Shown here: piece after piece, positions 1 through 64,000 of the stretch
Layout: every line of letters begins with the position of its first letter
How positions within the stretch are numbered: position 1 is the first letter of the stretch
NCBI GenBank assembly: GCA_029582155.1
Contig: CM055901.1
Location: 45,537,580 to 45,601,579, forward strand
Direction of reading: 5' to 3'
Length of the DNA: 64,000 nucleotides
Source: Panopea generosa
Lineage: Eukaryota > Mollusca > Bivalvia > Adapedonta > Hiatellidae
The notes under the pieces: model-generated
What the model was told of the DNA's origin: nothing
Database searches by the model: none
What the model saw: the letters and a program-made list of their open reading frames with translations, nothing else
Position numbers and translations under genes: made by a program

Positions 1-977
1 GAAGAATATGTTAATTACAATAGAAGATGACCAATTTTACGTCACCATCACATGCTTTTCCAACATTATATCAAGTACATGTAGCTATTTTTAAAAGAGA
101 AAATATAAGTGTGAATAAATATGATACAAATATCTAGTATTTTATTGAAAAGAATCCTATAAGGCTATTGTGTTTTTATTTTTTTTGTTGACGAGGAATA
201 TTTATTTCTAACGAGTAAATTTTTATTGGTCTTGACTTATTTACACCTCCAACTTGTGACACGCTCTCTTGAATTCTTGTTTTCATAACTGTATGATCAA
301 ATACCAAAGTGTCGACTATTTGACACCTCTCCACACGATTTACCCAAGTTATGAAAAGCATTTAATACCGCATGTGTAGGTTGTAGATGGCATACATGTG
401 ATGGATTGGCTGAAACTGAGATTTTTTTGTCAGTAGAATTTTGCAGTCCGAGTAGAAATGACAATAAAAATAACTAAAATAACCTATTTCTATTAAACTC
501 ATGATGTAATAGAAATACTCGAATCAAAAGATCGCACTAAAGCAATGTTTTTCCTAAATTTTTAAAATTCATTTTCAACGAAATTAAGTCCATGAATATA
601 TTTCACTAAAAACAACGAAAATTAAAGAAAATTAATTACTTCACAGTAGTAGACAACTAGCTTCAAGTATTGGTGGGGAATTCTCTTGTTTGTTATGTCT
701 TGAGATGTATCACGGTAAGTAAGAATAATAAAGTACTATGTAAGTAAGTATCTAAGTATTTTATTAAAACAACTTATGTATTAACAAATCAATATAAAGC
801 ATATTTAAAACAATAAATAAGAATGAAGCACCCAGCCTGATGGGCCTTTAAGACACTATCTACAATACAAAGTATCATATTATCTAAAACATGATATAAA
901 CAGTTATGGTGATATTAAATTCAAATAAATAAATAAAATGGTTATATAAAAACATAAACATGTTTTACAGAATTTAA
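1..977. other. No gene seen
   Basis: AT-rich DNA with no supported exon. A 61-codon minus frame at 176-361 has no features of a gene. Confidence 0.5.
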
Positions 978-1215
978 GGGTCCTTCATGGCCAAGTGGTC
1001 TAAGGCACCATCTATAGATCACTTACCTCCCTACGCTAAGGTTGTAGGTTCGAGTCCCAGTCACTCCAAAAACTTATGTGAGAATTAAAGTTTGCCAGTT
1101 GCTTGTGGAAGGACTGTTGTTCTACTCAATCTGACTCAGTCTGAGGTCTTCCTCCATATATAACCTGATGTGTTGAAAATGGTGTTAAACCCCATTCAAA
1201 AATAAAAAAAAAAAA
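978..1215 (+). mobile_element. tRNA-derived SINE, family A (nearly full length)
   Basis: The head has an A box (TGGCCAAGTGGTCTAAGGC) and a B box (GGTTCGAGTCC) like a type II tRNA (Ser/Leu). The body includes GTTTGCCAGTTGCTTGTGGA, and the 3' end reads GTGTTGAAAATGGTGTTAAA followed by an A-rich tail. Other copies are at 6095, 41261, 41617, 45372, 48837, 53048 and 54169. Confidence 0.8.
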
Positions 1216-1355
1216 TTCAGAATTTATATTAATTATTCTTTTTCATAATGCAAGTTAACAAATAATACTAAATAAATGAATGTAGTTATGAGTTTTTTTC
1301 TTTTTCTGATTAAACGCTTGGCAACTTTCTTTTGACCACTAAGTATGTTTGTATA

Positions 1356-1974
1356 CATTAAAGAGTTAAAATGATCGATTCTATTTATATTTACATGAAA
1401 TATATCACACCTATTATTGTTATCAGGCCTTCTAAATTTGCCGGTTTTTCGGTTTTTGAACCGATTTCTGAAGTTCAAAACTGGTTTTCGTTTCAAAGTT
1501 CAATAAAAAATCGGTCCAGATATTTTCTATCGGTCATATAAAATCTCATAAATTGCTCTTACCATGCCATACTGATTGCCAAGGCTAAAAAGAGGGACTG
1601 ATTTCTAAGGCTAATAAGATGGGCTGATTCAAATGTTTTTATTTAAGATAAACTATCTTTTTGAATCACCATTCATGTTTAATGATACTAGTATATGAAA
1701 TATTTGGCATTTCATCTTAACCTTACCAGCAGAAAAGAACACATTATAATTAAGTTTGCGTTCACCACAACCAGGCCTTCTAAAATTGCTGTTTTTTTTG
1801 TTTTTGGACCGATTCCTGAAGTTCAAAACTGGTTTTCGTTTCAAAGTTTAATAAAAAATCGGTTCAGATATTTTCAAAGTTCAATAAAAATCGGTCCAGA
1901 TATTTTCATTAAAGAGTTAAAATGATCGATTCTATTTATATTTACATGAAATATATCACACCTATTATTGTTAT
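1356..1974. repeat. 68-bp direct repeat pair
   Basis: 1356-1423 and 1907-1974 are identical by eye, beginning CATTAAAGAGTTAAAATGAT and ending CCTATTATTGTTAT. Confidence 0.85.
1424..1906 (+). mobile_element. Two hAT end fragments bracketed by a 68-bp direct repeat
   Basis: CAGGCCTTCTAAA occurs at 1424 and 1772. Each is followed by hAT-end sequence shared with 59714 (TTCAAAACTGGTTTTCGTTT, AATAAAAAATCGGT). The whole is bracketed by an exact 68-bp direct repeat at 1356-1423 and 1907-1974. No opposite terminal repeats are seen, so these are partial or rearranged copies. Confidence 0.55.
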
Positions 1975-2448
1975 ATGACATGCTGTTGTCTATCACTGCA
2001 CTGGTGGTTCTGAGCAATCGCAAAGGTATTCAATGCCCATTTCATAACAACAAATTCTCAAAAAACATGTTTAGGGTAGAGGTAGGATGGGTATTTATTA
2101 TAAACAATGGCAATGCTGTAAATACTGTAATTTTCTTGAACATTTGTATTTTTACACGCAATAATTAGAAAACATCTGAAAATCAAGTCATTATTTCTAA
2201 TGGTCCGATTAGACGTCGCAGTATCATTGTACAGTCAAACCTGAGTAAACTGTAACCTCTGTTAAGCAGCAAATTGTCGTAAGCAGCCCAAATAGAATAG
2301 AAATATCTAATCCCTGTTAAAATGCAGATATCCTTATCCGGTGTGCATGAATGTACATATTCAACATGATATGAAAGTGAATTCTTCTAAAGCACATAAA
2401 TTATGACACTTTAGGAACACTTTGTTCTTTAATCAACTTGAATAATGA

Positions 2449-2879
2449 CTATTTGGATGAAGTTGAGTATATCGTCTGTATTTTAATTCCTCCTTTTTTA
2501 TTCTCTTCAACCATTTTCACATCTCGAAAACCATTTTTGTTCAGTGCTTCCATGTAACGGTTAGGATTAATCATGTTTTCTTGGAGCAAGTTTTTACCTG
2601 CAAGTTTCTTTAAAGCATTTAAATTTAGAACTGCTACCAGTAGAGAGTCTGCTTTTATCACTCTATGTATTTCTTTCACAGCAGCATTCATGTCTGGCCA
2701 AAAATAGTAACAGTTTGTGTGGAAAATGCGATCAAAAGTGTTGTCCTTATATGGCATTTCTGTCACTGTTCCCAATGCAAGTTTCGTTTTACCACTGGAT
2801 ATTTCATCTTTCAGACTGGCTGTGGCCACTTGAAGCATTTTCTCAGATAGTTCTACACCGTGTATTACTCCGTTTCCAT
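2449..2879 (-). CDS. Methyltransferase copy 1, exon 3 (terminal)
   Basis: This 431-nt terminal exon encodes residues 68-210 and ends in a stop at 2449-2451. The acceptor is TATCTTTTCAG. The open frame continues upstream of the first internal Met (residue 82) to the splice site, and that upstream part (DGNGVIHGVELSEK) is conserved in copy 2, so the ATG at 2836-2838 is not the true start. Confidence 0.88.
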
Positions 2880-3612
2880 CTGAAAAGATACATAAAAAAT
2901 CACATATGTATTAAAAATTCTTTAAGCTGAAGTTACTTTTGTTTTAGGAAAACAAACTTAAGACTTTAGAGAAATAACGTACATTTATTTGCATATTTCT
3001 TATTACACAACTTGAAATACTGTTGTATTGCATCACATTAGCTTTCTGAATTTGTGAAACAAAAAGTTAACACACATTAGAATTCGCCTTTCCACCAGGA
3101 CATGGATATAAATTATTGTTGCTTTTTTCAACAACATTCATCATGTGTTTTACTTATGTGGATTATGACACTCTATATGCTTCTCTCAATGTTGTTTTTG
3201 AATGAGACCAAGAACCAGTCTAGAGTTCCCCATGTGTATCTGGTAATGTAACACAAATGATCTGACAGAAAGGAAATGACCGGAAAGGTCACTGTGTGGC
3301 AACAACCAATTGTGAACAAACACAATCGATGATTGCCAAATTTTCATAAAATTTCAATAAGAAAAGATTTGAAAATGTACAGAATCAAAGGGCCATAACA
3401 CTGGGAACTGAAACAAAGACAATATGTACAAATCCATGTGGTAGTCGTGTATCCTAGCAAGTAGCCAGATTAAATAAAGCGTGAATGGACAGCTTTTTTA
3501 TTATTTTGATATCTGATCTGCTGTCCATAACGCCGTCTCGATAGACGCAAAATAAAAATCTTTAAAAGGCTCAATAGAGACGTGCAATATGTCACACTAC
3601 CTAGCAAGTGTC

Positions 3613-3660
<48 letters not shown>

Positions 3661-6600
3661 ACTACAATTCTACTTCCCCGATATTTATTAAAAATGCAGA
3701 AAAATTATTGATTTGTTGGGTACATAATACAAAGCACTGGAAAAAATAGAAATTGTGATATATTGAGATATTTGTGTGAGAACCAAAATACCCACACACC
3801 CCACCCCTCCCACTAATTTGGATCTGAAAAATTGGAAAAAAGAGAAAAAATTGAAGTATTATCAGTAAAAAGAAACCTAATTGTAATTATAAATAAAATA
3901 TTGTTAGTAAATCCCTTCAATCCCACCCTACCACCTACAAAAACAAACTTTAGATACCTAAATAAACATTCTGCTTTTGAAAAATGCATCGTCCTCACCT
4001 GCATTGTTTACACGGTGGAGCAATCTAATAGTTTCTTCCACATTTCAAACATATAATTCCATGAAAAGTCATTGACTGAACATGTTGTTAAAGGTCTCAT
4101 ACAAATATCTCAATATCAGGGCTTCTAAAATTCCAAAATGTAAATAGGTCCGAGGTGTTTATTGCCGTAAGAATCGCTGCCATAAGAATCACACTTTTTC
4201 CTTTTAAAACCACTCTACATTATGCCCTGCATGTATATATATATATATCCCAATACCCCACCCACAGCGCAATTTTATCAGTTTGTTTATTTTTCATGTA
4301 ATCTGCGTTTAATTTGACTGAACGTTTCTAAATCTGTACATTATCATTACCAACATCATGTATTCTCATTTGAATGAATCAGTTTCAATCAATTTCATGC
4401 AAAAAACAGATTCATAATGTAAACCAGAAGTATCGTGTATACCAGATATAGCCTCGGTTTGTCTGCTATGATAAGGCGTGGATGGACAGCTTTTTTATTA
4501 TTTGGGTATCTGATCTGCTGTCTCGGGAGAAGCAAAAATAAAAAATGTCAAAAGGCTCCTTAGAGACGTGCAATATGTTGCACTAGTCTCGACTTAATTG
4601 TACATTCAATGCTTTGAACATTGCCAGAAGCACTTTTTATTAAATGTGACATTAAACAGACTAGCCAATACCAGTATCATTCTCGCTTAACTATATATGA
4701 ATATAAATTATGTAAATTTGCGTACAACCACTTTCAACTCTGTCACCTATTATATATTATCAATTGATTAAAAAAACTTTTGCATCTAATGGAAGATTTT
4801 TTAAATGGAATATAATACTTATTGACGAAATCCTATTTTAAGCGAACACAAACAAACTGCACTGAATGAAACAACATGTTAGCTGTCGTCTCTTTGATGA
4901 CTGTGACGTCACCAGTGTCGGCTAACATCAAAGGGATATTGCAAGGGTGAAACGTACATGCTTTCAAGTCCTTGAAAGTGACATGTTTATGCATTTCTTT
5001 TTGAAAATTGAAGCATATTTTCGAATTGCAAAGTTAGTAAAATATGGAGGAAATATATCAAATTAATGAATAAGATATATAAACGGTATGGATGATGTCC
5101 ACATCTGTACACTTGAAAAAAAATTGACACAAGCAAACAAGTTCACTCTTTACGGCAAGCGGATTATCAAAGAAATTACTGAAGCAAAATCGTTTTAATG
5201 TCGAACCGATATGGGTTGCTGATCACACATCGAAGGCATGTTACGCAACGATAGACTCTTCCCAAAAACTACCCTATTAAACATAATGGCATAGTCAAAA
5301 TGGACCTCCTTTCACGCAGCGGGTGATATAATATCGAATGTTATTGCTGCAAGGCCTATTTCAAAACTCAGTAAAGCATGATAAGGGTAATTTATACGAC
5401 TGATAGAAAAATATTTGGACTGATTTTTTATTATAATTTTTAAAAGATGAAAACCAGTTTTGAACAGTATAAATCGGTCGAAAAAACGGCGATTTTAGAA
5501 GCTCTGCTCAATATGTAACAAAAGTTGATATAAAATATACCTTTAACACAATGATGGGCTGCCTGTAAACCACATCCTGGTCCAAATCCCACCTCTAACA
5601 CTGTGTGGTTAGGATGTATGTCACACTGTCTGACTGCATATTTTTCTAGACCAGCATTCAGTTTTCTTAATACAGGCTACAGAGCAAAAAAATAAGAATA
5701 TTTATAAAATTAAATATCCCCTGCAAAAAAAAAAAAAAAAAAATTGAGGGGGTATTAATCATGCACCCTCCATCTGTCTGTGCGTCAAACATATTTTTGC
5801 AATTTAGGAGTTTGCAATTTCAGTATTTTTTCTGTTATCATGGAAACAACAACTTAATTCAGTGTTTCCTTATGTACACATATTTTACATTTAAGAGAAC
5901 ATATTTTTACCAACTGAATTTATAAATTTTGCCCTGGCAAAAGAACTTTCTGACTTTGAATTATAACTGTATAAGGCCATAATGAATGAATTGCTAAATT
6001 AACATCCCCACCTGCCCCCTAATTTTCATGCTGCCCTGACCCTTTTTTAGACTTTTTTGAAAAAATTGGGATGATAATCTAGCAATTAATTTATTTTTTT
6101 TTATGGGGTTAAACCATTTTAACACATTTCAGGTTATATATTATGACATATATCCAGTTTTAATGGTGGAGGAAGACATGTGAGTGAATTCGAGTAGAAC
6201 CACCGTCCTTCTGCAAGTAGCTGGCAAACTTTCTCACATATAAAGTTTTTAGAGGGAGCAGGACTCTAACCTAAGTGATCTTGAGAACTCGGCCATGGAG
6301 GATCCAAGCAATTAATTTATATAAAAACTATTCTGTTTTTAAGTCATCTTGTGATTATTACATTTCAGGTTAAGTAAAATGAAATGCCCATAAATTAGAT
6401 AAAACTAACCACTAAGTCCAAGTAGAAGAGTGTCTGTCTGTCTGCCACCTTGCATGCAGAAGATCCTGGGCTCAGTCACCAACCAGGTCATACCAAACCT
6501 TTAGTAGTACCAAATGGTACTACAAGCCTCTTTGCTTGGTGCTCAGCATTCAGAAGATACTTCTAGGTCTGGTCAGTTTGGTGTCAGTATAATGTGACTG

Positions 6601-9366
6601 GATGGGGTACCATACCATACGTCTTTGACATGATACTTCAATGTTGCAGCACTTAGAATACTGTCTTAAGTAGACACCATTTTCATTTTATTGAAAATAT
6701 TTTGAAAATAATGCTAAACAAGAGGGCCAAGATGGCCCTATATTGCTCACCTGACTGACCTTGAGTCACCCAAATTAAGTACTTTATTTTATATATGTAC
6801 ACTCAAAATTTCAGAAAAAACGAGATGGGCAAGTACCAAGTAGTTTGAATTTTGATTTGTTTTGAAGATGTAACAGGTGCGTAGAAGAGTTCAAATTTGG
6901 CAGAGGTTCACCCATGGTAAATGTCAGTGAAACTACATCGAAATCAGGTCAGTAGATTCTGACAAGAAGGCTTTTGAAGTTTTTACTATAGCTGCCTATA
7001 TAGTAAACTAGCACCTCACTGTGGCAGTCATGTTTTTTAACGAATCACAACGGCTTGAACTACCGTATATCGTCGGCCATAAGGCGAGTCGGGCCATAAG
7101 TCGAGGGGACTTTTTGACCTTCAGATCTCAGTTTTTTGCATTGACCCTTCCTTAAGTCGACCCAGAATTTTCGAAAAGGAAGTGGGTGAGATTTGGGTCA
7201 CCTAAATATTAAAATTCCTACAGTAGAGATTGCCTGCACTCATAACTGACCTTACGCCAGTATACGTTCATGTACCGTTATCGAATCAACGGCAAATATG
7301 CAGCCGACAAACAAATGCAGTCTTCTGTTGAATATTTGGTATATTCTGTAATCCGTGGATAAGTGTCACCACATATGTGGGAATGCAAATTGCAATAATC
7401 GGTTACTTCTGACCCAAATATCCCAAGGCAATTTTCGGCATATATGTTTACACCCCGTGCCAACATCGTATAGGTTGCTAGGCAACGCAATCGTTCGGCT
7501 GACCAAGATCAAGGTTTCCCTTGCATAGAGTTAAAACATCAAGCGTCTAATTGAAACCGATCATTTTTTTCAACTGTCAATCAGAGTTTTCCATGAACAA
7601 AGTAACTTTCCACGTATGACGTAATCATCCTTTGTGTTTGCGAGATGCATAGTTGATTGACAAGAGTGTAATTCAATTCTGCACTTTGGTGTCATTGTTC
7701 ATATAGACTGTTGCTGAAAATGAAATTCGACGTTCAAAACTACAGTAGGAGCTGACCGTTGGTAAAAAAAATCATCACTCGGGACTAGGACGGGGCCATA
7801 AGTCGAGTAGGGATTCAGAGAGTGATTTTGGAGTCTGAAAAATTCGACTTATGGCCGACGATATACGGTAACTTGATAAAGGGTCACCCAAGGAACATTT
7901 CTGCAAAATTGTTTTAAAATTGATCTGGTGGTTTCTGACAAGAAGATTTTTTAAGTTTTTACTATAGCTTATATAGTAAACTAACCCCATCCCCTGGCCA
8001 CCATGTTTTTTTATGAATCACTACTGTTTGAACAAACTTGGTGAAGGATCCTCCTAGGAACATTTCTGTGAAATTATTTTAAAATAAAGTTGGTAGTTTC
8101 TGACAAGAAAATTTTTTAAGTTTTTACTAATTAAACTTGCCCCGCCCCTCTGGTGGCCATGTTTTTTGATGAATCAAGATGGCTTGAACAAACTTGGTTA
8201 TGGGTCATCCAAGGATAATTTCTGTGAAACTATTTTAAAATCGAGCCAGTAGTTTCTGACAAGAAGATTTTTTAACTTTTTACTATAGCTTATATAATAA
8301 ACCAACCCCACCCCCTGGCCGCCATGTTTTTTGATGAATCAAGATGGCTTGAACAAACTTGGTAATGGGTCACCCAAGGAACATTTCTGTGAAATTATTT
8401 TAAAATCGAGCCAGTAGTTTCTGCAAAGAAGATTTTTTAAGTTTTTATAAATTAAACTTGCCCACCCCCTGGCGGCCATGTTTTTTGACAAATCAAGATG
8501 GCTTGAACAAACTTGGTAGAGTTTCACCCAAGTAACATTTCTGTGAAATTATTTTAAAATTGTGTCAGTAGTTTCTGACAAGAAGATTTTTTAAGTTTTT
8601 ACTATAGCTTATATAGTAAACTAACCCCACGCCCTGGCTGCCATGTTTTTTTTGACGAATCAAGATGGCTTGAAAGAACTTGGTAGAGGGTCACCCAAGG
8701 AACATTTCTTTGAAATCATTTTAAAATCAGGCCAGTAGTTTCTGACAAGAAGATTTTTTAAGTTTTTACTAATTAAACTTGCCCCGCCCCCTGGCAGCCA
8801 TGTTTTTTGATGAATCAAGATGGCTTGAACAAACTTGGTAGAGGCTCACCCAAGGAACATTTCTTTGAAGATATATCAAAACTGGCCCAGTGGTTTCAGA
8901 AGAGAAGTCGACAGACGGCGGCAGACAGGCGCCAGACAATGGACACCAGGTGATCACAAAAGTTCACCTGTGAGCCTTTGGCTCAGGTGAGCTAAAAACA
9001 TACAACAATACAGAAAAAACTAATGATGCATAATTTCAAATAGTGTGTCACAGCATTGACAATTGGGTGACACGCAATGAATACAAGTTATGACACATAA
9101 TCCTGTACTACACAAAATGGCATAAACACTAATAATTATCCTATTCAAGATTTTATAATACTTGAGTGCTTATTTTAACCATTGTGTAATTTACACAACA
9201 GGACAGAATATTTATTTTATAACATGTTGATCAAATTCACAGATCTCTCCATATTTCTAGAGCATACTAGTACATTATAACAACAGAATGTGGAACTTAC
9301 TGTGATGATCAATCCCCCAATGCCATTATCAGGTCTGGCCATATTGTTAGCAAGTAAACGTATCAT
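2449..9366 (-). CDS. Class I SAM-dependent methyltransferase, tandem copy 1 (three exons)
   Basis: The protein has 210 residues, assembled from three exons: 9301-9366, 5541-5676 and 2449-2879 (633 nt with stop). It is predicted to transfer a methyl group from S-adenosylmethionine; the acceptor is unknown. The SAM-binding loop is VLEVGFGPGCG at residues 48-58. An acidic residue ends the second strand (GVELSEKM, E77). The motif TEMPYKDNTFD at 107-117 is the usual post-II region of the Methyltransf_11 fold, followed by NCYYFWPD at 123-130. There is no signal peptide or membrane segment, so it is probably cytosolic. The start is supported by an in-frame TAA 15 nt upstream of the ATG. It resembles the small YdaC-like methyltransferases annotated in molluscs (from memory, not searched). 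Intron 1 is 3624 bp and intron 2 is 2661 bp; both contain transposons. A close paralogue lies 10 kb away on the same strand. The fold is confident, the substrate unknown. Confidence 0.85.
3481..4585. repeat. Dispersed direct repeat pair of about 115 bp
   Basis: 3481-3598 and 4471-4585 share TGGACAGCTTTTTTATTATT, ATCTGATCTGCTGTC and TAGAGACGTGCAATATGT. The second copy lies inside the hAT element at 4117; the first lies outside it. Confidence 0.7.
3615..3658. repeat. (AC)n microsatellite
   Basis: An uninterrupted AC dinucleotide run of about 22 units in intron 2 of methyltransferase copy 1. Confidence 0.95.
4117..5506. mobile_element. Non-autonomous hAT element with perfect 8-bp target duplication
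   Basis: This 1390-bp element starts CAGGGCTTCTAAAATT and ends GATTTTAGAAGCTCTG. Identical CTCAATAT lies at 4109-4116 and 5507-5514. An 8-bp duplication and CAG ends define hAT elements. No transposase frame survives. It shares interior sequence with the element at 59714, for example GGGTTGCTGATCACACATCG. It lies in intron 2 of methyltransferase copy 1. Confidence 0.85.
5541..5676 (-). CDS. Methyltransferase copy 1, exon 2
   Basis: This 136-nt exon carries the SAM-binding glycine-rich loop. The acceptor is a T-rich tract ending GCTCTGTAG; the donor is GTTAAAG then GTATAT. It leaves one base (G) that joins AT of exon 3 to form the GAT codon for Asp68. A hAT element target-site duplication lies only about 25 nt downstream of this donor. 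Confidence 0.85.
5977..6330. mobile_element. Relative of the 23280 MITE, interrupted by SINE A
   Basis: It shares GCTAAATTAACATCCCCACC, TGCCCCCTAATTTTCATGC and GGGATGATAATCTAGCAATT with the 23280 element. Its right terminal repeat is split by the SINE at 6095-6306. Confidence 0.6.
6095..6306 (-). mobile_element. SINE family A, flanked by a 14-bp target-site duplication
   Basis: The element is inverted relative to the copy at 978. Identical AGCAATTAATTTAT lies at 6081-6094 and 6307-6320, the signature of LINE-assisted insertion. The target lies in the terminal repeat of a MITE whose complete relative sits at 23280-23516. Confidence 0.85.
6721..8995 (+). mobile_element. Pearl-like element with a core of about 160-bp tandem repeats
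   Basis: The left end is a small hairpin (AGGGCC, AAGAT, GGCCCT). The right end is a larger one (TTCACCTGTGAGCC, TTT, GGCTCAGGTGAGCT). Between them are about seven core units containing GCCATGTTTTTTGATGAATC and AAGATGGCTTGAAC, with landmarks spaced 153-165 bp. Terminal hairpins plus a core of about 160-bp repeats resemble the bivalve pearl elements, which have been linked to Helentrons. It is inserted in a SINE tail and itself carries the element at 7063. Confidence 0.65.
7063..7868. mobile_element. Tc1/mariner-like (pogo-type) MITE with TA duplication
   Basis: This 806-bp element has at least 21-bp perfect inverted ends starting CCGTATATCGTCGGCCATAA. TA flanks it at 7061-7062 and 7869-7870. 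The interrupted host repeat reads GAAC, TA, ACTTGATAAAGGG, matching the sister unit GAACAAACTTGGTAGAGGG. A 70-codon frame inside is not a recognisable transposase. Confidence 0.75.
9301..9366 (-). CDS. Methyltransferase copy 1, exon 1
   Basis: This 66-nt coding exon starts at ATG (9364-9366) and encodes 22 residues starting MIRLLANNMARPDNG. It ends in phase 0 at a strong donor, ATCACA then GTAAGT. Further 5' noncoding exons are possible but not visible. Confidence 0.8.
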
Positions 9367-9821
9367 ACTGTAATGGCCTTACAAATTGATGCAGAGTTAT
9401 TCCATTCATTGACAATGCAATTACACAACTATACGTAAAGGTTCTGCTAGGTGTTTATATCATATACTGCTATTGGCTATATTCCAGTACCAATCCGATG
9501 CATAGGATCAGGTGAATTTGATACTCCAGCGAGGTGTGTGTGTATTTGACAGACAGCAGTACTGTTAAAAATTAGAACTAGCACAGCTAGATGTAAACAG
9601 AGAGTCACAGCTATAAAAAACACATTCTGGTGTTTTCTATCTTTTTTACACTATTAAAGTATAGATAGACAGATTTATTCGTGAATATATATGTCATGAA
9701 ATACAAACAATTATCAGATTAATCAGATAAATATCACAAAAATACAAATATTAAATCACAGTATTAAATACTTTTCATAAATATCAATTATAGTATATAA
9801 CTATTACAATTAGGTACATAA

Positions 9822-10103
9822 TTATATTTGAAACATATGCATTACTTCCCCTAAAAATGCTTTAATTTCTGTAGCTAAACCTAATATTTCCTGTTTTTCC
9901 ATTTCACTTTCACACTGGAACGACATATTCCCTTGCACCACTGCACATGGTTTTTCTTTTCTTTTCTTGTTTCTCCTTTTAAAAGATTCTATCTTGTCTT
10001 TATGATATTTTCTTTTCTGACCAGTATTTACTGATAATTCAATTGTTAAATTATTGCTAGAGTGATTCAGAAAGTGTAAAGTACATCTGTAACTGACACA
10101 GAC
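9822..10103 (-). CDS. Possible lysine-rich coding exon (partial, no clear start)
   Basis: The minus strand is open for 93 codons before the stop at 9822-9824. The translation contains TGQKRKYHKDKIESFKRRNK followed by more basic residues and an acidic C-terminus. There is no early Met; an AG acceptor near 10093 could begin an exon. The composition looks more protein-like than neighbouring random frames and suits a nuclear, DNA-binding or transposon protein. It is divergent to the 10656 ORF, so the two may be parts of one decayed element. Function unknown. Confidence 0.25.
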   Translation of the reverse strand, partial: VCVSYRCTLHFLNHSSNNLTIELSVNTGQKRKYHKDKIESFKRRNKKRKEKPCAVVQGNMSFQCESEMEKQEILGLATEIKAFLGEVMHMFQI

Positions 10104-10655
10104 TTAGAGAGAGTATGGTAAAACAATGCAGCAAAATGGAATTCTGTTGTAACTGATACATAGATTTTGATCCTCGGGTCAGTATCACACAGGCATTATC
10201 CCATTTTATCATAAGGGACTGCAGGTTTATTCATTTATTTTAATCTGGAAATAACTCCAGATTTATCAGCATTTGTACTTGTTTCTATATCATTAATTAT
10301 GTTGATATTAACAAAAACATATAAATAACATGTTTATTTCATTTTATAAATAATTCAAGTATTTTAATTATTTTTTAAAAAAGGAACCAAAGGTATACTA
10401 CCCCTTCTAAAAGCAAGTGTTTTTAATAATTTTATTTGACCCATACGAGTCATTTTCCATATTCTGGAGAGAAATACTTATCACAACAAAATCATTAACA
10501 AAAATGAGTGAACAGAAAATTATTTTGTCACTTTTAGTAACAGAAGATCAAAAACTAGCAACTGAAGCATTTTTAATCATTCAAACTGGGACTTTATAGA
10601 AGTAAAATCAAATGAAAATCAACATTTTGATGAGCAGAATGTTAGAAATGATGAT

Positions 10656-11078
10656 ATGATGGCGGATAAACAACAGGAATTTAATGATACTGATATATCT
10701 AATGGTCAGTTGGATGGACATGTTATAAATGAGGAAGATGTTGAAACTGATGATGAATCAGACTGTGAAGGTGATAGGTGTAACGAATGCTTTTGTTCAC
10801 CTTGTGTGACAACAAATGAACAATCGTGGTTGGGACCAATGTCAAGGCCACACTTGAAAAACAGAAATTGCAGGAGAATAAGATACAAAAAATGTTGGGC
10901 TATGTTAGAATGGCAAAATGCATGGAGGGAGAACAAATATTTAGCTAAGAAAGCTAGCATGATGAAGAGATCAGGTGTACATGAACATATTGTGAGAATT
11001 CAAAGAGAGATAATGCCAAAATGTGTAATCGATTTAGTGAGGGGACGCTATCCAAATCCTCCAGGGGTACCATACTAG
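10656..11078 (+). CDS. Acidic, cysteine-containing ORF, probably transposon-derived
   Basis: This is an open frame of 140 residues. The N-terminal half is acidic (EEDVETDDESDCEGD). A cysteine cluster follows (CNECFCSPC, with a further Cys four residues before it). The C-terminal half is basic and aromatic and ends REIMPKCVIDLVRGRYPNPP then GVPY. From memory, ORFs with a CFCSPC cluster and a C-terminal REIMP-CV-VR-YPNP-GVPYMGH block recur in cnidarian, fish and mollusc genomes as multicopy, transposon-linked genes. I could not search for this, and I do not assign a family. The codons after the stop (TAG) read GHCW, so the stop may be a point mutation of an ATG that cut four residues from the end. 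A lysine-rich minus-strand frame lies head to head at 9822-10103. Confidence 0.5.
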   Translation: MMADKQQEFNDTDISNGQLDGHVINEEDVETDDESDCEGDRCNECFCSPCVTTNEQSWLGPMSRPHLKNRNCRRIRYKKCWAMLEWQNAWRENKYLAKKASMMKRSGVHEHIVRIQREIMPKCVIDLVRGRYPNPPGVPY

Positions 11079-12867
11079 GGACATTGCTGGTGAAAGCATT
11101 ATTTTAATATTCATTCTTATGGCTACATTCAATTTTTGGATCAGCTACATATCTCGTGATAAAAATATAAATATACAGATACTGGTAAAAAAAATAAACA
11201 AATAACAAAAAAATAATATACTAAGTAATCTAATTAAATGAAGACATCCAGATAATATTGTGTGTATTACTATACAAGTGCATTGCTATACAAGTATGGA
11301 TATTAAAAGAAAATTATTTTATAAGACTGGTAAGTCTTTGCATGATTTGTAGTTTGCATTCCTATTTTTGCATAGCTACATTGGAATACATGCCTCTTAG
11401 TATGTAAACAATGGTCACATGACAACTCCTGAATAAAACGCTCCTCCTTAAAAATTCAAATTTGACTGTTACTGCCTTTAGATTAAATATAAGTAACAAA
11501 TTATAACATGTTTCATTCTGAAAATTTCAGGAATCATCAGTAATATCAAGACCATGTTACATGACAAATTTCAATTTTCTAAGATCACTAAATTATTTTA
11601 AATTTGTGAAATACTCTCCCTGACCTGAATGTGATTTGAATAATAAGGGAAAACACACCCACCACCATTACCTCTCTTTTATACCCAAGGTGGGTCTTTA
11701 AAATGAATGAATGAATGAATGAATGAATAGGGTTTTATGGTGTACCAACACATTATAAGTTATTCCACGCCAACAGGAAGGAAGATTCCAAGTTCACTCT
11801 ACATGTACAAAAACAACAAATTAACATACAGATTTTAAAAAAAACCACCAACAAATGAATATGCAGAATGAACCTAGAACCTTGATACCTGCAGAACTGC
11901 AGAGTTTCAGCAAATTCTATCGTATTACTCAAATTGTCACTTCTTACGACATGCATGAGCCACAGTGGTCCTATTCTTGCCATCACTCATATGGCTCCCT
12001 GAAACCACACAGGGGTTGATAATTTAACCACAATAGTGAACATGACAAAAGATGCTAAAATGAACACAACACCCATTTGGAGGATTCCTACCCATCTGCA
12101 GAGATTGGCAGTGATTCTATTCTTAGCCGGAACCATGTGGGCTCCAGGAGTTTTAAAAGGAATAGCAGTTAAAAATATTTTGTAGGTTAACAATACTTTA
12201 ATGGGTGTAAGAGCACTTCATTTATTGGGAAGAGGCAATCTTGGAGTAGTGTATGGGAAGGGTGTCCCTCTCCCACTGGCGGTTGTAATTTTACTCTTCT
12301 CCCACTATTAGGATATTGGGAACCACTCCGAAAAATGTTTGATATCTTAGATAATAACTGCTGAATTCTATTTATAGCTTAGAAAATATGGTTGTTATTT
12401 ATGAAAATAATGCTTGTTTTACTTTTATGCGTTATTATTTAAACACACCCACACACACCACACTTACATGTATTTGAAAGTGAATCTCCAATGAGTATCA
12501 AACCCAGCACACCATGCACTGCAAGTTAAGACGTAGAGGATCACCATCATTTTAAAAAAAGTAGTTTTATGTTTAGCTCAGCTTTTTCTGTTTCTGGGCA
12601 AACTACTTGTGTTACAGACACTAAATTTCATAGACACATTCATATTATATTGAACAATCATTATAATGCTAAGTTACCTTAGTTGATATACTTGCTTACT
12701 TTTTTAATTATCTCCCTTTCTTAAATTTACTTGTCTGGAGCATAACTCTAAAACTATTCAAGGGATATTGTTGAATCTTCAAACATTGACTGAGGACATT
12801 GAGAGGAATTGCAGTGTTCAAAAAAAATAACTCTACCTTGCTTACTTTTTTAATTATCTCATTTTTT
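11079..12867. other. No gene seen
   Basis: Apart from the AATG microsatellite and several short frames without features, nothing is recognisable. 11750-12190 may hold a decayed repeat. Confidence 0.45.
11702..11728. repeat. (AATG)n microsatellite
   Basis: Six to seven uninterrupted AATG units followed by AGGGTTTTATGG. It could be the tail of another inverted SINE, which I could not define. Confidence 0.85.
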
Positions 12868-13090
12868 AGCTCACCTGAGCCAAAGGCTCACAGGTGAGCT
12901 TTTGTGATCGTCTAGTATCCGTTGTCCATTGTTAAATTTTAGCTTCTAACAACTTCTCCTCTGAAACCACTGGGCCAATTTTGATATATTTTACAGAAAT
13001 GTTCCTTGGATGACCCTCAACCAAGTTTGTTTAAGCCATCTTGATTTGTCTAAAAACATAGCTGCCAGGGGGCGGGCAAGGTTAAAATGT
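12868..13090 (-). mobile_element. Pearl-like element, terminal fragment
   Basis: The terminal hairpin AGCTCACCTGAGCC, AAA, GGCTCACAGGTGAGCT is followed by one degenerate core unit (AACCAAGTTTGTTTAAGCCA, CTGCCAGGGGGCGGGCAAG) in the opposite orientation to 6721-8995. A much shorter scrap is near 25016. Confidence 0.65.
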
Positions 13091-13688
13091 TTTTGTTTAT
13101 CTCAGTCTTGGTTGTTTTTTTTAAATCTATTTTATTTTTCAGTAATAAGTAATGATCTGTAAACTTCTCATCACCAGGTTAAAACTATGGACTTTAAAAA
13201 GACGACCATTGGCATCCGCTTGCGATGCTGTTGTTTGTAATAGTTTGTATCGTTGCAAGTATTTCTAATACAGGTACAAAATTTACATATTCTGTGCAAG
13301 GTTGACCCCTTTTTTTGAATAAGGCAGAGAAGGAAACTGAACTTGTTGCCTTTGAGAGCATGTTTGGTATGTTATAGGCATGCAAATAACTCTCAACTTT
13401 AGCGGATGTTCAACTCTGAGATGTTTGTCATTATGTGATGTATGACAGTTCAAATTAAAGATTTTGTTCAGTTCCAAGTTATGAGAAGTTTGTAGTAGTT
13501 TTAGAATGCCAAACTTTCTATCAAAGTGCTCTGAACCAAGCACGTTCAATTTCCACCTTGTAGAAAAAAAAACAGGAGAAGATTTTAGGAAAAAAATATC
13601 CAGAATTCATTATACAGCTACATATTATGACATATAAATTAAATTTCTTTTAGTTCTTTTAGTTGTATGTGTACATTTTTATTACTGC

Positions 13689-13768
13689 GTGCTATGCATA
13701 ATGATGTTATCATTGAAGGCCGAACGCCGTGCTATGCATAATGATGTTATCATTGAAGGCCGAAAGCC
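13689..13768. repeat. Tandem duplication of a 40-bp unit
   Basis: GTGCTATGCATAATGATGTT and what follows occurs at 13689 and 13729 with one visible difference (CGAACGCC against CGAAAGCC). Confidence 0.9.
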
Positions 13769-14157
13769 ACGAATAAACATCAGTTTATACTAGATACAAT
13801 TTAAATTATATACATGTATACTAAATATCTATTTAACTACTATCTATAAATATAGATGTTATAGGTAAAAGTCACGGAACTACTTACTGTATTAGGGGGT
13901 GAGGGGTGGGGGTGTAAATATGGGGTGATTATTATGTTTATAGTAAGGAAAAGCGATTGTTAAAACATGATATCAGAAATTTATATCAGCTCTGAGCATG
14001 GCTGCTAAAATACAACCCCCAAAAATCAACTCTAAAATCTCTGTGAGGTCATTTAAGCTAATTATGATATAGAATTGGAAAATTCAACTAGACTTATCAG
14101 TACCTTTAAAGATAAGTCCCAGTTTGATTGAGATTCTATTAACCACTACCCTCTTAA

Positions 14158-14445
14158 GGATTGATTGATTGACTGACCATTTAGCATCATTTTTGTGCCA
14201 TTCAGGGCTTACAGACGACCAATTAACCTAACCACTGTTTCCTTGGATTAACCAGTACTCGAGCACACCCCATCTCTGCAAGAAACTGACAACTTTCTCA
14301 CTTGAATCAGTGGTAAGAGACAAATGATAATGAGACACAATGTTTTATATCAATCATCATGGAGACTGTTGCCGGGCAGGGGATTCGAACACACGACCCC
14401 TGGATTGATAGTCAGACGCGTAAACGACTGAGCTAACCAGGCCCC
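14158..14445 (-). mobile_element. tRNA-derived SINE, family C
   Basis: On the minus strand a tRNA-like head has an A box (TTAGCTCAGTCGTTTACGC) and a B box (GTGTTCGAATCCCC). The body follows, with a 3' end ending in ATTGATTGATTGAT-type repeats. Confidence 0.75.
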
Positions 14446-15144
14446 GCAACTCCTTAAGGATGACATAGCTCATTATTTATGCAGATTTAGTCTACAGAGT
14501 GAGTTGGTCCTGGTTTAATGTCCATGTAGTAGACCAGGACCATTTACAATTTTGTATGAAAAATCATTGAACCAAAGAGTAAGAGTGATTGTTATCCCTT
14601 AAGGAGATGATGGTTAATAAAATTTCAAACTTTGACTTCCCTTCTTTAATATGTTTGACTTATAGCATAATAAGTATAGTTTGCAAGATTTATAATTTTA
14701 CACCTGGAAAGATGTGTCATCATTTGTTAGCTCACCTGTGCCAAAAAGGTGAAATATCAATTGTGTATTGAATTGTAAGACATCCCAATTCTTAATTTTA
14801 TTTAATTTAAAGGGAGCATTTAAAAAAAATGCTATAAATGTCTTAAAAAAATGTAATAATTATTAAAATGGATAAAAAGCATCTCATTATTATTAATAAA
14901 TAAAATCCAAATGGTTTTGTTGTCAAATCCACCAAAACGTGACAAAATCAATATTTTAATTGCAGAATGTAAACCTGTATAACATTTCCAGATTGAAATT
15001 AAAAAAAATGAAATCACATGACTACTTCAAAACCTTATAAAATATGTTGCAACTTTAAGCAGGAAATCTATTTTAGCCTAACCTAGGCACTTAGACCCAG
15101 TTCTGAAATCCATTTCATTATAATTATCATTTTGACAAGTTTAA

Positions 15145-15366
15145 CCCTTTACCCCATAGATACACATTTTCCCGCACCAATCACAGAAGGCTCTAGAAAA
15201 CAGTGCAGGAAGAGTTCAGATTGCTCGTAACGAGCAATCTGAACACTTCCTGCACTGTTTTCCACTCTGTCAGTTGATATAAACATAATTCACCCATTGC
15301 TGATATGTGGTGAACTAATGCTTTCAATATTAAAGGTGTCCAAAGGCGTCTATATGAAGTAACGGG
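15145..15366. mobile_element. piggyBac-type MITE with internal palindrome
   Basis: This 222-bp element is flanked by TTAA on both sides (15141-15144, 15367-15370). Its ends are CCCTTTACC and GTAACGGG. TTAA duplication and CCC/GGG ends are the hallmark of piggyBac elements. There is no transposase. The middle (15196-15263) is a near-perfect palindrome with about 30-bp arms, including GATTGCTCG and CGAGCAATC. Confidence 0.8.
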
Positions 15367-15713
15367 TTAAATACATTGTATAATATCATTTTGGCAAAAT
15401 GGGCTCAGTGAGTATATATTATGGACATGATATAAAGGAAAAAATGTTGATAGACAATTTAAAATTTTTGAAAATTCCTGATATAAATGACCTTTAATTA
15501 ATAGTCTAAAGCCCGTTTTCCATGGCGCATATTTTTGCTGTGTAAGCTACTTTTTGTCGCGCAGTATCAACAGGCACACAGACAATCATTTTCCATGATG
15601 CAGATTCCATGATGCAATTTAATTTGGAAGGTGATGTTACAATTATCTACAGCCTGTTTGAGCTTGCAATATAATGGTTTAATCCAATACTTGTTAATTT
15701 TGATTATTGCTGA

Positions 15714-16006
15714 AGGTTGATTGATTGATTGAATATTGAGCATCATTTTTATGCCATCGAGGGCTAACAGACAATCAGTTAACCTACCAGTAACCACTGT
15801 TTCCTGGGATCCTTGAAGGTTAACCAGTATTCGAGCACACCCCATCTCTGCAAGTAACTGATAACTTGAATCAGCAATTAGAGATGAATGGTTATTACAC
15901 GCAATGTCGTATATCAACCATCACAGAGATTGTGGCCGGGCGGGGATTCAAACTTGCAACCCATGAATTGATAGTCGGACGTGCTAACGACTGAGCTAAT
16001 GGGGCC
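15714..16006 (-). mobile_element. SINE family C (full length)
   Basis: The head reads TTAGCTCAGTCGTTAGCACG and the B box TTTGAATCCCC. The tail on the plus strand begins TTGATTGATTGAAT. A 116-codon frame overlaps it and is a shadow. Confidence 0.78.
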
Positions 16007-16112
16007 CAGCCATTGTGAAGGTGTTCTGCACCAGTAAAACTGGATATTCTATTATATAACATACTGTCATGTCATGTGTTAAAAACAAGTGATGATTGAT
16101 CCTATTGTGTGA

Positions 16113-16430
16113 CCAAGGCGTGGTCTAGTGGTAGAGGGTCCGCCTCGCATGCAGAAGGTCGTGGGTTCAATCATCGGCCGGGTCATACCAAAGACTTCAA
16201 AAATGGTACTAGAAGCTTCCTTGCTTGACGCTCAGCATTTAAAGGAGAGTTCTAGATCTTGTCGGCCCGGTGTCAGTATAATGTGACTGGGTGGGGTATC
16301 ATACCATGTGTCTGCGGCATGATACTCCAGTGTGACAATGCTTAGAATACTGTCTCAAGTAAACACCATCGCGATATGACTGAAAAATTGTTAAAAGCGA
16401 TGCTAAACACCATACAACAACAACTTATTA
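16113..16430 (+). mobile_element. tRNA-derived SINE, family B (full length)
   Basis: The A box (TGGTCTAGTGGTAGAGG) and B box (GGTTCAATC) form a tRNA-like head at 16117-16190. The body includes GGTACTAGAAGCTTCCTTGC and GTGTCAGTATAATGTGACTG, and the 3' end is CCATACAACAACAAC. Confidence 0.8.
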
Positions 16431-17105
16431 CTTGTGTATATTTGATTGCGGATCCAGGTAGGTCAGAAATAAAAAAAAAAAAACATGTTTGCTATGTCCC
16501 TTCAAAACAAGCTGCCCACTTGTAACTTTCTTTTCAGATTTCAGACAACCTAATTTTTATTTCATCCAAGTATTAACAAATTGTCATGACATTTATTGCA
16601 TTTTTTGTAAAAACACTACAGTGAAATTATGCTTATTTTGTTGTATTGCATCTTAACTACTTACCAAATTTTGTAAACTAGGATCAGGAAAGCGTAAACA
16701 AACATCATTTTAATATTGGCCTCATCATAATCTTTGTTGGGATAAAGTTTTCTTATTTCTGGTTTAAGGACATATTCATGGAGACTTGATTTTGTTGAAA
16801 AGTAATTTGAGAAAGAAAAAAAAAAACAGGAACAAATAAACAGCAGTTTTTCAAACAACTGGCTCATTCAGATCGGAATATTTCAATTACATTATTTAAA
16901 TACCACTACCTGCACAGTCACAATAGTCAATGCATATCACAACATGAGGTAAGTTATCGGGAGAGATTTCTTAAGAGTTTCGATTACCTACTATGCAAAC
17001 AGTACTTGAAAAGGATGTGTCGTAAGTTGAATACTTATTGTCGAGTCTAAATTCATGAACTGGTTGTATGCATACATTATGTATCTGGTTGTACGCATAC
17101 ATTAT

Positions 17106-17430
17106 GTATGAAACGGAGAGATGAATGATAATGAGACACAATGTCATGTCAATCATCATGGAGACTGTTGCCAGGCAGTGATCAAACTCACGACCCCTTG
17201 ATTGATAGTCAGACGCGCTTACGACTGAGCTAATTGGGCATGGCTTAATGCTTAACATTGCTTCTTGACTTCCTCAGTCAGTAGCATGTCTAATTATCAT
17301 ACCAGGGGTTACAAGCTTGAATCGCCCTTTCGCCACAATCTCCATAATGATTGATATATGACATTGTGTCTCATTGACATTCGTCTCTCACTGTTGATTC
17401 AAGTGAGAAAGTTGTCAGTTACTTGTAAAC
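17106..17430. mobile_element. Two SINE family C copies, head to head
   Basis: 17106-17242 is a 3'-truncated minus copy. 17268-17430 is a 3'-truncated plus copy starting CTCAGTCAGTAGCATGTC. Their heads face each other, so the region could form a long hairpin. Confidence 0.65.
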
Positions 17431-17629
17431 ATATTTCATCATATTGTATAAGTTAGGTGTAATGGTTTAGTTTATGTGTGACTATGAATAAAATTAGTTA
17501 TAACATTGCTGTGATAAATAGATGGAACCATGCCAAAACATGCTTTAATCCATTTATACCCAATATTTTGTCTCCCCTCTCAAGGAGACATTTTGTTTAT
17601 TTGCTTACCATCCTTCTGCCTGTCAATGT

Positions 17630-17938
17630 TGTTGTATGGTGTTAAGCGTCGCTTTCAACAATTTTTCAGTCATATCACCACGGTGTCTACTTGAGACAGT
17701 ATTTTAAGCGCTGTCACACTGGAGTATCATGCCGCAGACACATGGTATGATACCCCACCCAGTCACATTATACTGACACCGAGCGGACCAGACCTAGAAC
17801 TCTCCTTTAAATGCTGAGCCTCTAGCGAGGAAGCTTCTAGTACCATTTTTAAAGTCTTTGGTATGACCCTGCCGGGATTGAACCCACAAACCTTCCGCAT
17901 GCGAGGCGGACGCTCTACCACTAGACCACGCCGCGGTA
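17630..17938 (-). mobile_element. SINE family B (full length, inverted)
   Basis: This is the reverse complement of the 16113 copy over its whole length, from TTGTTGTATGGTGTTAAGCG to the tRNA-like head (CTCTACCACTAGACCACGCC). The pair is about 1.2 kb apart and inverted. Confidence 0.8.
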
Positions 17939-18059
17939 CCCTGCCTGTCAAAATATCTTGTCTGGAGAACTCCTGTCTGTGGTCGAATTTAGCTGAAACA
18001 TACAGGGAAAGATCAGTAAGAGGCCTGGTTGTGTATAATCCTTTTTGGTAAGGTTGCAT

Positions 18060-19015
18060 GAGCGACCGATCCCTATATTAGGGCCAGTTAAGAAATTGAC
18101 TCTGGCACTGCCATATTGAAACATCACGATCACGTGTTAAAAACACGGCATTCTATACAAGGAGGTTGCCATTGCTTTTCAAAACAGTGCATTATGGGAA
18201 TGTATAAACTGCGGTACTAAAACCAGGCCATATGTTCCATATGACCAACGATGTAAACAAAGCAACACCGATTCTACTAGGGACCAGCTGTTATTCTTTC
18301 ATATACGTCTGGCGGCACCTATCGTCATAATTGACAATGCCAACTGTGTATTTCGCATTGTTACATATGCCTAAGTGTGTTGTACAACATGCTTACTGCA
18401 TAGTTTAACGTTTGTGATTCAAATCCTTTTGAAACACGTGATTATGCTGAACTCGTTATATTATGACAGGAAGTATGTAACTTTTACAAAGATAGGATAT
18501 AGTAGCATAGACAAATAGCAAAGTTACAAAGGTTGAATATTTCATTTCCTACAAAGAACTTTGAAGAAAGAAACAGTTACACCCATTGCTCAAAGAACAA
18601 ACGACAAATTGCAAACTTAGAGTTATGGAGGTGATACCCTTCCATACTGCAAGTGCTTTTCATGTGAAAATTGAATTCAGTTGGTCCATACAAACCATAT
18701 GGACTAACTGAACTCAATTTTTTAAATGTTTATACTAATTGACCTGACTGAGAACAACTACTTCCCAACCAACTGACCATATGACATTGTTTGTCCAAGT
18801 AAATACAATGTAGTGTTTACTTAGACATCATAAGCTTGTCTAAGGAAAATGGTGGCGTAGCAACCAATATTGATTGCTGATTGGATTATCAACTTATTTA
18901 ATAAACAGCAAGTGTCAGGTCAATAACAAAGGAATGTAAGTACATAAAAGTGATGGATATTATAAAAATAACAAGTCACATTTGGGATGATGTACAATTC
19001 ATGCAGTTTTATAGA
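18060..19015. other. Intergenic, downstream of methyltransferase copy 2
   Basis: It contains the hairpin at 18667 and CCATATG-rich sequence around 18225-18245. No exon is seen. Confidence 0.4.
18667..18721. repeat. Inverted repeat (hairpin)
   Basis: Arms of about 24 bp (AAAATTGAATTCAGTTGGTC and onwards) pair with the inverted copy around a 7-bp loop, with two mismatches. It lies about 410 bp downstream of methyltransferase copy 2. Confidence 0.75.
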
Positions 19016-19021
19016 TTTATT
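19016..19021 (-). promoter_or_regulatory. Possible polyadenylation signal of methyltransferase copy 2
   Basis: The plus strand reads TTTATT, which is AATAAA on the gene strand, about 110 nt after the stop codon. Position and strand fit, but this hexamer is common in AT-rich DNA. Confidence 0.4.
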
Positions 19022-19132
19022 TGCCATCTTTGCCATATAAAAACAATGTAATAATCATGTTATAATTTCTCTAAACAGTTCAAAATAAATACATTGAGAA
19101 TACAATTCATCAAACTGTTAGAAAAAGTGTAA

Positions 19133-19560
19133 CTACTTTGATGAAGTTGAATAAATTGTGCGGATGTTAGCTCCTAATTTATTTTGTTCTTCCATTCTCA
19201 CATCTCTAAAGCCATTTTTGTTCAGGGCTTCCATGTAGAGTGCAGGATCAAACATGGACTTTTGAAGCAAGCCTTTCTTGGCTAGTTTGTTCAAATTATC
19301 TAAATGCTGAGCTGCTATCATGGGAGAATTTGGTTTTATCACTCTTTGTAATTCCCTCACGGCTGCATTCATGTCTGGCCAAAAATAGAAGCAATTTGTG
19401 TGGAAAATTACATCAAAAGTGTTGTCCTTATATGGCATTTCTGTCACTGTTCCTGGTATAAGTTTCATTTTACCGCTGGATATTTCATCTTTCAGACTGG
19501 CTGTGGCTACTTGACACATTTTCTCAGATAGCTCTACACCGTGTAATACTCCATTCCCAT
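19133..19560 (-). CDS. Methyltransferase copy 2, exon 3 (terminal)
   Basis: This 428-nt terminal exon follows an acceptor ending CACCTTTCAG. It encodes residues 68-209 and ends with the same C-terminus as copy 1 (TIYSTSSK). It is one codon shorter than in copy 1, in the loop after NKNGFRDV. Confidence 0.85.
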
Positions 19561-22500
19561 CTGAAAGGTGAATGAGAGATTATACCATTTTTGTTTAACA
19601 AAATGTGTCCATGGATGTTTAATGTATAGTTCTACTCAAAACCATGCAGTATTTTTATCCCCCCCCCTCCCCCACCCCCTACCTTCCTTCCAAATTTATT
19701 TTGGTGGCATATAGTAATCGGAGCGTCTGTCCATCCGGGCACACAAATGGGTAGTTAAGTGTCTGGGGTTTAGGGTTAGTAATTTTTATCGACAGTTGAA
19801 AAGCAGTTGAAAAATAATTACGTGGCTGTTTCAAGACACTTGAAAACAGCTTTTATGTGGCTTTTTTTTCTCTTATGTGGCTAAACTTTAGCCAATTTTA
19901 GCCACACAACTAATAAGCTTGACGCAAAGAAGCCACTTAAATACCCATTCGTAAGAACGTCCGTACATCCTTCCGTCTGCTATTTGTGTCCAGTCTGTAA
20001 CTTTGTCATGCAAAGATGGATTTTGTTGATACTTGCTACAAATGATCAACATAACATGAAGAAGTGTCGCAAGTAAGACCCACAGCCATACCTCAAAGGT
20101 CAAGGTCACAAATTGAGTTTGTTTGACAACACTTTGAGTCTTTGTGAGATTTCTTGTCTGGCCAGTGTAACTTTGTCATGCATGAATGGATTTTAATGAT
20201 ACTTGCTACAAATGATCAACATAACATGATGATGTGTTGTAAGTAAGACCTATACCTGTACCTCAAAGATCAAGGTCATACTTTGAGTTTGTTTGACAAC
20301 ACTTTCAGTTTGTTTGAGATTTTGTTTCTGGCCTGTAACTTTGTCACGCATAGATATATTTTGTTAATAATATCTACAAATGATCAACATAACATGAAGA
20401 TGTGTCGCGCATTACACCCAGAATCCCACTTGAAAGGTCAAGGTCACAATTTAACTTTGTTTGATGAAACTTTCAGCCTGATTGAGATTTGATGTCCAGT
20501 CTGTAACTTTGTCACTTATGAATAAATTTCAAAAACACTTAGCTCAATTAATCAGCATGACATTACAAAGTGTTACGTGTAAGACCCACATGCGTACCTC
20601 AAAGGTCAAGGTCACACTTTGAGTTTGTTTGACAACACTTTCAGTCCATGTGAGATTTCGTGTCTGGCCTATAACTTTGTCATGCATAGATAGCTTTTGC
20701 TAATACTAGCTACAAATGAGCAACATAACATGAGGATTTGTTGCCCATAACACCCAGATTCCCAATTCAAAGGTCATGGTCACAATTTAACTTTGTTTGA
20801 CAACACTTTCAGTCTGATTGAGATTTGGTGTCCAGTCTGTAACTTTGTCACCTATGGATAAATTTCAAAAACATTTGGCTCAATTCATCAGCATGACATG
20901 ACAACATGTCACGTGTAAGACCCACATGCATACCTAAAAGGCCAAGGTCACACTTCAAGTTTGTTTGACAACACTTTCAGTTTGTGTGAGATTTCATATC
21001 CGGCCAGTAATTTTGTCATGCATAAATGGATTTATAAATACTTGCTGCAATTGATCAACATAACATGACGACATGTTGCATTTATTACCCAGACTCCCAC
21101 TTCAAAGGTCAAGGTCACAATTTAACTTTGTTGGATGACACTTTCAGTCTGATTGAGATTTCGTGTCAGATCTGTAACTTTGTCACTTATGGATAAATTT
21201 TAAAAATACTGTGCTCAATTCATCAGCATGACATGACATGTCATGCATAAGACCTACATGTGTACCTCAAAGGTCAATGTTACACTGAGATTGTTTGACA
21301 ACACTTTTAGTCTGTGAGATTTCATGTCTGGCCAGTAACTTTGTCATGCAAAGATGGATTTTATAAATACTTGCTACAAATGATAACATGACAATGTGTT
21401 GCACTTATTACCCAGACTCCCACTTCAAAGATCAAGGTCACAATTGAACTTTGTTTGACAACACTTTCAGTCATTTTGAGATTTCTTGTTCTGTCTGTAA
21501 CTTTGTCATCTATGGATAAATTTTAAAAACATTTGACCCAGTTGATCAGCATGACATAATTAAGTGTCACATGTAAGACCCAGAACCTTTCCTCAAAGGT
21601 CAAGGTCACACTTTCAATTTGTTTGATATTGCGTGTCTGGTCTGTGACTTTGTCTTTAACATGGCTCAGTTTATCAACATGACTTGACGATGTGACGAAG
21701 TAAGACCAAGACTTGTACCTCAAAGGTCAAGGTCACACTTTTAGTATGTATGACAACACTTTGAATCAGATGAGATTTCAAGTCTGTCCTTTAACTTTAT
21801 CATACATGGAAGGATTTCAAAAACACTTGGCTCAATTTATCAATTGACCAACAATTGAACTGTAACTTTGTCTTACATTTAGAGATTTAAAAAGAGCTTG
21901 ACAAAAGTGATCAGCATGTCATGATGATGTTTCACCTGCATTTAACTGTTGAAATACCCAGACCATTACATCAGATGTCAAGGTCAAGGTAACACAAAGG
22001 TCAAGGTCATGCATTAATGTAAAAAAAAAAAACCCACATGAAATTGCATGTATAGTCTGAAACATCAGTCTATTTCTCTTGTTTCAGGTGACCTTGACTT
22101 CTACGGATGTGCATGCCTTAATAATGTTTAGTTTTTGCATTTAGCTCAGTTTTTTTAAAAAAAACTGTTTGGCCGAGTGTTACTAAATTTGGGTCATTGT
22201 TTTGTTATGGGCAGTACTACTCAAAACCATGCAACAATTTACTGTGTGGCCTTGATCTTGACCTCTAGACTTAAATTTATGCAGAGTTACTGCACTTGTT
22301 ACCTTATTGCAGTTCTTGTGGAGCAAACTTCTTCAGCAGTTTTCAATCAATTGATTTGAACCAACATCAGGTGTAGAAATGCCTAAAATAAATTTTGTTG
22401 TGACCTAATTTAATGTTTTGTAGAGTTATTGCCATTGCAAATTACTGTATTACAAACTATTCCTCAGTTTTCAAGGGATTGGTGTGAGACTTTGAATACA

Positions 22501-25500
22501 TGTTCAATAGATTTTGAGACACCTGACTTTATGCACAGTTATTGCCCTGGCATTTTGTAACATTGCTATATTTGTTGAGCAAACTATTTTCACAGTTTTC
22601 AGGCAATTGATTTAATACTTTATCAAGTGTAGATGTGCTTGACACAACTTTTGTGACTCGGACAAAATTAATGTGATGGTATTAATCACTTCCAATTGAT
22701 ATTATTTATGATTAGAGAATTTTTTTTACTGGCTGACTATTTGGGTACACTATTGTCTAGAGACTGAAAACTTTGTAGGGTGGTTCATCTGAGTAAGGTG
22801 TTGACATCTGTTCATTTTTGGATTGGTCAAAGGTCAATTTAAGTCACCATTACTATTTATAGAAAATTTAGTTTTTTTTCTAGAATCTGTAAACCAATTT
22901 AGCTAATGTCTTAAAGGTTACTTTGCTTTTCTTTTAAATGACCCATATAACTGAAATGCTGTCATTGGGAACATAATTTATAATGTTTTAGAAATATCGG
23001 CTGTTGTTTTAGCTCAAAGACTATTCAAAGACTAATTAGTACTTTTGCAGTCCCAATTTTGTCTTTTTGTATTTATATCATAATTTTTATAGTATTTATT
23101 TTTAATAAAACATAATTTCTTCAAATTACTTTTGTTGTTTTACAATGTAACCCATATTCACTTAACCCATCTTGTGACACCATTTGTCAAGGTATTTGAA
23201 TCACTAAAATGAAACCAAATTTATTACTCCTGTTTAGTTTATACTAATTTATTTAAGTTTTATGAATCAGAGCTTAGGCCATTATAAATTAATTGCTAGA
23301 TTATCATCCCTGTGTGCCCCCTAATTTTCATGCCGCCCCAACCCTATTTATTTTTATATAAAAAAAAATAAAAAAAAAATATCTATATATTTCTTTATTT
23401 CTTTATTTTTTTTTATTAAAAAGACATCAGAAATTTTAAAGATAAAAGATAAAATCCTCCCGCCCTCCCCATTTTTAAGAAAAATTTGGATGATAATCTA
23501 GCAATCAATTTATAATGGCATTATACAAACCACTCTCTAGTCAATTTCCAGGGTAGAACCAGTACAGAGTCTTTTGAGAGGTCAACAGTCAAGCTTGCAA
23601 TCTCTAGTGTGTGTAGCCAAAACTCTATTCATTGGACTGTCGCTTTGCAGTTTTTAACCATGTTTTGAACATGTTGTAATAAATGATGTATATATTTTTG
23701 GATATAGGTAGCATTAAAATTGTCTGATGCCTTTTAGGAGCTCATTGTGTAACAATAAAATGAACCTTTAACACATTGATAGGCTGCCTGTAGGCCAACT
23801 CCTGGTCCAAATCCCACCTCCAACACCTTGTGGTTAGGATGTTTGTCACACTGTCTGACGGCCAGTTTTTCTAGGTCACTATTAAGTTTTCTCAGCAGGC
23901 GCTGCAATATCAGAAATAGATTTTATTTTTGTGTGTTAAATTAAGTGGTATTCTAGCTAGTAAATGGAAGTTGTGTGTGACATTATGGGATGGGATGGGA
24001 AATTCTAGTTTGAATTTCAGTTGTACATAATATTATTTTCTATGCATTCTGGTCCATCAAAAGTTAGAGAATATAAATATGCCGTCCAGTTGCTTTTATC
24101 TTCACATCTTTCTCCATCAACTTGTGACAGTCTATTAGTTACAGCCCTGTAACTATTTTTATTTTAATCGCAATTCTCCTTGTCAGGACTGTATACTCCT
24201 GGGCTGCGTTTCACAAAATAACTTGCGACAAAAATCGTGGTACGTCAATTTCTGCATTTTGATTGGCGTTTAAAATGATTGTATTTTCAGAAAATATATA
24301 ATATATTCTGCATGATTAGGGCCAGCTTTGGGTATATTTGGATGAATGTTAAACATATTATGAATAATTGTTAGTTTACGTTTACGACAAGTTTTTTTTT
24401 GTGAATTTACGCACCTCTGGACTTCTCTAATGATTATGGTCAAAACTGTTAGCAAGTATGAGTATGATGTTTACAGTTGTATATCATCATCTCTGTAGTA
24501 CTACTGCCACTAGTCTAATATCATTGCTGCAGTAAGACTAATGGCACAGCCAGTAGACACAGTTCTAGTTTGCCAACAGAAACAGTCCAAAGGAACATGT
24601 AAAGTCAAAATGAGTCTGTATCAGAAACATGACCAGGAATGCATTTTTTAGTAAGTTGAGAAAGAAACTTTTGTTTTCTAAAGCAACTTCAACCGTGCAT
24701 TAACATTCTTAATAACAAATTGAGGAATGAATTCATCAACAAACTTTGGTCAAGAGTTTTACTTTAATATTTGACAGAAATAGTTACTGCAACCTGTGAT
24801 ATTAGAATGTGACCTTAACCTAGGCCTGAAACCAAAGGAAATTCTTTCTTGCCCAAGATGCATGGAGGATACCTTATTATATGAAGCCATTCTCTGACTG
24901 TTAAAGTTCTTTGCTACGGAGTAGCATCCATGATTATTCATGATTTTCAGCGTTTACAAAATATTCTTTGTTTTAGGATGTGGGATGGTGCATCTTTTGT
25001 GCTTTAATATTTTAAGCTCACCTGAGCAAAGCTAAAAACAAACATTCATGAAAAATTGAATAAAATTTAGATATTTTGCAAATTTGTCATTTGGTAAATA
25101 ATTATTGATTTGAACCAGTAGTGGTGATTATGAGTGCTGTGTGGCAACCCTTAGTGTAACAAAATCAATTATTGTTACAATTGGGGTTATTATGAACCAC
25201 AACCCTTAAAATATTGTAAGGAAAAAGGGGTTTGTTACACTAAGGGTAACAGTTGCAACCCTTGTAACACTAAAGGTATGTTTTGTACATGTATTGGTAT
25301 TTGATTATAAAACTGGTTCATTTAGTGTAACAATTATTTTCCAACTAGAAATTTACTTGTCCCTGCTATGAAATTGGGGCATAATTTATAGTGTTACCTT
25401 ATACTGTTCGTCCATTTGTCTGTATTGTTTTGTAGTGCTTTCAGTAGGCCAGTAACATCGAATTTACACACAACATTTCATCTAAATGATATCAAAATAT

Positions 25501-27696
25501 AGAAGAAGAAATGTTGGTGGATTTTTTGTCAATATTACATTTTATATCATGTCAAGATCAAATTCTAGTAATAGTGGTACTTTAAGTTCTAATAGTCAGA
25601 AAAGGAATACTCATATTGATTGGGGGTCAGTGTTTAGGGAGCAAGAGGTCAAGATCACTTTCACCAAAATTAGATCTGTACATAATCACTGTTATTTGTC
25701 ACTCACCAATTGCTCTCTCTTTCTCAGATTTTCAACTCTTGAAAGTGACATAGCCCCTGAGACAGAATTAATTCCCGTGACCAAAGTCAAGGGGATATAC
25801 AGTCAGGCAAACTACGAGGCTCTTACTGCCCTGTTAGTACTCTAGTTTTATTTTTGTTCTAAAACTATGCTTCATTTTATCACCATCATAACAAACAGCG
25901 GATGTTAATGTTGACATACTTGTCCCTTATATTTATTGAAAGTTTATTTGAAATAAATGATCTCGTCAACACAAAATCACTTGCACATTCAACAATCATA
26001 TTCCTAATTCTGTATTTTATCTAAGCAATTATACAGTACAATTCCTTGATTTCATCAGAGATATAAAATACTATTTTCTATCTCTGATTTCATACATGTT
26101 CCTACTTATTATTTGGGGAAAATACAGTTCAACGTGTTACCAGTGCTCTTTTTGTAGCGTTTAGTAATACCTCATGATTCATGATTAATTCCTTTCCGAA
26201 AAAAAACAAATTATTCACTGAAACAAATAATTGTTTGACTTATGTAGGGTTTGATTTAAAATTATATTATTCTGATATTCCACAGCATTTTTACAGTTAC
26301 ATTTATAGTTGAAATAAATATTTAAAAAAAAATGGAAAATTTTTGGTAATGGTGACCTTGACCCAAGAATCCAGAAACATAAACTCGTCCAAGGTATCTA
26401 GGTCCTGAACACCTGTATGAAGTTGCATTAAAATTGGATTAAAAATGAGAGCAGTAGAGTGGTGAGTGATTTTCTAATTTGACCTTGACCCGAAAATTGT
26501 GTCTGAACATTTGTGTGAACTTGAATCAGATGGAAAATAAAGCTGATTAAGCGATGACAGCAGTTTTTTTCTATTTTAAGTAATGGAGACCTTGACCATG
26601 ACTCGAGAATCATGAAAAGCAAATTTATCCAAGGTATCTTGGATTTGACTGATTTGACTATATGAAGTTTCATCAGTATTAAATGAAAAATAAGGGCGAA
26701 AGAGCAGCAACATGTCCTGTTTTCAGAACAGTGATCAAACTTGTAACACCAAAACACCAACTAATTGACGTTGCTATACAGGATTACCCCATGATGCGTA
26801 GTTCAAGAGCGCATTTATTATAGCGTGTATAGGTATAAATAGTTACTTAAATAATGGTACATGTTATATAGAGAAGGAAAGGCAACTGATTGAGATATTA
26901 TGAATGCTCGCGTATTCACACAAAATCTAGCAATATCTCATTTTTAATTATCTTAAATTCCATTCATCCCAGGAACACAAATAAAAATTCTTACATTGCA
27001 GAATGAAATTGTCATAAAAAAAATACCATTCTCAGAAGTTTGTGTTTAAAATTGTTGAAGTACTTGTGATTACAAAATTTGTATACTGAATCTTAGATAT
27101 GACAAATTACGATAAATTTTCCTTCAAACCTCAATATCTTTAATTCAAGATCATTTTGCATGATCAAAACATCTTTGAACATCTAAGATAACATACAACT
27201 TACAGTTTATGTACAAGAAATCAGTTGCCTGTGAATTATGAATGATTAATTTGCAAATTATGACTCCTTCGTGTGCTATTTGATCAACAGTTAGTCAGGA
27301 GATGCAAGTTTCCTATCCTTCTGTACAAGTCCTTGATGTCAGCATTTAAAATGCATCATGTTATACCAGTACTCAAATCCAAATGAGCCAAAGTTCACAC
27401 TAAAACCATTTTTTTATTCTAAAACTTGTTTTCAATGAAAAATTAGTCCCACGAATATGTCCTTGAACCAAAAACTATGAAATTTAATCCCACGAAAATT
27501 AATGATTTCACAGCGTATATTTTTTGTCCTTAGTATATGAAATACTGTTGAAAAAAATAGACAAAACTCCATTCAAAAATAAAAATAGATGTTGAGAAAA
27601 TAATTATAACATGACTGTGTAAAAGCCTACTGTAATGATCCATCCTCCAATGCCATTATCAGGTTTGCCTAGATTGCTAGCAAGTAAACGTATCAT
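19133..27696 (-). CDS. Class I SAM-dependent methyltransferase, tandem copy 2 (three exons)
   Basis: The protein has 209 residues, from exons 27631-27696, 23766-23901 and 19133-19560 (630 nt with stop). The SAM loop is VLEVGFGPGVG at residues 48-58, followed by GVLHGVELSEKM and the post-II region TEMPYKDNTFD and NCFYFWPD. All motifs of copy 1 are kept and the frame is open throughout, so the gene looks functional rather than a pseudogene. It differs from copy 1 mostly in the C-terminal third (residues about 135-175), which in this family tends to shape the acceptor site; specialisation is an inference. Intron 1 is 3729 bp and intron 2 is 4205 bp; intron 2 contains a 168-bp tandem array and a MITE. 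A possible polyadenylation signal lies at 19016-19021. Confidence 0.85.
19925..22015. repeat. 168-bp tandem array with AGGTCAAGGTCA motifs
   Basis: About twelve imperfect units lie in intron 2 of methyltransferase copy 2. Landmark TCAAAGGTCAAGGTCAC recurs near 20091, 20261, 20430, 20597, 20766, 20934, 21102, 21264, 21424, 21593 and 21719, about 168 bp apart except the last. Units of two types alternate (CACACTTTGAGTTTG against CACAATTTAACTTTG), giving a dimer of about 335 bp. Confidence 0.85.
23280..23516. mobile_element. MITE with about 32-bp inverted ends (superfamily unassigned)
   Basis: The left end GCCATTATAAATTAATTGCT and onwards is repeated inverted at the right end (GATGATAATCTAGCAATCAA and onwards) with about one mismatch. 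The interior holds CCCCCTAATTTTCATGC. I could not define a target duplication. A relative interrupted by a SINE lies at about 5977-6330. Confidence 0.65.
23766..23901 (-). CDS. Methyltransferase copy 2, exon 2
   Basis: This exon is 136 nt, the same length as in copy 1. The acceptor ends GATATTGCAG and the donor is GTTAAAG then GTTCAT, again leaving one base that forms a GAT codon with exon 3. It encodes the SAM loop GFGPGVG. The donor is suboptimal at +3 to +6. Confidence 0.82.
25148..25246. repeat. Inverted repeat, about 17-bp arms
   Basis: AACCCTTAGTGTAACAAA near 25148 and TTTGTTACACTAAGGGTA near 25230 are inverted copies about 65 bp apart. A related GTAACACTAAAGGT follows at about 25264. 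Confidence 0.7.
25540..25845 (+). CDS. Candidate pair of small exons, unidentified protein
   Basis: One frame is open from ATG (25549-25551) to a TAG ending at 25845. Its two ends look protein-like: SRSNSSNSGTLSSNSQKRNT then HIDWG, and STLESDIAPETELIPVTKVK then GIYSQANYEALTALL. The middle reads like an intron: GATTGGGG followed by GTCAGT, then a pyrimidine tract ending CTCTTTCTCAG near 25726. Removing it joins the two parts in phase 2. The second exon could end at GTTAGT or GTACTC near 25835, or at the TAG. No recognised family. The evidence is frame and splice consistency only. Confidence 0.3.
   Translation, partial: FYIMSRSNSSNSGTLSSNSQKRNTHIDWGSVFREQEVKITFTKIRSVHNHCYLSLTNCSLFLRFSTLESDIAPETELIPVTKVKGIYSQANYEALTALLVL
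26335..26730. repeat. Degenerate tandem repeat with TGACCTTGAC motifs
   Basis: Two to three decayed units contain TGACCTTGACCCAAGAATCC, TTGACCTTGACCCGAAAATT and GACCTTGACCATGACTCGAG, and a shared CCAAGGTATCT. Confidence 0.5.
27631..27696 (-). CDS. Methyltransferase copy 2, exon 1
   Basis: This 66-nt exon starts at ATG (27694-27696) and reads MIRLLASNLGKPDNG, closely matching exon 1 of copy 1. It ends in phase 0 at ATTACA then GTAGGC, a weaker donor than the GTAAGT of copy 1. Confidence 0.78.
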
Positions 27697-28594
27697 CCCT
27701 TTTCCTATATTGCCTCTCTTCAATATAAACAAACTAAATACTACTGTTAATATGTTGAATCATTCCTTTAAATGACTAAAATGTTGACTCTACTAGGCCA
27801 TTCTTAAAATAATAATTGTTTGCTGTGCCCTTACCAAATTTATTTTAAGGAGGGATGATTAGGAAGTATATATTTCTTAATGCCCCTGTTTACCCCGGTG
27901 CCATTTGTATAATGGTGAAGAGGCATTGTGTGTTACACCTGTCCGCACACGTGAATGGGTAGTTAGGTGACTAGGATTTAGGGTTAGTAATTTTTTTTGA
28001 CGGTTGAAAACAGTTGAAACAAAATTTGTGTCTGTTTCTTGTAACTTATAACATTTTTTTTATCTGTTGTGTGGCTTAATTTAGCTACACAAGTAATAAG
28101 CTGGACACAAAAAAGTCACTTGTACACATTTGCTAGAACATCTGTCCCTTTGGTAATGTGTGTTCGTCAGTCTGTCCAAGGTCAAATTTGTTTTCTATCA
28201 TTAACTTCTGAAAGAGTCTATGTATATATGATATATTTCAATTGGGGCTGTATAATTATAAATTACAGGTCAAGATTGATAGTTTTCAACATCAACTTAA
28301 TTTTTATCAAAATAATGCTTTTCAATCAATAACGTTTGAAAGGTTGATATATATTTCAATAATCTTGGGTGTGTAGCAGTATAATTTCAAAATACAGGTT
28401 AAGTTTAATATTTGTTAACAGCAATCAAATATAACAGGAGTTTTGACCCCTTTTTGTTCTAATATTTGGTTAAGTTTACATATTATATATAATGGGCATG
28501 CATATCTTAATGAAAGTTTATATTGCTTGTGTTTAGTACAATGAAAGGTATGCATTGGGACAAATGTTTTTTTTTACTATTGAATATTTAGTGT

Positions 28595-29045
28595 CAATTT
28601 ATGCCTTTGAGGGTAAACGATCAGTTAACCCTTTACTTCATATAGACGCCTTTGGACACCTCTTATATAGACGCCTTTGGACAACTCTAATATAGAAGGT
28701 TTTTGAATTATTTGGTGAATTATGTTTATATTAACTGACAGAGTGAAAAACAGTGCAGGAAGTGTTCAGATTGCTCGTTACGAGCAATCTGAACTCTTCC
28801 TGCACTGTTTTCAAAAGCCTGATATTGGTGCGGGAAAACGCATATCTATGAGGTAAAGGGTTAACCTAACCACTGTTTCCTGGGATCCTGAAAGGCTAAC
28901 CAGTACTCAAGCACACCTCATCTCCGCAAGTAACTGATAACTTTCCCACTTCAATCAGCAGAGAGAGATGAATGATAATGAGACACAATGTCGTCTATCG
29001 ATCATCATGGAGACTGTTGCCAGGCGGGGATTGGAACTCACAACA
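28595..29045 (-). mobile_element. SINE family C split by a piggyBac-type MITE
   Basis: SINE sequence up to CAGTTAA at 28628 continues at 28865 with CCTAACCACTGTTTCCTGGG and runs to about 29045. The interrupting 232-bp element is flanked by TTAA on both sides. Confidence 0.75.
28629..28860. mobile_element. piggyBac-type MITE inside a SINE
   Basis: This 232-bp element is related to the one at 15145 but in the opposite orientation. It has perfect CCCTTTAC and GTAAAGGG ends and TTAA on both sides (28625-28628, 28861-28864). It carries the same central palindrome at about 28749-28814. The interrupted SINE gives the empty site directly. Confidence 0.85.
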
Positions 29046-29979
29046 AATGGAATAACCACAATTAAATTAATTTTGATTTTAGGCAAAATAAGCCACCATT
29101 TAATATTTGGTTTTATATGAAGCTCATGTCTCAGTAACTACAAGTCATACATCAATGAACTTCACAAATGTCTTTACATACTGTTTACAATTTGCCTAAC
29201 ATTCTAATTGGCTTAAAAATGCTGTCACATGATTACGTTTTGATAGAAAGAATATTTGATGATGGATAAAAAGGTCATTATGATAAATAATCACTGCAAA
29301 ACACACTTTGTTTTTGTCAACATTGTAGAGGTTGTTGCATAAAATTATGTAAATGATCATTAAAATGTGCATTTATCGTGTTTCAGCTGGTTGCACAAAA
29401 GAAAATGGCAATTTTACCTATTTTGTTTATGTTCTTGAAAAAAGAAAATAGATGTGCACTTAGTGTCTGTCACACAAGTAACGGTAAAAGCTCATTAAGT
29501 GATATTTTTTGGATCTTAATTAGGTTTGAATTTCATTGTGCTAACTGTAGTTGTGTCCCTAGTTTACTGCATCATGCCATACATATAATTATTTTGAGTT
29601 ATTTAACTGTTCCCAAAATAATGAACTTTATATGATATAGTACAATCATATGAGTTTTAGGTAAACTAATAAATTATACACAAAACATAAATGTGACTTA
29701 CTGTTTAAACAGAAAGATGCTTTTTTGTAGATAAAATCTTATTGCATAAATTTGTCTATATTTTTTATTTACAATTTATGGAGAAATGCTTTTGACATTT
29801 TCAAAAACATAAATTTTATTTGGAGTAACCAAGCACAATTTTTTTGCCTAATTACTGTATTACAGAAATATGCCCAATATGTGCTCTGAAAATACCGTAT
29901 TCTCTCCCTGAATAAACCACTCCCACAGAAGCCGCAAGCGATGCATTTTTTCAAAATATTTGGGTTTCAATGTTATTAC

Positions 29980-31200
29980 CGGTAGCTCTACTGGCCAATG
30001 GCCATATTGGCTTATGTGATGACATCTGTCATCTGTCGTCCATTAGCAGCACTTTCTCTCAGATAAACTCAAACTTCACATGAATGTTTCTATTGCATAG
30101 GAAATTATACATAAGAGTTTTTTTTTATATCTGAAATTCAAGATGGCTGTCGCTAATAAAAATAGTCCAAACTTAACTTTATGTAGTAATGGTAACTAAC
30201 TATAGTTCTATTTGATTTGTTCAAATGGTGTCTTTGAGGTAGAAATGGCCCCACCCTGAGGGTTCAGGGGACACATGACATTAAAGTAAACATTAATATA
30301 CTTTTTTTTAAAAAAGGAACTGATTTTGCCTATATTTTCAAAAAAGTATTGTTTGGCCAAGGAGGTTCGTAAAAATGACTTGGAATTACAAAAATTGTTT
30401 TCTTAAGAACTGGCCAGTCAAACTTGTTCATATTTGGCATAAATTATTCCTGTGTGTAGGGAGAGGTTTGATTGAAGATAAGAATTAAGGGAATTTTATT
30501 TAGATGGGCCTTGTAGAGGGACTTAGAATTTTACATCGGGATACTATTGGAAAACAGAAAATTCTCTTTTTTTCATCCATTTGGGCAAAATTATTATTCA
30601 GTTTGAGTCCTGGAGCAATTCTTCTAGTCATAGGAAATTAGATTTGGTTCAATAAGGAGAATTGACTTTCCATAAGGGGCAAGGATGGGGGGAAAAGTGT
30701 TGTATTAGAATTTTTTTAAAAATCTTATCAACATCCAGTCATTCAAGATTATTCCATTGAGTATGGATTTAAGGTTTGTACGAATCAAGGAATTTTTTCC
30801 ATCCATTTATGATTTTTTATTTATTCAGTTTGAGTTCTGAAGTATCTTCTAGTCATAACAAAATTTTATAAGATTCTGTTCAATAAAAAGGATTGACTTT
30901 CCAAAAGGGGCCAGATGGGGTAACAAAATGGTTAAAATTGAAACTTTCCAAAAATCTTATTCTCAACAACCAGTCAGTGAAATGTTTCATATTTGATATA
31001 AATTATCCCTATGATTATATTCTCATTTTTTTGTCCATTTGTGTAAATGTGTTGTTCCATTTGCGATCTAGAACATTGTCTAGTAACGGTAATTTTGATT
31101 TTATTCAATAAAGAGGATTGAATTTCCATAAGGGACCAGGGATAGGGGCAATATGATTAGTTTTGGGAATTTTCATAAATCTTCCTCTCAATTACTTTTC
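29980..31200. repeat. Degenerate tandem repeat, unit about 230 bp
   Basis: ATTGACTTTCCATAAGGGG-type segments recur near 30661, 30893 and 31117. CAGTCA...TTTGATATAAATTAT-type segments recur near 30415 and 30970. It may be the core of another pearl-like element; a TGGCCAATGGCCA hairpin lies at its left end near 29991. It directly abuts the 66-bp array. Confidence 0.5.
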
Positions 31201-31239
31201 CTATGTGATATAAATTATTGTAACACCAGCAAAGGACTG

Positions 31240-34200
31240 AGGTTTTATCCTGACTGTCCATCCATACATATGGTTATTCCAAGTAGAGAATTGTCAGAGA
31301 CCTATATGTTTTATCCTGACTGTCCATCCATACATATGATTATACTAATTAGAGAATAGGCAGAGACATAAGTGTTATATCCTGACTGTCCATCCATACA
31401 TATGGTTATACTTAGTAGATAATTGACAGAGACCTATATCTTTTATCTTGACTCTCCACCCATACATGTGGTTATACTAATTAGGAAATTGACAAAGACC
31501 TATATGTTTTATCCTGACTGTCCACCCATACATATGAATATACTAATTAGGGAATTGATAGAGACCTAAATGTTTTATCCTGACTGCCCACCCTTACTTA
31601 TGGTTATATTAAGTAAGGAATTGGCAGAGACCTATGTTTTATCCTGACTGTCAACCCATACATATGGTTATACTAAGTAGAGAATTGGCAGAAACCTATA
31701 TGTTTTGTCCTGACTATCCACCCATTTACATGGTTATACTAATTAGGGAATTGACAGATACCTATATATTTATCCTGACTGTCCACCCATAAATATGGTT
31801 ATACTAATTAGATAATTGGTAGAGACCTAAATGTTTATCCTGACTGTCCACCCATACATATGATTATACTAATTATAGAATTGGCAGAAGCCTATTTGTT
31901 TTATCCAGACTGTCTGCCCATACATATGGTTATACTTATTAGAGAATTGACAAATACCTATATGTTTTTTCCTGATTGTCCACCCATACATATGGTTATA
32001 CTTATAAGAGAATTGACAGAGACCTATGTTTTTTATTCTGACTGTCCACCAATACATATGGTTATACTAAGTAGAGAATTGACAGAGACTTATATGTTTT
32101 ATTCTGACTGTCCACCAATACATATGGTTTTACTAAGTAGAGAATTGGCAGACACTTTAATGTTTTATTCGGCTGTCCACCCATTCATATGATTATACTA
32201 ATTAGAGAACTGATAAAGACTTTTATGTTTTATCCTGACTCTCCAGTCATACATATGGTTATACCAATTAGGGAATTGGCAGAGACCTATATGTTTTATC
32301 CTGACTGTCCACCCATACATATGGCTATACTTATTATAGAATTGACGTAGACCTATATGTTTTATTCTGACTGTGTACCAATACATATGGTTATACTAAA
32401 TAGAGAATTGACGTAGACCTATATGTTTTATTCTGACTGTCCACCCACACATATGGTTATACTAAGTAGAGAATTGACAGAGACCTATATGTTTTATTCT
32501 GACTGTCCTACAATACATATAGTTATACTCAGAAGAGAATTGGCAGAGACTTTAATGTTTTATTCGACTATCCACCCATACATATGATTATACTAATTAG
32601 AGAACTGATAAAGACTTTTATGTTTTATCCTGACTCTCCAGTCATACATATGGTTATACCAATTAGGGAATTGGCAGAGACCTATATGTTTTATCCTGAC
32701 TGTCCACCCATATATATGGTTATACTTATTAGAGAATTGGTAGAGACCTTAATGTTCTATCATGATTGTCCACCCGCACATATGGTTATACTAACTGGAG
32801 AATTTGCAGAGACCTAAATGTTTTATCCTGACTGTCCACCCATACATATGGTTATACTTATCAGAGAATTTGCAGAGACATATAAGTTTTATCCTGACTG
32901 TCCACCCATACATATGATTATACTAAGAAAAGAATTGGCAGATACCTAAATGTTCAAATGTTTTATCCTGACTGTCCACCCATACATATGGTTATACTAA
33001 GTAGAGAATTGGCAGAGACCTATAAGTTTTATCCTGACTGTCCACCCATACATATGATTATACTAAGAAGAGAATTGGCAGATACCTAAATGTTCAAATG
33101 TTTTATCCTGACTGTCCATTCATACATATGGTTATACTTAGTAGAGAATTGGCACAGACATAAATGTTTTATCCTGACTGTCCACCCATACATATGGTTA
33201 TACTAAGTATAGAATTGACAGAGACCTATATGTTTTATCTTGACTGTCCATCCAGACATATGGTTATACTCATAAGGGAATTGACAAAGACCTTAATGTT
33301 TTATCCTGACTGTCCACCGATACATATGGTTATACTTATCAGAGAATTTGCAGAGATCTATAAGTTTTATCCTGACTGTCCACCCATACATATGATTATA
33401 TTAAGAAGAGAATTGGCAGATACCTAAATGTTCAAATGTTTTATCCTGACTGTCCATTCATACATATGGTTATACTTAGTAGAGAATTGGCACAGACATA
33501 AATGTTTTATCCTGACTGTCCACCCATACATATGGTTATACTAAGTATAGAATTGACAGAGACCTATATGTTTTATCTTGACTGTCCATCCATACATATG
33601 GTTATACTCATAAGGGAATTGACAAAGACCTATATGTTTTATCCTGACTGTCCACCCATACATATTGTTATACTTATCAGAGAATTTGCAGAGACCTATA
33701 TGTTTTATCTTGACTGTCCATCCATACATATGGTAATACTCATAAGGGAATTGACAAAGACCTATATGTTTTATCCTGACTGTCCACCCATACATATGGT
33801 TATACTAAGTAGAGAATTGGCAGAGACCTGTAAGTTTTATCCTGACTGTCCACCCATACATATGATTATACTAAGAAGAGAATTGGCAGATACCTAAATG
33901 TTCAAATGTTTTATCCTGACTGTCCATCCATACATATGATTATACTAAGTAGAGAATTGACAGAGACCTTAATGTTTTATCCTGACTGTCCACCCATACA
34001 TATGATTATTCTAAGAAGAGAATCGGCAGATACCTAAATGTTCAAATGTTTTATCCTGACTGTCCATCCATACATATGGTTATACTAAGTAGAGAATTGA
34101 CAGTGACCTATATGTTTTATCCTGACTCAACCCATTCATATGATTATACTAATTAGAGAATAGGCAGAGACATTAGTGTTATATCCTGACTGTCCATCCA

Positions 34201-37200
34201 TACATATGGTTATACTTAATAGATAATTGAAAGAGACCTATATGTTTTATCTTCACTCTCCACCCATACATATGGTAATACTAATTAGGAAATTGACAAG
34301 ACCTATATGTTTTATCCTGACTGTCCACCCATACATATGGTTATACTAATTAAGGAATTCACAGAGACCTGACTACCAACCCATACTTATGATTATATTA
34401 AGTAGGGAATTGGCAATACATATACATATGGATATACTAAGTAGGGAATTGACGTAGACCTATATGTTTTATTCTGACTGTCCACCAATACATATGGTTA
34501 AACTAAGTAGAGAATTGACGTAGACCTATATGTTTTATTCTGATTGTCCACCCATACATATGGCTATACTAAGTAGAGAATTGACAGAGACCTATATGTT
34601 TTATTCTGACTGTCCACCAATACATATGGCTATACTAAGTAGAGAATTGACTTAGACCTATATGTTTTATTCTGACTGTCTACCAATACATATGGATATA
34701 CTAAGTAGAGAATTGACAGAGACCTATATGTTTTATTCTGATTGTCCACCCATACATATGGCTATACTAAGTAGAGAATTGACTTAGACCTATATGTTTT
34801 ATTCTGACTGTCTACCAATACATATGGTTATACTAAGTAGAGAATTGACAGAGACCTATATGTTTTATTCTGACTGTCCACCAATACATATGGCTATACT
34901 AAGTAGAGAATTGACTTAGACCTATATGTTTTATTCTGACTGTCTACCAATACATATGGCTATACTAAGTAGAGAATTGACAGAGACCTATATGTTTTAT
35001 TCTGACTGTCCACCAATACATATGGCTATACTAAGTAGAGAATTGACTTAGACCTATATGTTTTATTCTGACTGTCTACCAATACATATGGTTATACTAA
35101 GTAGAGAATTGACTTAGACCTATATGTTTTATTCTGATTGTCCACCCATACATATGGCTATACTAAGTAGAGAATTGACAGAGACCTATATGTTTTATTC
35201 TGACTGTCCACCAATACATATGGCTATACTAAGTAGAGAATTGACTTAGACCTATATGTTTTATTCTGACTGTATACCAATACATATGGTTATACTAAGT
35301 AGAGAATTGACAGAGACCTATATGTTTTATTCTGACTGTCCATCCATACATATGGCTATACTAAGTAGAGAATTGACTTAGACCTTTATGTTTTATTCTG
35401 ACTGTCTACCAATACATATGGTTATACTAAGTAGAGAATTAACGTAGACCTATATGTTTTATTCTGACTGTCCACCAATACATATGGTTATACTAATTAG
35501 AGAAATGGCAGAGACCTAAATGTTTTTTCCTGACTGTCCACCTATACATATGGTTATACTAATTAGAAAATTGACAGAGACCTAAATGTTTTATCCTGAC
35601 TGTCCACCCATACATATGGTTATACTAAGAAGAGAATTGGCAGATACCTATATCTTATATCCTGACTGTCCACCCATACATATGGTTATACTAAGTAGAA
35701 ATTGGCAGGTGCCTCAATGTTATATCCTGACTGTCCACCCATACATATGGTTATACTAAGTAGAGAATTGGCAGAGGCCTAAATGTTTTATCCTGATTGT
35801 CCACCCATACATATGGTTATACTAAGTAGAGAATTGGCAATGGCCTAAATGTTATATCCTGACTGTTCACCCATACATATTGTTATACTAAATAGAGAAT
35901 TGAAAGAGACCTAAATGTTATATCCTGACTGTCCACCCTTACATATGGTCATACTAAGTAGAGAATTGGCAGAGTCCAAAATGTTATATCCTGACTGTCC
36001 ACCTATACATATGGTTATACTAAGTAGAGAATTGGCAGAGACCTAAATGTTATATCCTGACTGTCCACCCATACATATGGTTATACTAAATAGAGAATTA
36101 AAAGAGACCTAAATGTTATATCCTGCCTGTCCACCCATACATATGGTTATACTAAGTAGAGAATTGGCAGAGTCCTAAATGTTATATCCTGACTGTCCAC
36201 CTATACATATGGTCATACTAAGTAGAGAATTGGCAGAGTCCTAAATGTTATATCCTGACTGTCCACCTATACATATGGTTATACTAAGTAGAGAATTGGC
36301 AGAGTCCTAAATGTTATATCCTGACTGTCCACCTATACATATGGTTATACTAAGTAGAGAATTGGCAGAGGCCTAAATGTTTAATCCTGACTGTCCACCC
36401 ATACATATGGTTATACTAAACAGAGAATTGGCAGAGACCTAAATGTTTTATCCTGACTGTCCACACATTCATACGGTTATACTAAGTAGACAATTGGCAG
36501 AGGCCTAAATGTTATATCCTGACTGTCCACCAAGACATATGGTTATACTAAGTAGAGAATTGGCAAATACCTAAATGTTTTATCCTGACTGTCCACCCAT
36601 ACATATGGTAATACTAGGTAGATAATTGGCAGAGGCCTAAATGTTATATCCTGACTGTCCACCAAGACATATGGTTATACTAAGTAGAGAATTGGCAAAT
36701 ACCTAAATGTTTTATCCTGACTGTCCACCCATACATATGGTTATACTAAGTAGAGAATTGGCAGAGACCTAAATGTTTAATCCTGACTGTCCACACATTC
36801 ATACGGTTATACTAAGTAAAGAATTGGCAAATACCTAAATGTTTTATCCTGACTGTCCACCCATACAAATGGTTATACTAAGTAAAGAATTGGCAGAAAC
36901 CTAAATGTTATATCCTGACTGTCCACCCATACATATGGTTATATTTAGTAGAGAATTGGCAACAGCCTAAATGTTAGTTCCTGACTGTCCTTCCAAACAT
37001 ATGGTTTTACTAAGTAGAGAAATGGCAGAGGCCTAAATGTTTAATCCTGACTGTCCACCCATACATATGGTTATACTAAATAGAGAATTGAAAGAGACCT
37101 AAATGTTTTATCCTGACTGTCCACCCATACATATGGTTATACTAATTAGAGAATTGACAGATACCTACATTATTTATCCTGACTGTCCATTTGTACATAT

Positions 37201-38140
37201 GGTTATACTTATTAGAGAATTGGCAGAGACCTATATGTTTTATCCTGACTGTCCACCCATAGATATGATTATACTAAGTAGCGAATTGACAGAGACTTAT
37301 ATGTTTCATCCTGACTGTCCACACATACATTTGATTATAATAAGTATAGAATTGACAGATACCTAAATGTTTTATCCTGACTGTCCACCCATACATATGA
37401 TTATACTTATTATAGAATTGACAGATACCTAAATGTTTTATCCTGACTGTCCACACATACATATGGTTATACTAAGTAGAGAATTGGCAGATACCTAAAT
37501 GTTTTATCCTGACTGTCCATCCATACATATGGTTATACTAAGTAGAGAATTGGCAGATACCTAAATGTTTTATCCTGACTGTCCATCCATACATATGGTT
37601 ATACTAAGTAGAGAATTGACAGAGACCTAAATGTTTTGTCCTGACTGCCCAACCATACATATGTTTATACTTATCACAGAATTGGCAGAGACCTATATGT
37701 TTTATCCTGACTTTTCACCCATACATGTGAATATACTTAGTAGAGAATTGACAGAGACTTATATGTTTCATCCTGACTGTCCACACATACATAATTTTTA
37801 TGGTTATACTTATTATAGAATTGGCAGATACCTAAATGTTTTTTCCTGACTGTTCACCCATACATATGATTATACTTAGTAGAGAATTGACAAAGACTTA
37901 TATGTTTCATCCTGACTGTCCATCCATACATTTGATTATAATAAGTAGAGAATTGACAGAGACCTATATGTTTTATTCTGACTGACCATCCATACATATG
38001 ATTATACTAAGTAGAGAATAGGCAGAGACCTAAATGTTTTATCCTGACTGTCCACCCATACATATGGTTATACTTATTTTTGAATTGGCAGAGACCAAAA
38101 TGTTTTATCCTGACTGTCCATCCACCCTTACATATTCATC
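31240..38140. repeat. 6.9-kb array of a 66-bp minisatellite (about 100 copies)
   Basis: The unit reads TTTTATCCTGACTGTCCACC, CATACATATGGTTATACTAA, GTAGAGAATTGGCAGAGACC, TATATG. Because 66 is divisible by three, frames of up to 131 codons run through parts of it, but most units contain an in-frame stop (ACCTAAATG). Subregions have distinct variants: an alternating 132-bp dimer (GACAGAGACC against GACTTAGACC) from about 34430 to 35450, and units with a 10-bp ATGTTCAAAT insert at about 32947, 33086, 33425, 33897 and 34036. Confidence 0.95.
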
Positions 38141-39488
38141 TGTTGGTTCATAATTTCATACTTGGTCTCTTACTTTGTAACCATTTCATATAATGATACA
38201 AAACTCTCTAAAAGAAGACAAACATTCATTGATTTAGCTTCAGTAAAGACAGATTAATTCCCCTTTGTGTAAACAGAATCATACTTTGTAACCATTTCAT
38301 ACAACAGTACAAAACCCTCTGTAGAAGACCACTGTTCAATGTTTACCTTCAGTAATGACAGAATTGTTCCCCTTTGGTGTAATCAGATTCACAATCTGCT
38401 AGTTTGTACAAACAAAAGAAATCCCTACCAGTGGTTTAATTGAATATCATAAATGCCTGATATGTATGAGGTTTGTGGGATTATACCAAAGGCTGTAAAA
38501 TGGTACCAGAAGCTTTCTCATTTACAGTGCTTGCTTTAGAGACAAATAGCAGCAGTGGTCCAGTGATTCATGTAATGAAAAATATATAATATCTGTATGC
38601 ATCAAAATTATTATGTATTTCTTATAAATACTGCAGAGGTGGCCTTGTTGTTTAGATACGGTAATAAGAAATACAAAATACCTGTATACATACTATATAT
38701 TTTAGTATTCTAGTATTATATATTTCTTATTACACACACCACAGGGGTGGTTCAGTGATTCATATAATAAAAAACCCCATAATACTTGTATATACATAAA
38801 AATATGACAAATAATAAATAAAACATGCAACATGCTTAGCTAAGTAGTTTATCAAAAATATATAAGTTATCAAGTTGAATAATATATACTTATAACTTGT
38901 TTCAGACAAAAGGACTTTGCTATTTTCCACATCTTATCCTGATACAACAACCAATTGAAGATGATTGTATATATATTTAACAAGATAGTGGGCATAGTTG
39001 TAGCAGTTGTTATCAGTCATTAGGCTGGGCTCAAAGTTTTATTTTTTCTGCTCTAATCTTAACTAATCAATATACATAATTCTTCTCTGTGTGAGAAAAA
39101 TGGCTAATCCACTTGTTCACAGATAGCTGTGTTTGAAGAGAGCCCATGTTATCATAAGCTGTCCCCGATAGGGAAGATGTTACCATTGTACAATGGTACA
39201 TAGACAGAGATAATGAATTTTTAAATCATGTTAAATCAAGTAAAATAAAACCTCATGACAAGCTCAAGAAAATGCTGCTTCGGCATTATTTTTGTTTAAA
39301 CTTATGTATATTTTGTTTTACATTGGTTTTGGCAAGAGTTTGAATAATGCAAATCACACTCTGCAGGATGTCTTCCTGCTAAGCAACTGTAGATAAAAAC
39401 CTTGTTCAAGAACACAATATACCATATTGGCTTCGATCACTAATGTTTGCCTGCCATCTTAAAAATGTACATGTATTCACAACATTGC
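38141..39488. other. No gene seen between two satellite arrays
   Basis: Decayed repeats, including a duplicated GTGGTTCAGTGATTCATATA-type segment near 38555 and 38748 and a SINE B fragment. Confidence 0.4.
38470..38545 (+). mobile_element. SINE family B fragment
   Basis: Only part of the body is recognisable (ATTATACCAAAGGCTG, AAATGGTACCAGAAGCTTTC). Confidence 0.4.
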
Positions 39489-40670
39489 CAACTGTCATCC
39501 ACAATGCTTAGCTCAATTTAGCTATTCTTAATAGTCTTAGTCATCTATTGTCAACTGTCATCCACAATGCTCAGCTCATCTGAGCTATTCTATATAGTCT
39601 TAGTCATCTATTGTCAACTGTCATCCACAATGCTCAGCTCATCTGATCTATTCTGTATAGTCTTAGTCATCTATTGTCATCTGTCATCCATAATGCTCAG
39701 CTCATCTGATCTATTCTGTATAGTCTTAGTCATCTATTGTCAACTGTCATCCACAATGCTCAGCTCATCTGAGCTATTCTATATAGTCTTAGTCATCTAT
39801 TGTCAACTGTCATCAACAATGCTCAGCTCATCTGAGCTATTCTTAACAGTCTTAGTCATCTATTGTCAACTGTCATCCACAATGCTCAGCTCATCTGAGC
39901 TATTCTATATAGTCTTAGTCATCTATTGTCAACTGTCATCCACAATGCTCAGCTCATCTGATCTATTCTGTATAGTCTTAGTCATCTATTGTCATCTGTC
40001 ATCCATAATGCTCAGCTCATCTGATCTATTCTGTATAGTCTTAGTCATCTATTGTCAACTGTCATCCACAATGCGCAGCTCATCTGAGCTATTCTATATA
40101 GTCTTAGTCATCTATTGTCAACTGTCATCAACAATGCTCAGCTCATCTGAGCTATTCTTAACAGTCTTAGTCATCTATTGTCAACTGTCATCCACAATGC
40201 TCAGCTCATCTGATCTATTCTGTATAGTCTTAGTCATCTATTGTCATCTGTCATCCATAATGCTCAGCTCATCTGATCTATTCTGTATAGTCTTAGTCAT
40301 CTATTGTCAACTGTCATCCACAATGCTCAGCTCATCTGAGCTATTCTATATAGTCTTAGTCATCTATTGTCAACTGTCATCAACAATGCTCAGCTCATCT
40401 GAGCTATTCTATATAGTCTTAGTCATCTATTGTCAACTGTCATCCACAATGCTCAGCTCATCTGAGCTATTCTATATAGTCTTAGTCATCTATTGTCAAC
40501 TGTCATCAACAATGCTCAGCTCATCTGAGCTATTCTTAACAGTCTTAGTCATCTATTGTCAACTGTCATCCACAATGCTCAGCTCATCTGAGCTATTCTT
40601 AACAGTCTTAGTCATCTATTGTCATCTGTCATTCACCATTCTAAAACTTGTATGAACTTATCCATATAGC
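39489..40670. repeat. 63-bp minisatellite with a five-unit higher-order repeat
   Basis: The unit reads CAACTGTCATCCACAATGCT, CAGCTCATCTGAGCTATTCT, ATATAGTCTTAGTCATCTAT, TGT. Variants (GAGCTATTCTATATAG, GATCTATTCTGTATAG, GAGCTATTCTTAACAG) occur in the same order in units 1-5 and 6-10, giving a 315-bp higher-order repeat. About 18 units are clear; decayed copies continue to about 40900. Most units contain the short inverted pair AGCTCA, TC, TGAGCT. Confidence 0.95.
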
Positions 40671-41260
40671 CAGTTAGTCTAGCAAGCCTATTGTCAGCTG
40701 TAATCAACAATTCTGAGCTCATTTGAGCAGTTCCATACAGACTATGAGTCATCTCTCTGTCATCCACAATTCTAAATAATCTGAGCTATCCACCTTACAG
40801 CCTATGAGTCGTCATTGCCAATAGTCATCCACCTTTCTTAGTTATTCTGCACTATTTCATGTACCCCACAAGTCATCATTCGTTTCAACTCTCATTCACG
40901 ATACTTTAATGACTTTTTCTTTAAATGTATTGTACATGTATATGTTTTGATTGATTAGTCATGATGAGCTAATATAGATTGTAGTTTTGTGGAGACTCAT
41001 ACTAAGTATTTGTATAAATTGGAGTTTCTTTGGTCAACATTGCTTAGTCTTTGGCAATCTGTACAGTTTAATTAAAGTGAAGTTTATGTATTTTTTTGTA
41101 TTATTTGCATTAATTCTAGTAAAAACTGTTATCCTCGTATAAATTTGAAAATTGACAAAAATGTCACTGAAATTGTGCATATTAAGTATAAGTATATTAT
41201 CTATATGTATATTTAAATGACGTATTCAATATCTTTACACGTTTTTATTTTAGGGTTTAA

Positions 41261-41494
41261 ATTGGGTTTAACGTCATTTTCAAAACCTTTCAGGTTATAT
41301 AATTATGGCATATCCAGTTTTACTGGTGTAGGAAGACCTCAGACTGAATAGAATCATCGTTTTTCCAAAAGTAACTCGCAAACTTTCTCACATAAAGATT
41401 TTGGAGCCAGCAAGACTCAAACCTACAACCTTAGCAGTGAGAGGTAAGTGATCATGAGATAAAGCCTTAGGCCACTAGGTGACAGAGGACCCCA
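41261..41494 (-). mobile_element. SINE family A
   Basis: The inverted 3' end (GGGTTTAACGTC, TTTCAGGTTATAT), the body with TCGCAAACTTTCTCACAT and the decayed tRNA-like head near 41490 are all recognisable. Confidence 0.7.
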
Positions 41495-41616
41495 GTTTTT
41501 ATTATACAACCGTATGCCCATACACAGCACAGCTCAGGTTTTTGCTAAATAAAAGCATAATTTCTGTGTTAAATGCTTAAATAGTCAAATGAAAAAATAT
41601 TTGGAAGAAACATTGT

Positions 41617-41745
41617 GATGTTGAGAAAGTTTGTCAGCTTTTTGCGGAAGGATGGTGGTTCTACTCAGATTCAGTCTGTGGTTTTCCTCCACCAATATAA
41701 TTGTGTATGGTAAACCCAATTAAAGCAAAAACAAAACAAAAAACG
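41617..41745 (+). mobile_element. SINE family A, 5'-truncated
   Basis: Only the body and 3' end remain (AGTTTGTCAGCTTTTTGCGG, GGTTCTACTCAGATTC, GGTAAACCCAATTAAA). The tRNA-like head is missing. Confidence 0.6.
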
Positions 41746-43589
41746 AAGTTTGAACTCATTAAAAGTGGGGTTGTAGAGTATAGGATAGAGTTAGTTGTTA
41801 ATGCTAAAAGTTGCATGTTCGATTCCCAGCTTGACCTGATGGCTAGGATGTTGACTTGAGAATGGTTAGTTTACTATAATTCATACTACTGTTGTTGTAG
41901 ACTTTAAAATTAGGGTGTGACACAGCGGAAAACAACAACAAAACCAATTCTAACTGCAAAATCCATATTACAAAATGTTTCTTAAAATAACAATTATGAA
42001 AACTGGAAATGTTTTGAAAATGTAGATAAAACCCCATTAAAAAAAGCTGAATATACATAGGATATAAGATTGCATTAAAATATTCTTCATTTAATCCCCA
42101 AAAACATCAGACTGCTTTGATTTGAATTTTGGTTTTCATTAATTGTGTTATAATAGGTGTAATATTTGCTTAAATTGTGCAAAACTCTGCATTATTTAGT
42201 GTATTATAATAATATTTGTAAAGACGCTGATAAATTTTGCTGAACTTGTAGAGATATTTGGATGACCTCTGCTCCATAAATGTGTATAATATTTTGTAAA
42301 AGCAGGACATTTGACCAAGATAACACATTGAGTATGGATTCCCCTAGTAGTTATCACAGGAACTCTAATCCTTGCAGCATTAACGACACAATCATTTGGT
42401 AATTTTTCACCCATCAGTTCTTGTCTGTGTTAATACTTTACCAGTGTCATATCAAAGTTTAGCCCTGTTTTCACAAATATTTCATATGGAGGGGCTGTCT
42501 ACAAGATATTTGTAAATCATAACCTTTTTAAAAATTTGATATCTTTAAAGCCATGTTTAAATTGACTCAAGAAAAAATGTAATGCTGTAGCTGTGTTTTC
42601 TGTCAATTTATCAATCTGTGGGCATTTATACCCCACCCATTTGGTATGTTGTTGCATAATGTTCGTATTATAGCTTGTTTTCGACCCTTTGAAAAACAAA
42701 AGTTTAAATTTTTCATTGATTCTTATATTTTAATGTCTTATATTAATTTTTAACCAAATGTTGGCTCTATTTTATTTTTGTTAATATATATTGTATAGAA
42801 CATTACAACCTTCGGATATCTTATTCACTTTGGAACCCAAAACTGTTATTGGGTATTTATATGAAGTGTAAAATGTATACAGATTGATATATTTTGGCAT
42901 AGAACACAATACAATAGTAACTTGTTCATGGGAAATATCTTTGATACATTCCTGGCCCCATTTGAGCCTTTCATCCCTCCCCCCTATTTTTTTAACCTCC
43001 GCCCCACGTACATGTATTTACTATATCACTGATATAAAATGATAGAGCTATGCCTGTGTATATAAAGTAAAATATTATAGATATTAAATCTTCTTGATCT
43101 AGATAGTTTAAAGTGCAATGTCATTTGACATGTGAGGACCAAGCACATCCAGAAAACTATTTACAGCATCTAACAGCTGAAGTAAAGCTAGCCACTGAAT
43201 CAGTGGCTGAGTTGCTTTGAAAATTACATCATCTGGAATAGAATTTCAGTCCCTTACAGTGTTTGGGATAAAACTTGAAAATATCTGTTCTTGCATAAGG
43301 AACAACAAATGAAAATTCATTCCTACTGTGACTTTGCGTATCCATTTATCTAACACTTGTTAGTTTTTAAATAAGGTTCTGTGACAAGGCTCGAATAATC
43401 GAGTTGAGGCTATTCTCCAAAAGCTCTTATTTTGTTTGTTCACACATATTTTTAGGCATTTTAGGCATATTATTAACTAAGAAAACTGAACATATTTCAA
43501 TGTTTTGCAATGTCTTTTCTCTGATTTACATTAAAGTTAATAAAATATTAGACTGAAAGTTTGATTTAATAAACAGGGAATATACGGAT
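41746..43589. other. No confident gene
   Basis: Two minus-strand frames (42196-42414 and 42517-42699) are slightly protein-like but separated by stops and not recognised. The rest is AT-rich. Confidence 0.35.
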
Positions 43590-44577
43590 CTAAGCATGCA
43601 TGTGGATGTTATAAACACTGAATATACTGATTCATGCATGCATCTGGATGTTGTAAACACTGAATATATAGATCCATGCATGCACGTTGGATGTTATAAA
43701 CACAGTATGTACTGATCCATGCATGCATGTTGATGTTGTAAACACTGAATATAAAGATCCATGCATGCACGTGGATGTTGTAAACACTGAATATACAGAT
43801 CCATGCATGCACCTGGATGTTGTTAACACTGAATATACAGATCCATGCATGCACGCTCGATGTTATAAACACTGAATATACAGATCCATGCCTGTAGTTG
43901 GATGTTATAAACACAGAATATACTGATCCATGCATGCACGTGGATGTTATAAACACTGAATATACAGATCCATGCATGCACGTTTGATGTTATAAACACT
44001 GAATATACAGATCCATGCCTGTAGTTGGATGTTATAAACACAGAATATACTGATCCAAGCATGCACGTGGATGTTATAAACACTGAATATACAGATCCAT
44101 GCATGCAGGTGGTTGTTGTAAACACTGATTATACAGATCCATGCATGCACATTTGATGTTATAAACACAGAATATACTGATCCATGCATGCACGTGGATG
44201 TTATAAACACAGAATATACAAATCCATGCCTGTACATTGGTTGTTATAAACACTAAATATACAGATCCTTGCATGCAGGTGGATATTATAAACACTGAAT
44301 ATACAAATCATTGCATGCATGTGGATGTTATAAACATGGAATATACAGATCCATGCATGCATGTGGATGTTATAAACATGGAATATACAGATCCATGCAC
44401 GCATGTGGATGTTATAAACATGGAATATACAGATCTATGCATGCATGTGGATGTTATAAACACTGAATATACAGATCCATGAATGCACATGGATGTTATA
44501 AACAAGGAATATACAGATCCATGCATGCACGTGGATGTTATAAACACGGAATATACAGATCCATGCATGCATGTGGA
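43590..44577. repeat. 42-43-bp minisatellite, about 23 copies
   Basis: The unit is GTGGATGTTATAAACACTGA, ATATACAGATCCATGCATGC, AC. Landmark CCATGCATGC occurs at 43674, 43717, 43759, 43801 and 43843. Several units create CACGTG. Overlapping frames of 60-120 codons on both strands are by-products. Confidence 0.95.
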
Positions 44578-45371
44578 AATCGACTTTCACAATGTTTATT
44601 TTGTCTAATGCATGTACTAGTTACAATTGGGGTTATATCTGACACTTTATGGTTCGCATCTACTTTCACTAGTTGCAGTTTGTGTTACCTGACACTTAAT
44701 TGTTCGAATTAAATTATGTAGACCATTTTACATGTGTATTTCTTTTTATAACACCAAATATATATGTGTATGCAGGGCTGTCATTAGAAGCTGGGAGACA
44801 GGGATTTCCCCACGGATTTTCTTACTTGAACAACCTGCTATTTTAAGCTGATTTTCTTCCATTTTTTGTTGCAGACCCCCAGACCCCGCAACTTCTTTTT
44901 TCCTTTCACCCACCTACTTTAGAACTTAATGAAAGCCCTGGTATGAAAAGGGGAAGTTTCTTGTTTTGTTCAGTGTATTAATTTTGTGAAGTTGTCTACT
45001 TGGGTATAATATTTGTATTATTTTATCTTCTTGGAGTTACAGAGGGAGATGTAGAAAACTGGGTAAAAGTTAAAGTATACATGCTTTATGCACACATTGT
45101 AGTATTGGTGTAGGTTAATGTGAGTGGGTGGGGTACTCTTTGATGCTTCTGGTCAATAACTATAAAGGCAAGCATAGAGAAGATGGGGCTGTGATTCATA
45201 AAAGAATACTTGAAGTAAGAGTTGACACTGAATCACTCTCACTCATTAACCAATTTACTTGCTTGCTCAATCAATCACTCAACAAGTCGAAATTCACTCA
45301 CTAACTTGCCCACTTTCTCACCCCACTCATAATTTCTAAGTTTAAATTTGATATCAGCGTTTCATTCACTC

Positions 45372-45565
45372 TTGAGGTCTTCTGTGGTTGACTGGTCTAA
45401 GGCACCATTTCAAGATCACTTGTAACCTCTCACTGCTGAGGTTGTAGGTTCAAGTCCCGCTCAGTCCAAAATCTTTATGTGAGAAAGTTTGCCAGTTACT
45501 TGCAGAAGGACAGTGGTTCTATTCAGATTGCTATCTATAACCCGAAATGTGTTGAAAATGGTGTA
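45372..45565 (+). mobile_element. SINE family A
   Basis: The head (TGGTTGACTGGTCTAAGGC), B box (GGTTCAAGTCC) and body (GTTTGCCAGTTACTTGCAG) are present. The tail end is disturbed by a short AATGTACACCAA repeat. Confidence 0.7.
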
Positions 45566-45654
45566 CAAACAATGTACACCAAACAATGTACACCAAGATT
45601 ATCCTTAGAGTATCTTAGCAATCTGATCAGTGTCTGCGCTGCTTGGCTCTTGTC

Positions 45655-45885
45655 TATATGATAATTCCTGGCCCTCCAATCTCGGCCCAGTCACAGTCTC
45701 CATGATGATTATAATTTACTTCTCATTGTTAATTTTCTCTCATCGCATATTCAAGTGGAAAGTTATCAGTTACTTACAGAGATGGGTGTGCTCAAATACT
45801 GGTTAACCTTCCAGAATACCAGGAAAGAGTGGTTGGGTAAACTGATTGTCTGTTACCCCTCGCTGGCATGAAAAGGATGTTAACT
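45655..45885 (+). mobile_element. SINE family C, decayed head
   Basis: The body (CAGTCTCCATGATGATT, AGTTATCAGTTACTTACAGA, GATGGGTGTGCTCAAATACT) and the 3' end (GATTGTCTGTTACCCCTCGC) are present. Confidence 0.65.
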
Positions 45886-46479
45886 ATTCAAATTCTATTT
45901 GTTAATGAAATTTTAGAAAAGAGGAATGGAAGAATTTGCAATAGAAATTAGACAAGTTAAGAACTAGTATATTAAATTGCTTGCAAGATGTTGTCATATT
46001 TAGTACTACCCATAATGCTCTACTTTTATACTCACTAACTATGTTTCAACTTGATACTTTTCATTAGATTGAGTATCTGCAGATATGTAATTATGACAGG
46101 TCATGTTCAAATTGTGAATACGTTTATCAGGAAGACAAGAGATGGTTGATATCTCGTTTAAGCAAGACATTTTAGATATGCAATATTTGTTTAACAAAAT
46201 TTCATATCTCGGCTTTGTCCTCCTTTAGATTACCATATAATAGTATATACATTGTAGAAATGTGTGGTTTGTCTACGTAATCAGTCAATTAAAATGAATG
46301 CTGATGAGTTTCAGCTTAATTAAGAGTGCATTGAACTATGGCCTAGTCTGACCGTTTACACCAGTTAATTAAGATGAATAATAAACGTTATATAGTTTAA
46401 TAGACAGCCTGTATACAGAACGTGTGGTAATAAAAGTAATATAAAAACCTGTTTATAAACAGGTATTATAGTAAACAAT

Positions 46480-48835
46480 CTATAGTATAATAAATAATCT
46501 ATACATTAAATGTCAAGCTATAGTATAATAGACAATTTATAGTTTAAAATATAATTTATAGTATAATAAACTATTTATAGTATAATAAAATGTAAAGTTT
46601 AATAAACAATTTATAGTATAACACTACAATCTATAGTATATAATTGTGCAGTCTGTTGTATAATAATAATAATACAGTTTATACTATAATATACAATATG
46701 TAGTATAATATATAATTTTAGTATAACATACACTCTTTAGTATATATACAGTCTATAGTATAACATACAGTCTATAGTAAAACATACACTCTGTAGTATA
46801 TATACAGTCTATAGTATAACATACAATCTATAGTCAAACATACAATCTATAGTATATATACAGTCTAAAGTATAACATACAGTCTATAGTATAACATATA
46901 ATCTATAGTATATATACAGTCTATAGTATAACAAACAATCTATAGTATAACATACAATCTATAGTATAACATAAATCTAGTATATATACAGTCTATAGTA
47001 TAACATACAATCTATAGTATATATACAGTCTATAGTATATATACAGTCTATAGTATAACATACAATCTATAGTTTATGTACAATCTATAGTATAACATAC
47101 AATCAATAGTAAAATATACAATCTATAGTATATATTCAGTCTATAGTATAACATACCATCTATAGTATATATACAGTCTATAGTATATATACAGTCTATA
47201 GTATAACATACAGTCTATAGTATATGTACAATATATAGTATAACATACAATCTATAGTAAAACATACAATCTATAGCATATATACAGTCTATAGTATGTA
47301 TACAGTATATAGTATAACATACAATCTATAGTATATATACAATCTATGGTATATAAACAGCTATACTATATGAAGTATAATATACAATATGTAGTATAAT
47401 ATACAATATTAAGTATAATATACATTGTGTAGTATAATATACAATATGAAGTATAATATACAATATGTAGTATAATTTACAATTTAAAGTATAATAAACA
47501 ATATGTAGTATAATATACAATATAAGTATAATATACAATATGTAGTACAATATTCAATCTACAGTATAATACCTAATATGTAGTATAAAATACAATATGT
47601 AGTTTATTATATAATATACAGTATAATATACAATTTAAAGTATAATAAACAATATGTAGTATAATATACAATATGAAGTATAATATACAATATGTAGTAT
47701 AATATACAATATGAAGTATAATATACAATATGTAGTATAATATACAATATGAAGTATAATATACAATATGTAGTATAATATTCAATCTACAGTATAATAT
47801 CTAATATGTAGTGTAAAATACAAAATGTAGTTAATTATATAATCTACAGTATAATATACAATTTAAAGTATAATAAACAATATGTAGTATAATATACAAT
47901 ATGAAGTATAATATACAATATGTAGTACAATATTCAATCTACAGTATAATATACAATATGTAGTATAAAATACAATATGTAGTTTATTATATAATCTACA
48001 GTATAATATACAATTTAAAGTATAATAAACAATATGTAGTGTAATATACAATATATAGTATAATATACAATATGAAGTATAATATACAATATGTAGTACA
48101 ATATATAATATATAGTATAATATACAATATGTAGTACAATATATAATCTATAGTATAATATACAATATATAGTAGAATATACAATATGTAGTAAAATATA
48201 CAGTCTATAGTATAATATACAATATGTAGTATCATATACAATTTATAGTATAATATACAATATGTAGTACAGCAATCTATAGTATAATATACAATATGTA
48301 GTACAGCAATATATAGTATAATATACAATATGTAGTATAATATACAATCTACAGTATAATATACAATATGTAGTACAGCAATATATAGTATAATATACAA
48401 TATGTAGTATAACATACAATTTATAGTATAATATACAATATGTAGTATCAAATACAATCTCTAGTATAATAGACAATATTAAGTATAATATACAATCTAT
48501 AGTATAAAATATAATATGTAGTATCATATACAATCTATAGTATAATATACAATATGTGGTTTAACATACAATCTATAGCATAATATACAATATGTAGTAT
48601 CATATACAATCTTTAGTATAATTTACAATATGTAGTATAATATACAATCTATAGTATAAAATACAATATGTAGTATAATATACAATGTGTAGTATAATAT
48701 TACAATCTACAGTATAATATACAATATGTAGTATAATATACAATATGTAGTACAATATATTATCTATAGTATAATATATAGTAGAATAAACAATATAGTA
48801 GAATAAACAATATATAATAAAATAAACTATATATG
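46480..48835. repeat. AT-rich array of about 19-bp units
   Basis: The unit is AGTATAATATACAATATGT or AGTATAACATACAATCTAT with many variants. The left part (46480-47340) is rich in CTATAGTATA and the right part in ATGTAGTATAATA. It ends directly at the mosaic SINE at 48837. Frames rich in Tyr, Ile and Leu on the minus strand are by-products. Confidence 0.92.
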
Positions 48836-48836
48836 G

Positions 48837-49096
48837 GGTCCTTCGTGACAAAATGGTCTAAGGTCACTTACCTCTGGGGCATACAAAATACTTGAAAAAT
48901 GTCGCAAGAAGCTTCTGCGTTTGGCGCTCAGAATTTAGAGGATAATTTTAGGTCTTATCATTCTGATGTCAGTACTGGTTGGGGTTTCATACCATGTGAC
49001 TGTGGCATGATACTTTAGTGTGGCAGCACTAAACGCCATACAACAACAACAATATAACCTGTGACATGTTGAACATTGTTTTAAACACCATTAAAA
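48837..49096 (+). mobile_element. Mosaic SINE: family A head, family B body, family A tail
   Basis: The first 45 bp match the family A head (GGGGTCCTTCGTGAC, TGGTCTAAGGTCAC). From about 48883 the sequence is family B body without its tRNA head (AAGAAGCTTCTGC, GGCGCTCAGAATTTAGAGG) to CCATACAACAACAAC. From 49051 it returns to the family A tail (TATAACCTGTGACATGTTGA, TTAAACACCATTAAAA). The middle of family A is missing, so this is a replacement rather than a simple insertion. Confidence 0.7.
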
Positions 49097-50857
49097 AAAG
49101 AATTAAACTGGGTTTCAGATATTATTCAGTTTTCTCATGAAAGTGCAAATCGGTCATTTACGAGTTTGTAAAAAAAATTAGTTGAATAATTTTGATGATA
49201 AATGAGCAGGAACGTAAGATTCTTTTTTATCACCAAACTAAAAAAAAATGGTACAGTTTGTTTACCATTTACTTAACAGATCATCTCGAAAGGAATGACA
49301 ATAAATCAGACATATTAGTTTCCGTGCATCATGATATCATGGAACGTCTCTAAACAACATAATTTTACCATGACAAATCAAAATAGTTTCTATATTTGGG
49401 CAAATTGATTAGTAGTTAGGCATTTTACATGTGAAAGCTAAGTTAACAGAAATCACCAAGCGATGAATGGGAAGTGAATTATACTAGGTTAATATGAAAA
49501 ATATGTCAAGGGTTTATAACTTTCTTGCATCATAAATTATGTGATCAATGAAATTTTGAATTAAAAAAAAATCACATTAACATAACCAAAATATTAATCT
49601 AGCAATATTAAATATGGTCTGTATGACAATCAATACAAAACAAAATGAAATGTTGCTCTCTGCATTTTGATTTGCTAATTAATTAAACAATTAAGTTTTG
49701 CAATCACTTGGGAAATCCCACAATATTCAGTATTACAATGTCAGTCATAATTTCTTATGACTTTGTTATCAGTAATTTTGAAGAATTGCTCACCTTTACA
49801 AAGGTAAATATGGTTTCAGATAGGTTAACCCCTTATCTGTAAAGGGCTTACGTTGGCCAATCTATGTATATAGACTTTGCCCATCATAATGCCCAAACAA
49901 GTTTGATTTTAAAATTAAGCTATTCCATTTTGTTGAAAGAGTGTTTGAAAATCTCATCTTTTCTATTTTCTTTCTTTTATGATTTTTTTGTCTGATTCAA
50001 TGTTTATTGCATTGTATGTGATATTCTAGACTTTATCTTTCATATTAAAGTTTAACAAATTCGTAAGTTTCTGCCACGTTCATTATCAGTACACCTGTGC
50101 CATGATAACCTGTACACCCTTCTGCCATCAAGTTGGACTTGTCCAACTCAGGGGTGACATATCAAAGTCTAAAGTGGAGCACATGCTTGGAGCCCATATA
50201 ACTAGAAGCAGTCCTCATGGTTGCAGCAGATGCAATCTGAAATGGTTGTGGGAGTTGGGGGTTGGAGGACCAGTCTGTCTGATTGTGTGGAAGGGATGAA
50301 TCACATGATTTTGGACATTTATTCACCATGATTGTGAAAACTTTTGGAAATGGTTTTAAATATGGTGTCACCATGTGGGGCAGATGTAGTACTCTCATGC
50401 TCTATACTCAGCCATGAAAAAGGATTCAGATAGATGAGAAAAGATTCTATAATAGGTTTGATTTTTATTTCATTTAAAAAAAAAAATGTAATTCAGATTG
50501 AATTTTAGACATTTTGTTTAACAAATTCTTGTCCTTAGTGTGTGTTTTAGACATTTTGTTTAACAAATTCTTGTCTTAAGTGTGTTTCATGTAACAATCA
50601 TATAATTTCCTTTATAAAAACTTTTGTAAAAAATATTTTGTAATAGTTATAATAATCAAAGTTATTGAGATAAAAAAATAAAAGGAAGAATTACACATTT
50701 TCGTATGAATACATTTTAAAATGAAATTTTGTTTCAGAAACATTTTAATGACAATAATTGGAACATAATATTATTGGGATTTGTGAAACATTCAGTCCCA
50801 TTTTCTTCCAAGACACAGCTCATGTTTTATGGGACAATATTATTTTTGGCTCAGGAG
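49097..50857. other. No confident gene
   Basis: 50100-50400 is less AT-rich than its surroundings but has no consistent frame with splice sites. The 41-bp duplication at 50503 lies here. Confidence 0.35.
50503..50588. repeat. Tandem duplication of about 41 bp
   Basis: TTTTAGACATTTTGTTTAAC and AAATTCTTGTCCTTAGTGTG occurs twice in a row with small differences. Confidence 0.8.
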
Positions 50858-51014
50858 AATCGATAATGGACAGTTGACTCTGTGTGGCTTTGCGTTGGAA
50901 GATTGGATCTTCGCAGACAAACAACTTGCCAGATCTAACTCTTCCAGCTCACCGCTGCATGGTCTGCATGTGAAACTTACAAATTACACCGCGTGGATAA
51001 TCACCATTACGTGA
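50858..51014 (+). CDS. Candidate exon, GC-rich against its surroundings
   Basis: After TATTTTTGGCTCAG the frame reads RIDNGQLTLCGFALEDWIFA then DKQLARSNSSSSPLHGLHVK and LTNYTAWIITIT, ending at TGA (51012-51014). Base composition is clearly more balanced than the surrounding AT-rich DNA, which suggests coding or recently inserted sequence. It could be a terminal exon, or could splice at GTGAATG near 51009. Not recognised. Confidence 0.3.
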
Positions 51015-52744
51015 ATGGTCTTTAACATCTTTCTGTTCTTACCTCTAGCTCTTCTTTTCTTACCTGTATCATTCCTTTTCTTTCTTCTACTTTAATTCTG
51101 TTTATACTTTGGTGCAAATAGTAAATAGGCTGTTAAAAGATAAATTATAGGGTTTTTTCTAACTTTTTATCACGTTCTTCATTGTTAATACTGAAAAGCA
51201 ACACTCTTTCAATAATTTGGGTTAGTTTCATCAAGTATGTGTTACATTTTTTGATATTTTATTCTCTTTTCATTAATGAGGTTCATTGACACTGTTAGAT
51301 GCTTGGATAGTTCTTCCTTCTTCTTCATAAAACATGTTAAGTGCTTTTTGTGAAGGAACATCATATAAATATACAATTTAAATAGAAACTTGAAAGATCA
51401 TTAATGTTACACTTGTATGCAGCTCTGATTTTCATCTTCCTCACTGGTCGTATTTGTTTCTATTTATTGTATAGTTTGGACTACAGGATCTGCCTGCTTG
51501 GTCTGGTCATTTATATTCTGTGTAATTTCACAGTAATTACCAACCAATATATCCAGCTTTTTTTACCTCTGTAAGAAGCGATTTAATTGGATTCATAATT
51601 GCTTGCTCTTTTGGTTTGTGTTCTTTGTTAGCATTACTGTGCATCTATGTTGGGTAAATGTTGAGCTGATATTGCAGATTTATGCATGGTCATCACATCT
51701 TCATGGCCGTGTTTATTCAAGTACATGTCTTACAATATATGGGTGAACATGTAGCTGGTCATAGGAATGTTTGTAGTGATGATTAACTGAGAATACTCAA
51801 AATTAATAAAGCAAAATCCAGTTAAATGATTTAGTGCTTCAAGTTGATTGTAACTTGATTCAAGTGTAAATGTTTAATAATGCTTTGGGAGAGATTTTTT
51901 TCTCTAATAAAAAGAATTTATGATCTGTAATTTTACCATGTTCAGATTTAAGAGGAAGCAACATTGGAGGATTTGGCTATGTTTTGATTTAAATGCGAGT
52001 TTGTCTGAGTTTCTTGCATATTCGAATATGTAATTGCAATCATTTACAGCCATTTTGGTATGAACTATTCTTTTCATTAAGATATAAGTTTTGAACTTTC
52101 TTTTTTTTCAATGAATTAGAAAAAACAGTCTTGAATTCTATTGTCATTAAATTTAGAGATCATTTTAACATCTTTCTTTGCTCAAGTATTGATAAGAATA
52201 TTAGTAAAACTGACTATGCAAAATTCTTAATAGTTTTAACTGTCTGAAAATTAGGAAGCAGAAATTTGTCTGGTAGTGAACTATCCCCAACATTTACAAT
52301 CTAAACTTATGGTGGTTTTGCATAAGTTTTATATGTTTATGGACACTTGAGATCACTTTGGGTAGATTTACAATATCTTGTAGGACATGTATTATTAATC
52401 ATTCTTCCTTCATGGCAGGACTTAGATATATGAGGTTTGTACTGATCTCTGACTTGTACTAAGGTATGTAGTATGCAGTGTCAGTTTTATATTGGATTCT
52501 CTGAACTTTCACTTGGATTTCCTATAAAACAGGACAATAAATAAAAATTTAGTCCTTGCTTATGATTTGTCATTCAAAACTAATGTTATAACATGGAAGT
52601 CTTGCACAAATGATCAATTAATTATCAAATGTTTATTTTGCTGTTGAATGTTGTTCCTCCCTGCAGTTTTGCACATACTTAATTGAGTTTAAACTGAAAG
52701 TACAAAAGATTTTTGTTATATACAATGTACAAGCTACACAGCTG
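51015..52744. other. No gene seen
   Basis: T-rich sequence without supported exons or clear repeats. Confidence 0.45.
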
Positions 52745-53015
52745 ATATGCTCAGTCTGTAGCATGTCTGACTATCAATACAGGTAGTGTGAGTTTGAATC
52801 CCAGCCTGGCCGCAGTCTCAGTGATGGTTGGTTTACAACATTATGGGTCATTATCATTCATCTCTCACCACTGATTCAAATATGGAAGTTATTAGTTAAT
52901 TGTGGAGATGGGTGTGCTAGAGTACTGGTTAACCTTTCAGGATCATGAGAAATAGTGGTTAGGCTAACTGATCATCTGTTAGCTCCTGATGGCATAAAAG
53001 TTATGTTTAATATCA
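52745..53015 (+). mobile_element. SINE family C
   Basis: It has a decayed tRNA-like head with B box GAGTTTGAATCCC, the body (CATTCATCTCTCACCACTGA, GAGATGGGTGTGCTAGAGTA) and the end GTTAGCTCCTGATGGCATAA. Confidence 0.7.
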
Positions 53016-53047
53016 AACAAGATCAATACAAGCTGAATATTATTCTT

Positions 53048-53281
53048 AGGGTCTTCCATGGCTGAGTTGTCTAAGGCACCGTCTCAAGATCACTTTGCCT
53101 CTCATCGCTAGGGTTGTAGGTTTGAGTCCAGCTCAGTCCATACACTTTATGTGAGTTACTTGCGTAAGGACAGTGGTTCTACTCAGATTAATTCTGACAT
53201 CTTCTGCCACCAATAAAACTGGATATGCCATGTATAACCTGAAATGTGTTGAAAATGGTGTTAAACCACATTAAAAAAAAA
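53048..53281 (+). mobile_element. SINE family A, nearly full length
   Basis: It has the tRNA-like head (TGGCTGAGTTGTCTAAGGC), B box (GGTTTGAGTCC), and the tail GAAATGTGTTGAAAATGGTG with TTAAACCACATT and an A run. Confidence 0.8.
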
Positions 53282-54168
53282 AGAAATAATAATATTCTTA
53301 ATATTAGCATGTTCAGTCAATTGGTAAAATTTGCTGTATAAGGTTGTGGAATACTTTATAAGAGCCTTATAGGTAAAACAAAATCAAACACCATGATCGC
53401 GATGTCACACTTGATGTATATCTAACATTCAGAACACATCAGTAAGTAATTCTGCAAACATTTGATATTGACAGGATCTATTAAGAGTCAATATACTCTT
53501 AAACACATGTCTGGGTGATGGACAACTTTTGTTTGCAGATGACTCTGTAATATTGTCATTGGTAAATAAGCGTAATGGAGCACTTTTAAGTCTTAATAAG
53601 AATGCAGGATAGGAACTTTAGTTTTATGATCGTAGAATTATGTAATTGGAAGTTTGAAGTACTCTTTTTATGTTTTAGTGTTGACCTTTTTTATCTTGGT
53701 TTTTTGGTTTTAAAGTTTCACTTAAGACTAAAAATTATTGTATGATTAGTTGTGTATAATCTGAATTTCAGTCTGTTTGTATTGTCAGAGACTTTAGTGA
53801 TATTTCGTATCATAACAACGTTCTGTTGAAATTTGATTGCCTTTTTGTTCATTGTTTTGGGAGCACGGTTTAGTCTGAGGTTTTAAGTCACCAGCAAAGT
53901 GAAGTTGGCTTAATATAATGGCTATCATTTTCCAAAAGTGTTTTCTGCTATATTTCTTTGTTAACTTTTTGATCACCATATCAATATGACCTGTCAAATA
54001 GCACATGTATGAAATTCAACATGATTAATGTTTAAAACATAGAGACAATAACTGATTAATTGCAGCAATATCTGTATAGATATGCATGTGAAGTAAGGAA
54101 GTAGATATCAGCTTCTCCATCAGTACTACAATGAAATATTGAGAGTCACCAAGATTTTTTTTAAGGTA

Positions 54169-54412
54169 GAGGGTCCATTATGGCTGAGTAGTGTAAGGTG
54201 CCATCTCAAGATCACTTACCTCTCACCACTAAGGTTGTTTGTTCAAGACCCGCTCGCTCCAAAATTTTATGTGAGAAAACTTTGCCAGTTACTTTCAGTT
54301 TTAGAACAACCATGGTTCTACTCAGATTCATTTTGAATTCTTAAAACTGGATTATAATTCCATATATAACCTGAAATGTGTAGAAAATGGCGTTAAACCC
54401 CATTAAAATAAA
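54169..54412 (+). mobile_element. SINE family A, nearly full length
   Basis: The head reads ATGGCTGAGTAGTGTAAGG. The 3' end reads GAAATGTGTAGAAAATGGCG and TTAAACCCCATTAAAA. Confidence 0.78.
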
Positions 54413-57400
54413 AATTATATGAAAAAAGAATCTCTTAGGTAAACATTGTAAACATGTGAATATTTAACCATTAAACCCATATATTGAGTCTTAGGAATTA
54501 CCATACATAACAAATGCATACATTAAGATAATATTTCTATACATTTCATGTTCTGAATATAAGCAAGGTTCATGGTTAGAGACCACCAATATATTATACA
54601 GGTACTTATCCCATACATGTACGTGCGAAAACAAACTTCAAGTTTTTATACAGGCAAAGTGTTATATGCTTTGCTCTCCAGTTTGTCAAACAAAATTTAT
54701 TTCATTAATTTATCAAAAATGCTCTATCGCGTTTAAATTCATTAGTTTTGTTTCTACCAATGTTTACCCACCAAGTAAACTTATATTTGCTAAGTGAGGG
54801 AACTATTCTTGGGGGACCTTATCAGGGTTGTATATTGTGCATATTTGATGATTTTCATGTTCTGATATTGAATTTGAGATCTGACAAAATATTATTGGGC
54901 ATTCCCTGATTGTCATGACGTGTGTACATGTGGCTCGTACTGATAGGACGCCGCTAGGTCACAGATGGAATTTAGGTCAATGACAGAAGTTGACCGTCTC
55001 AAAATTAAAGACAATGTTTACACATATTTTAGTAACCATTTTCGGCTATTTTTCCGTCCCCTGTTGATTCATAGCCCGCAAAATATGTGGAAGGGTTTAC
55101 AAAATTAAGCGTCAGATGTAGGTTTGTACTTGTCCATGTTTATATAAAAAAAGGAACCTCCATGGGTAGATGACAAAGTTCTTAATTTTTAGGTAGTCAT
55201 GGACTGATTTACATTAGTTAGTAACCAATTATCTGTAACTAAGATTTTCAATTATTTTTAAACAGAAAAATGCCTTTGTATATTAATTGTTAGAAATAAC
55301 AATAAAGAGTACTTTGAGATATCACTTTGGTAGTTAAATTGAATCCTGACTTTCTGTATTATATTTGCATGAGATGAAATTAATATCTAAAATTGAACTT
55401 GAAATCAACATGCAAACATGCAAAATTGATGTGAATTTTAATGAATGAACAAAGAAAAATAGCTTTTACCCTAAATATATTTGCAGAACTACTTATTTAT
55501 TAATAAACTAATTCAATAATTGGAAACGTCTAAAAAAAAACAACAACATTTTAGCTGAGACTTTTACAGAAATTTTTAGAACAGAATAAAGCTAGATTAA
55601 TTGTTTAAGTATACGCAGAAGTTTGTTGTTTTATCACTGATAGTGTTGTTTTCAAGTATTTCCTTCATTTTGAAGGGCATTATAGGGATCCTAAGATAAG
55701 CTACCTGGTTTAAAAAGATTGCCATATCTTCTGTCATTAATCTTACTTACAAACTACCTGAATATGGCAGTAGTGCCAAAACTGTGTATGTTATTGATAA
55801 ATTGGTTTTTTTTGATAAAAATGTAAGAAACTGATAAAACAGGAATTTATCGACATCGTTTATCAATTGTGTTTCTAATTCCACACACTTTACAAGACAA
55901 ATTGTGGAAATTTTATGCTTTTATTAACAGAGGGTAGATTATATGTTGTTTTAAAATGATTAATGGTTTCTTCATTGGCATGGCACAGAACTTGTCTAAT
56001 GAAAAATGCTAAGTTACTACGTGTGGTTGTTTGTGCAACAATCAACCCTCATATAAGAACCACATTGATTTTTTTTTGCCTGTTTATTTTTTTATTTTTT
56101 TTTGTAGAAAGTATATACTAGCTTCATCTTAGTCGTTTAGTAAATTTCCATATCATTTTTTATGTGGCCTTTTATAATAGCATGTAGTCAGTCTACATGA
56201 GGTTCAGGCAATCTAAAGGTTAGTCATCTAAATAGGGTTCTGTTTTTCTGGATGTTGTTTGGTGACTGTATTAAACAAACAATTTCTTGTTGCAAGTTAA
56301 ACAAGGTTACAAGCCTTTTTCACCAGATTTGGCTTATCAGCTGACTGGTTTTATTTGGGACAGCTTATATATAGAGGATTCCGTTAATCTGCTTATTTCC
56401 CAGCACCTCAGTATTAAACACTTCATAATACTTCATTCTTATCTCATGCAGTACCTGCAATATCTGTTTCTTCTTGTTTCTTTTCTTTCTTATTTCTTTT
56501 CTGAAAAAAAAAACAACAACAACATACATTAACCAACTTCTAGATGGAAGCCATTTGTTGGATATTGGAAACTAACATTATCACTGGATTTACTAACCTG
56601 AAAGATCTACTAACATGGATGGATTGACTAATTTTCATTAATGTACTAACACCCAGGTTGATTGAGAAGTTTTTGCTACTTTGATGTCTTCAAGAAATTA
56701 CTGGTTTTGTTATGGAGTGGAGAGAGTTTTATCTCATCAGTCTCAGAGTAGAAGGTGAGATTCAACTCCTCCAACTGCACTCATCACCAAATTGCTGCTA
56801 TTTACAGTAACACAATCATGAAAGTTGGCTATATTTAGTAACAAGATAATGGAAAAAAGGAAAATAATGAGTTGGCTATTTTTAGTAACAAGATGGAAAC
56901 AGAAAAATAATGAAATTGAACAGCTGTATTTAGTAACCAGATAATGGAAACTAGCCATTTAAAGAAGCGAACAAATGGAAGTCAGCTTGATGGTAACACA
57001 TCAGCAGTGAAAGCAAATTAACAGTTGTGGAAACCAACTTCTAAAAATTACACAGTAATGTATCAACTATTTATAGTAACAAAATAATGAAAAACAATAC
57101 AAGTTTAATGAAAGAGAGCAGTAATGCGATCTAATGAAAGAAAGAAGCTGGCAATGAAGAATAATTTTACCAATGTGATCATAGCACTGTTGCAAGGTTT
57201 GTTCTCTTAATATTATAATATTAATAATCATAAAAGTTATAATGAGATGCAATGTCAAATTATGCAGATTTTTATTGTGTATTATTAGACTTTAGCCATG
57301 TTAGGACAATACAATTCCCAGGCAATACAAACTGAGGTAAGAGCATTATAATGAAAAACGCAAATTAAAAGAAAAATAAGATGCTGGTAACAAAATCGAA

Positions 57401-59309
57401 CGTTATAATGCCTATGTGTTGATTATAATACAGTATAACTGGTTGCAATGTGTCATTCTGAAGTCTGTTAAATTGTATTCCACAGTTCCAACCTGGTGAT
57501 TTAATGAAACTTGGCACACAGCAAGAACATTGTATAAAGATGAGCCCACTGTATTGTCATGTAATTAAGGTTCATCTGATTGCTTCTCACTTACCGATAA
57601 ATTTTTTGACTCTGAAAGAAATGACATCCACATCAACAACTATTCATTTGTCCAGACAACTCCTTCCAAAACCAGTTCAAATGGGACTTTAGGTGTGCAC
57701 CACATACACGTGTGTCTGCAGAACTCTCTGACCTGGATTGGAGGTTAAAAGACTTGGCCCCATGCTCAACTCAAGATTTCATGCTTAAACTCAAAAAAAG
57801 AATGGACTCGTTATAACAAGGTAAATGCAGATAGCTGTAACTTCCTACCTCCAATCTGCATTAATACTTTCAAATTCAAGGCTGAGTCAAGTGTTTTATT
57901 TAATACGAAATTGTGTTTGAGTATGAAATTGGATTGAGTAAGAAAAATTTTTCACAACCATGGGGCCTGATGTCTTTTCATTCACTTTTTACAGTGAATT
58001 TCATTTCAACATTACAAGACCTGATAATACTTCTATTGTACATTATGTATTGTTGTTCACATAATTTTATGATTTACAAACAATGTACACACAGATCATC
58101 CTGCCACACAACTTGCAGTCAGGGATTAAAGTTGAAGTACATGTATATCAATTAAAATCTCATAACATACAAAAATATAGCTTTCATAGCTGGGTTTTTT
58201 TTTCAACCATAAACCTTTAATTTTTTAAAAAAGGTAATAATGTTGTAATTAATCAAAACATTTTTTCAATCCTACCCAATTTGAGAATTAGAAAAACACG
58301 CATTTAACTAATTCACTTCTGCCCATGGTAGATGCCAATGTACATACCTGTGCATTAGGATTACAAGTGTTAGAATTTAGATCAAGATTTTTTTTTACAT
58401 TAAAACTTCCCTGGGGTCATTATCCAAACATTCCAACCAGTGAGCTTAGAGGTAGGCCTGGCATCAAGTAGCTGAATTTTCTTCTTTTGTTTGCCTTACA
58501 AAAAAAAAATCAGTTTTAAAACCTGTCTAATACCTAAAAAAATATATAGAAAAACATGTTAAATAACCATTTTAACTATATTACTAAAAAGTCTATTGTC
58601 AATTTTGTGAATTTTAAAAATTGATATAGGCAAAACTTAAATAAAAGTTTAGATATTGAAATATTTCACATGTTGGATCACGTCACCATTATCAGCATTA
58701 ATATGCCAGCAATTAGTTAGGTAGCCTACTTAAGTTGACAAATTATCTAAGACAAACACATTTACGCTGAATTTTGATCAATAAATTATCTCTCAAGTAA
58801 TCACATGCTGATATTACGTATCTGTACAGATCGAGTTCGTCCCTTATCTGTATCTTGAGACCTGATATGGCTGGATTTACCACTTCAGTTGACTAAAGAT
58901 CGCTGTTTCCATGGGAACCATGACCAACTACACCTTGGACATCATGTGATGTCAGTTTTGCTAAGATAAATTTGATAAATAGCACATTGAGCTTTCCGAT
59001 GGATGATAAACGCAGTTTGATGAGACTTTAAATTTTAATTCTTTGTTGTCTTTGTATTTTGTTAGAAATAAAAACTAAAGTGTGATATATCCCCTGCTTG
59101 AACTCTAGCATGAACTTTGAAAAACACACTAAGAGACCATTTTTTTCTTTCTTGAGACCAAAATTTGCAAGTATGCAGCGACAACTAATATAGAACCAAA
59201 TACTGTTACCCATACAATTTCTCCATCTGTCATGGTAAACTAGACATCAAAGGTTGAAATTTGGATTTTCAAGCTCAAGTCTAAAAATATTCTCAAGAAT
59301 GGTTGGTTG
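54413..59309. other. Mostly featureless AT-rich DNA
   Basis: The only exon-like segment is near 56294. 56820-57090 has decayed repeats of TTTAGTAACAAGATAATGGA. Nothing else was recognised. Confidence 0.4.
56294..56450 (+). CDS. Weak exon candidate
   Basis: After the AG at TTGTTGCAAG the frame reads GYKPFSPDLAYQLTGFIWDS then LYIEDSVNLLISQHL, before becoming a low-quality hydrophobic run. There is no strong donor; ATGCA then GTACCT near 56450 is possible. It is listed because the first 35 residues look less random than neighbouring frames. It may be a shadow. Confidence 0.18.
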
Positions 59310-59713
59310 ATAGGACAGTAGTTGTAACACATGTAGGACCATAGTTGTAACACATGTAGGACCCTAGTTGTAACACATGTAGGACCTTAGTTGTAACACA
59401 TATAGGATCTCTAGTTGTAACACATGTAGGACACTAGTTGTAACACATGTAGGACCCTAGTTGTAACACATGTACGACCCTAGTTGTAACACATGTAGGA
59501 CTGTAGTTGTAACACTTGTAGGACCCTAGTTGTAACGCATTTAGGACCTTAGTTGTAACACATGTAGGAATGTAGTTGTAACACATGTAGGACCCTAGTT
59601 GAAACACATGTAGGACCCTAGTTGTAACACATGTAGGACCCTAGTTGTAACACATATAGGACACTTGTTGTAACACATGTAGGACTGTAGTTGTAACACA
59701 TGTAGGACTCTAG
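59310..59713. repeat. 23-bp minisatellite, left part
   Basis: The unit is TAGGACCCTAGTTGTAACAC, ATG, about 17 copies. It is interrupted by the hAT element at 59714-62003 and resumes afterwards. Confidence 0.95.
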
Positions 59714-62003
59714 CAGGCCTTCTAAAATTGCCGGTTTTTGGACCAATTTCTGAAATTCAAAACCGGTTTTTGGGGGCGGTGCTTTAGCAGCCGCTCTCAG
59801 AGCTAACATGATTTTATTTTCAATACCGCAAATCTACAACCGTGTTTCGTGTTAATGCAAACCTAACAACCACTTATCAAATAGTTCCACCTGATAAGCG
59901 CTCAAACTCACTATAAACAGTAGATTCGCCTATTTCAACGAAAATATTAATATTATAACATACAGTGACGATTTATACCTATAAACAATTACGTATCGTA
60001 TAAATTCCAAGTTTATATTCTGTAGCATTAATCAGTACAAAGGAATTAAAGCGCATGAATACAGACGCGCTGAACCAAAAGATTACGCCATCTTGTAAAT
60101 CGAACTATATCGCCAACATGCACATTGAAAGAGTCGTATATTTCGGCAAGGACTTCAGATAATAAGTACTTGATTGGGGAGTTTGATTTCGCTTTTTTCC
60201 AACCTTTTTAAAAATGTGTACGGTAAAGAAACTTTTCTAGATCTGTCCCTTATGCCCAGGAACTATACTCCTTGCTTATGTCAATAAACAATCAATACTC
60301 GTTCTAAAAATAGAGATATGCTAATGTCGATCATGTGACTTGTGGTTTCTCCCAAATGTTTTAAAATAGACTTGTATTCCTAAAAAGAATTCGAGATTGA
60401 TTGAGGGTGCACCCTGAATAATGTCAGTGCTGTTTTTTTATTATTTAGTAAATATTTCAAATATTTCCAATAATTGGAACGGTAGATAATTTCTACTTAA
60501 ACATATAAGAGTTAAAGCATTTGAGTTTCCGTAGCGAAAATGCGCAAACATCCAGATGTGTCTAAAAATCGGCGCCATAACATTTTGGTTAGTGCGGTTC
60601 CGTTTAAGGGGTGATATAGGGCCCTAGAAAATATAAATGTAAGAATCAATTATTAATGTCGACATACACATTTCTACTTTTCATCTTTTAAATGAATTGT
60701 TTCACTGTTGCACTAGAGAAATCAATAAAGAAAATAGTAAATGAATATACTCAAAGTGGAATTCATCGTGCTAGATTCAGAGTACTTTGATATTTTATAT
60801 ATACTGTTTATGATAGAAAGCTTGGCATCTCTGAAAATATCACGAGTTGAATTGAAGATACAAATTCGTATCATTGAGTTGAACTAATATCTTGAAGTTG
60901 GACATTTGCCAAATTTAAGAGTTAATATTCTTACTATAGCAGAAATACACTTTTCAAAGGCAAACAATTCAGTAACGTTTCTGTCATATTCGAGAAAAGA
61001 GTCAACGTTAAGCATAGAACATGTAGATTCTGTACCATGTATAAGAATCAAAGGTAATTGGGATTATTCTACTTCAAAGTATGCAAACTGACCTGTTTGT
61101 CTAAAACAATAGCGACATTTTACATCTTATATGCTCCGCCCCCATCAGCACTACAGTGCTTTGATTGTTTCAAAGTTTAATAAAAAATTGGTCCAGATAT
61201 TTTCAAAGTTCAATAAAAAATCGGTCCAGATATTTTCTATCAGTCGTATAAAATCTCATAAATTGCTCCTACCATGCCATACTAATCCATGCCATACTAA
61301 TACGCCTTGCGGCAATATCATTTGACCGAATAATCCGTTTGTTTTGTCACCTGCTGTGCGAAATGATGTCAATTTCGACTAAACCATTGACGTTATTAGG
61401 GGAGTTTATCGGAAGAGTCTATCGCTATGTAGCATGCCTTTGATGTGTGATCAGCAACCCATAGCGTTCTGTCGGTTCATCAAAAGACTGTGTTTGCTAG
61501 CCAAAGCTGGGACGGTCGGACCTAATATTATTTGCGTCATTAAAATATTTGATCAAACGTACAGTGTGAAAGTGATAAAACCCGGAACGATTTTGTTTTA
61601 ATGCGGGACAGGTTCTGAATGATTTATTTTGGTGGTAGAACCGTTACATTGGTTTCCACGGTGATTATTTCACGCAGCTTCCGGAACTTGCAACACTTCC
61701 AGTTTGATCGAACATTTTTAATATAATGAAAATTATTCAGTAAAGCGGAAACATAATGTCAATCATTAAAATGTACACATTGTGATAAAGTATGTTATAA
61801 ACAATACAAAAATAAACTTGAAATCGCTCCCTATTAATAAATAAATGGAGAAAATACATGATGCAGCTGACATGGTGGGTGGGGTATGCATAGATGTAGA
61901 GGCATAATGTAAGGCAATTTTAGTGATTTTTTTAAAATAAGTGCGATTCTTACGGTAGTAAAAAACCTGAACTGATTTGCATTTTGGAATTTTAGAAGGC
62001 CTG
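59714..62003. mobile_element. Non-autonomous hAT element inside a minisatellite
   Basis: This 2290-bp element has perfect 16-bp terminal inverted repeats (CAGGCCTTCTAAAATT). It is flanked by GACTCTAG and GACCCTAG, an 8-bp target duplication with one mismatch. The 23-bp minisatellite continues on both sides. No transposase frame is visible, so it would move only with help from another element. Confidence 0.85.
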
Positions 62004-62250
62004 GACCCTAGTTGTAACACATGTAGGACCCTAGTTGTGACACATGTAGGACTTTAGTTGTAACACATGTAGGACACTAGTTGTGACACACATAGGACCC
62101 TAGTTGTAACACACATAGGACCCTAGTTGTAACAATGTAGGACCCTAGTTGTAACACATGTAGGACCCTAGTTGTAACACATGTAGGACCCTAGTTTTAA
62201 CACATATAGGACCCTAGTTGTAACACATGTAGGACCCTAGTTGTGACATG
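62004..62250. repeat. 23-bp minisatellite, right part
   Basis: About ten further copies of the same 23-bp unit follow the hAT element. Some have the variants GTGACACACATAGGACC and TTTTAACACATATAGG. Confidence 0.95.
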
Positions 62251-63584
62251 TGTACTATGACACTCAGTCAGGTATATCTTATTTACAACTGTTCAAAACA
62301 AGTTGGCTTCTATAGAATTAATTCAAAGGAAAGGTCAGCCAGATAGCTTAATAATGTTTGATGGTTGTAAAATAGCGGAAGAGTGGTATGTCTGCCAGTT
62401 GGCCGTCTGGTTGGTAAAAATCAAATTTGGGGTCAGGTAAAACTTGGTCACATGTTCAGATAAACAAACTCGACTAAATTAAAGATTTTTTTTCTCAACT
62501 TATAATTTGATGTAAATGCAACTCATTACACAAACACAATGTTAACCCATTTACATAAACATATATGCCAAGAATTATTACAAAAGTTAATAAACTAGCT
62601 GCTGTGCAGGCTAGTTAGTCTAGTCGCAGCATAGTTTGATTTTTAATTTTTTCTAAGCATTAGCTGTAGCGTGATCTTCATTGTGTTTCTGTTAATAAAT
62701 ACAACCTGAAGGTATGATCACAAATGGAATGCACCCTAAATGCCCTTGTAGCCTAGTTGGTCACTTCAGAGAGATCCTCCCAATGATAAAGGAATGAGAA
62801 GGTCCAAAAACAAGGGCAGAAAAAAATTCTGACATTTTTTTTTTTTAGATGTCCAGAATGCCTTGTCACATTTTCCCGATAATGAACAACTTACATTTTA
62901 TTGTTTTGATACTACACTAGTTTATGCATGAGTAATTCTCAATAGGCAGTGTGACCAGTACGTTTGTACCCTCGTTGGAAGGCCTGTTTCTGACATCATT
63001 ACTATAATCTATTGTGGGTTGTCCTTGGTCAAGTCTCAATATCACTTGTTTCACACTGTTGAGATTGTGGGTGTCTGGCCCGGCCAAGAAAGATTGTCAT
63101 CTACTTTCAGATATACTTAGGTTCACGTTCAATATATTTGGTTTATTTGTCACCCAACAACTTGGATATGTATAAAACTTATAATATGTTGAATGGCTGT
63201 TCAAACCATTAATAATTCATTTAGAGAAACATATTGATATTTTGTAAAATTCTGTAATAATATCACCCACGCTCTCATTAACACCTCTTATCTGCTTTGA
63301 AGGTGGTATCCTTGTTACATAATATATCATTTTCTAGTTTTAACACTACAAATCAAGTAAACTGTTATCTCATGGGTTCATGCATGGAAGTTTTATAACT
63401 GACTTGAAGTTCAATGTTTCAATGCATGTTACATGTTCTTTTGTAGATACATTGTATCTATTTCACTGTTGATGTATATTATTTGTTGATTGTTTATTAT
63501 AAACTCTAGACAAATGCAAATTGACATTTATCTAAGACAAAATATCATCTGTTTTATGAATGATGTATCTGCTTATGTTTTCAG
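62251..63584. other. Probable intron or intergenic sequence before the 63585 exon
   Basis: AT-rich, with a degenerate tRNA-SINE-like scrap at about 63015-63110. No exon is seen. Confidence 0.4.
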
Positions 63585-63697
63585 TTATTCCCAGTGGATT
63601 TGGCATGTATATCGACCCTTATAACGTTTGAACATTTGATGTACCTCTGCCAGAACAGTGTGATACCTGCTGATCTGGCTGGTATAGTCAATACAGA
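63585..63697 (+). CDS. Candidate internal exon of an unidentified plus-strand gene
   Basis: This 113-nt segment follows a pyrimidine-rich acceptor (TTATGTTTTCAG) and ends at a consensus donor (ACAGA then GTAAGT). Only frame 1 is open; the other two frames hit stops within the exon. It encodes 37 codons including CISTLITFEHLMYLCQNSV and PADLAGIVNT, helical and mildly hydrophobic. I do not recognise the family. The 3' end of this exon together with its donor is duplicated in tandem downstream. If a downstream donor were used, the in-frame codons GAG TAA would terminate translation, so only the first donor keeps the frame. Confidence 0.45.
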
Positions 63698-64000
63698 GTA
63701 AGTACTGTAACAAAGTTTGATACCTTAGTAACCAACCTGTCTGGTATAGTCAATACAGAGTAAGTACTGTAACGAAGTGTGAAACCTACCAACCTGTCTG
63801 GTATAGTCAATACAGAGTAAGTACTGTAACAAAGTGTGACACCTACCAACCTGTCTGGTAAAGTCAATACAGAGTAAGTACTTTAACAAAGTGTGACACC
63901 TATCTACCTGTTGAATATAATCAATGTAGAGTAAGTACTGTAACAAAGTGTGATGCTTACCAACCTGTCTGATATAATCAATGTAGAGTAAGTACTGTAA
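63650..64000 (+). repeat. 57-bp tandem repeat containing exon end plus splice donor
   Basis: The unit includes ATAGTCAATACAGA and GTAAGTACTGTAA. GTAAGT donors occur at 63698, 63760, 63817, 63874, 63931 and 63988, spaced 62 bp and then four times 57 bp. The array runs off the window end. The last two copies have diverged to CAATGTAGAGTAAGT but keep the donor. Confidence 0.9.

Follow-up and report, generated by a model that had tools for sequence, protein, structure and literature searches.

The right-hand end of the window (the whole 64,000-nucleotide stretch of Panopea generosa DNA analysed here) probably carries a mirage-type minisatellite, in which an exon's 3′ end is repeated in tandem together with the adjoining 5′ splice site, the exon being most likely one of SZT2. 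The first repeat unit runs from the exon interior through a candidate donor at 63698, such that the repeats lie across an exon–intron boundary, provided that the exon is real and the donor at 63698 is used as predicted; the splice signal GTAAGT is itself carried by 6/6 units. The features are laid out as follows.

63567..63584, plus strand: candidate 3′ splice site upstream of the exon, a pyrimidine-leaning stretch ending in TTTTCAG (sequence reading, acceptor score 3.9)
63585..63697, plus strand: candidate SZT2 exon of 113 bp, coding for LFPVDLACISTLITFEHLMYLCQNSVIPADLAGIVNT plus GA and ending in codon phase 2 (open frame, PDB phmmer, tblastn)
63585..63656, plus strand: stretch of the exon that matches human SZT2, ending one base before the array (tblastn alignment)
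63657..64000, plus strand: 57-bp tandem array of six copies, ended by the window edge (TRF, repeat search, unit alignment)
63657..63713, plus strand: unit 1, with 41 exonic bp and the first donor at 63698 (donor positions, unit alignment)
63714..63775, plus strand: unit 2, with a 5-bp insertion and the donor at 63760 (unit alignment)
63776..63832, plus strand: unit 3, donor at 63817 (unit alignment)
63833..63889, plus strand: unit 4, donor at 63874 (unit alignment)
63890..63946, plus strand: unit 5, donor at 63931 (unit alignment)
63947..64000, plus strand: unit 6, incomplete, donor at 63988 (unit alignment)
63699..63701, plus strand: in-frame TAA, reached when the first donor is skipped (frame reading)

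TRF reports the array at 63657–64000 with a period of 57 bp, 5.9 copies, 86% matches and a score of 459, and its right end coincides with the window edge, off which the array continues; the six copies inside the window comprise one exonic copy and five downstream copies, the last of them incomplete (54 bp). GTAAGT donors are found at 63698, 63760, 63817, 63874, 63931 and 63988, spaced by 62, 57, 57, 57 and 57 bp, the first interval being longer because of the 5-bp insertion in unit 2. A sequence-only reading of this DNA had described an exon end and its GTAAGT donor as repeated six times at these positions, which TRF and the donor positions confirm. The tandem repetition every 57–62 bp up to the window edge also held, but the array proper starts inside the exon at 63657, 63585 being the first base of the exon. 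The donors, which had been called near-identical, in fact share one and the same 9-mer, AGA/GTAAGT, in all six aligned units, with A as the last exon base (read directly from the sequence) where G is usual. On the plus strand of the window GTAAGT occurs 18 times, six of them inside this array, and among the ten window arrays checked on both strands it is the only one in which a donor-like motif is repeated (six copies); two of the other nine hold one such motif each and seven hold none.

The copies have diverged around this constant core: units 2–6 are identical to the exonic 41 bp of unit 1 at 35, 35, 34, 27 and 30 positions, respectively, and 20 of the 57 unit columns vary while the donor 9-mer is invariant (P 0.014 if variable columns are placed randomly; P 0.055 for the invariant run of 12 columns), both being values from tests in which the copies are non-independent and which were picked after the data had been seen. 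The invariant 9-mer hints, marginally, at selection or recent homogenisation. Folding of the array RNA gave no structure beyond that of shuffled sequences (z +0.81; 81 of 100 shuffles fold at least as well), and searches of Rfam at gathering thresholds and for tRNAs returned no matches. On the minus strand the array is open for 91 codons (63725–64000), off the window edge, which the unit length probably accounts for.

The exon whose end is copied was among the results of a splice-site scan that yielded 35 open candidates, 18 of them on the plus strand; further filters on position (>38000), scores and G+C left four rows, namely the exon at 63585–63697, the same exon with an alternative acceptor, and two others. 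The first array copy spans its final 41 bp. Its acceptor score of 3.9 derives from a generic weight table, and together the acceptor, the open frame and a match to SZT2 make this a credible exon. The match covers its first 24 codons, of which 12 are identical to human SZT2 (tblastn, 32.0 bits), and it begins with the codon that directly follows the acceptor. The query comprised human SZT2 residues 1–1018, of which 154 were checked, and the exon was its one match in the window at E <5. Across a null set of 40 windows (one reversed and 39 Markov-resampled) the maximum score was 26.9 bits with the full query and 25.4 bits with 45-residue segments. When the exon peptide was searched against the PDB by phmmer (E up to 10), 3/3 matches were SZT2 at E 0.073 to 0.24, values that are weak alone and come from sequences of one protein, effectively one match. 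The exon probably belongs to SZT2, a nutrient-sensing gene that encodes a subunit of KICSTOR, and the claim made here is of a likely SZT2 exon, not of an intact SZT2 gene.

A sceptic could hold that both the similarity to SZT2 and the splice signals arose by chance beside an ordinary intergenic minisatellite, given the weak PDB-wide E of 0.073, the lack of any Pfam match and the failure of a long-frame PDB search to report the exon at E 0.01. This is very improbable in light of 32.0 bits against a null maximum of 26.9, of a match whose start falls exactly where the acceptor would place it, and of PDB matches that all, if effectively as one, name SZT2. The long-frame PDB searches, run with plus-strand frames from about 49–64 kb, gave no match at E 0.01 and no SZT2, their single match being at chance level (E 0.47), and a Pfam search with two of the three long frames gave one match below the cut-off (E 0.43). 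Queries of this length thus miss short exons easily, since the frame that bears the exon gave no SZT2 at E 0.01. Elsewhere in the window, which has a G+C content of 33%, two similar methyltransferase-like open stretches, which may be duplicated genes, lie on the minus strand at 2449–2910 and 19133–19579 (Pfam Methyltransf_11, E 9.3e-14 and 7e-15), and a 170-codon open frame on the plus strand at 10566–11078, with no Pfam match at E 0.1, is one that we take to resemble the zinc-binding tail of P2X7-like proteins.

Similarity to SZT2 ends at 63656, and the array takes over at the very next base. The human residues beyond the match are unlike the exon tail, SVIPADLAGIVNTE, when compared by eye, and this tail may either go back to an old variable linker, since duplicated, or itself derive from the array. 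No further SZT2 exon was detected with human residues 1–1018 as the only query in the upstream 63.6 kb; the next best segment match outside the exon reached 21.9 bits, below the 25.4-bit maximum of the null in segment mode. This search covered the upstream side of the exon, and the power of a human query to detect neighbours there is inferred. The absence of neighbours reflects either a very long upstream intron, an imperfect assembly or an orphan copy of the exon. It is this absence, with no other piece of human residues 1–1018 above the null in the window, that speaks for a fragment or duplicate of SZT2 which is no longer a working gene and happens to bear a minisatellite. Such a fragment is nevertheless unlikely: the sequence has an open frame with both an acceptor and a donor, and a very long upstream intron would give the same picture.

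What the ribosome would meet if a later donor were used can be read from the frame. As had been noted earlier from the sequence, GAG TAA follows in frame past the first donor, and splicing from each of the five later donors (5/5) would make exon codon 39 the first stop. A transcript with this premature TAA is expected to trigger nonsense-mediated decay. One can therefore imagine copy-number-tuned unproductive splicing, in which the donors compete, donors 2–6 include the TAA at 63699, the products are lost to nonsense-mediated decay, and array length sets SZT2 dose. The identity of all six donor 9-mers and the premature stop that would follow from every later donor fit this scheme, and there are human parallels in repeat units described as alternative donors in IFI6 (PMC4526556) and in an intronic 38-bp repeat of TERT described as affecting splicing by copy number (PMC3948165). 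We nonetheless consider it very improbable. Nothing specific to this array counts against it; the array RNA has no excess structure, the conservation of the donors is marginal, and the arrays of amphioxus are described as not interfering with splicing. Even further from likely is the extension by which a donor array of variable copy number would set the share of SZT2 transcripts that are unproductive, and thereby tune KICSTOR and mTORC1 amino-acid sensing between individuals. Of the earlier proposal of a decoy or copy-number switch, the truncation by later donors stands while the switch itself gains no specific support; its other suggestion, a neutral expansion that began at an exon boundary, explains the array best and is preceded in the literature by the amphioxus “mirages”.

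Under the mirage reading, splicing would most likely continue from the first donor, 63698, leaving the exon boundary in place and the remaining copies in the intron, spliced out and free to drift. The array would be tolerated since no codon changes when a copy is gained downstream of the donor in use. We infer transcription of the exon, splicing from donor 1 and neutrality of the additional copies. Donor strength cannot decide the choice among the six, since their 9-mers are identical, and position and wider context would presumably do so. Nor does an array at a splice site need a special cause, because the window is crowded with minisatellites: 17 intervals hand-picked from the TRF list, the 57-bp array included, make up about 24% of it. 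Other repeats in the window include some 6.9 kb of a 66-bp minisatellite in two blocks (31242–38124; 46.9 and 56.0 copies by TRF), an AT-rich array at 46467–48833 with mainly a 19-bp unit, about 122 copies and 18% G+C, and a single 23-bp unit that recurs in different rotation in two arrays 2.3 kb apart (59311–59713 and 62003–62248). A 63-bp array on the plus strand at 39522–40655 forms an open frame of 377 codons, which may be trivial for a unit whose length is divisible by three. Against the mirage reading stand the invariant donor 9-mer and, given that the 63.6 kb upstream yielded no further SZT2 exon, the prospect of an orphan or fragmentary exon.

Repeats at splice sites have been described in several settings. 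A literature search pairing SZT2 with mollusc gave no match, and one combining tandem repeat, splice donor and bivalve gave nothing related, judged from the listing. The minisatellite of human IFI6 (6-16, G1P3; Turri et al. 1995) likewise supplies several splice donors; there, however, two of the downstream units act as donors and three mRNA species result (PMC4526556), whereas the later donors of the Panopea array would lead to a stop. In human duplicated genes, internal tandem repeats occur at exon–intron boundaries, with 27 intron modifications there and altered splicing (PMC2812944); their placement is that of the Panopea array, but the human study compared recent paralogs in which novel introns had formed. 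Intron gain by tandem duplication of AGGT-containing segments also duplicates splice-signal sequence in tandem (PMC3443670), while the Panopea array copies an apparently existing donor and no new intron is claimed. The repeat in TERT intron 6 is an intronic array with a copy-number-dependent effect on splicing, but it lies >1 kb from exon junctions and RNA pairing has been proposed for it (PMC3948165), unlike the Panopea array with its lack of excess folding.

The closest likeness is to amphioxus, where tandem repeats spanning exon–intron boundaries in Adh3 and globin genes were named “mirages” (PMC3087553) and to which troponin C was later added (PMC3902484). Their units measure 10–72 bp in Adh3 and about 150–160 bp in globins (PMC3087553; PMC3902484), copy number differs between haplotypes (six and three units in BflGb6; PMC3087553), and somatic instability is cited for Adh3 (PMC3087553). 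In lancelet PGBD5, repeats of 60 bp and 108 bp lie at splice sites with normal splicing inferred, and the 60-bp repeat, whose first copy abuts the 5′ splice site, has two copies in one sequence version and seven in another (PMC3902484). Mirages reportedly seem not to disturb regular splicing, though the copies could be cryptic sites, and such arrays are a proposed source of new introns (PMC3087553). They also offer a natural experiment on how one of several identical donors comes to be selected by the spliceosome. The literature found under the name concerns amphioxus, while exon-boundary repeats have also been described in human genes, and an array that comes from another lineage would extend the mirage kind to that lineage. 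The Panopea array differs from the amphioxus cases in its host gene, which is probably SZT2, and in its genomic setting, where interspersed repeats look bivalve-like and the 33% G+C is lower than in amphioxus. Like those of Adh3, BflGb6, BflGb9, troponin C and PGBD5, it spans a boundary and copies a splice site; its 57 bp fall within the 10–72 bp range of Adh3, and as in BflGb9 it is the 3′ exon boundary that is duplicated, so the array is likely a further case of a known kind, at a likely SZT2 exon.
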